Assembly (NCBI GenBank): GCA_003133325.1
Contig: PKXA01000102.1
Coordinates: 170,116 to 203,030 of the forward strand
Length of the DNA stretch: 32,915 nt
Source of the DNA: Acidimicrobiaceae bacterium
GTDB lineage: Bacteria; Actinomycetota; Acidimicrobiia; Acidimicrobiales; RAAP-2
Direction of reading: 5' to 3'
Under the pieces are notes generated by a model. It was not told where the DNA came from. It was given only the letters and a program-made list of their open reading frames with translations, and did no database searches. A program made the position numbers and the translations under genes. Positions 1 to 32,915 of the stretch are shown here, one piece after another. Position 1 is the first letter of the stretch, and each line of letters opens with the position of its first letter.

Positions 1-1341
1 TGCGGCCCCCCGACGCTGGTGTCGTGGACCACCAGCGCCGACTCCAATGCCATCGACATCGTCATCGACGACGCCGGCGGGCTGGCGGGAAGCCACCCCC
101 TCGACGAGGTGGACATTCCCGAGGACACCGCTGACTTCGAAACCGGGCCGTTCGGTCACGGACTGGCGTCGGAGGTCTGGCCGGGAGCCACCGGTGGCAA
201 CTTCGGCTCGGCTTCAGCTGACCTGCCCATTCCCCCTTCCCTTCAGGTCCTCACCAAGAACCTGAACGACCCGATGCGGGCTGAGACCTTCGAGCCCGCC
301 GGTCCGGCCACCGCCAGTTACCCCTCGGGGAACACCTCGGGTGTGTTCCAAGCCAGTTCTCAGGCGAACGGCAACGGCACGACCGCCACCGCCTCGGTAA
401 CCAACCTGTCCGACGCCCTCATCGGCCTGAAGGGGGTGAGCGGGACCGCCCACGCCACCGCTACCTCCACCGCCACCTCGACCGCCACTGCCAACACCGG
501 CCAGATCTCCCTACTAGGCGGACTGATCGTGATCGGGGGAGTGGACTCGACGGCCACGGCCTCCAGCGACGGCACCACCGTCAACGGCACCACCAACACC
601 AACCTCGGCGACCTCACCATCGACGGGGTCCCGGTGGCGTTCGGCACCAACGGGGTGACCGGGCCGGTCGGCACCGGCGGGTTGGGCGACCTGGTGACCC
701 CGCTGGTCAATGAGGTCATCGCCGCCCTGGGCCTCAAGGTCGTCCCCCTCCCCAAGAGCGTGACCAGCAAGGCGCCGGCCGAAACCATCACCAGCGGCGG
801 CCTCCAGGTCACCTTCACCCTCCCGGCCGCGGTCAACCCCACCGTGAACCTCCCGCCGACCATCAGCAACCTGCTCCCGGCCTCGATCACCTCGGAAATC
901 ACCACCGCCTCCAGCCTGTTGGGGTTGGTGAAGGGGGCCATCATCACCATCACCCTGGGTCGGGCCACCGCCACCGCCATCGCCTCCGCCGGCTTCGGGG
1001 CTGACCTCGGCGGGAGCGCCACCCCGCCGACGGGAGCCACCTCCAGCCTCGGGACGCTCGGTCCGACCGACCTCGGTACCCCCGGCAGCCTCGGCACCCC
1101 CGGTTCGGCGGGCACCCTCGGCTCCAGCGGCGGCGGGACCCCTACCGCCGCTAACCCCTCGAATTCCGTCTCGCCCACGGGTCTGGCCGCCGACATCCTG
1201 TCCAGCCCGGTCAGCGTGGGGCTGATGATCCTCATCCTGCTCCTGGCCGCTCTGGCCGGTTACGGTCTGTGGCTGCTGTCCCGCCGTCTCGAGCAGGATC
1301 CGACCGGCGCCTGTCCCCTCTCTGTCCCCGATACTCCTTAA
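1..1341 (+). CDS. Secreted/surface low-complexity protein with C-terminal membrane anchor (5' partial)
   Basis: The reading frame is open from the first base, so the start lies upstream of the window; an internal GTG at 19 is the first start-like codon. About 446 residues are visible, very rich in Ala, Thr, Ser, Gly and Val, with runs of alternating small residues (repeated ATST units, later repeated LGTPGS-like units). This resembles a repetitive extracellular or wall-spanning protein. Near the C-terminus one hydrophobic segment (VGLMILILLLAALAGYGLWL) is followed by an Arg-rich stop-transfer stretch, giving a type I anchor with a short cytoplasmic tail. No catalytic motif is recognised. The stop codon overlaps the ribosome-binding site of the next gene, so the two are probably co-transcribed. 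Function unknown. Confidence 0.6.
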   Translation, partial: CGPPTLVSWTTSADSNAIDIVIDDAGGLAGSHPLDEVDIPEDTADFETGPFGHGLASEVWPGATGGNFGSASADLPIPPSLQVLTKNLNDPMRAETFEPAGPATASYPSGNTSGVFQASSQANGNGTTATASVTNLSDALIGLKGVSGTAHATATSTATSTATANTGQISLLGGLIVIGGVDSTATASSDGTTVNGTTNTNLGDLTIDGVPVAFGTNGVTGPVGTGGLGDLVTPLVNEVIAALGLKVVPLPKSVTSKAPAETITSGGLQVTFTLPAAVNPTVNLPPTISNLLPASITSEITTASSLLGLVKGAIITITLGRATATAIASAGFGADLGGSATPPTGATSSLGTLGPTDLGTPGSLGTPGSAGTLGSSGGGTPTAANPSNSVSPTGLAADILSSPVSVGLMILILLLAALAGYGLWLLSRRLEQDPTGACPLSVPDTP

Positions 1342-1355
1342 AGGAACTCTCAGCC

Positions 1356-1976
1356 ATGGCCACCACCACTCGACAGGTGCAATTCCAAGCAACTGGCTCT
1401 GACATGTCGGACCAAGTCTCCACCCGTCAGGCCGCATTGATGAACGCCATCGCCCGCATCCGCGTCCGGACACGCGCCATCAAGATCGACCAGGTCCTGC
1501 TCATCCTGGGGGGCATCTCCATGCCCGCCGGACTGCTCGTCATCATCGTCGGCTGGTACGGCGCCGCCCATACCTTCCACACCTACGCCCAGCTCGACTA
1601 CCTCGTCAGCGGTGGGCTCCTCGGCCTGGCCCTCGTCGTGTTCGGCGGCTTCTGCTACTTCGGCTACTGGCTCACCCGCCTCGTCCAGTTACTGCACACC
1701 GCCCAGACACAGGACCGCCAATCCCTCGAAACCCTCGAGCGGATCGCCGTTCAACTCGACCAGCTGGCCCCACTGGCGGCCTCCGGAGCGGCGGCCTCCG
1801 GGGTCACCCCGGTGGCGTCACGCGCATTCACCCCGGTACTGATGGCCACCCGCCACGGCAACATGGCCCACCTCCCCACCTGTCCCGTGGTGGCCGACAA
1901 CCCCGATCTCCGACCCATCAACCTCGACGACCCCAACCTCACGCCCTGCCAGATCTGCCAACCGTTCGCACGGTAG
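1356..1976 (+). CDS. Small membrane protein with Ada-like Cys/His metal-binding tail
   Basis: 206 residues from the ATG at 1356, chosen because an AAAGGAAC ribosome-binding site lies 10 bases upstream and overlaps the previous stop. Two transmembrane segments (about residues 46-70 and 82-110) form a hairpin, followed by a helical stretch that may be a coiled coil (113-140). The tail carries H172-x3-C176 and C198-x2-C201 with the sequence LTPCQICQP. This layout matches the small zinc-binding modules related to the N-terminal Ada domain that end many actinobacterial membrane proteins. Metal binding is inferred from the spacing. The role is unknown; coupling to the upstream surface protein suggests a cell-envelope job. 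Confidence 0.7.
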   Translation: MATTTRQVQFQATGSDMSDQVSTRQAALMNAIARIRVRTRAIKIDQVLLILGGISMPAGLLVIIVGWYGAAHTFHTYAQLDYLVSGGLLGLALVVFGGFCYFGYWLTRLVQLLHTAQTQDRQSLETLERIAVQLDQLAPLAASGAAASGVTPVASRAFTPVLMATRHGNMAHLPTCPVVADNPDLRPINLDDPNLTPCQICQPFAR

Positions 1977-2178
1977 TGCTGAGGGCCCGCCGCCGGCAAC
2001 ATCACTCCGGCCATCGCGCCGGTTGGGTGACCAGGATGGCCGGCTCCGTCTACTCTTTTTCGGACATACGTGCGCGCGGCATGTAACTCAAGAATTCACA
2101 CCGCCGCTCCTCGCCGCCCAGCCCTTGCGGCAGTGCCGTCACCCAGGATGGCGGCTTGCCGACCCGAGGAGCCCGCGG

Positions 2179-2589
2179 TTACTCCTCGACCAACTCGATC
2201 AGCGTCCCGAATGCACCCTTCGGATGGACAAACGCCACAGTGGTCCCTCTCGAGCCGGGACGGGGTTGCTCGTCGATGACCCGGCCTCCGTGGTCCTTCA
2301 CCGATTGGAGGGCGGCGGCACAGTCAGCCACCCGGTACCCGACGTGGTGGAGGCCCTCACCCTTCTTTTCGAGGTACTTGGCCACCGGGGACGTCTCCGA
2401 AGTGGGGGTAAGGAGCTGGATATAGCTGTCGGCCACCTTCAGCAACGCCTCTTCCACCCCGTCGGAGTCGATGCGCTCGCGGTGGGCCACTGTTGCACCG
2501 AAGGTATCGGCGTAGTACGCGATGGCCGCCTCGAGGTCCCGGACGGCGACGGCTACGTGGTCGATTTCGGTGAGGAGAGCCTCGGTCAT
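2179..2589 (-). CDS. mce: Methylmalonyl-CoA/ethylmalonyl-CoA epimerase
   Basis: 136 residues, the usual length for this vicinal-oxygen-chelate (glyoxalase-fold) family, which interconverts the 2R and 2S forms of methylmalonyl-CoA or ethylmalonyl-CoA. Two beta-alpha-beta modules are visible: residues 7-60 (EIDHVAVAVRDLEAAIAYY) and 80-136 (LHHVGYRVADCAAAL ... TLIELVE). Probable metal ligands are H11, Q58, H82 and E132, matching the family pattern. The ATG overlaps the stop of the upstream crotonyl-CoA carboxylase/reductase gene (ATGA overlap), so translation is probably coupled. That pairing suggests it epimerises the ethylmalonyl-CoA made by its neighbour as well as, or instead of, methylmalonyl-CoA. 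A longer upstream reading frame exists but lies inside the neighbour's coding sequence. Confidence 0.9.
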   Translation of the reverse strand: MTEALLTEIDHVAVAVRDLEAAIAYYADTFGATVAHRERIDSDGVEEALLKVADSYIQLLTPTSETSPVAKYLEKKGEGLHHVGYRVADCAAALQSVKDHGGRVIDEQPRPGSRGTTVAFVHPKGAFGTLIELVEE

Positions 2590-3926
2590 GCGCCGTGCCT
2601 CCTGAACAGGGTGATCCGATCTTCTCCGACCTGCGCCCGGAACTCGGGATCGTCGATCCCCAACCCTTCTTCCGGGGCCAGGCACAGCACGCCGATTTTT
2701 CCCTCGTGAAGATTCTTGTGGACCTGATAGGCGGCATCACCCACGTGCTCGAGGGTATGGACCGCGGACAGCGGGGGAAGGATCTTCCCTTCGCATACCA
2801 ACTGGTTGGCGTCCCATGCTTCCCGGTAGTTGGCGAAGTGGGACCCCTTGATGGTCTTCAGCTTCATCCACAGATGCCGGTTGTCGTACTCGATCATGTA
2901 GCCCGAGGTCGCCGCACAGGTCATGATCGTTCCCCCCCGCTTGGCGGCGAACACCGATGCGCCCATGGTTTGACGGCCCGGGTGCTCGAAGACGATGTCG
3001 ACATCATCGCCGACCAGCTTCCGGATGTCCTTGCCCAGACGGCGCCACTCGGACTCGTCTTGAGTGTGCTCGTCCTTCCAGAACTTGTAGCCGGCCACCT
3101 TGCGGTCGATGACCGCCTCGACGCCCAGATCGTGCAGGAGCTCAGCCTTCCCAGGTGAGGACACCACGCCGACGGGTGTACCGCCGCCGTTGAGCACGTA
3201 CTGCACGGCGTAGGCCCCGAGCCCTCCCGAGGCTCCCCACACCAGCACTCTGTCGCCCTGCTGCATGGCGGCACCGTTCTTCGACACCAACATGCGATAG
3301 GAGGTGGAGTTGCAGAGGGCATTCACAGCCGCCTCTTCCCAACTCAAGTGCCTGGGTTTGGGCATCAGCTGATTGGCCTTCACCACCGCCAGGTCGGCGA
3401 GGCCCCCGAAGTTGGTTTCGAAACCCCAGATCCGTTGGTTGTCGGCCAGTATCGAGTCGTCGTGCGACGATGGGCTCTGATCGTCGACATAGTTGCAGTG
3501 CACGGTGACCCGGTCGCCGGGCTTCCAATTGCGGACGGCGGACCCGGTGCGCAGCACCACCCCCGAGGCATCAGATCCGACCACGTGATAGGGAAGGGCG
3601 TGGCGGGCACCCCAGGTGCTCTCCTTGCCCAAGCGGTCGAGGAAACCGAACGTCGGCAACGGCTCGAAGATCGAGGTCCATACCGTGTTGAAGTTGATGG
3701 AGCTGGCCATCACCGCGATGAAGGCCTCGTCGGGCGCCAGCTCGGGGACGGCGACATCGCCGATATGGAGGGACTTCCGGGGGTCCTTGTCTTCGGAGGC
3801 CAGACCGTCGAACATGTCCACTTCGTCCCGTGACACGAACGCGGCTCGGTAGGCGTCGGGAAGGGGAATGGCGGCGATCTCGTCCCCCGGGGCTCCCGAT
3901 TGGATGGCTGAGAGGAACTCCTGCAT
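2586..3926 (-). CDS. ccr: Crotonyl-CoA carboxylase/reductase
   Basis: 446 residues of the medium-chain dehydrogenase/reductase superfamily. The enzyme reductively carboxylates crotonyl-CoA to ethylmalonyl-CoA with NADPH and CO2, in the ethylmalonyl-CoA pathway or for polyketide extender units. Diagnostic stretches are present throughout: DKDPRKSLHIGDVAVPELAP, SINFNTVWTSIFEPLPTFGF, IWGFETNFGGLADLAVVKAN, the nucleotide-binding loop VLVWGASGGLGAYAVQ, DIVFEHPGRQTMGASVF and GSHFANYREAWDANQ. The ATG at 3926 (MQEFLSAIQSG) fits the family N-terminus; a TTG at 3977 would add 17 atypical residues. There is no ribosome-binding site, but a TATCCT box sits 8 bases upstream, consistent with a leaderless transcript. 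It is divergent from the thiolase and overlaps the epimerase by 4 bases. Confidence 0.95.
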   Translation of the reverse strand: MQEFLSAIQSGAPGDEIAAIPLPDAYRAAFVSRDEVDMFDGLASEDKDPRKSLHIGDVAVPELAPDEAFIAVMASSINFNTVWTSIFEPLPTFGFLDRLGKESTWGARHALPYHVVGSDASGVVLRTGSAVRNWKPGDRVTVHCNYVDDQSPSSHDDSILADNQRIWGFETNFGGLADLAVVKANQLMPKPRHLSWEEAAVNALCNSTSYRMLVSKNGAAMQQGDRVLVWGASGGLGAYAVQYVLNGGGTPVGVVSSPGKAELLHDLGVEAVIDRKVAGYKFWKDEHTQDESEWRRLGKDIRKLVGDDVDIVFEHPGRQTMGASVFAAKRGGTIMTCAATSGYMIEYDNRHLWMKLKTIKGSHFANYREAWDANQLVCEGKILPPLSAVHTLEHVGDAAYQVHKNLHEGKIGVLCLAPEEGLGIDDPEFRAQVGEDRITLFRRHGA

Positions 3927-3934
3927 GGGATGGG

Positions 3935-3940
3935 AGGATA
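3935..3940 (-). promoter_or_regulatory. Putative -10 box (TATCCT) of a leaderless ccr transcript
   Basis: On the minus strand TATCCT ends 8 bases before the chosen ATG of the crotonyl-CoA carboxylase/reductase gene. No purine-rich ribosome-binding site lies between them. The spacing would place the transcription start at or next to the start codon. No convincing -35 element was found. Confidence 0.35.
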
Positions 3941-4060
3941 GTCCGCAAAAAGGTCGACGGACCTCGAGTTCCCGCAAGCCTGAACCGCCGATAGTCTGGT
4001 GACGAACTCGGCCCCTAGAGGGTCGCCGCCTAATCGGGCCGTCAGGCCTCGGAGGTCATC

Positions 4061-5242
4061 ATGTCTGGTTCCGTTATCGTCGCTGGTGCCCGCACCCCAA
4101 TCGGCAAATTGTCGGGCGCACTGGGCGGCTTCGCTGCCACCGAGCTCGGTGGCTTCGCCATTGCCGCCGCATTGGAGCGTGCCGGGATCAAGCCCGAACA
4201 GGTCGACTACGTATTTATGGGACAGGTGATCCTGGCCGGGACCGGGCAGATCACCGCGCGTCAGGCCGCGGGCAAGGGCGGGATCCCGATGACCGTGCCG
4301 GCGACCACCGTGAACAAGGTCTGCCTTTCGGGTTTGAACTCCATCTACTTGGCCGACCTGCTGATCAATGCGGGCGAGGCTGACATTGTGGTGGCCGGCG
4401 GCATGGAATCAATGACCCAGGCTCCCTACCTGCTCCCCGGGGCCCGGGCCGGATACCGGATCGGTGACGGCACCCTTGTCGACTCGATGATGTACGACGG
4501 TCTGTTCTGCGCCTTCGACCAGTGCGCCATGGGGCTCGGGACCGAGCGCTACAACGGAGCCGACGGGGTCTCCCGGGAACGCCAAGACGCCTTCAGTGCC
4601 CTCTCCCACGAGCGGGCCGCTGCCGCCATCAAGGACGGCAAGTTCGGCGAAGAGATCGTCGCGGTCAGCGTGCCCCAGCGAAAGGGTGACCCGATCATCG
4701 TCGACACCGATGAGGGAGTTCGGCCCGAAACCACTGCCGAATCCCTGGGCAAGCTCCGGCCCGCCTTCGACAAGTCTGGCACCATCACCGCCGGCAATGC
4801 ATCGCAGATTTCCGACGGTGGCGCCGCCGTCATCGTGATGTCCAAGGCCAAAGCCGAAGAACTGGGTGTGTCCCCGTTGGGCGAACTGGTCAGCTACGGC
4901 CAAGTGGCCGGTCCCGGCCCATCGCTTCTCAATCAGCCGTCCCACGCCACATCAGTGGCCTTGGCCAAGGCCGGTCTGTCGGTCAGCGACATCGATCTGT
5001 TCGAGATCAATGAGGCGTTCGCCGCGGTGGGCCTGGCTTCTGCCGATGACCTCGGAATTTCCGAGGAGAAGGTCAACGTCAATGGGGGTGCCATCGCACT
5101 CGGGCATCCGGTGGGCATGTCTGGGACCCGATTGGCATTGACGGCTCTTCTCGAGCTCAAGCGTCGGGGCGGGGGAACGGCGGCCGTCAGCCTGTGCGGT
5201 GGTGGCGGCCAAGGCGACGCCGCGGTGCTCCGCACGCTGTAG
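4061..5242 (+). CDS. Acetyl-CoA C-acetyltransferase (thiolase)
   Basis: 393 residues, full length for a type II thiolase. It condenses two acetyl-CoA to acetoacetyl-CoA, or runs in reverse in fatty-acid breakdown, in the cytoplasm. The nucleophile C88 lies in TTVNKVCLSGLNSI, the NEAFA motif is present in EINEAFAAVGLAS, H349 lies in GHPVGMSG, and the second catalytic C379 is in CGGGGQGDA. A GGAGG ribosome-binding site starts 10 bases upstream of the ATG. It is divergently transcribed from the carboxylase/reductase and epimerase genes. This suggests it feeds acetoacetyl-CoA, and after reduction and dehydration crotonyl-CoA, into the ethylmalonyl-CoA module, although the intermediate enzymes are not in this window. 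Confidence 0.93.
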   Translation: MSGSVIVAGARTPIGKLSGALGGFAATELGGFAIAAALERAGIKPEQVDYVFMGQVILAGTGQITARQAAGKGGIPMTVPATTVNKVCLSGLNSIYLADLLINAGEADIVVAGGMESMTQAPYLLPGARAGYRIGDGTLVDSMMYDGLFCAFDQCAMGLGTERYNGADGVSRERQDAFSALSHERAAAAIKDGKFGEEIVAVSVPQRKGDPIIVDTDEGVRPETTAESLGKLRPAFDKSGTITAGNASQISDGGAAVIVMSKAKAEELGVSPLGELVSYGQVAGPGPSLLNQPSHATSVALAKAGLSVSDIDLFEINEAFAAVGLASADDLGISEEKVNVNGGAIALGHPVGMSGTRLALTALLELKRRGGGTAAVSLCGGGGQGDAAVLRTL

Positions 5243-5348
5243 ACAGCGACATCCCGCCGATCGTAGACGCCTCCATCCGGGCCACCATGACCCGAGCGGC
5301 CGGATATTCACCTGGCTTTCTCACAGAACATGGGAGTTGACTTCTGCA

Positions 5349-7364
5349 ATGAGCGAACTCGTCACCACGCCGATGCGGCAGATCGGTGCCTCGGTCGACG
5401 GGGACGGGTGTCGAATCCTCTCAGCCACGCCGTTTCACTATCTCGACGGTGCTGAGGAGCGTCTGTTCGACATCATTGAGGATGCCGACGATCTCAGTTC
5501 GACAAGCGACGAACTGGCCGGAAGAGCGGAGACCTGGCCGGAGCGGTACCACCTGAGTCACGATCGGGCCAACGTGCTGCGACCCCTGGCCCTGCAGCGC
5601 ACGTTCAGGGTGCTCGAGGTTGGTGCGGGATGCGGAGCGATCACCCGGTACCTCGGCGAGGAGTGTGACCTGGTCGACGCGGTCGAGCCGGTTCCTGCCC
5701 GGGCCAGAGTGGCCCGCACCCGCACCCGCGATCTGCCCGGTGTCGAGGTGTTCGTGGGGGATTTGTTCGATGTCCCCGGCGAAAACGTCTACGACGTGAT
5801 CGTGTTGGTGGGTGTGCTCGAATACGTGGGGTCGGGCTCCCCCAACCTGGCACCCTACGAGAAGTTCCTTCACCGGGCCACGTCCCTGTTGACCGACGAT
5901 GGAACCCTGCTGGTGGCCATCGAGAACCGGATTGGGGTCAAATATCTGTCCGGGGCCCCCGAAGACCACTCGAACCGCCCCTTCGATTCGTTGGAGGGCT
6001 ATCCGAACGGGTCGCCGGCCCGCACCTTCTCTCGTAGTGAGCTGGAGCGTCTGATCCTCCGGACCGGTCTCACCCCTCGGGTGTTCGGAGCGTTCCCCGA
6101 TTACAAGCTCACCCGGTTTGTCATGTCCGATGAGCTTCTCGGGGCCGACGAGTCACTGGCCTATCGCATTCCGCATTTCCCCAGTCCCGACTGGAGCGGG
6201 GCCGTCGACCGCGTCGCCAACGAGGGAGCTGTGTGGCGCACCATGGTCGAAGCAGGGCTGGGAGCCCAGACCGCCAACTCCTTTGTGATCGTGGCCTCCC
6301 GCCAATCACTCAGCCCGCTCTGGCCCCCCGACCTGCTGGCCGCCTACTACTCGACAGCACGACGAGCCGCGTATGCCTCCGAGACTCGGGTGCTCAACGA
6401 ACATGGCTCCATCGTCTTCGATCGCCGCGCCCTCGCTGGCGGCGGGGCAGGGTCGAACACCCCGATCGATAACGGGTCGACCACCGGCTTGGAGTCTCCG
6501 TCCGACACGCCTGTGCAGCTCCAACTGGGGAGAACGCCATGGACCGGAGGGACTGATTTTCTGGCCCTGCTCAGCCACGGCAATGACAAGGAGCTCATCG
6601 ATTGGCTGGGTCGATGGACCGACTTGCTGTCCGATGAATTTGAACAGGGGCAACCTGTCCCCATCGATCTGCTGCCGCACAATCTGGTGGCACTTCCCGA
6701 CGGGACTCTTCGGGTCATTGACTCCAAGTTCGCGCAGAGGGGTATCACCCGAGAGGCGGTCGTGGCCCGCGGCGCACTGGTCACCGGGCAGCGATTGTCA
6801 CGGATGACCAAGCCCAGCCGATGGGGAGCCTTCACCGTCGAGGCGGTCGTCCGGTACGTGGGGACGCTGATCGGCCTGCCGGCGGATGGAAGCTGGATCG
6901 CCGACGCGGTGGCCAGTGAGGCCGCATTTCAAACCGAGGTCTCCTTGCAGACTCCAGAGCCGACCACCCGGGTGGAAGCCGTGGCCATGCAAGAAGATGT
7001 GCTCTGGGACGAGCTGCGACGTCCGCTGGCCCGGAGTTCACAGCACAACCCGGGCGGGGGTGCCCGGGCGGCGCTGGAGGCCGAATTGAGTCGCATGGGT
7101 GCGGCCTACGGAATCCTTGTCGACAGCCATGACGCGCTGGTCAGCGCGCATCAGACGGTGGTCGAGAGTAACGCTCACGCCTTGTCGAACCTCCTCAGCC
7201 AGTTGGCCAACTCGCAGACCGAACTTGGCAACGTCCGCATCGGTCTGGATGCCCATGTGGCGGAATTCGTCCGGATCAAGTCATCTTCGAGCTGGAGGAT
7301 CACCCGTCCGCTCCGCTCCGCGTCTCAACTGTTTCGGCGGAACTCCCACCCATCGGGGAGCTGA
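5349..7364 (+). CDS. Methyltransferase with kinase-like catalytic loop and helical tail (WbdD-like layout)
   Basis: 671 residues from the ATG at 5349 (GGGAG 12 bases upstream). Residues 75-230 form a class I S-adenosylmethionine methyltransferase: motif I is VLEVGAGCGAITRYLGE (88-104), followed by DLVDAVEP and FDVPGENVYDVIVLVGVLEY. Further on, D440-LLPH-N445 ... VI-D458 reproduces the spacing of the kinase catalytic loop and metal-binding Asp (D, +5 N, +13 D), suggesting an active or eroded kinase-type domain; an ATP-binding lysine was not located. Residues of roughly 575-645 look helical and could form a coiled coil, and the C-terminus SSSWRITRPLR is a motif common at the ends of surface-polysaccharide glycosyltransferases and methyltransferases. 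The order methyltransferase-kinase-helix recalls WbdD, which caps O-antigen chains. A role in modifying a surface glycan is inferred; no glycan genes adjoin it. Confidence 0.7.
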   Translation: MSELVTTPMRQIGASVDGDGCRILSATPFHYLDGAEERLFDIIEDADDLSSTSDELAGRAETWPERYHLSHDRANVLRPLALQRTFRVLEVGAGCGAITRYLGEECDLVDAVEPVPARARVARTRTRDLPGVEVFVGDLFDVPGENVYDVIVLVGVLEYVGSGSPNLAPYEKFLHRATSLLTDDGTLLVAIENRIGVKYLSGAPEDHSNRPFDSLEGYPNGSPARTFSRSELERLILRTGLTPRVFGAFPDYKLTRFVMSDELLGADESLAYRIPHFPSPDWSGAVDRVANEGAVWRTMVEAGLGAQTANSFVIVASRQSLSPLWPPDLLAAYYSTARRAAYASETRVLNEHGSIVFDRRALAGGGAGSNTPIDNGSTTGLESPSDTPVQLQLGRTPWTGGTDFLALLSHGNDKELIDWLGRWTDLLSDEFEQGQPVPIDLLPHNLVALPDGTLRVIDSKFAQRGITREAVVARGALVTGQRLSRMTKPSRWGAFTVEAVVRYVGTLIGLPADGSWIADAVASEAAFQTEVSLQTPEPTTRVEAVAMQEDVLWDELRRPLARSSQHNPGGGARAALEAELSRMGAAYGILVDSHDALVSAHQTVVESNAHALSNLLSQLANSQTELGNVRIGLDAHVAEFVRIKSSSSWRITRPLRSASQLFRRNSHPSGS

Positions 7365-7379
7365 GACCCCAACCGAGCC

Positions 7380-7400
7380 GGTCAGTACGGCGGACTGACC
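7380..7400. terminator. Hairpin between convergent genes, possible bidirectional terminator
   Basis: GGTCAGT (7380-7386) and ACTGACC (7394-7400) form a perfect 7-bp stem with a 7-base loop. It lies just after the methyltransferase stop and overlaps the last codons of the convergent histidine phosphatase gene. There is no T-tract on either side, as is usual in high-GC actinobacteria. Confidence 0.45.
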
Positions 7401-7969
7401 ACCCCGGCCAACGAACCACACTCATAGTCCACGTCCCCCCACGACCCCACCTCGAGCCGGAGCACCGCCAGCGCACAGGTGGGAAAACCGTGGCTCTGAA
7501 GGGTCGACCGGCCTTCCCCGGCACCCACATCATCGTCGGACTCGATGTCGGCAGGCGGCAGCAACTCCCACGCCAGTTGGTAAAGGGTCGGATTGTGGCC
7601 GACCACCAGGGCGCTCTCCCTGCTTTCATCGAGTTCCCGGATGTGCTGAAGCACCGTGGCGGGACTGGCACCGTAGAGCGAGTGGAACGACTCGAGGGGC
7701 ATCTCCTTTGCCATCGCCGCCAAAACCAGATCGGCGGTCTCGCGGGTCCTCGTTGCCGCCGAGCAGATGGCCACATCCGGAAGCGGAACGTCATGGAGTC
7801 CGAAAACGCCCCTTCCTGCCGCCAACCGATGTCCAAAGGCCGTGGCGTCCCTTCGTCCGCGCCCCGTCAGCGGCCGCTCTTTGTCGCCTCCACCCTGAAG
7901 GGCATGTGGCGCGGCCTTCCCATGGCGGAGCAGCCACAGATATTTGATCGTCCCGGGTCGCTTCGTCAT
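7382..7969 (-). CDS. Histidine phosphatase (SixA/phosphohistidine phosphatase type)
   Basis: 195 residues of the histidine phosphatase superfamily. The catalytic LLRHGKA motif (R15, H16) lies near the N-terminus, followed by ERPLTGRGRRDA, SAATRTRETADLVL and the second catalytic His in LVVGHNPTLY (H125). This short single-domain form matches SixA-like phosphatases, which remove phosphate from phosphohistidine; a small-metabolite phosphatase is equally possible. The ATG at 7969 (MTKRPG) puts the catalytic motif at the usual distance from the start; a GTG at 7993 would add 8 residues, and neither has a clear ribosome-binding site. It is followed by a hairpin and lies convergent to the methyltransferase gene, 38 bases downstream of recR. 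Confidence 0.8.
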   Translation of the reverse strand: MTKRPGTIKYLWLLRHGKAAPHALQGGGDKERPLTGRGRRDATAFGHRLAAGRGVFGLHDVPLPDVAICSAATRTRETADLVLAAMAKEMPLESFHSLYGASPATVLQHIRELDESRESALVVGHNPTLYQLAWELLPPADIESDDDVGAGEGRSTLQSHGFPTCALAVLRLEVGSWGDVDYECGSLAGVVSPPY

Positions 7970-8007
7970 TGACTCATGGTGCCCGAACCGCACCGCCGAG
8001 GCCAGTG

Positions 8008-8613
8008 CTATGCCTCAATGACCCGACGGCCTTCCAATGCCCGCCCGAGCGTCAACTCATCCGCATACTCGAGATCTCCTCCGACTGGCAGCCCACTGGC
8101 GATGCGGGTGACGACGAGACCCATCGGATTGAGCAAGCGGGCCAGGTACATTGCCGTCGCCTCTCCCTCGAGGTTGGGGTTGGTGCACAAGATGACCTCG
8201 GCGATCCCCTCTTCCTCGAGCCTGGCCAAGAGCTCACGCACCCTCAACTGATCCGGGCCGATCCCCTCGATGGGATTCAGGGCACCTTGCAAAACGTGGT
8301 AGCGCCCCGCGAACTCACCGGTCTTTTCGACGGCGACAATGTCGCGGGGGTCCTCCACCACGCACACCGAGGTGGAGTCGCGGCGATCATCGAGGCAGAT
8401 AGCGCAGAGGCCCCCCTCGGCGACATTGAAGCACCGGGTGCAGAGCGTGATTCGCTCTTTGACGGCGATGATCGACTGAGCCAGCCGGAGAGCGTCTTCC
8501 GGCGCCACCTTCAGCAAATGGAAGGTGATCCTTTGTGCCGACTTGGGCCCGATACCCGGAAGCCGCCCCAGTTCGTCGATCAGCGACTGCAGTGGTCCGG
8601 AGAATACGCCCAT
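8008..8613 (-). CDS. recR: Recombination mediator protein RecR
   Basis: 201 residues, the normal length. RecR works with RecF and RecO to load RecA at gaps. The N-terminal helix-hairpin-helix ([19 protein letters not shown]), the C4 zinc site (C58, C61, C70, C73) and the Toprim domain ([18 protein letters not shown] ... [20 protein letters not shown]) are all present, with the C-terminal [20 protein letters not shown] signature. The ATG directly abuts the dnaX stop codon, giving a dnaX-recR operon. The small ybaB/ebfC gene often found between them in other bacteria is absent here. Confidence 0.97.
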
Positions 8614-10482
8614 CTACCGAATCTCCTCGGCACCCGGAAAGGCCTGGAGCACCCGGGCCTCCGCCGAGTTGTCCACCGTGACGATGCTCGCCGGCTCGGC
8701 GTCGTCAAAGCTCGAAAGGTCACTGGTGTCCTCGTCGTCGGGGATGGCCAGTGTGGCGTCGGTTGCGGGTGTGGAGCGGTCGGGCCCGCTGGGCGATGCA
8801 ACCCCCGGCCGGGGTGGGGCATCTGCCCGTTCAACCGCAACGCTCTCGACCACCAGCGACAGCACCACCGGTTGCCCGAAGTACTCGGAGAGAGCCGGCT
8901 CGATATCCCCCCGAATGTCCTCGCACCGTCGGCGGTGGATCTCGTTGGGTAGTCCGAAGACCGCTTTGCCATTCTCCACTCCGACGAATCTCCCTGCCTG
9001 GAAGAGAGCTTTGGCCTTGGGCCGTAACCGCCCGAGGACGTGATCGCCCCAGGCTTGGACCAGTTGGTCGCGAGTGGGAAAGGCTGCCGTCGGGACGGGT
9101 CCGGCCGCCGCCGGATCCGGCTTGTTGGCAAGAGACGGGGCCGGTGCTTCGGGGGTCGGCTCGGATGCACCCTGGGGGACACCGGGCGGAGCAGCCGTCG
9201 GCGGGGGGACAGGCGGCGCGGACTCCCGCCGCACCGCACCCAAGGTCTTTCTGGCCGAGGTCGCTCCCGACATTGGAAGGCTGGTGGGAACGACCGGGCT
9301 GGTGGGAACGACCGGGGTGGCAAAGGGCACACTGCCGGCCCCATCTCGGCGTTCGAGGTGTTCGATCCGCACCAACATTGCTTCGGGTGACTCGTCGGCT
9401 TCGGGGTGGGCGAGACGCATCAATGCCACCTCGAGGGTCACACGAGGGTCGAGGGCGTCCCGCATGCCGGCTTGGGCCCGACCCAGCACCTCGACCGCCC
9501 GCACCAGGGCGGGTAGACCCAGACGCCCGGTCACCTCCCCGATGGTTTCACGTTCGGTGACGACCATCCCCACCAGATCGGGGGCGACCATGGCCAAGAA
9601 GCCCTGACGGAGCACATCGATGAGGTCTCCGGTGAGCTGCTGGGGGCTGAACCCGGCCGAGGTGAGGTGAGCCACCGCCACCAGGGCCCGACCCGCATCG
9701 CGTTCAGCCAACGCTTCGACAATTTCATCCAGTTCGGGGAGGTCATCCTCCACGGTGTCGGACGCGGCGACCTGGTCGAGGACGGAGAGCGCGTCCCGGG
9801 CCGAACCCCGACCCCGGCGGATGGCCACATCGAGCGCCTCGTCCGGTACCTCGAGATGGGCATCCCGTCGCACCTGCCTGAGCAACTCTCCCAGAGTGTC
9901 GGCCCCCAACAGATGGAATTCGTAGTGCTGGGTTCGGCTACGGATGGTGGGGAGCACTTTTTGGGGATCGGTGGTGGCCAACACGAAAATCACGTGGACG
10001 GGCGGCTCCTCCAGCGTCTTCAACAAAGCGTTGGATGCGGGGGTCGACAACATGTGGACCTCGTCGACGATGTACACCTTCTGGCGGCCCGGACTGCCGA
10101 GGGCGGCCCGGGACACCAGGTCACGCATTGCGTCGACCCCGTTGTTGGAGGCGGCATCGAGCTCGTGGACGTCGAGGGAGGTGCCTTTGGCGATCTCGGT
10201 ACACGAGGAGCACTGGCCGCACGGTTCGCCTTCATGGAGATTGGTGCAGTTGAGCGCCTTGGCCAAAATACGGGCAGTGGACGTCTTCCCGGTACCCCGC
10301 GGCCCGCTGAATAGGTAGGCGTGAGCCACCCGACCATCCCGGACCGCATTCCGGAGGGCGAGGACGACATGATCCTGACCTTTGACCTCGGCGAACGTCG
10401 AGGGGCGGAACCGCCGGTATAGGGACTGATACGGCGTGTCTTCAGGGGTTGCGTCGCCAGTGTCGTCTCGGAGGGCAGCCAC
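8614..10482 (-). CDS. dnaX: DNA polymerase III subunit gamma/tau
   Basis: 622 residues from the GTG at 10482; the open frame runs further upstream but only through the SRP RNA and tRNA-Ser genes, so the longer form is rejected. DnaX is the clamp-loader ATPase of the replisome. Visible are Walker A GPRGTGKTS (60-68), the zinc site C79/C88/C91/C94, Walker B VYIVDEVHM (D140, E141), ATTD and the SRC-type arginine in TIRSRTQHYEF. A Pro/Ala-rich linker of about 90 residues leads to a C-terminal tau-like domain (DQLVQAWGDHVLGRLRPKAKA). Two VVPTS units repeat in the linker. No obvious slippery sequence for a gamma frameshift product was noticed. recR follows without a gap. Confidence 0.95.
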   Translation of the reverse strand: MAALRDDTGDATPEDTPYQSLYRRFRPSTFAEVKGQDHVVLALRNAVRDGRVAHAYLFSGPRGTGKTSTARILAKALNCTNLHEGEPCGQCSSCTEIAKGTSLDVHELDAASNNGVDAMRDLVSRAALGSPGRQKVYIVDEVHMLSTPASNALLKTLEEPPVHVIFVLATTDPQKVLPTIRSRTQHYEFHLLGADTLGELLRQVRRDAHLEVPDEALDVAIRRGRGSARDALSVLDQVAASDTVEDDLPELDEIVEALAERDAGRALVAVAHLTSAGFSPQQLTGDLIDVLRQGFLAMVAPDLVGMVVTERETIGEVTGRLGLPALVRAVEVLGRAQAGMRDALDPRVTLEVALMRLAHPEADESPEAMLVRIEHLERRDGAGSVPFATPVVPTSPVVPTSLPMSGATSARKTLGAVRRESAPPVPPPTAAPPGVPQGASEPTPEAPAPSLANKPDPAAAGPVPTAAFPTRDQLVQAWGDHVLGRLRPKAKALFQAGRFVGVENGKAVFGLPNEIHRRRCEDIRGDIEPALSEYFGQPVVLSLVVESVAVERADAPPRPGVASPSGPDRSTPATDATLAIPDDEDTSDLSSFDDAEPASIVTVDNSAEARVLQAFPGAEEIR

Positions 10483-10528
10483 GTCGGGGAGCCTATCGGG
10501 CGACGGGCCCGACAAGCCCCGACGTTCA

Positions 10529-10638
10529 GTGCGGCGGCCAGGTTGGCTACGGCACACGGCCTGACCCGCTGAGAGCTGCTGCCTTCCGACCCTGACTCGA
10601 TTCACGGGGGACCGTTGCGCAGGACCCGGCCGCCGCAC
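10529..10638 (-). ncRNA. ffs: Signal recognition particle RNA (small bacterial type)
   Basis: On the minus strand the conserved apical loop GGAAGG (10582-10587) sits in the context GTCAGGGTCGGAAGGCAGCAGC-like, the Ffh-binding domain of bacterial SRP RNA. The ends GTGCGGCGGCC and GGCCGCCGCAC pair over 11 perfect base pairs (10628-10638 with 10529-10539), closing a hairpin of about 110 bases, the expected size. The position just upstream of dnaX and next to tRNA-Ser matches the arrangement known in mycobacteria. The exact ends may differ by a few bases. Confidence 0.88.
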
Positions 10639-10786
10639 AGAACGTCGGGACCGGAGAAAGCGTAGTGCCCGATGAGCGCGAACAGTTCCGCAGCCGTCAA
10701 TCGGGGTGGGGGGTGGCAGAGTAGCCTGTCGGGGCTGTACACGCCTCCTCCTCGGGAACCTTGATCCTTGGCGGGGCGTTCCAAAC

Positions 10787-10874
10787 GGAGGCGTGCGAGA
10801 GCGGCCGAATCGGCACGATTGGAAATCGTGTGTGGGGAAACTCACCGTGGGTTCAAATCCCACCGCCTCCGCCA
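10787..10874 (+). tRNA. tRNA-Ser (anticodon GGA)
   Basis: An 88-base type II tRNA. The acceptor GGAGGCG (10787-10793) pairs with CGCCTCC (10864-10870); the anticodon arm CACGA-TTGGAAA-TCGTG carries GGA at 10821-10823; a long variable arm and the T loop TTCAAAT follow. CCA is encoded at 10872-10874. The next start codon (tadA) lies one base after the CCA. Confidence 0.97.
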
Positions 10875-10875
10875 C

Positions 10876-11352
10876 ATGGGGATCAACGCGCCAGCAGGGC
10901 GACTCGACGATGACGCCGCCATGGGGATGGCTCTGGCCGAGGCGGAGATGGCCGAAGCTCACGACGACGTCCCGGTGGGTGCGGTGACTCTGATCGATGG
11001 TCGGGTGATAGCGGCTCGGCACAATGAGCGCGAGCTGAAAGGCGACCCGACCGCCCACGCCGAACTACTCGTCCTCGCCGACACCGCCGCGGCACTGGGT
11101 AGGTGGCGACTGACCGACGTAACCGTGGTGGTGACCCTGGAGCCATGCCCGATGTGCGCCGGAGGGTTGGTGGCCGCTCGGGTGGGCCGGGTGGTGTTCG
11201 GGGCGGCTGATCCCAAGGCCGGGTCGTGCGGCTCCCTCTACAACCTGTGTGCCGACCCGAGACTGAATCATGAGGTGGCCGTCACTGCCGGCGTACGAGC
11301 CGACCAGGCTTCAGCTCTCTTGACCGGGTTCTTCGCCCGCCGCCGCGACTAG
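10876..11352 (+). CDS. tadA: tRNA adenosine(34) deaminase
   Basis: 158 residues, family-typical. TadA deaminates A34 to inosine in tRNA-Arg(ACG). The zinc and catalytic residues are H61 and E63 in TAHAE and C91/C94 in PCPMCAG; the downstream GAADPKAGSCGSLYNL region matches the family. The ATG at 10876 is preferred because the LDDDAAMGMALAEAE context matches the extended N-terminus of relatives; the ATG at 10921 is an alternative. Upstream in-frame codons run through the tRNA-Ser gene and are not part of the protein. No ribosome-binding site is visible, so it may be translated from a processed tRNA-mRNA transcript (inference). Confidence 0.92.
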   Translation: MGINAPAGRLDDDAAMGMALAEAEMAEAHDDVPVGAVTLIDGRVIAARHNERELKGDPTAHAELLVLADTAAALGRWRLTDVTVVVTLEPCPMCAGGLVAARVGRVVFGAADPKAGSCGSLYNLCADPRLNHEVAVTAGVRADQASALLTGFFARRRD

Positions 11353-11362
11353 CCTCTCGTCC

Positions 11363-11450
11363 GGAGGGATGCGAGAGTGGCCGAATCGGACGGTCTCGAA
11401 AACCGTTGTGTCGCAAGGCACCGTGGGTTCGAATCCCACTCCCTCCGCCA
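11363..11450 (+). tRNA. tRNA-Ser (anticodon CGA)
   Basis: An 88-base type II tRNA. The acceptor GGAGGGA (11363-11369) pairs with TCCCTCC (11440-11446); the anticodon arm ACGGT-CTCGAAA-ACCGT carries CGA at 11397-11399; the T loop is TTCGAAT and CCA is encoded at 11448-11450. Its 3' portion is repeated at 13684-13718, marking it as the attachment site of a small integrated island. Confidence 0.97.
11416..11450 (+). repeat. Left attachment-site repeat (3' end of tRNA-Ser CGA)
   Basis: These 35 bases recur at 13684-13718 with a single mismatch (position 11423 G versus 13691 A); the last 27 bases are identical. Weaker similarity reaches back to the anticodon loop in both copies. A tyrosine-integrase remnant starts about 110 bases downstream, the classic arrangement for tRNA-targeted integration. 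The left copy keeps the tRNA intact. Confidence 0.85.
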
Positions 11451-11530
11451 GGTCAGGAGTGGTCTTCCGGTTCGGGCCTGCGGGTTCGGACCGGAGACCA
11501 TCCCTCATGCATCCCTCACAAGCTTGCCAA

Positions 11531-11566
11531 CGCGCATCGTTCCTGCCATGGCAGGAACGATGCGCG
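11531..11566. repeat. 36-bp perfect palindrome over integrase start
   Basis: The half-site CGCGCATCGTTCCTGCCA is followed at once by its exact reverse complement, with the centre between 11548 and 11549 and no spacer. It includes both candidate start codons of the integrase remnant (ATG at 11548 and 11560). It could be an operator, a recombinase or excisionase site, or a transcription-stop structure for the tRNA; the sequence alone does not decide. Confidence 0.9.
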
Positions 11567-12152
11567 AGCGACAATCGGGTGTCTGGGAACGACGCGTTCG
11601 GGCTGGACCAACCCCTCTCACGGGGAAGCAACGGCAGATCAGCAGGACCCTCCGGGGTACCAGTCGCCAAGCATCAAACGCCCTGGCGAGGTTGGTCACG
11701 GAGGCGCAAGACAGTCGGCGAACCGACGGACCGCTGGATCGACCGCTCTCCGGCAGAGCGCGCCACTCCCACGGAAGCAATGCCACCGGAGGTCGGTCCA
11801 CCCGATGCCAAGGACATCAGCCGTCCGATCACCACGGTCGAGACGGTCGATCCCGGCATTACCTCGATGCTCTTCGTCGCCGCCACTACTGGATGTCGCC
11901 GAGGCGACCCGTGCAGTCTGGACTGGTCGGACCTCGAGGTCGAGAAGGCAAACGTGCCAGGCGAAACTCACTCGATGCCACGACGGTCTCCGTGCTGACG
12001 AACCACTACAAGAGAGTCGAACAGCGAGCCTGGGACATCGGTTCCGAACTACCCTCCGAGGCCCACATTTGGTCTCAGGAGGTAGATTCGAGAACCCTTT
12101 GGAAACCGGACCGGGTCACCGACGGGTTCCGGACCCACCTCAAGCGGGGTGA
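11548..12152 (+). pseudogene. Tyrosine recombinase/integrase remnant
   Basis: Three integrase pieces lie in two frames. The N-terminal piece (from ATG 11560) reads MRERQSGVWERRVRAG ... TGKQRQISRTLRGTSRQASN, the arm-binding domain of actinobacterial phage-type integrases. In the second frame comes VGEPTDRWID, then after an apparent deletion LFVAATTGCRRGDPCSLDWS, which contains the first catalytic arginine region. Back in the first frame is LDATTVSVLTNHYKRVEQRA ... LWKPDRVTDGFRTHL. The frame changes lie near 11720 and 11965. The C-terminal H-x-x-R and tyrosine motifs are missing. It sits directly downstream of tRNA-Ser, the normal place for such an integrase. Not functional. Confidence 0.8.
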
Positions 12153-12237
12153 CGTGGATCACACCAATCAAATGCTTTGAATTCGCACCTGATAGCCTTG
12201 CGTCGGATCGACTTGGACTGACGAAGAAAATGGGTCA

Positions 12238-13239
12238 TTGACACATACGAGAAAGTGGGCGTGGTGGGTGGTGGCCGCGCTCGCGATCACGGGTCCCGGA
12301 ACTGTTATCTTCGCTCCGGGGGCGCAGGCGGCGGCCACGAGTTCCAACTCGGCCGACGCTCAGTCGCCTTACCGGGTCATCTACAGCCTGGCGGCTGTAG
12401 GGCCCGACCCAATCACCAATCCCGGTGCCTCTCCGGCGGGCGCCAACAACTGGTCGTGCAAACCCTCGGCGAACCATCCCGATCCGATCGTGCTCGTGCA
12501 TGGCTTAGGCGCCACCATGGCCGAGAACTGGGCCACCATTTCGCCGCTATTGGTCGACAACGGCTACTGCGTGTTTGCCCTGACCTACGGCTTGGATCCC
12601 GGGGAGCAATATGTCGGCGGACTCCAAGCGATGGAGTTGAGCAGCCAGCAGTTGGCCAGTTTCGTCGACAGGGTATTGGCCAGTACCAGAGCATCGAAGG
12701 TCGACCTGGTCGGCCATTCCGAGGGCACGGTAATGCCGCAGTACTACCTGAAGTTTCTCGACGGCGCTGCGAGGGTCAACCGGTACGTGGCCATCGCCCC
12801 GCTTTACCAAGGCACCACCCTGGCCGGTCTCAATGCCCTCCTCGACGCGATGGAGACATATTCTCCGAGCGTGGCCAGCCCGCTGGAGACTGCGGTGGCC
12901 AACGAATGTGGGTCCTGCCAAGAATTCCTCCACGGCTCGCCGTTCCTACGGCATCTCTATGGCGATGGCATCTACGCCGCTCCCGGCGTGACCTACACCA
13001 CGATCATGACCCGCTACGACGAGCTGGTCACGCCCTACACATCGGGTCAGCTGAACGCCCCGAATGCCACCAACATCGTCGTGCAGAACCAGTGCATGTT
13101 CGATTTCTCCGAACACCTCACCTTGGCGTTTGATCCCGTAGCGGCCCAGGACGTCTTGAACGCCCTCGATCCAAGCGACGCTCAGAAGGTTCCCTGCACC
13201 TTGGTCTTACCAGGACTCGGAGCGCCCGCTTTTCCCTGA
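12238..13239 (+). CDS. Secreted alpha/beta-hydrolase lipase
   Basis: 333 residues. A signal peptide is clear: basic start (HTRKW), hydrophobic core WVVAALAITGPGTVIFAP and an AQA-A cleavage site near residue 32. The oxyanion region IVLVHGLGA (84-92), nucleophile S161 in VGHSEGT, D261 in TRYDELVTPY and H293 in SEHLTLAF form the catalytic triad; four or more cysteines (C74, C111, C224, C227, C286) could form disulfides. This matches the actinobacterial secreted lipase/esterase group that hydrolyses acylglycerols. The start is a TTG with GAAGAA upstream; an ATG at 12230 is out of frame. It is the only intact gene inside the tRNA-Ser island. Confidence 0.88.
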   Translation: MTHTRKWAWWVVAALAITGPGTVIFAPGAQAAATSSNSADAQSPYRVIYSLAAVGPDPITNPGASPAGANNWSCKPSANHPDPIVLVHGLGATMAENWATISPLLVDNGYCVFALTYGLDPGEQYVGGLQAMELSSQQLASFVDRVLASTRASKVDLVGHSEGTVMPQYYLKFLDGAARVNRYVAIAPLYQGTTLAGLNALLDAMETYSPSVASPLETAVANECGSCQEFLHGSPFLRHLYGDGIYAAPGVTYTTIMTRYDELVTPYTSGQLNAPNATNIVVQNQCMFDFSEHLTLAFDPVAAQDVLNALDPSDAQKVPCTLVLPGLGAPAFP

Positions 13240-13290
13240 GTCGTCCGGCCGGACTGGCCGAGCACCGATCTGGGCTTCCTGCGGTTTGAC

Positions 13291-13331
13291 GGACATCCAC
13301 TATCAGGGGCACAGCCCCGGAATGGATGTCC
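13291..13331. repeat. Hairpin downstream of lipase, possible terminator or IS end
   Basis: GGACATCCA (13291-13299) pairs with TGGATGTCC (13323-13331), and inside it GGGGC (13306-13310) pairs with GCCCC (13314-13318) across a 3-base loop. It begins 52 bases after the lipase stop and overlaps the transposase fragment start at 13326. It could stop lipase transcription or belong to the end of the lost insertion sequence. Confidence 0.6.
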
Positions 13332-13424
13332 AACATGGAGACCATGGTGAGAAGGAAGCCCCGCACTCGCCGGTCGTTCACCCCGGAGTTCAAGGCTGAG
13401 ATCGTCGAGCGCTGCAAGCGCAGC
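13326..13424 (+). pseudogene. IS3-family transposase OrfA fragment
   Basis: The start MVRRKPRTRRSFTPEFKAE-IVERCKR matches the N-terminus of IS3-family OrfA proteins (helix-turn-helix). Homology ends after about 33 residues, where the frame continues into unrelated sequence. No OrfB, DDE motif or second IS end was seen. It is a truncated remnant lying inside the tRNA-Ser island. Confidence 0.7.
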
Positions 13425-13683
13425 GCTCCGAATGCGTCGGTGTTGGGCGCTCTGCCTTCGTCCTCGTGCAGGGTGGCGTTCGGATACCCCGCTCACCTAC
13501 GGAGTGCCAACAATCGGGCCCAATTTCGGCCGTCCCATCCCTCGAGAACTTCGAGAACGCCTCGGAATCGGTGGGGCGAGCTGCGGATAGCACGCCATAT
13601 ACACGCTGGTGGATGGTGCTGTCTGGGATTTGCGAGGACACCGTGCGAAACTACCGGTCCAACTCGAACACCATTGTGGAACG

Positions 13684-13718
13684 AGGCACCATGGGTTCGA
13701 ATCCCACTCCCTCCGCCA
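13684..13718 (+). repeat. Right attachment-site repeat (partial tRNA-Ser copy)
   Basis: 34 of 35 bases match 11416-11450 (T arm, acceptor 3' strand and CCA of tRNA-Ser CGA). Upstream similarity continues weakly back to about 13662, covering what would be the anticodon and variable arms, but no 5' half of a tRNA is present, so it cannot be a working tRNA. Confidence 0.85.
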
Positions 13719-13756
13719 CGCAGTCAGAGCCACAATGGTGTCGGTTTTCAGAGACC

Positions 13757-13788
13757 GAATCGGTGCCCGGTCCTTCCGGTACCGGTTC
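13757..13788. terminator. Strong hairpin, probable terminator of the 19158-13820 minus-strand run
   Basis: GAATCGGTGCCCGG (13757-13770) pairs with CCGGTACCGGTTC (13776-13788), with two wobble pairs, one bulge and a 5-base loop. It lies 32 bases beyond the stop of the minus-strand hydrolase gene and just outside the island repeat. There is no T-tract on the minus strand. Confidence 0.5.
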
Positions 13789-13819
13789 GTTGTCTCACCG
13801 TGCCAGGCACCTCGGACGG

Positions 13820-14836
13820 TCAGTCCTTGGCGTCACCCGCCACCTGGCGGGTCGACAACCAACGATGCATACCGGCGGCATTGGAGTGCACGCCATTCAT
13901 GATGTCGAGCTTCTCCCGATGTTCGTCGGAGACACCGACCATGTCGCTCTCGAACTCGATGGCCAGCGCTGCGGCGATGTCCTTGCCCTGGTGGAATGCG
14001 GCCTCGGCCACCTCGGCCCACCGCCTCAAGGTGCCGTCCGCTTCCTCCAATACGTCTCCGGGGTCGCGGAGCAGGCCGTAGTGGGCTAGTGCAATACCGG
14101 TGGGCCGGCGATCGGCGAACCGCCGCAGCGAATGCAGTGCCTGGTGGAGATCGAAATCAGGAGGAGGGGTCGAGGGGCGCAGCACACCGGCGTCGGGCAG
14201 TTTTACCCCCACCGCATCGCCGGCGAACAGCACCCCACTCAGGGAGTCATGCAGGGCGACGTGGTGTTTGGCGTGCCCCGGCGAGTCCACCGCGATGAGC
14301 AACCGGTTCGGGCCCACCCGGATGGCCTCGCCATCCTCCAGCACATGGAGCCGTTCGGGTGGTGTGGGATCGAGCCGGCCGTACAGCGTGTCGAGCAACG
14401 GGCCGTAGACCCGAGCCGCCGAGTCGACCAGCTTGGCCGGGTCGGCCAGATGCCTCGCCCCCTTCGGGTGCACGTACACGGTGGCCTTGGGGAAGGCCCG
14501 GGCCACGTCTCCCACTCCGCCGGCATGATCGAGATGGATGTGGGTGACGACCACCCCGGCCAGATCCTCGGGGCCGAGCCCGAGCGCATCGAGCTGGGCC
14601 AGCAGCACCGGCACCGAACTTTGGCTTCCCGTCTCGACCAGCACCGGCTCTGGCCCTTCGATCAAATATCCGGCGGTGACCCGCTCCCACCCGCCCAGGA
14701 GGGTATCGAGTTCGATGACCCCATCGGCGATCGTCCGTCCCGCTCCCGGCACTCCGACAGCATCCGGATCGTAGGGATGGATGTGATGGTGATGGGGGCC
14801 TCCCCCACTGTCCCCGGGCAGATGGGAATCGGTCAC
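13820..14836 (-). CDS. Metallo-beta-lactamase-fold hydrolase
   Basis: 338 residues. The metal-binding pattern is complete: H99-I-H101-L-D103-H104, H188 in SPGHAKHH, D207 in FAGDAVG and H252 in LAHYG. The N-terminus carries a His-rich tract (HHHHIH, 15-20). The C-terminal third (about 255-338) is a helical extension typical of the hydrolase group related to glyoxalase II and lactonases. The GTG start overlaps the stop of the dehydrogenase gene by 4 bases (GTGA), so the two are translated together. A lactonase acting on the dehydrogenase product is an attractive guess but is not shown by sequence. A hairpin follows the gene. Confidence 0.85.
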   Translation of the reverse strand: MTDSHLPGDSGGGPHHHHIHPYDPDAVGVPGAGRTIADGVIELDTLLGGWERVTAGYLIEGPEPVLVETGSQSSVPVLLAQLDALGLGPEDLAGVVVTHIHLDHAGGVGDVARAFPKATVYVHPKGARHLADPAKLVDSAARVYGPLLDTLYGRLDPTPPERLHVLEDGEAIRVGPNRLLIAVDSPGHAKHHVALHDSLSGVLFAGDAVGVKLPDAGVLRPSTPPPDFDLHQALHSLRRFADRRPTGIALAHYGLLRDPGDVLEEADGTLRRWAEVAEAAFHQGKDIAAALAIEFESDMVGVSDEHREKLDIMNGVHSNAAGMHRWLSTRQVAGDAKD

Positions 14837-15882
14837 GACGGGGTGACCTCGATCACCACTTTCACGTCGTCAGGCGATCGGTCGAGCGCCTGCTGCCACG
14901 ATTCGAGCGGAACCCGCCGGGTGATGAGCTTCCCCAGCCAGGCCGGATCGGCCTTGGCCAGACCTTCGGCCGCGGCCTGATAGTGGCGGCGGTTGGCATT
15001 GACCGAGCCGACCACCACTTCGTTTTGCAGGACCATGGACCGGTTCAACTCTCCCTCGTCTATGTCAATAGTGCGCCCGCCCGTCGACACACCGGTCAGG
15101 CACACCACACCGCCCGTCCCCACATGCTCCATGGCGTCGAGAACCAGCGAGGACACCCCGGTGCACTCGATGATCACGTCGGGGTCCTTCCCCAGAGCTT
15201 CGATAGCGCCGGTGTGGTAGATGCCACCCAATTCGGCCACCAGTTGCGGCTTGAGACCTTCGGCGACCTGGTCGAACACGTGTACCTCGAGGCCCCGCTG
15301 CACGCCGAGCATCGCCGCCAACAGCCCGATGGGACCGGCCCCGGTCACCACCACCGTCTTCGGGTCCCAATGGGCCCGCCCTCCGATTCGGTCAACCTGC
15401 TCCCATGCCTTGGTCACCACGCTTGTCGGTTCGAGCAGGACCCCGAGAAAGCCCAGCTTCGGGTCGACCTTCACCACGAACTCCGGTTGGATCCGGTAGC
15501 GCTCGGACAGGTAGCCATCGTGCCCTTTGATGCCGCGTTCGGTGTAGAGCCCGTTCCGGCAAAAATCCCACTCGTTGACCGCGCAGTTGGCGCATGGCAC
15601 CGGGTCGGGTCGGCGGACGATCCCCACCACGTAGTCGCCCTTGGCCAAGTCCCCTCCGGTTGGCGCCTCGATCACCTGGCCCAGTGACTCGTGACCGAGT
15701 ACCAGCCGGTCACGACCGGGGGGAGGCCACCCGTATTCGCCCGACAGGATCTCTATGTCGGTGCCGCAGATTCCGACCGCCAAGGTCTGGACCAGGACCG
15801 GGCCGTCGGATTCGGGAGGCCCGTCGATATCTTCGAGTCGGGCAGAGTCCTTGGTCTGCGGGATGACTGTCAGTGCTTTCAT
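14833..15882 (-). CDS. Zinc-dependent glucose 1-dehydrogenase-like enzyme
   Basis: 349 residues of the medium-chain dehydrogenase superfamily. The catalytic zinc region GICGTD and LGHES, the structural cysteines in PCANCAVNEWDFCRNG, the glucose-dehydrogenase signature YTERGIKGHDGY, LLEPTSVVTKAWEQ and the nucleotide-binding VVVTGAGPIGLLAAM are present. This set matches the glucose 1-dehydrogenases known from archaea and some bacteria, which oxidise glucose to gluconolactone with NAD(P). Another aldose may be the true substrate. GAAGGGAAA lies just upstream of the ATG. It follows the GH15 gene by 60 bases and overlaps the hydrolase gene. Confidence 0.85.
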   Translation of the reverse strand: MKALTVIPQTKDSARLEDIDGPPESDGPVLVQTLAVGICGTDIEILSGEYGWPPPGRDRLVLGHESLGQVIEAPTGGDLAKGDYVVGIVRRPDPVPCANCAVNEWDFCRNGLYTERGIKGHDGYLSERYRIQPEFVVKVDPKLGFLGVLLEPTSVVTKAWEQVDRIGGRAHWDPKTVVVTGAGPIGLLAAMLGVQRGLEVHVFDQVAEGLKPQLVAELGGIYHTGAIEALGKDPDVIIECTGVSSLVLDAMEHVGTGGVVCLTGVSTGGRTIDIDEGELNRSMVLQNEVVVGSVNANRRHYQAAAEGLAKADPAWLGKLITRRVPLESWQQALDRSPDDVKVVIEVTPS

Positions 15883-15942
15883 GGATTTCCCTTCCGGAGT
15901 ATCGATGGCAGGAATGATCCCGACCCGGGCTTGATGGGCGGT

Positions 15943-17910
15943 TCACCCCGAGGTCGATCCGGCGTCCGTTGCCGTGGTCTTGCCGCCCACGGGATCAGAT
16001 GTGCCGCCATCGGCACGGGTTCCCCTCCGGGTGGACGGGCGATGGACGGTGTGGCCACCGAGGTGCATCCGACCGGCACCGGTCTTCGAGCCGTTCATGC
16101 TGCGACGAACCCGGGAGAGGGTGTGCCCGGCGGCCACCGGCTTGGAGTGACCATTCAGTTTGGACACCGAGTTCACCAGCGACACGTGCGAGAAGGCCTG
16201 AGGGAAGTTTCCGATCAGGCGGCCGGCTACCGGGTCGTACTCCTCGGAGAGCAGCCCCAGATCGTTGCGCAGGGAGAGCAGGCGGTCGAGCATCTGACGG
16301 GCATCATCGGTGCGGCCCAGCAGGGCCAGGCAGTCCGCCAACCAGAACGAGCAAGGCAAGAACGCACCCTCCCGACCGGTCAGACCGTCGACATCGCCGG
16401 AGTCGACCGTCCGGTACCGAAGCACGAAACCGCCGTCGAGCAGTTCCCTCTCCACGGCTTCGATGGTTCCCTGCACCCGTGGGTCGTTGGCGGGAAGGAA
16501 CCCGACCAACGGGATCATCAACAGGCTGGCGTCGAGCTGATCCGATCCGTAGTACTGGGTAAACGAACCCTTGTCGGCGTTGAACCCCTCACGGCAGACC
16601 TGATCGTGGATCTCGGAGCGGACCTTCCTCCATCGGTCCACCGGACCGTCCATCCCGCACTCCTCCACCGTCTTGATGGCCCGATCGATGGCCACCCAGG
16701 CCATGACCTTCGAGTGGGTGAAGTGTCGCCTGGGTCCCCGGACCTCCCAGATGCCGTCGTCGGGATCCCGCCACCCCTTCTCCAGATACTCCATCAATGT
16801 GCACTGCAGTTCCCATGCCGGCAATTCAATGGTGTCGCCCGACTTCAACGCTTCATACAGCGCCGACATCACTTCGCCGTAGACGTCCAGTTGGAACTGT
16901 CCGGCGGCGGCGTTGCCGATGCGGACGGGAGTTGAGCCCTCGTAGCCGGGGAGCCAGTCGACTTCCCACTCGTCGAGGCGGCGTTCGCCAGCGGCTCCGT
17001 ACATGATCTGCATCTGGGAAGGATCGCCGGCGACAGCCCGCAGCAGCCAGTCGCGCCATGCCATCGCTTCCTCATAGAAGCCACCTCGCATCAGTGATTC
17101 AAGAGTGAGTGTGGCATCCCGCAACCAGCAGAAGCGGTAGTCCCAATTCCTCTCACCACCCAGCGTTTCGGGCAGCGAGCTGGTTGCGGCGGCGACAATC
17201 CCCCCGGTCGGCAGGTAGGTCAGCGCCTTGAGAGTGATGAGGGAGCGAACCACCGCCTCTTTGTCAGGGCCCTCATAGGTGCATTGGGATGCCCAGTCGC
17301 GCCACCAGATCTCAGTGTCTTCGATGGCGTAGACCGCGTCGACCGGGCGGGGAGGTTCTTCGGAGGCGGCAAACCACGCCAGTGAGAACGGGACCTGCTG
17401 ACCCTCCGAGACGGTGAATCGGGACACCGTCGACATTCCCTTGCCCTTGGTATGCACCGGCGTCCACAGTGACAACCCATCCGGACCGGCGATGGCGGTC
17501 AGGACGCCGTCGAGCCGCCGCACCCACGGGACGATCTGGCCGTACCCGTAGCGGATGACGAGGTTCATCTCCATGGTGACCTTGCCGCGCACGCCCTCAA
17601 CCAACCGCACCACCTCGGGGTGCCGCTGACGGATCGGCATACAGTCGATCACTCGGACGGTTCCCTCCTCGGTCACGAACTCCGACTCGAGTACCAACGA
17701 GTCGCCCCGGTAATGACGACGGGTAGCGCGGTGCGAACCGACGGGGGCCAACTTCCAGTAGCCGTGCTCCTCAGTTCCGAGAAGCTTCGAAAAGCAGGCA
17801 GCCGAATCGAAGCGGGGCAGACACAGCCAATCGATCGAGCCATCCCGTCCCACCAGCGCGGCCGTGTGGAGATCGCCGATGATTCCGTAGTCCTCCAAGG
17901 GCAGGCTCAC
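15943..17910 (-). CDS. Glycoside hydrolase family 15 protein (glucoamylase or trehalase)
   Basis: 655 residues from the GTG at 17910 (VSLPLEDYGIIGDLHTAALV), the family-typical start; an ATG at 17979, 6 bases after the protease stop, would add a 23-residue basic leader and cannot be excluded. GH15 enzymes release glucose from alpha-glucans or, in actinobacteria, trehalose. Typical stretches: GSIDWLCLPRFDS near the N-terminus, ERNWDYRFCWLRDATLT in the barrel, GERRLDEWEVDWLPGY with the presumed general acid, and GLLSEEYDPVAGRLIGNFPQ with the presumed general base. The C-terminal 50 residues are basic and Gly/Thr-rich, beyond the usual domain end. No signal peptide, so intracellular action is likely; trehalose is then a reasonable substrate (inference). 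Confidence 0.9.
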   Translation of the reverse strand: MSLPLEDYGIIGDLHTAALVGRDGSIDWLCLPRFDSAACFSKLLGTEEHGYWKLAPVGSHRATRRHYRGDSLVLESEFVTEEGTVRVIDCMPIRQRHPEVVRLVEGVRGKVTMEMNLVIRYGYGQIVPWVRRLDGVLTAIAGPDGLSLWTPVHTKGKGMSTVSRFTVSEGQQVPFSLAWFAASEEPPRPVDAVYAIEDTEIWWRDWASQCTYEGPDKEAVVRSLITLKALTYLPTGGIVAAATSSLPETLGGERNWDYRFCWLRDATLTLESLMRGGFYEEAMAWRDWLLRAVAGDPSQMQIMYGAAGERRLDEWEVDWLPGYEGSTPVRIGNAAAGQFQLDVYGEVMSALYEALKSGDTIELPAWELQCTLMEYLEKGWRDPDDGIWEVRGPRRHFTHSKVMAWVAIDRAIKTVEECGMDGPVDRWRKVRSEIHDQVCREGFNADKGSFTQYYGSDQLDASLLMIPLVGFLPANDPRVQGTIEAVERELLDGGFVLRYRTVDSGDVDGLTGREGAFLPCSFWLADCLALLGRTDDARQMLDRLLSLRNDLGLLSEEYDPVAGRLIGNFPQAFSHVSLVNSVSKLNGHSKPVAAGHTLSRVRRSMNGSKTGAGRMHLGGHTVHRPSTRRGTRADGGTSDPVGGKTTATDAGSTSG

Positions 17911-17985
17911 GGTTCTATGTCTAGTCGGACGTGTCTCCGTATGCCGCGCAGGCCGGGGCCGAACCGAGTGACGGAACATCGGTAT

Positions 17986-19158
17986 TCAGCCGTTGGTGCA
18001 CCCTCCGGTACCGACCGTGCCGGTGGTGGACTCGGCCCGTTGGACCCGAGCCAGCACCCCAGGGGAGGTGAGGGCATATCCGATGTTCCCATTGGTGGTC
18101 GAACGGGAGAAGACCACGCCGATCACCTGACCATCGGCTTCGACCAACGGCCCTCCCGAATTCCCGGGACGCACCATGGCCTGAATTTCGTACACGTCAC
18201 GCACGGTGAGCCCCTGGCCGTAGATATCCCTGCCCTGGGCGGAGAACACAGCCATGACACCGGCCGGTGCCACCGTGAATGGGCCCCCACCCGGGTATCC
18301 GAGGACCAGGGCCTGCACCCCACGGGTCACGTCGTTCGGACTGAGAACCAGCGGGTGCTCGCGCAAACCCGGGACCCTCAACACGGCCAGGTCGTAGGAA
18401 GGGTCGAAGAGGACGGTGGAGGTGGCGTACGTCCCCGAGGAATCTTCCACCATGGGGTGTTGGATCCCGGCCACCACGTGTGCATTGGTCACCACCAACC
18501 CGGGCGCCACCACAAATCCGGATCCTTCTTGGATATCGCCGCATCCTGTTCCAACGATCTTCAGGGTGGAAGGTTCGCCGATATTCAAGGCTGCCTGCAT
18601 CTGGGCGTCGCCCGGGAGTGTGACAGGACCCGCAGTGGCCGGAGCCAGTTGGGCGAACACCGGGGGGAAGCCCTCGGCGGAGAGAAACCCCTGTACCCGT
18701 GAAAAGACCGACGGCGGCGCCGGCAGCACGCTGTCGAGAGACCGGATGATCTGGGAGCCGGAGATGGAGGCATTGAGCCGGAGATAGGAACTGTTGACCA
18801 GGGTGCTCGCCACCAACCACGAGGCCAACAGAGACGCAATAACGGCCACCACAACCCCTAAACCGGAGTCGAGAGCGCCAAGACGTCCCCGATGGATCCG
18901 TTTGAAGAGCCTTGCCCCTACCAGTCGCCCGACCCCGCCGCTCAAAATGGCAAGACCTAACATGGTGACGAGTGCGACTGCAGCCCGACTCGTGGATGAA
19001 TGCACCCAGGTGGCGGTCACCGATGCCAGCAACGCTCCCAGGTACAGGCCGATCCAGAATCCCCCGAACGAAAGTACCTGCATCAGACCACCAAGGCGAA
19101 GTCCCTGAATGGCAGCCATCGCCACGACGGCGAGGATCACCAGGTCAACTACATTCAT
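17986..19158 (-). CDS. marP: MarP-like membrane-anchored serine protease
   Basis: 390 residues from the ATG at 19158, preferred over the GTG at 19167 because AGGAGGAG lies about 10 bases upstream. The N-terminal 120 residues form a CvpA-like block of four transmembrane segments; the rest is a trypsin-like periplasmic protease with H227 (TNAHVV), D256 (YDLAVL) and S334 (RPGNSGGPL). C206 and C387 could form the disulfide that controls the mycobacterial protein. MarP (Rv3671c) protects mycobacteria in acid by cleaving a wall hydrolase. Here it heads a run of sugar-metabolism genes, which is not the mycobacterial context. Assignment to the family is firm; the acid-resistance role is inferred. Confidence 0.88.
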
Positions 19159-19379
19159 GCCGTCCACTCCTCCTCAGGTCCAGAAGTGGCAGGAGCATGC
19201 CAGGGAAGTTCGATCACCGTCGGACCACGGTAGACGGCGAACTACCCGCGGTGAAATCGATGCTTGAAGAAATCCTGCACATGTGGTGCATGCGTGGCAA
19301 GATCACGTGCAACGAGGCCAGTAGATCGCCCTCATCGCCTACCGACCGGACCGAACCCCCCAAGAGATCGGACTTCACG

Positions 19380-20123
19380 ATGACCGATGCCAGTCCTCCT
19401 CCCCCCAGCGAGCACCCACTCCAACCACCTGTACCCCCGCCACCGCCCCCGGTAGCTCCCCGACCCCCGGTTGCACCTCCACCTCCGTATGGTCAGCCCC
19501 CGGCAGGCGCCCCTCCGTATGGTCAGCCGCCGGCAGGCGCTCCTCCGTATGGTCAGCCGCCGGCAGGCGCTCCCTACGGCTACATGACAGGACCGGTGGG
19601 CGCCCCTCCGTATGGCCAGCCGCCGGCAGGGTCTCCCTACGGGTACGTGACCGGGCCCGTTGACAGCCAGGGCCGTCCTCTGGCCGAATGGTGGCAGCGT
19701 GCGGTGGCCATCATCATCGACGGAATCATTCTCGGTGTCGTATTTGCGGTTCTGCGCGGGATCTTCGGTGGCGGCAACTCGGTCGTCTTCAACTCCAACG
19801 GCTCTACTGTTGTCCACACCGGCCACCTGATCATCGCCGAGATCATTGAGATTCTGCTCACCCTCGCGTACTTCGGAATTCTCGACGGAGGCGAAAAAGG
19901 TCAAACCTTGGGAAAGCTTGCCTTGGGCATTGCCACCCGCGACATCGACGGCGGTGGGCCCATCGGAACGGGACGTGCAGTGCTTCGTCGATTCATCTAC
20001 AGCATTCTGTGGATCGCCTTCTTCATTCCGGGATTGATCAATGCGCTGTCACCTTTGTGGGACAGCCGTCGCCAGGCCTGGCACGACAAGGTCGCATCTT
20101 CTGACGTCATCAAAGTCCGCTAA
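19380..20123 (+). CDS. RDD-family membrane protein with proline-rich repeat head
   Basis: 247 residues from the ATG at 19380. Residues 1-95 are Pro/Gly/Tyr-rich, with four near-identical [10 protein letters not shown] units and two YGY-TGPV units. The rest is an RDD domain: [21 protein letters not shown], a second segment [17 protein letters not shown], the [11 protein letters not shown] loop, [11 protein letters not shown] and the closing [16 protein letters not shown] proteins are small polytopic proteins of mostly unknown role (some are linked to ion transport or envelope stress). The head resembles cytoplasmic proline-rich tails of actinobacterial membrane proteins. It is divergent from marP and 13 bases upstream of the lipoprotein gene. 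Confidence 0.85.
19482..19634 (+). repeat. 30-bp coding repeats in RDD gene
   Basis: Three head-to-tail 30-bp units (19482-19511, 19512-19541, 19542-19571) begin CCTCCGTATGGTCAGCC, each coding [11 protein letters not shown] fourth, slightly diverged unit lies at 19605-19634. Near identity at the DNA level suggests recent expansion and possible length variation between strains. Confidence 0.85.
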
Positions 20124-20136
20124 CCGAAGTACCATC

Positions 20137-21429
20137 ATGAGGGGTACATTGCAGGGAAAGCGGGGTACACCCCTGCGGGGAAAGCGAAGCGCCCTCATGG
20201 TGGTGGGTCCGGCTGTAGCCATCCTTGCTGCGTGCTCGTCGGGTTCCGCCGGCCACTCCTCGGGAGCACCGTCGACCACCCAAGCCACCATCGCGTTTGC
20301 CTCTGGATCGCCGTGGAGCGGTTCGTTGCTACCGGTGGCGGCACCGACCCCCACCAATTCAATTGTGGCGGTCACCTGTGCCACGGCCTCAAAATGTTGG
20401 GGGGTCGGCTCGACCGTCGGGAGTGGCGGCGCACCCAACGGTGCCGCAGTGATCGCCACCGCCAACGGAGGAAAGAGCTGGTTGAATCAATCCATCCCGG
20501 CCACTGCCGGATACCTCGCGGACATTGCCTGCAGCAGCCAGCTCCAATGCGTGGCAGTGGGCCAGGGTCAGAGCAATCAGGGCGTCAGCATCTTCACGAC
20601 CAACGGTGGTGCCACCTGGGCCCAGTCTCCGGTGCCTCCCGCCATCAGCGACATGACCGCAGTGTCCTGCAATTCCGATCGCCGTTGCATGGCCGTCGGC
20701 GCTCTCATTACCGGCAATGCCGCACTCGTCTCGATGTCAGCAGGTGCAACGTGGAATCAGGTGGGAACCTTGTCGAATGGCGCCGTCGGGGCCAGTGGTG
20801 TCTCGTGCATCGACGATCAACATTGCTGGGTGACAGGTCACACCGCCGCGGGTACCAACCAGGTGGCCGGTGCGTTGGTCGGCACATCGAACGCTGGCAC
20901 CACGTGGGTCTCCCTGCCGATTCCGCCTGGATCCGGCTTTTTGAATGCAGTCTCATGTGTCCCCGGACCGGCCGACAGCGTCGGTTCATTGCCCGGCAGT
21001 CAGGTCACCGTCCCCACGTCCACACCCACGCCACCCACGACCAGCCTGCCGACGGTCGGAGTGACCGGAGTTCGCTGCACGGTGGTCGGCACCACCGCCC
21101 ATACCCAGGGTGTGGCTCGCACCGGCCACGGATTGGTCTTCACCACCGACAACGGGGGTGGCACTTGGGCCAGCCAGCCGATACCCCCCTCGATAGCGGG
21201 ACTCTCCAGTGTTTCGTGCGTCGCCGACTACACGTGCGTGACAGTGGGAAGCACCACCACCACCTCACCGGCGGCCGGGGTCCTGCTCTTCACCGGACCG
21301 ATGGCCAAGGCCTGGAAACATGCGACCACCATCACCTCACCCGAACCACTCTTAGGGGTCACCTGCATCTCCACGTCGCACTGTGTAGCAGTCGGAGAGT
21401 CGATCATCGAGAGCCTGAACGGGGCGTGA
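20137..21429 (+). CDS. Lipoprotein with BNR/YCF48-like propeller, paired cysteines in each blade
   Basis: 430 residues. A basic N-terminus, hydrophobic stretch and lipobox ILAAC-S (C33) mark an exported lipoprotein. After it come about seven repeats of the pattern V-[ST]-C-x(5)-C-x-[AV]-G followed by a T-x-GG-x-[TS]-W blade motif, for example AVSCNSDRRCMAVGA and FTTNGGATWAQ. This is the sialidase/HCF136-type beta-propeller, here with two cysteines six positions apart per blade (VTCATASKC, IACSSQLQC, VSCIDDQHC, VSCVADYTC, VTCISTSHC). Paired disulfides in each blade are inferred. Binding partner unknown. Probably co-transcribed with the RDD gene. Confidence 0.8.
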   Translation: MRGTLQGKRGTPLRGKRSALMVVGPAVAILAACSSGSAGHSSGAPSTTQATIAFASGSPWSGSLLPVAAPTPTNSIVAVTCATASKCWGVGSTVGSGGAPNGAAVIATANGGKSWLNQSIPATAGYLADIACSSQLQCVAVGQGQSNQGVSIFTTNGGATWAQSPVPPAISDMTAVSCNSDRRCMAVGALITGNAALVSMSAGATWNQVGTLSNGAVGASGVSCIDDQHCWVTGHTAAGTNQVAGALVGTSNAGTTWVSLPIPPGSGFLNAVSCVPGPADSVGSLPGSQVTVPTSTPTPPTTSLPTVGVTGVRCTVVGTTAHTQGVARTGHGLVFTTDNGGGTWASQPIPPSIAGLSSVSCVADYTCVTVGSTTTTSPAAGVLLFTGPMAKAWKHATTITSPEPLLGVTCISTSHCVAVGESIIESLNGA

Positions 21430-21477
21430 GCGGTTCGGCCGGACACATGCCGGGGCGAGCGCTCTGGGGGCGAGCCC

Positions 21478-22542
21478 GTGCCTGATGACAAGACCATGGT
21501 CACTGAACTCGGGACAGCGCTCGGCACCCTCGGGTTTCCCGACCTCTCCAGCGCATTGGCCGGGCGACCTCACGAACTGCGGATCGAAAGTGAGACGTGG
21601 GATCGGCTCGAGACTGTCCACACCGGAAAGGGATTCGCAGTTGAATTCGGCGTTGCCTTCGAGAACGGGCAGGCTCTGTTGGCGGCTCCTGATGGCTTAC
21701 GGGGTCGCAAGCCCAGGATCATCGAATGGACCGGCGCTCGCCGGGCCCCGGGTGACGAAGTTGCACCGATTGATCTCCGCATCGACCACGTGTACCTGAT
21801 CAGTTGCAAGTACGAATCCGACATTCTGGCCAATACTTCCCCCGCCCGCCTGTTTGAAGGCTTGCTGGCGATGTCCGGGACGTGGAATCGCGATGACTGG
21901 TTCGAGGCGGTGGCGTTCGATGAGCTCATAGCGCTCTATGGCGGTTGCTTGGCGGCTACCGGGCTGATCCATTTCCCCGCCACCCCAGGTCTCTGCACCC
22001 GAGCGCAGCACCGGGAGCTTCGGGACGCGCTCACCGGTCGCACCTACCCGAACGAGGAGACCAGGGCCGCGTACCGCACCCTGTGCCGCACGGTGAGCAC
22101 CGTGTCAGCCCAACGCTGGGAGAGTCAGCTGCGAGAAGCCGACATCGGATCCGAGGTCATGGTGTGGCGCCTACTGCGGATCGGCAGTGCTCCCTACTTC
22201 GTACTCGGAATTGACCGGCATACCGGGCTACCCGTGCAGTACCGGATTGCCAGCCCATGGGACTGGCGGGATGAGTTCGAGGTTCTCGAATTCGTGGTGA
22301 CGGCCGGCGGGGCTGGCCAACCCCGCGTCGACTGGACATGTCGCTACCGTCCGCGCCAACCCGGGCCCCATCAGCCGCGCACGGTCGCCGGACACATCGA
22401 GATCCGGTGGAGCCACGGGCGTTTTGCCCAGCCTCCCGAAGCCAAGATCTACCTCGATACACCCATGGACGAACTGCCGGGGTATCACCGACTATCCGAG
22501 GTCGACGAGCCGCAGCTCACATTGTGGTCAACGACCGCATAG
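21478..22542 (+). CDS. Conserved-looking protein of unknown function with nuclease-like core
   Basis: 354 residues from the GTG at 21478 (GGGGG 8 bases upstream); an ATG at 21496 would shorten it by 6. Cytoplasmic, no membrane segments. Residues 53-113 run as strand E56FGVAF, strand IIEWTG (E83), then PID99LRID103HVYLISCK111Y, which resembles the core of PD-(D/E)XK nucleases, although the acid in the final motif would be a serine. The rest is mixed alpha/beta with many Trp and Arg residues (WDWRDEFEVLEF). I recall similar actinobacterial hypothetical proteins with a DHVYL-SCKY motif but no assigned function. The stop lies inside a 27-bp tandem duplication. Confidence 0.75.
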   Translation: MPDDKTMVTELGTALGTLGFPDLSSALAGRPHELRIESETWDRLETVHTGKGFAVEFGVAFENGQALLAAPDGLRGRKPRIIEWTGARRAPGDEVAPIDLRIDHVYLISCKYESDILANTSPARLFEGLLAMSGTWNRDDWFEAVAFDELIALYGGCLAATGLIHFPATPGLCTRAQHRELRDALTGRTYPNEETRAAYRTLCRTVSTVSAQRWESQLREADIGSEVMVWRLLRIGSAPYFVLGIDRHTGLPVQYRIASPWDWRDEFEVLEFVVTAGGAGQPRVDWTCRYRPRQPGPHQPRTVAGHIEIRWSHGRFAQPPEAKIYLDTPMDELPGYHRLSEVDEPQLTLWSTTA

Positions 22543-22570
22543 ATCACATTGTGGTCAACGACCGCATAGA
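22517..22570 (+). repeat. 27-bp tandem duplication spanning the gene end
   Basis: Two exact 27-bp copies lie side by side at 22517-22543 and 22544-22570, starting TCACATTGTGGTCAACGACC. The first copy contains the stop codon of the preceding gene, so the second copy is a non-coding echo of its last codons. The four bases after it begin a third unit. Confidence 0.95.
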
Positions 22571-22815
22571 TCACCCCATACCGAGAGGGTCAGCGACGAG
22601 GGCCCGAGCACGGGATCATTGACCACACGATTGACCTCTTCCATCAACCGATTGCGGTGATGGGCGACAATTTCACTCCATTCGCCAACCACGTTGGCGA
22701 GGAGAACTTCAAAGATGGAGGTCAACTTCCGGGAGATCTGTCGGCGGTCAACCCCGTTCCGAGCAATTTCGGTGAATGGCAAGTCGGCCAGAGTCACAGC
22801 GAGTCGCGCCGCCAC
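22555..22815 (-). CDS. Possible small hypothetical protein
   Basis: 86 codons from a GTG at 22815 with no visible ribosome-binding site. The middle (RKLTSIFEVLLANVVGEWSE-IVAHHRNRLMEEVNR) looks like amphipathic helix, and no better frame covers this 300-base gap. It overlaps part of the 27-bp duplication. Third-position GC is lower than in neighbours, so this may be a spurious or decayed frame. No family recognised. Confidence 0.3.
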   Translation of the reverse strand: MAARLAVTLADLPFTEIARNGVDRRQISRKLTSIFEVLLANVVGEWSEIVAHHRNRLMEEVNRVVNDPVLGPSSLTLSVWGDLCGR

Positions 22816-22875
22816 TGGTGAAGGTGCCCCGTTACCGGGAACTCTTGTGATCGGGGACCCGCGCCTGCACGGGAC

Positions 22876-24162
22876 TCATTCGGGAGACATTCCTGAAGGA
22901 CCCGACGCCGGGGGTGGAACCTCGTCAGGATGAGCCGGCCCTTGCGGTTCGGACGGGGCGGTGCCGGCGGAGCCTCCCACCTCCAACCTGGCCGCATACC
23001 GCCGCAAACCGCGTAAACCGGTGGCGGGAAAAATGAGCACCGAAAGGATGCCGACGGCGATGAGAGCCGCGGCGTCCTCGGGCACCATCCGGTGGGCGGA
23101 GACTCCGATATCCGCAATCACCACGATGAGAGGCAGGCCGGTGGCCGAGAAGAGTGCCAGGGGGATCAACTGACCCTTGGGTAGGAACTTGCGGTACACA
23201 AACAGGGCCGGCAATCCCCTGATCACCAAGATGAGGAATAGGAAGAGTGGGATCTGAAGCAGAGCGCTCGGCTTGTGGATAAGGGAATGGAGATCAAATT
23301 GCATTCCACTCACCACAAAGAAGATCGGCACCAGAAACCCAAATCCAATGGCCTCGAGCTTTTCCCGGATCACCATGCCGTCTTCGCCGGCGGAGAACAG
23401 ACGCACCACAATCCCGGCGGCAAACGCCCCCAACAGCACGTCAAGGCCGAGCTCGAATGCCAAATAGACCAGCAGCAGGATGAGGAGCACCGATAGCCGG
23501 ACCGGGAGTTGCGCACTGGAGTGGAGATTGCGGCTGAGCATGGCCACCACCCGAGGTGGTTGGGTACGGGTGGCCAACAGCGCAGCCCCGGCCGCAGTGG
23601 CGACAAAGAAGAACAACAGGGCAATGGTGACCAGTGGATCGCGCTCGGTCAGGAATACGGCAACCGCCACGATCGGGCCGAACTCACCAACAGTGCCGAC
23701 CGCCATCACATGACGACCGAATTGGGTGTCGAAGACGCTGGCATCGCGAAGCACCGGCAACAAGGTCCCGAGTGCCGTGGTGGTGAGGCTCAAGCCCAAC
23801 ACCACCGGGTCATGTACCAGCCCCGTCGACACCAACGCCAAGGCGATGGCCACGGCCAGACTGGCTGAGGCAACCCAACCCAGAGAAGCCAGGCGCAATG
23901 GACGCCCCCGAATTCGCAGGAGATCCAGCTCGAAGCCGGCCAGGAACATGAGAAAGGCCAGGCCCAAATCGGAAAAACCATTGACCACATCACCGGTGTG
24001 GGCCAGCTTCAAGACGTCGGGTCCCACGATGATTCCCAGTCCGAGTTCAAAGACGACTCCGGGGATCCCCAGCTTCCGGGTCATCTCGGCCAGAATCGGT
24101 GAGATCACCGCGATGCAACCAATCAGGACAAGGGTGGGGATCCAGGAAGAGACCACTGACAC
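22876..24162 (-). CDS. CPA2-type cation/proton antiporter
   Basis: 428 residues with about 12 transmembrane segments, matching the Na+/H+ exchanger (KefB/CPA2) family. Typical stretches are LGIPGVVFELGLGIIVGP in the second segment, FLMFLAGFELDLLRIR, the unwound-helix region TTTALGTLLPVLRDA and VGEFGPIVAVAVFL, and GAFAAGIVVRLF and FGFLVPIFFVVSGMQFDL in the second half. No RCK/TrkA-N domain follows; the short Pro/Gly-rich tail ends the protein. It probably exchanges K+ or Na+ for H+ across the cytoplasmic membrane. The GTG at 24162 is used; a second GTG lies two codons on. Confidence 0.9.
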   Translation of the reverse strand: MSVVSSWIPTLVLIGCIAVISPILAEMTRKLGIPGVVFELGLGIIVGPDVLKLAHTGDVVNGFSDLGLAFLMFLAGFELDLLRIRGRPLRLASLGWVASASLAVAIALALVSTGLVHDPVVLGLSLTTTALGTLLPVLRDASVFDTQFGRHVMAVGTVGEFGPIVAVAVFLTERDPLVTIALLFFFVATAAGAALLATRTQPPRVVAMLSRNLHSSAQLPVRLSVLLILLLVYLAFELGLDVLLGAFAAGIVVRLFSAGEDGMVIREKLEAIGFGFLVPIFFVVSGMQFDLHSLIHKPSALLQIPLFLFLILVIRGLPALFVYRKFLPKGQLIPLALFSATGLPLIVVIADIGVSAHRMVPEDAAALIAVGILSVLIFPATGLRGLRRYAARLEVGGSAGTAPSEPQGPAHPDEVPPPASGPSGMSPE

Positions 24163-24510
24163 CTACCGTCGTCGGAGAAGCGCGGTGAAGCCCCGGCCCG
24201 AGCCCTCGGCCGGTGATGGGAATCCGCACTCCACAGCTGGGCAGTGTATCTGGGGACCCGGAAGGGCATCTTCTGGTCGGGGGTGGACGCCTCCAAACGC
24301 ACTGGTCACACGGCAGGACGTGGCGCGCCCCCCTTGCCGGTCCTTCCCCAGCTAAAGTTGACACTCTGGTGGCCGACGCTCATGGAATCGCGAGAATGTA
24401 CCTGACCGTAAGAGTCACTCGCTCACTACACAATCAGCCCCAGTAGCCAGTGTTGGTCCACCGTACGCGATCGTTGCTCCGCTCTCCCCGCGTCACTAGT
24501 CAGGGTGGGC
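24163..24510. other. 348-base divergent intergenic region
   Basis: It separates the antiporter and the phosphodiester glycosidase gene, which point away from each other, so promoters for both are expected here. A TTGACA hexamer at 24358-24363 is the only good -35-like match on the plus strand; the best -10-like sequence behind it (TGGAAT, 19 bases on) is poor. No RNA gene or riboswitch was recognised. Confidence 0.4.
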
Positions 24511-25842
24511 ATGCAGGATACTCAGGAAATTCCTTTGGTAGACACAGTTGAACGCCCCTCACAACCGCAGCCCGCGCCGGGTGGCCGGGGCCGGGCCCAC
24601 CGTGTCCGCCGCAGAACCCTTCGCCGGGTTCGCGCCCGTCAGGAGAAGGTCTACCGCCGGCGCCGGATGATGGCCATCTGCGCGGTCATCCTGGCCGCCG
24701 TGATGATCTGGTTGGTCATCTCCCTGGGAGGGGCGCTGGGCAATCCCACCTATGGAAGCTCGATGAGCGCCCGGTTCGCCGAGTGGGCCCGTCAAAACGG
24801 AGGGGGCTCCATCGTCAACAAGATCGAGAACGCGTGGTACAGCCACCACCCTCCCAAGGTCGGAGGCGTGGTTCCCACGGGGTCGATCAAGACACCAGTG
24901 ACCACCCCGAACACAGTGGCCGCCGGGCCGCCCCACCTCCCGGCTCCCGCCGCCATCGCGCCTTTCGCCAGCCCGGCCCTAACCGGCGAGGGTCAGTGGT
25001 CCCCGTCGGGCCGATTGGTCGACGGTGTCCCGGCCGTCTACACCACCGAGCTCCGTCCCGATGCCGTCCACACCAGTTACGTGGTGGGCGTGGCGTGGAT
25101 GGACACCAAATTGCTTCACGCCAATCTCTATTCGGGCAGCCAGATCCCCGGTGGTGGGCCGTTCACCCACACCGCCCCCGTCCAACCGGCCGCGGCCGAC
25201 TCCCTGGTGTCCGCGTTCAACGCTGGCTTCCTGTCGGCGCAGTCAGACGGCGGGTACTACACCGATGGCAAAACCCTGACAGCGCTCCGGCCCGGAGCCG
25301 CCTCGGCGGTGATCTACAACGACGGAACCATGACAGTGGCCGACTGGGGGCGCGATGCTTCTCTGACTCCAAACGTGGTGGCCGTCCGCCAGAACCTCGA
25401 CCTCATCGTGGACGGAGGCAAACCCGTCTCCGGGCTGAACGCCAGCGACACCACCCGCTGGGGAAACACCCTGGGCAGCGCCGTCTACGTCTACCGATCG
25501 GCCCTGGGTGTCACCGACACCGGCGCCCTGGTCTACGTCGGTGGTCCCGGTCTCAACATCACCGACCTGGCCAATCTGCTGGTGAGGGCAGGTGCGGTAC
25601 GGGGAATGGAACTCGATATCAACACCGATTGGGTCAACTACTCCTATTACACCCCGGCCTCTCCCTACGGTCCGGCGACAGCAGCCAACGGAACGATGTT
25701 GCTCCCACAAATGACAGGCACCGCCAGCAGATATTTCGCCTCGTACTGGGCCCGGGACTTCTTCACCATGTCTTCCGCATACCCGACTCCGGCGACGACC
25801 ACGACCACCAAACCGCAACATGTGAGTTCGAGCCACTCCTGA
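24511..25842 (+). CDS. Membrane-anchored phosphodiester glycosidase-family protein
   Basis: 443 residues from the ATG at 24511 (AGGG 6 bases upstream); a GTG at 24505 is the alternative. An Arg-rich cytoplasmic N-terminus (28-52) precedes one transmembrane segment (54-74), giving a type II topology. After a Pro-rich linker (about 100-150) comes the external domain: SFN-like SAFNAGFLS, GGYYTDGK, YNDGTM-TVADWGRD, RQNLDLIVDGG and GAVRGMELDINTDWVNYSYY. This order matches the NAGPA-type phosphodiester glycosidase domain (PF09992), which cleaves GlcNAc-phosphodiester links in animals; many bacterial members act on envelope polymers. The actual substrate here is unknown. The C-terminus is Thr/Ser-rich. 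Confidence 0.75.
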   Translation: MQDTQEIPLVDTVERPSQPQPAPGGRGRAHRVRRRTLRRVRARQEKVYRRRRMMAICAVILAAVMIWLVISLGGALGNPTYGSSMSARFAEWARQNGGGSIVNKIENAWYSHHPPKVGGVVPTGSIKTPVTTPNTVAAGPPHLPAPAAIAPFASPALTGEGQWSPSGRLVDGVPAVYTTELRPDAVHTSYVVGVAWMDTKLLHANLYSGSQIPGGGPFTHTAPVQPAAADSLVSAFNAGFLSAQSDGGYYTDGKTLTALRPGAASAVIYNDGTMTVADWGRDASLTPNVVAVRQNLDLIVDGGKPVSGLNASDTTRWGNTLGSAVYVYRSALGVTDTGALVYVGGPGLNITDLANLLVRAGAVRGMELDINTDWVNYSYYTPASPYGPATAANGTMLLPQMTGTASRYFASYWARDFFTMSSAYPTPATTTTTKPQHVSSSHS

Positions 25843-25922
25843 ATGTTCTCTGAACAATAAGCTCACCATCACGACTCATCGAGCTCGTCATCAACTTCTC
25901 CGTCACCACCGGATGGTTCGCG

Positions 25923-26267
25923 GTGGCAATGATCACCGTGGCCATTGCATGGTTACAACTGTCGGTCGGATGGCGGAACGGGTCGTGGAAGGCCCAAGTA
26001 GTGGGCCCTCCGGCCGCGTTTGCGATCACCGAGCTGGTGGCGTTGGCGATCCACTTCTTCTACTTCGTGCCCGAAGAATTCCCCCCCACCTTCAATATCC
26101 GGTGTTGGCTGGTCATCTTTTCGGTGGTGGTAGCCATCCTCGCATGGCCCAAAGGCCGTTGGGAACTTCGCCTGGTATCGGGTATGGCCATCCGGCCCAC
26201 CAAGTCAGAGTTTCAGGCTTTGGAAGCCGAGGTCACCATCCCCCCGGGGTTGGCTACACAACCCTGA
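25923..26267 (+). CDS. Small membrane protein, possibly the N-terminal part of the decayed esterase
   Basis: 114 residues from a GTG at 25923, with three hydrophobic segments (AMITVAIAWLQLSVG, AAFAITELVALAIHFFYF, IRCWLVIFSVVVAILAW). The frame is open upstream to 25854 and encodes more hydrophobic residues (LIELVINFSVTTGWFAVA) but contains no usual start codon, so the true N-terminus may have been lost. Esterase-like sequence begins immediately downstream in another frame. Actinobacterial membrane-bound esterases have this kind of membrane head, so the two may be pieces of one gene. Confidence 0.45.
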   Translation: MAMITVAIAWLQLSVGWRNGSWKAQVVGPPAAFAITELVALAIHFFYFVPEEFPPTFNIRCWLVIFSVVVAILAWPKGRWELRLVSGMAIRPTKSEFQALEAEVTIPPGLATQP

Positions 26268-26975
26268 ACCGGAACTTCCTGTCATCGAACTGATCACCGG
26301 CTGTTGGGGTCAGCCATCGGACTGGACCCGCACCGCCGACGTCCACATGACGGCCACCGATTTCGCCTCCAAGCACGGAGGGACCACGCGCCCATCGTCA
26401 TGCCGGATGCCAATGGAGATACCCATGGAGCGACCCTGGACACCGAGTGCGTGAACAGCAGGCTGGGCAACGCCGAGACCTATCTGACCCAGGATGCACC
26501 CGCCCACATCCTCGCTGGAAGCAACGCAGCCACCGGCGCCCATTCCTCCGTGGTGGCCGGCCTCTCGGCCAGTGGAGCCTGTGCGACGGTGCTGGCTCTG
26601 CACAATTCCATTGTCTTCGCCACCTACTCGGGCTGCAACGTGGAGACCTTTGAGTCCGGAAACCAGCAGAGCACCATCGCCGCCCTGTTCAATGGCTCCA
26701 GCGCCGAGTACAACGCGCACAATCCGACCATCTTGCTGACTGGCAATAGATCCCCGAGCACTTCGGGTTGGTTCGGGGCTGGACAGCAAATCCCGGTCCA
26801 CCTCTCTGCTGCGAACCAGCCCCACGCCCTGGCCGACGAGACTGGTTTGGCCCAGGCCCGTCTGTTCACGCCCAACGGGGGTACGACTTTCGGTTCTAGT
26901 CGCAAGCATTGGAAGACCCGATGTCCTGGCTGTCTTGGACACTCGAACTCACTCCGGTCCCAACCGAATCTCCGG
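26265..26975 (+). pseudogene. Frameshifted putative esterase (esterase D-like alpha/beta hydrolase)
   Basis: Three frames together rebuild a typical esterase. Frame one (26269-26384) gives PELPVIELITGCWGQPSDW and TATDFASKHGG. A shift near 26385 leads to APIVMPDANGD, DTECVNSRLGNAETYLTQD, the nucleophile region VAGLSASGACATVLAL (normally GLSMGG or similar), FATYSG and AEYNAHNP. A further shift near 26885 gives an in-frame stop, then ALEDPMSWLSWTLELTP, the usual C-terminal segment. At least two frameshifts and one stop make it non-functional unless the sequence is in error. It may continue the membrane ORF at 25923. Confidence 0.7.
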
Positions 26976-27217
26976 CTTGCACGCATACGGATTGCCAGAG
27001 GACATCATCCGCATGCCCCCAAAGGCAAGAGTGTCCCAATGCCGCGGGCCCGAACGGGCCGCTGGGGTGCCTCCCATCGCCGGCTCCGGGTGCATTGCCT
27101 GGGCTCTCGGATCAACGGGTGCAAACAACGGCGAGCGTGGCAGTACGGCATTTCGGGGACAGAACTGACCCTCACCCCGAGAGGGTTACCCTTCACGCCC
27201 AGCCAGGCTGAACCCGG

Positions 27218-27223
27218 CATAAT
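27218..27223 (+). promoter_or_regulatory. Possible -10 box (CATAAT)
   Basis: CATAAT lies 12 bases before the ATG of the DUF347 protein in a region with no gene (26976-27235). No clear -35 element accompanies it. It would give a very short leader. Confidence 0.3.
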
Positions 27224-27235
27224 GGGCGTGACCCA

Positions 27236-28087
27236 ATGCACCTGAAGCAAGATCAGCCGCAAGGACATCCGCCCACCGTGAACTTTCAAGCACGAAGCAG
27301 ATTCAGGGAACTAGCAAAGGCGAGCAGTCGCAGGACCCACATCAAGGTCCCCGAGGTGACTGCGCTCTTCTGGGTTACAAAGGTCCTGACTACGGCCATG
27401 GGCGAGACGACTTCCGACTTTCTGGTACACAGACTTGGACCTGGGGTTGCGATCCCCCTCGGCGGCATCGCCCTCGCCCTCTCGCTTGTTTGGCAGTACA
27501 AACAGGATCGCTATGTCCCCTGGGTCTATTGGCTTGCGGTGCTGATGGTCGCCGTCTTCGGGACAATGGCAGCTGACGTGCTCCACATCGGAGGTGGCAT
27601 TCCGTACGCAGTCTCGACCTCGTTCTTCGCCATCGTGCTTGCCGTTGTGTTCATCGTTTGGAACCGCTCCGAGCACACACTGTCGATTCACAGCATCAAT
27701 ACCCCCTGCCGTGAGACCTTCTACTGGCTGGCCGTGATCACCACGTTTGCCCTCGGAACGGCAGCCGGGGACCTCACTGCCACCACACTGGGCCTGGGGT
27801 ACTGGGCGTCGGGAATGGTGTTTGCGGTTGTGATGGCCATACCGGCGTTGGGCTACTTGAGATTCGGGTTGCACGAGGTCTTCTCCTTCTGGTTCGCCTA
27901 CATCCTGACCAGGCCGCTTGGGGCCTCATTCGCAGACTGGCTAGCAGTACCGCACTATCGGGGAGGTCTTGCCTGGGGACCGGGTACGACCAGCTTGATC
28001 TTGGCTGCGTTGATCGCTGGGTGTGTCGGCTTCTTGGCGGTGACTCACGAAGACGTTGCAGACGAAGGTGCCGTTTCGTTCAAATAG
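27236..28087 (+). CDS. COG4705/DUF347-type integral membrane protein
   Basis: 283 residues, about eight transmembrane segments. An internal duplication is visible: VPEVTALFWVTKVLTTAMGE-TTSDFL in the first half and FYWLAVITTFALGTAAGDLT in the second, the repeated G-[ET]-x-x-[SG]-D pattern of the DUF347 repeat (COG4705, membrane-anchored proteins of unknown function). The conserved Asp and Glu residues inside membrane segments suggest transport of a cation or small solute, but this is not established. The first 35 residues are polar; a GTG at 27279 is an alternative start. It stands alone between the decayed esterase and tRNA-Lys. Confidence 0.8.
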   Translation: MHLKQDQPQGHPPTVNFQARSRFRELAKASSRRTHIKVPEVTALFWVTKVLTTAMGETTSDFLVHRLGPGVAIPLGGIALALSLVWQYKQDRYVPWVYWLAVLMVAVFGTMAADVLHIGGGIPYAVSTSFFAIVLAVVFIVWNRSEHTLSIHSINTPCRETFYWLAVITTFALGTAAGDLTATTLGLGYWASGMVFAVVMAIPALGYLRFGLHEVFSFWFAYILTRPLGASFADWLAVPHYRGGLAWGPGTTSLILAALIAGCVGFLAVTHEDVADEGAVSFK

Positions 28088-28214
28088 CCAGGTGCATGCA
28101 ATTGGCTGGCTGACCGGCGTTCCTCCACCCAGAGTCCCTGCACACCACCGATCCACTGATGCACCGCATCGGCGTCAAGGGCCAACATCCCGTTCCGGGT
28201 TGATGGGAGACCGC

Positions 28215-28242
28215 TTGCGACCCCTCAACCGTGTCATATGAT
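28215..28242 (+). promoter_or_regulatory. Promoter of tRNA-Lys
   Basis: TTGCGA (28215-28220) and TATGAT (28237-28242) are separated by 16 bases, and the -10 box ends 6 bases before the mature 5' end of tRNA-Lys. This is the best sigma-70-type promoter in the window. Confidence 0.7.
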
Positions 28243-28248
28243 TGCCCT

Positions 28249-28324
28249 GCGCCCCTAGCTCAACGGTGGAGCAGCGGATTCTTAATCCGCAGGTTGGGTG
28301 GTTCGAGTCCCCCGGGGCGCACCA
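28249..28324 (+). tRNA. tRNA-Lys (anticodon CTT)
   Basis: 76 bases. GCGCCCC (28249-28255) pairs with GGGGCGC (28314-28320); the anticodon arm GCGGA-TTCTTAA-TCCGC carries CTT at 28281-28283; the T loop is TTCGAGT and CCA is encoded at 28322-28324. The bases after CCA (GGTCAG) are the same as those after tRNA-Ser(CGA). A TTCCGG/CCGGAA stem at 28338-28357 may end transcription. Confidence 0.97.
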
Positions 28325-28567
28325 GGTCAGAAGGGGTTTCCGGGAGTTGGACCGGAAGGGGAATCCCACAAGAAACCCAGAACTTGGGTGAGGTGGTCGC
28401 GCCCAAGGTTCCAAGCGACTGATTGGAGGACGCGGCAAATCCGCCGCCTATTGGCTGCGGGTGTCCACCGGACGTGATCCGGTCACCGGAAAGTGCGGCC
28501 ACGTCATTCGGCGATGGCCGCGGCACACCGCCGATGACCCGAGGTCACCACCGCTGGCAAGGCAGCC

Positions 28568-29212
28568 TCAGTCGAGCAACAGACGGCACCAGGCATCAGC
28601 CAGCCAGCGCTCGTACCGATCGGGCGACCAACCCCGCTCACTGGTGAGCATCACATACAGTTCTGGGCTGTTGGTCACCCACACAACGTCGGCGGCCTCA
28701 TCGATCGACAGACCCTTGCGAACTCGTCCTGCGTCACCCAGGTCACGAATGAGCTTTCGCATGTTCGTAGCTCGGCGATCGCTGATCTCTTGCCATATCA
28801 CGCGCGCTTCCGGCTCGGTGGATGAGGCATCTCGCAGTGCCAAGAAGAGCGGTGCGATGCGCTCCTGGGTCTCTCGTATGGCGCGCGCATAGATGGCCAG
28901 TTTCTTCACCGGGTCGGGCTCCGCCCGCATCACTCTGACATGGTCGCGTTCCTCAGCGACCACGGCGTGGTCAGCCCCGGAGATCGCCTGCTCGATCAGC
29001 TCACGTAGCAAGACGGGCTTGCGACCCACCAGCTCGTAGATCGTATCGACGTTGACGCCAGCTCGCAGAGCGACATCGGCAATCGTCGTTGCCCGGTAGC
29101 CGCGCTCCAACATGAGGTCTCGAGCTGCCACGACAATTCGCTGCCTGGTGTCGGCCGAACGCGCCCTGCGCAGGGCGGCGTCGTAGGAGCGTCGCTTGAC
29201 TTCTCTGCCCAT
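28568..29212 (-). CDS. TetR-family transcriptional regulator
   Basis: 214 residues from the ATG at 29212; the longer frame runs into the divergent gene and is not used. The N-terminal helix-turn-helix is clear: DTRQRIVVAARDLMLERGYR, ATTIADVALRAGVNVDTIYE and LVGRKPVLLRELI (residues 21-73). The C-terminal ligand domain is helical. It is divergent from the small protein at 29267, with 54 bases between them holding a TCCGAA/TTCGGA inverted repeat, so it probably represses that gene and itself in response to a small molecule. The ligand is unknown. Confidence 0.9.
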   Translation of the reverse strand: MGREVKRRSYDAALRRARSADTRQRIVVAARDLMLERGYRATTIADVALRAGVNVDTIYELVGRKPVLLRELIEQAISGADHAVVAEERDHVRVMRAEPDPVKKLAIYARAIRETQERIAPLFLALRDASSTEPEARVIWQEISDRRATNMRKLIRDLGDAGRVRKGLSIDEAADVVWVTNSPELYVMLTSERGWSPDRYERWLADAWCRLLLD

Positions 29213-29227
29213 CTGGTCGATTATTGT

Positions 29228-29244
29228 TCCGAATCCACTTCGGA
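29228..29244. promoter_or_regulatory. Candidate TetR operator (inverted repeat)
   Basis: TCCGAA (29228-29233) and TTCGGA (29239-29244) form a perfect inverted repeat with a 5-base spacer. It sits midway in the 54-base gap between the divergent regulator and small protein genes, the normal place for an autoregulated TetR operator. Confidence 0.55.
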
Positions 29245-29266
29245 TCAAGTCTCGGAGGCTTCTGCC

Positions 29267-29560
29267 GTGACCTATGCATTCACCCAGGACGTACCGATCG
29301 ACTCCACCTTCTACCAGCGCATCGTGGCAGGGCTCGGCGACGAGCCGCCGAAGGGACTCATCACGCACATCGCCATCGAACGCTCAGAGGGCGGGCTCCG
29401 GTACATCGACGTGTGGGAGTCAGAAGAGGACTGTGACAGCTTCGGCGAGGAACGCCTTCACCCGGTAGTCCACGGACTTCTCGCCGAGATCTTCGGCAAC
29501 GATCTGCCCGCAGAACCCGAGCGCATCCCGCTTTCGGTGATCCACGTCTGGGGCCCATAG
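29267..29560 (+). CDS. Small ABM-like (dimeric alpha/beta barrel) protein
   Basis: 97 residues from a GTG at 29267 with GGAGG 8 bases upstream. The pattern resembles the ferredoxin-like fold of the antibiotic-biosynthesis-monooxygenase group: strand GLITHIAIERSEGGLRYIDV-W, then helix ESEEDCDSFGEERLHPVVHGL and a closing strand IPLSVIHVWGP. No catalytic residues are known for this branch. Divergent from, and probably controlled by, the TetR gene at 28568-29212. A second protein of similar size and fold lies at 31258. Confidence 0.7.
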   Translation: MTYAFTQDVPIDSTFYQRIVAGLGDEPPKGLITHIAIERSEGGLRYIDVWESEEDCDSFGEERLHPVVHGLLAEIFGNDLPAEPERIPLSVIHVWGP

Positions 29561-29764
29561 ACCCACCATCCCGGCCACAACGACGGCACACAACCAGAAG
29601 CCGCGGTGGCTGTTGTCGGGTGAGTAGCGATTGAAATGGGATGCCCCTGGCTGCACCGTGCCACCACGGCTCGAGAGTGCTTTCTCTGACGCCGGTCGGA
29701 CGGCTGCAGTTCTGACGATCAGCGGCAGTGTGGAAGTGCCGGCCCTCTGCCTCTGTGGCCTGAC

Positions 29765-30382
29765 TCAGATCTTCCCGACTCGCTTGCCGAAGACGTGCTC
29801 AGTGAACATGGCGACGGCGTCGTCGATGAGGCGAATGTATCGGCTGCCGTCTGGATCATTGGCGAGCTGCTGGCTGGCCAGCCCGGCAACGAGAGCCGTC
29901 CACAGGTCGAAGTCAGCGTCATCGCCGAACCCGACGGCGGCGAGGGAAGACCGGCCCCTGGCAAAGACCTCGACGGCGATGGCGTAGGACTCCGGCGATG
30001 GCTCGAAGTCGGGGATCGTGCGCATGAACAGCAGTTCGTAGCGCGCCCGGTCCTCGGCGGCGAAGCTCACAAAGAAACGGGCCAGTGCAGAGAGCACTTG
30101 GGAGGGGTCGTCGCTGACCTCGATTCGTTCGAAGCGGGTCAGTAACTGGCGGTTACCGTCGGCGAAGAGGTGGTCATAGACGGCGTGCTTCGAGGCGAAG
30201 TACGTATAGAGCGACTGGGGCTCCATATCCACGGCACGTCCGAGCGCCCGTAGGGACAATCCATTGAGGCCGTCAGCCCGCACCATCTTCCATGCGGCGT
30301 CAAGGATCTCGTGCTTGGTCGCTTCATGGCGCACATGCCGGCGGTCGCGGCGGATGGTGTCGGTGGGAATCGCAGAAGTCAC
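29765..30382 (-). CDS. TetR-family transcriptional regulator
   Basis: 205 residues from the GTG at 30382; a TAAGAT box at 30389-30394 ends 6 bases upstream, suggesting a leaderless transcript. The helix-turn-helix spans about residues 20-68 (ATKHEILDAAWKMVRADGLN, LSLRALGRAVDMEPQSLYTY, FASKHAVYDHLF). The C-terminal part (FEPSPESYAIAVEVFARGRS, DFDLWTALVAGLASQQLAND) resembles the WHG/TetR_C_33-type effector domain. It is divergent from the three-gene unit at 30468-32303, and the gap contains paired GTAT-CGGATA repeats, so it likely controls that unit and itself. Confidence 0.9.
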   Translation of the reverse strand: MTSAIPTDTIRRDRRHVRHEATKHEILDAAWKMVRADGLNGLSLRALGRAVDMEPQSLYTYFASKHAVYDHLFADGNRQLLTRFERIEVSDDPSQVLSALARFFVSFAAEDRARYELLFMRTIPDFEPSPESYAIAVEVFARGRSSLAAVGFGDDADFDLWTALVAGLASQQLANDPDGSRYIRLIDDAVAMFTEHVFGKRVGKI

Positions 30383-30421
30383 CCCTTGATCTTACACTGC
30401 GGTGGCGCGATCATCCTGATA

Positions 30422-30451
30422 GTATTCGGATACCCGATGAGTATACGGATA
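30422..30451. promoter_or_regulatory. Candidate operator (two direct GTATnCGGATA repeats)
   Basis: GTATTCGGATA (30422-30432) and GTATACGGATA (30441-30451) match at 10 of 11 positions with starts 19 bases apart. Each is itself partly symmetric (GTAT ... ATAC in the first). They lie between the divergent TetR gene and the DinB-like gene and end just before its ribosome-binding site. Confidence 0.55.
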
Positions 30452-30467
30452 GTTGAGAGGCTCCGCC

Positions 30468-31220
30468 ATGGAGATGGTCACGATTGACGCAGGCGTCACA
30501 GCTCCCCTCGGGCACCGCGAGGCGATGAAGTTGGCAGAGGGCGAGTTCGGACAGATGATTGCCCAGTTGCGCGGCCTGTCCACCGACGACTGGGGCCTGC
30601 CCACCGTGTGCCAGCTGTGGGACGTGCGCACCATGGCCAGCCACGTGCTCGCCATGGCCGAGTCACAAGCCTCGTTGCGTCAGTTTGCCCATGACTTCCG
30701 GGCGGCGAGCAAGAGGTCGGGCGGGAAGATGATCGACGCCATGACCGCCACCCAGGTCAGCGAGCGCTCATCCCTGACTCCCGAGGCCATCATCAGTCGC
30801 CTGCAAGCCGTCGCCCCCAAGTCCGTACGGGCGCGGCGGCGCACACCCGCTCCTATGCGCTGGGGTGTGCGCATGAAGCAAGATCCGCCCTTCGACGCCG
30901 AACGGTGGCGATTCGGCTATCTGGTCGACACCATCTTCACTCGGGATACCTGGATGCACCGCCTCGACATCAGCCGAGCCACCGGTCATCAAATGACCCT
31001 TACGGCCGACCACGATGGACGGCTGGTTGACGACGTTGTCGGCGAGTGGGCTCGCCGACATGGCCAGCCGTTCAATCTCACCCTCACCGGCCCGGCAGGT
31101 GGTAGGTGGCAAGTGGACGGTGGCGGCGAGCAACTCGACCTCGACGCCCTCGACTTCTGCTGGTTTGTCGGCTCACGGCAACAGGGCACCGGCCTCCTCG
31201 CCACCGAAGTACCCTTCTGA
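30468..31220 (+). CDS. DinB/mycothiol-dependent maleylpyruvate isomerase-like protein
   Basis: 250 residues from the ATG at 30468, with GAGAGG 7 bases upstream. The N-terminal four-helix DinB-like part shows LSTDDWGLPTVCQLWDVRTM-ASHVLAMAES (about 37-66), which matches the mycothiol-dependent maleylpyruvate isomerase N-domain, with H59 a likely metal ligand. A second histidine lies in FTRDTWMHRLDISRATGH (about residues 160-175). The C-terminal part (FNLTLTGPAGGRWQVDGGG ... DLDALDFCWFVGSRQQGTGL) matches the sterol-carrier-like MDMPI C-domain. Such proteins are usually thiol-S-transferases or isomerases using mycothiol. It heads a three-gene unit facing a TetR regulator. Confidence 0.82.
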   Translation: MEMVTIDAGVTAPLGHREAMKLAEGEFGQMIAQLRGLSTDDWGLPTVCQLWDVRTMASHVLAMAESQASLRQFAHDFRAASKRSGGKMIDAMTATQVSERSSLTPEAIISRLQAVAPKSVRARRRTPAPMRWGVRMKQDPPFDAERWRFGYLVDTIFTRDTWMHRLDISRATGHQMTLTADHDGRLVDDVVGEWARRHGQPFNLTLTGPAGGRWQVDGGGEQLDLDALDFCWFVGSRQQGTGLLATEVPF

Positions 31221-31257
31221 CGAGGATCGAGCCTTGCTACCTCCAAAGGACGTCGCC

Positions 31258-31551
31258 ATGAGTCTCACCGCAGTCACCCGCTTCCACTCCGCGGCCGGCC
31301 AAGAAGATGCACTGGTCGAGTTGCTCACTGAGGGACGCAACCGAATGCGATCTGCCGAGGGCTGCCAGTCTTTCGACGTGTTTCGGGACGAGGCCGAGGC
31401 CCAATCGTTCATGTTCGTTCAGCAGTGGTCATCGCATGAGGCCCACGATGCTGCCTTCGCCGAGCTGATTCTGCAAAGCGGCCATCTCGAAAAGGTAATT
31501 GCAGCGCTCGACGAGCCCATTGTCCAGAACATCTATGAAGTTGTTCCATAG
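31258..31551 (+). CDS. Antibiotic biosynthesis monooxygenase (ABM) domain protein
   Basis: 97 residues from the ATG at 31258, with AAAGGA 7 bases upstream. The ABM fold is recognisable: LTAVTRFHSAAGQEDALVEL, the EGCQSFDVFRDEAEAQSFMF core with the family's G-C-x-x-[FY] pattern, and the WSSHEAHDAAF helix. Members are cofactor-free oxygenases or quinol-handling enzymes that act as dimers. It follows the DinB-like gene by 37 bases and precedes the diiron-type MBL gene by 29 bases, all in one direction. Confidence 0.88.
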   Translation: MSLTAVTRFHSAAGQEDALVELLTEGRNRMRSAEGCQSFDVFRDEAEAQSFMFVQQWSSHEAHDAAFAELILQSGHLEKVIAALDEPIVQNIYEVVP

Positions 31552-31580
31552 TCGCTTCACCCAACCACAGGGGCCCAACC

Positions 31581-32303
31581 GTGACCACGAATCTCGACGA
31601 GATCGCGCCCAATATCTACCGGCTGTCTACCTTTGTCCCCGACATCGGGCCGACCGGGTTCACGTTCAACCAGTTTCTGCTCGATGACGACGAGCCGCTC
31701 CTGTTCCACACCGGCCACCGTTCGATGTTCCCGTCGATCTCCGAGGCCATCGAGCGTGTCATGCCGGTGGATCGCCTCCGGTGGATCACATTCGGCCATG
31801 TCGAATCCGACGAGTGTGGCGCGATGAACGAGTTGCTCGCAGTCGCGCCGAACGCCCAGGTCGCTCATGGGGCACTCGGGTGCATGGTCTCGGTAAACGA
31901 AATGGCCGACCGGCCTCCGCTCCCATTGGCAGACGGTGAGATCATCGAGCTGGGCACGAAGCGCGTGCGTCACATCGATACCCCCCATGTCCCGCACGGC
32001 TGGGACGCCCGGGTCCTCTATGAGGAGACGACGGGCACCTTGCTGTGCGGCGACCTCTTCACCCACCTCGGAGATGGACCCGCGCTCACCACCGATGACA
32101 TCGTCGAACCGGCCATGGCAGCCGAAACGATGTTCCGAAGCACCTCCCTCGCTCCCGACACCGCAATCGTCATGCGCCGCCTCGGCGACCTGGCTCCGAA
32201 CACCCTGGCCTTGATGCATGGCTCGTCATTCAGCGGCGACAGCGCCAAGGCGTTGTACGACCTTGCCGCCGCCTACGAGTCGCAGTACCTCTCGCCCTCC
32301 TGA
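31581..32303 (+). CDS. Diiron metallo-beta-lactamase-fold protein (flavodiiron/ODP-like, no flavodoxin)
   Basis: 240 residues from a GTG at 31581 (CAGGGG upstream). The metal ligands are H73-x-E75-x-D77 in FGHVESDECGAMN, H136 in TPHVPHG, D158 in LLCGDLFTHLGDG and H213 in LMHGSSFSGD. The H-x-E-x-D form is the diiron signature of flavodiiron proteins and the stand-alone oxygen-binding ODP group rather than the zinc H-x-H-x-D-H form. The residue after D77 is Glu rather than His. Such proteins bind or reduce O2 or NO. The flavodoxin domain is missing, so a separate electron donor, or a sensing role, is likely (inference). Last gene of the TetR-facing unit. Confidence 0.87.
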   Translation: MTTNLDEIAPNIYRLSTFVPDIGPTGFTFNQFLLDDDEPLLFHTGHRSMFPSISEAIERVMPVDRLRWITFGHVESDECGAMNELLAVAPNAQVAHGALGCMVSVNEMADRPPLPLADGEIIELGTKRVRHIDTPHVPHGWDARVLYEETTGTLLCGDLFTHLGDGPALTTDDIVEPAMAAETMFRSTSLAPDTAIVMRRLGDLAPNTLALMHGSSFSGDSAKALYDLAAAYESQYLSPS

Positions 32304-32915
32304 CACGTACCCGGACTTGAGATGACTGTCGATCATCGGCAGGCACTCATCGCGGGCACTCTCATCCAGTATCGACCTTTGCGCTACACGGATCGTTCGC
32401 CGAAAACGGGATGAACCTGGCGCCACTCGGAACCGGCGGAACGGGCGGCGTACATATTCGGTGCCCGCACCGAGGTGACGTCGACGTTCCGAATGGTCCA
32501 ACAGAATCTCAGGCCGGGACTCCGAGGTCGCGCAGCCAACCACACCATGCTCGCACGGCAATGCCCGTCTTGCTCAGTATCCAGTAGACCGATGTCTCCT
32601 GTCCGTGGCAACTCTTATGTCGAATCGGTGATTATGCGGAACCGAGCCGAGGTAACGGCCGTTGCCACTGGTCAGCGTGGGTATGGACCACTGAGCGGTT
32701 CGGCATAATCACAAACCCTTGGCGCAAATTTCTCCCATCGATTGTCCGAAGTGAGGAGTCAGGTCATGTCAGGGGATTGGGGCGCCAAGATGGGTGCCTG
32801 GTGATCTCCCCCGCGTAGGGACTCGAACGTGTCGCCCGCCTACCGGAAGCAGAATGATGCACGGCTACCGGATCATGACACCGGCGACACTCGCCCGGAC
32901 TATGTGAGGGTTGGC
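32304..32915. other. 612 bases without a convincing gene
   Basis: Short frames on both strands look like shadows without ribosome-binding sites or recognisable motifs. The region carries the TTATG-motif repeats at 32614-32712 and a GGCGCC/GGTGCC stem near 32783-32800. From a GTG at 32829 a frame stays open for 29 codons to the window edge and could be the start of a gene, but nothing supports it beyond openness. Confidence 0.5.
32628..32712. repeat. 18-bp inverted repeat flanking 49 bases, with a third motif copy
   Basis: GTGATTATGCGGAACCGA (32628-32645) and GCGGTTCGGCATAATCAC (32695-32712) are reverse complements at 16 of 18 positions. A further copy in direct orientation, TTATGTCGAATCG, lies at 32615-32627. 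The shared core is TTATG-[TC]-[CG]-GAA-[TC]-CG. Such spacing resembles paired recombinase sites or an element end. Confidence 0.75.

Follow-up and report, generated by a model that had tools for sequence, protein, structure and literature searches.

Flavodiiron proteins (FDPs; ROO, FprA and flavorubredoxin) have an MBL fold with a full diiron ligand set of H-E-D-H-H-D-H, and the seventh ligand is given as His88 in C. difficile numbering (PMC6033852). The ODP proteins (oxygen-binding diiron proteins) of spirochaetes and Thermotoga are stand-alone MBL domains of family PF19583. The T. denticola ODP is described as an oxygen sensor that is genetically coupled to its chemotaxis receptor (PMC7666581), and the T. 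maritima ODP is reported to have another ligand set (PMC7785958). With respect to thiols, mycothiol is stated to occur in Actinobacteria only (PMC4935862), and the known bacillithiol transferases are said to fall into two superfamilies, DinB/STL and VOC (PMC10950700). The SiwR-controlled dinB-like operon of M. smegmatis is upregulated by genotoxic stress, including H2O2. It resembles the locus described here in that DinB-type genes are under an adjacent regulator, but this regulator is a WYL-domain activator and not a TetR protein, and the abstract makes no mention of an MBL protein (PMC10693628).

The window is a stretch of 32,915 nt from an Acidimicrobiaceae bacterium, an uncultured actinobacterium (GCA_003133325.1, contig PKXA01000102.1, positions 170,116–203,030, forward strand). 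Three genes on the plus strand encode an MDMPI/DinB-type metalloprotein (P0001, positions 30468–31220), an ABM-fold small protein annotated here as a putative cofactor-free monooxygenase (P0006, 31258–31551) and a stand-alone flavodiiron-type MBL protein of an HxExDE subfamily (P0002, 31581–32303). A TetR-family regulator (P0003, 29765–30382, minus strand, GTG start codon uncertain) is divergent from them across a gap of 85 bp (30383–30467). All four proteins exceed Pfam cut-offs: PF00440 at 34.4 bits (cut-off 24) for TetR, PF11716 at 48.7 (24.2) for P0001, which also passes TIGR03083 at 66.3 (50), PF03992 at 46.3 (23.1) for P0006 and PF19583 'ODP' at 46.1 (27.2) for P0002. These scores bear out the families named in an earlier sequence-only reading, and the open reading frames and repeats lie where it had placed them. 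Among the open-licence PMC papers that literature searches listed, none was on this operon.

The gaps between the three plus-strand genes are 37 nt (MDMPI-ABM) and 29 nt (ABM-MBL). A scan of positions 29500–32915 for terminator-like sites gives none, against 1.4 expected by chance. This spacing fits the proposal that the three genes form a single transcription unit, and they are probably co-transcribed. A sigma-70 promoter scan gives two sites, both within the MDMPI gene, and none in the TetR/MDMPI gap. A comparison with the relative L031, which has the same arrangement, gives dN/dS values of 0.16 (TetR), 0.30 (MDMPI), 0.05 (ABM) and 0.18 (MBL), thus all four look like maintained proteins.

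The two putative metalloproteins

P0002 is 240 aa in length and only PF19583 scores above the Pfam cut-off, i.e., it passes the family cut-off of ODP. FDP structures are its top Foldseek matches and ODP structures are also among the fold matches. For the MBL tree, short, broken or identical entries were dropped, which took the set from 142 sequences to 127; the window stands twice in the ligand table, hence its 128 rows. In the 127 distinct sequences, residues H73, E75, D77, E78, H139, D158 and H213 are conserved almost without exception (126 or 127 sequences for each). They include six of the seven FDP diiron ligands, with matching spacing. The seventh ligand, His88, is replaced by Glu at position 78 in 126 of the 127 sequences (the remaining one has Asp), and the full FDP set is not present (reference set as given in PMC6033852). 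The HxExDE motif also differs from the ligands reported for the T. maritima ODP (PMC7785958), and the genes found beside MBL genes of this type (TetR, TPR/LuxR-like, DinB-type and VOC) set them further apart from ODP. The Pfam scan shows that the C-terminal FMN-binding flavodoxin domain is absent, therefore the protein, which may bind iron, would need an external electron source. A distant relative, L024 (29% identical), is without the HxExDE motif.

The hydrolytic site of glyoxalase II is HxHxDH. This is not found in P0002, where the motif reads HxExDE, and the acidic HxExD set is that of the FDPs. Among relatives on proteobacterial plasmids, nine of 13 records are annotated as 'MBL fold metallo-hydrolase' and the other four have no listed feature; no common partner was recognised among the neighbours (seven of the 13 records). 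The ligand set, however, is of the iron redox site type, and even if the explanation proposed below is not confirmed, this hydrolase annotation ought to be questioned.

The AF2 model of P0001 has a pLDDT of 90.6 and displays a DinB-type fold. Its best fold match is 2nsf, the mycothiol-dependent maleylpyruvate isomerase (Z 15.7, rmsd 4.8, 213 aligned residues), and the next entry outside this enzyme has a Z of 11.7. Sequence identity to 2nsf is only 14% over the 213 aligned residues. The match to mycothiol S-transferase 8f5v (Z 8.7) is not above the usual helical-bundle level, and the MDMPI protein profile has no match among PDB sequences at E 0.1. P0001 also differs from MDMPI and mycothiol S-transferase of the DinB/STL superfamily in that it sits in a TetR-MBL operon. 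Positions H59, D160 and H164 are invariant in 16 sequences and, from the residue pattern, are putative metal ligands. The metal triad of classical MDMPI has Glu where P0001 has Asp. The His/Asp/His make-up is the same as that reported for M. tuberculosis MST, whose metal-binding residues are an Asp and two His (PMC10950700). P0001 is likely to be a mycothiol-dependent isomerase or transferase, as judged from sequence and modeled fold.

Mycothiol genes are probably present in the genome of the window. MshD scores 217 bits against a cut-off of 163.1, which is passed by one of 14 control genomes. An MshC-like gene is below the MshC cut-off of 485.1, as in 13 of the 14 control genomes, but scores 417 bits as MshC vs 327 as CysS; the other MshC/CysS match of the genome shows the reverse, with 407 bits as CysS vs 283 as MshC.

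Candidate operators of the TetR protein

P0003 is 38–53% identical to 13 TetR proteins that head TetR-MDMPI-MBL or TetR-MBL operons elsewhere. The 85 bp gap contains the direct repeats AGTATTCGGATA and AGTATACGGATA (positions 30421–30432 and 30440–30451), which are identical at 11 of 12 positions, a match reached by three of 1000 dinucleotide shuffles of the gap. The sequence-only reading had pointed to these paired GTAT-CGGATA repeats. They are present and exceed chance, but are poorly conserved when the gap is aligned with L031 and G004. The gap is 89% identical in L031, where TetR is 99% identical, yet six of the nine substitutions hit the two repeat copies; in G004 (TetR 82% identical) the second copy is unrecognisable. 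This comparison rules out repeat conservation as evidence for an operator. An imperfect dyad, TCGGATACCCGA (positions 30426–30437), is an alternative operator candidate, picked by eye from the alignment and sequences; its CGG-N4-CCG is kept in all three genomes compared (also by eye).

Palindromes just upstream of TetR are present in 12/31 and 10/12 upstream regions of relatives, counts that include some genomes twice, from both collections. The shuffle counts for these palindromes overstate their significance because the motifs were chosen after viewing part of the same sequences. Divergence of TetR from MDMPI was observed only in the genus of the window and in G064, which has MDMPI-ABM without MBL.

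Linkage of the genes across the order

Two collections were used, a sample of 298 genomes drawn evenly from the order and the GTDB loci, which are biased because they are the best-scoring 80 of 432. Genomes that occur in both include L039/L125, L040/L123, L048/L130, L054/L117, L041/L119, L011/L062, L025/L066 and L010/L084. In the order sample the MBL gene is found in 54 genomes and MDMPI in 35. Both are present in 22 (Fisher P 2.2e-10, relatedness ignored) and are neighbours in 16 genomes from nine families, mostly in an overlapping TetR-MDMPI-MBL operon. The 59 MBL places of the sample consist of 12 TetR-MDMPI-MBL, two MDMPI-MBL at a contig edge, three with MDMPI downstream, the window, 15 with a TPR/LuxR-like gene upstream, five with TetR directly upstream and 21 with no partner family, some of these last being loci truncated by the end of a contig. 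An overlap of the MDMPI stop with an MBL start codon (TGATG or TAATG) is seen at 11 of the 12 TetR-MDMPI-MBL junctions. The cultured relative Ilumatobacter nonamiensis (L065) has the TetR-MDMPI-MBL arrangement.

A second arrangement is TetR-MBL-VOC, VOC being the glyoxalase superfamily. VOC follows MBL in eight of the ten loci with TetR directly before MBL among the best 80 of 432, and in two of the five TetR-MBL places of the order sample (absent in three). The third arrangement has a TPR/LuxR-like gene before MBL; for L128, one of its 15 places, the assignment is based on a fragment scoring 41 bits. The LuxR-type GerE domain is present in only one of three TPR/LuxR-like proteins scanned, which were chosen from crude gene calls. 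The 15 places with this gene and the 21 without a partner show that the MBL gene is not tied to those of thiol enzymes.

On the MBL tree the MBL-MDMPI link requires 14 changes, at least six of which are forced by starred branches; the linkage has been gained or lost repeatedly. Distance matrices co-vary with r 0.46 for MBL-MDMPI, 0.36 for MBL-TetR and 0.81 for MDMPI-TetR. The nearest relatives of the window's MBL besides L031, i.e., L032, L033 and L037, are all without partners.

In a count over 120 genomes, ABM is present in six, including that of the window. Among the loci examined, ABM is near MDMPI and MBL only in G000, G001, G052, G069 and G004, all members of the same family as the window, and in one further record, L099; the ABM profile used for these loci was built from two sequences and could have missed distant ABM genes. 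The trio of DinB-like, ABM and MBL genes that had been proposed as the unit is not supported in that form. A gene set does exist, but with another conserved core: the association that extends over nine families is that of TetR, MDMPI-type and diiron-type MBL genes. G004 has the same neighbourhood in rearranged form. G052, in which ABM has four copies, measures 6.9 Mb; its contamination is 9%, and it is possibly a mixture.

Interpretation of the gene set

The recurrence of partial gene sets in many related bacteria points to a pathway of detoxification, or one linked to oxygen, that is as yet uncharacterised. The best explanation, held tentatively, is a TetR-switched, mycothiol-dependent unit that would handle an electrophile, with the MBL protein as a redox-active diiron partner. 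TetR would repress a small detoxification or metabolite-handling operon, and a small compound, probably electrophilic or hydrophobic, would free TetR so that the operon is made. The MDMPI/DinB-type metalloenzyme would isomerise or conjugate this compound using mycothiol, and the stand-alone flavodiiron-type MBL protein would act on the product, or on the thiol, in a redox or O2-dependent step. An ABM-type small oxygenase would be added in the window's family only; ABM-fold proteins can have roles other than that of a cofactor-free oxygenase. NO and quinones, which had been suggested as signals, are not favoured over other electrophiles by the present data. The repeated linkage of MBL with MDMPI or VOC genes, the MST-like residue pattern of P0001, the MshD and MshC-like genes and the palindromes upstream of TetR in some relatives speak for this explanation. 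Against it stand the MBL places that have no thiol-enzyme partner, the relatives on proteobacterial plasmids, which lie outside the range given for mycothiol, the weaker co-variation of MBL with MDMPI and TetR, the partnerless nearest relatives of the window's MBL and the three TetR-MBL places without VOC. Confirmation would give the flavodiiron fold a third role and mycothiol-based detoxification a redox step. The recurrent gene sets offer a handle on the role of the HxExDE subfamily, with two alternative partners of thiol-enzyme type and TetR.

A narrower form of this scheme, by analogy with glyoxalase I/II, is possible but rather unlikely. As in that pair, the TetR-MBL-VOC relatives have a member of a thiol-enzyme superfamily, VOC, adjoining an MBL-fold protein. 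A DinB or VOC thiol-dependent metalloenzyme would act with a redox-active HxExDE diiron MBL protein under TetR in place of the hydrolytic glyoxalase II, and the thiol adduct would be oxidised or reduced and not hydrolysed. The flavodiiron fold, known from O2/NO reductases and ODP sensors, would then have a third use.

Sensing offers a different role for the MBL protein, which might detect oxygen or iron as spirochaete ODP does, act on no substrate and modulate the adjacent TetR or TPR/LuxR-like regulator. The PF19583 assignment, the ODP structures among the fold matches and the precedent described for T. denticola (PMC7666581) are consistent with this, as are the places where one of these regulators is directly upstream of MBL. 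We consider it unlikely. In the commonest TetR layout the gene coupled to MBL is MDMPI and not TetR, 21 of the 59 places lack every regulator that was sought, and the MBL distance matrix tracks that of TetR weakly.

Improbable, in our estimate, is an operon for catabolism or for the tailoring of specialised metabolites, with an aromatic compound as one possible target. The MDMPI-type protein would here isomerise a ring-cleavage product, and ABM and MBL would act on neighbouring intermediates. Classical MDMPI acts in gentisate breakdown and ABM proteins tailor polyketides. Extradiol dioxygenases are among the proteins of solved structure that are related in sequence to the VOC partner, and a cluster that appears CoA ligase-like by eye is near MBL in four of 110 loci. 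Against this, P0001 is below the cut-off of the matched NCBIfam models narrower than TIGR03083, and the wide recurrences recognisable in a crude neighbourhood clustering are TetR, MDMPI, ABM and TPR/LuxR-like genes; absence from this clustering is weak evidence because it missed VOC too.

Equally improbable is that TetR-MDMPI(-ABM) is one unit and the window's MBL gene behind it a recent, functionally separate neighbour: the strong TetR-MDMPI co-variation, the MDMPI-ABM pairs apart from MBL in G004 and G064 and the mostly partnerless MBL branch of the window agree with it, but the ABM-MBL gap of 29 nt is 93% conserved in L031, and several separate branches have MBL downstream of TetR-MDMPI, usually overlapping MDMPI.

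Two other assignments, anti-phage defence and a known RNA element, were rejected. P0001, P0002, P0003, P0005 and P0006 have no PADLOC match at E 0.01 that would indicate anti-phage defence, and Rfam at gathering thresholds gives only SRP RNA and three tRNAs within the window. P0005 (97 aa, positions 29267–29560, plus strand) matches no Pfam family. It is divergent from a second TetR gene, P0004 (28568–29212, minus strand, PF00440 37.6 bits), and recurs with it. P0004 is a recurrent neighbour outside the operon, and a TetR gene of this type is also near the MBL gene in L041 (= L119), L046 (= L008) and L066 (= L025).

Gene layout and the MBL protein

A TetR gene on the minus strand (positions 29765–30382) faces three plus-strand genes, which encode a protein of the mycothiol-dependent maleylpyruvate isomerase (MDMPI)/DinB type (30468–31220), an ABM protein (31258–31551) and an MBL protein (31581–32303). 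The spacings between the three are 37 and 29 nt, and a site scan found no terminator-like site in 29500–32915. The contig stops 612 bases 3' of the MBL gene (the window ends at base 203030 of C109, its contig), and the downstream view is limited to that. Against L031, an Acidimicrobiales MAG locus with the same gene order, the four genes have dN/dS values of 0.05 to 0.30. The nearest named relatives point to an Acidimicrobiales-like actinobacterium as the source of the window. Elsewhere in the window, a bacterial small SRP RNA is present on the minus strand (10533–10631), with two tRNA-Ser genes (10787 and 11363) right after it.

The MBL protein is a member of the Pfam ODP (oxygen-binding diiron protein) family. 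Its closest solved relatives by sequence are a ROO-type flavodiiron protein, a nitric oxide reductase, FprA and ODP, and flavodiiron cores are the best fold matches of its AlphaFold2 model (mean pLDDT 83.3). Segments 100–104 and 137–142 of the model are of low confidence and ligand H139 falls in the latter, which is why the model was not used for site geometry. H73, E75, D77, H139, D158 and H213 are each found in at least 126 of 127 distinct MBL sequences; position 78 holds Glu in 126 of them and, in the remaining one, Asp. This subfamily thus has Glu (HxExDE) where flavodiiron proteins have a His as seventh ligand, as described in an excerpt of PMC6033852. An acidic ligand set accompanies iron in flavodiiron proteins (excerpt of PMC7785958). 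As judged by the absence of a flavodoxin domain in a Pfam scan, the predicted protein cannot be a complete flavodiiron reductase.

MBL relatives annotated as 'MBL fold metallo-hydrolase' are located on the K. pneumoniae plasmid pGES-GZ (L207) and a Comamonas plasmid (L210), near insertion elements and drug-resistance genes. All seven plasmid relatives examined, the most distant 40% identical to the window MBL, have the HxExDE motif, which makes a beta-lactamase role unlikely for L207 and L210. Simple patterns for the later ligands were unmatched in the K. pneumoniae relative, and the motif is absent from the distant relative L024. At locus L037 (4179–4838), a DtxR-type iron-dependent repressor with a FeoA domain is encoded immediately 5' of the MBL gene, an arrangement that would suit an iron protein. 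A single MBL copy is present in the window's genome. Two other genomes of the same genus each carry a second, more distant copy, 56% and 49% identical (L112, G004:C37, and L113, G001:C121), and a search around both showed none of the partner genes sought.

Conservation and history of the gene set

The sequence-only reading proposed a TetR-controlled operon of DinB-like, ABM and diiron MBL genes. A conserved gene set is real and wider than that reading could know, but its core differs from this trio. Searches of 298 genomes, sampled evenly across the order, gave MBL (E 1e-40) at 59 places in 54 genomes, and MDMPI (E 1e-30) in 35 genomes. The two occur together in 22 genomes (Fisher odds ratio 12, P 2.2e-10, genomes treated as unrelated), and by hand count 16 of these, from nine families, have them on one contig within 1.6 kb; additionally, genome G178 has an MDMPI fragment at a contig edge ahead of MBL. 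The 59 places consist of 12 TetR-MDMPI-MBL, two MDMPI-MBL at a contig edge, three with MDMPI downstream, the window, five TetR-MBL, 15 in which a TPR/LuxR-like gene precedes MBL and 21 lacking all of these. The stop codon of MDMPI overlaps an MBL start (TGATG or TAATG) in 11 of the 12 TetR-MDMPI-MBL cases. The TPR/LuxR-like label comes from three scanned upstream proteins: GerE (LuxR-type) is above cut-off in one, and TPR models are above cut-off in two and below it in the third. Large TPR proteins are encoded directly 5' of MBL at loci L124, L127, L129, L131–L133, L135, L136, L139 and others.

TetR is directly before MBL in 10 of the best 80 of 432 GTDB loci, and a VOC (glyoxalase superfamily) gene is directly after MBL in eight of the 10. 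In the order sample, VOC follows MBL in L170 and at two of the five TetR-MBL places, L123 and L125, whose genomes are also those of L040 and L039. The TetR-MBL-VOC set is seen at L039, L040, L042, L043, L045, L052, L058, L070 and L111. The VOC partner, a 144-aa protein encoded directly 3' of the HxExDE MBL gene, has invariant H10, H78 and E136 in nine sequences. In L052 and genome G004, a TetR-MBL-VOC unit coexists with a TetR-MDMPI unit.

ABM is an optional accessory. It occurs at nine places in 6 of 120 genomes (the window's own counted), all of the window's family: directly after MDMPI in G000, G001, G004 and G064, after MBL in G069 and at one G052 locus, and elsewhere at three G052 places. 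At locus L099 it is downstream on the opposite strand.

A rapidly built tree of 127 MBL sequences, labeled by MDMPI linkage, requires 14 label changes, at least six of them forced by well-supported branches, against 25.8 changes for shuffled labels (0 of 500 shuffles as low as 14). The label is therefore clustered, yet it has changed many times. Distance correlations across 25 collinear or window loci are 0.81 for MDMPI-TetR, 0.46 for MBL-MDMPI and 0.36 for MBL-TetR; the stable pair is TetR-MDMPI. A same-family TetR is in front of MDMPI at five of seven fetched MDMPI places without adjacent MBL. MBL appears to have joined TetR-MDMPI several times, with gains and losses not told apart, and such recurrent joining speaks for function more strongly than one inherited neighbourhood would. 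The place of the window MBL behind ABM looks recent, since its branch (with L031, L032, L033 and L037) is mostly partnerless.

Mycothiol and putative function

The MDMPI-type protein exceeds the PF11716 and TIGR03083 cut-offs. The best fold match of its model (pLDDT 90.6) is mycothiol-dependent maleylpyruvate isomerase (Z 15.7, rmsd 4.8, 213 residues); the M. tuberculosis mycothiol S-transferase is a weaker match (Z 8.7, rank 22), at a level common for helical bundles. H59, D160 and H164 do not vary across 16 sequences and have the same make-up, two His and one Asp, as the metal set of the M. tuberculosis enzyme (excerpt of PMC10950700). The host likely makes mycothiol, as judged by an MshD above the family cut-off, which one of 14 control genomes passes, together with an MshC-like gene. 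The latter has a higher score with the MshC model than with that of CysS, yet is below the MshC cut-off (controls: matches in 14 of 14 genomes, one over cut-off).

We tentatively propose an inducer-responsive unit that would use mycothiol to handle an electrophile and whose diiron-type MBL would perform an O2-linked or redox step. The best pointer to such a thiol model is that DinB-type partners alternate with VOC-type ones, because low-molecular-weight thiol transferases are found in both superfamilies, according to the same excerpt (PMC10950700). The many MBL genes without DinB or VOC partners and the proteobacterial plasmid relatives count against it. The main rival, an ODP-like oxygen sensor working with the adjacent regulator, is rather improbable. 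A putative response to oxygen, NO or quinone, as suggested from the sequence alone, is possible. The component families are already known; we found neither the combination nor the HxExDE subfamily described in the open-licence literature searched.

Candidate operators and the second TetR gene

Paired GTAT-CGGATA repeats had been proposed between TetR and the three genes. They are present, as 12-mers at 30421–30432 and 30440–30451 identical at 11 positions, a match equalled in 3 of 1000 shuffles, but they are poorly kept in relatives. The 85-bp gap differs from that of L031 (TetR 99% identical) by nine substitutions, six of them within the two copies, and in G004 (TetR 82% identical) the second copy is unrecognisable. 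A central CGG-N4-CCG dyad is retained in all three. For these reasons the direct repeats are unlikely to be the whole operator.

Palindromes in the relatives sit immediately upstream of the TetR gene. A CTATCANTGATAG-like palindrome, which resembles the tet operator, is present in 12 of the 31 upstream regions from TetR-MDMPI loci (shuffle mean 1.1) vs 0 of the 12 from TetR-MBL loci, and a TTATACNNNGTATAA-like one in 10 of those 12 (shuffle mean 0.08) vs 4 of those 31, where both motifs were selected after part of the sequences had been viewed and a few genomes are counted twice. Putative TetR autoregulation would be the natural reading.

A second TetR gene (P0004) and a divergent gene for a 97-aa protein with no Pfam family (P0005) are located at 28568–29560. 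The inverted repeat between them (29224–29248), TTGTTCCGAA/TTCGGATCAA, is 90% complementary. This pair is also found near an MBL gene at L041 (= L119), L046 (= L008) and L066 (= L025), and away from one in G004:C9 and G066:C3.
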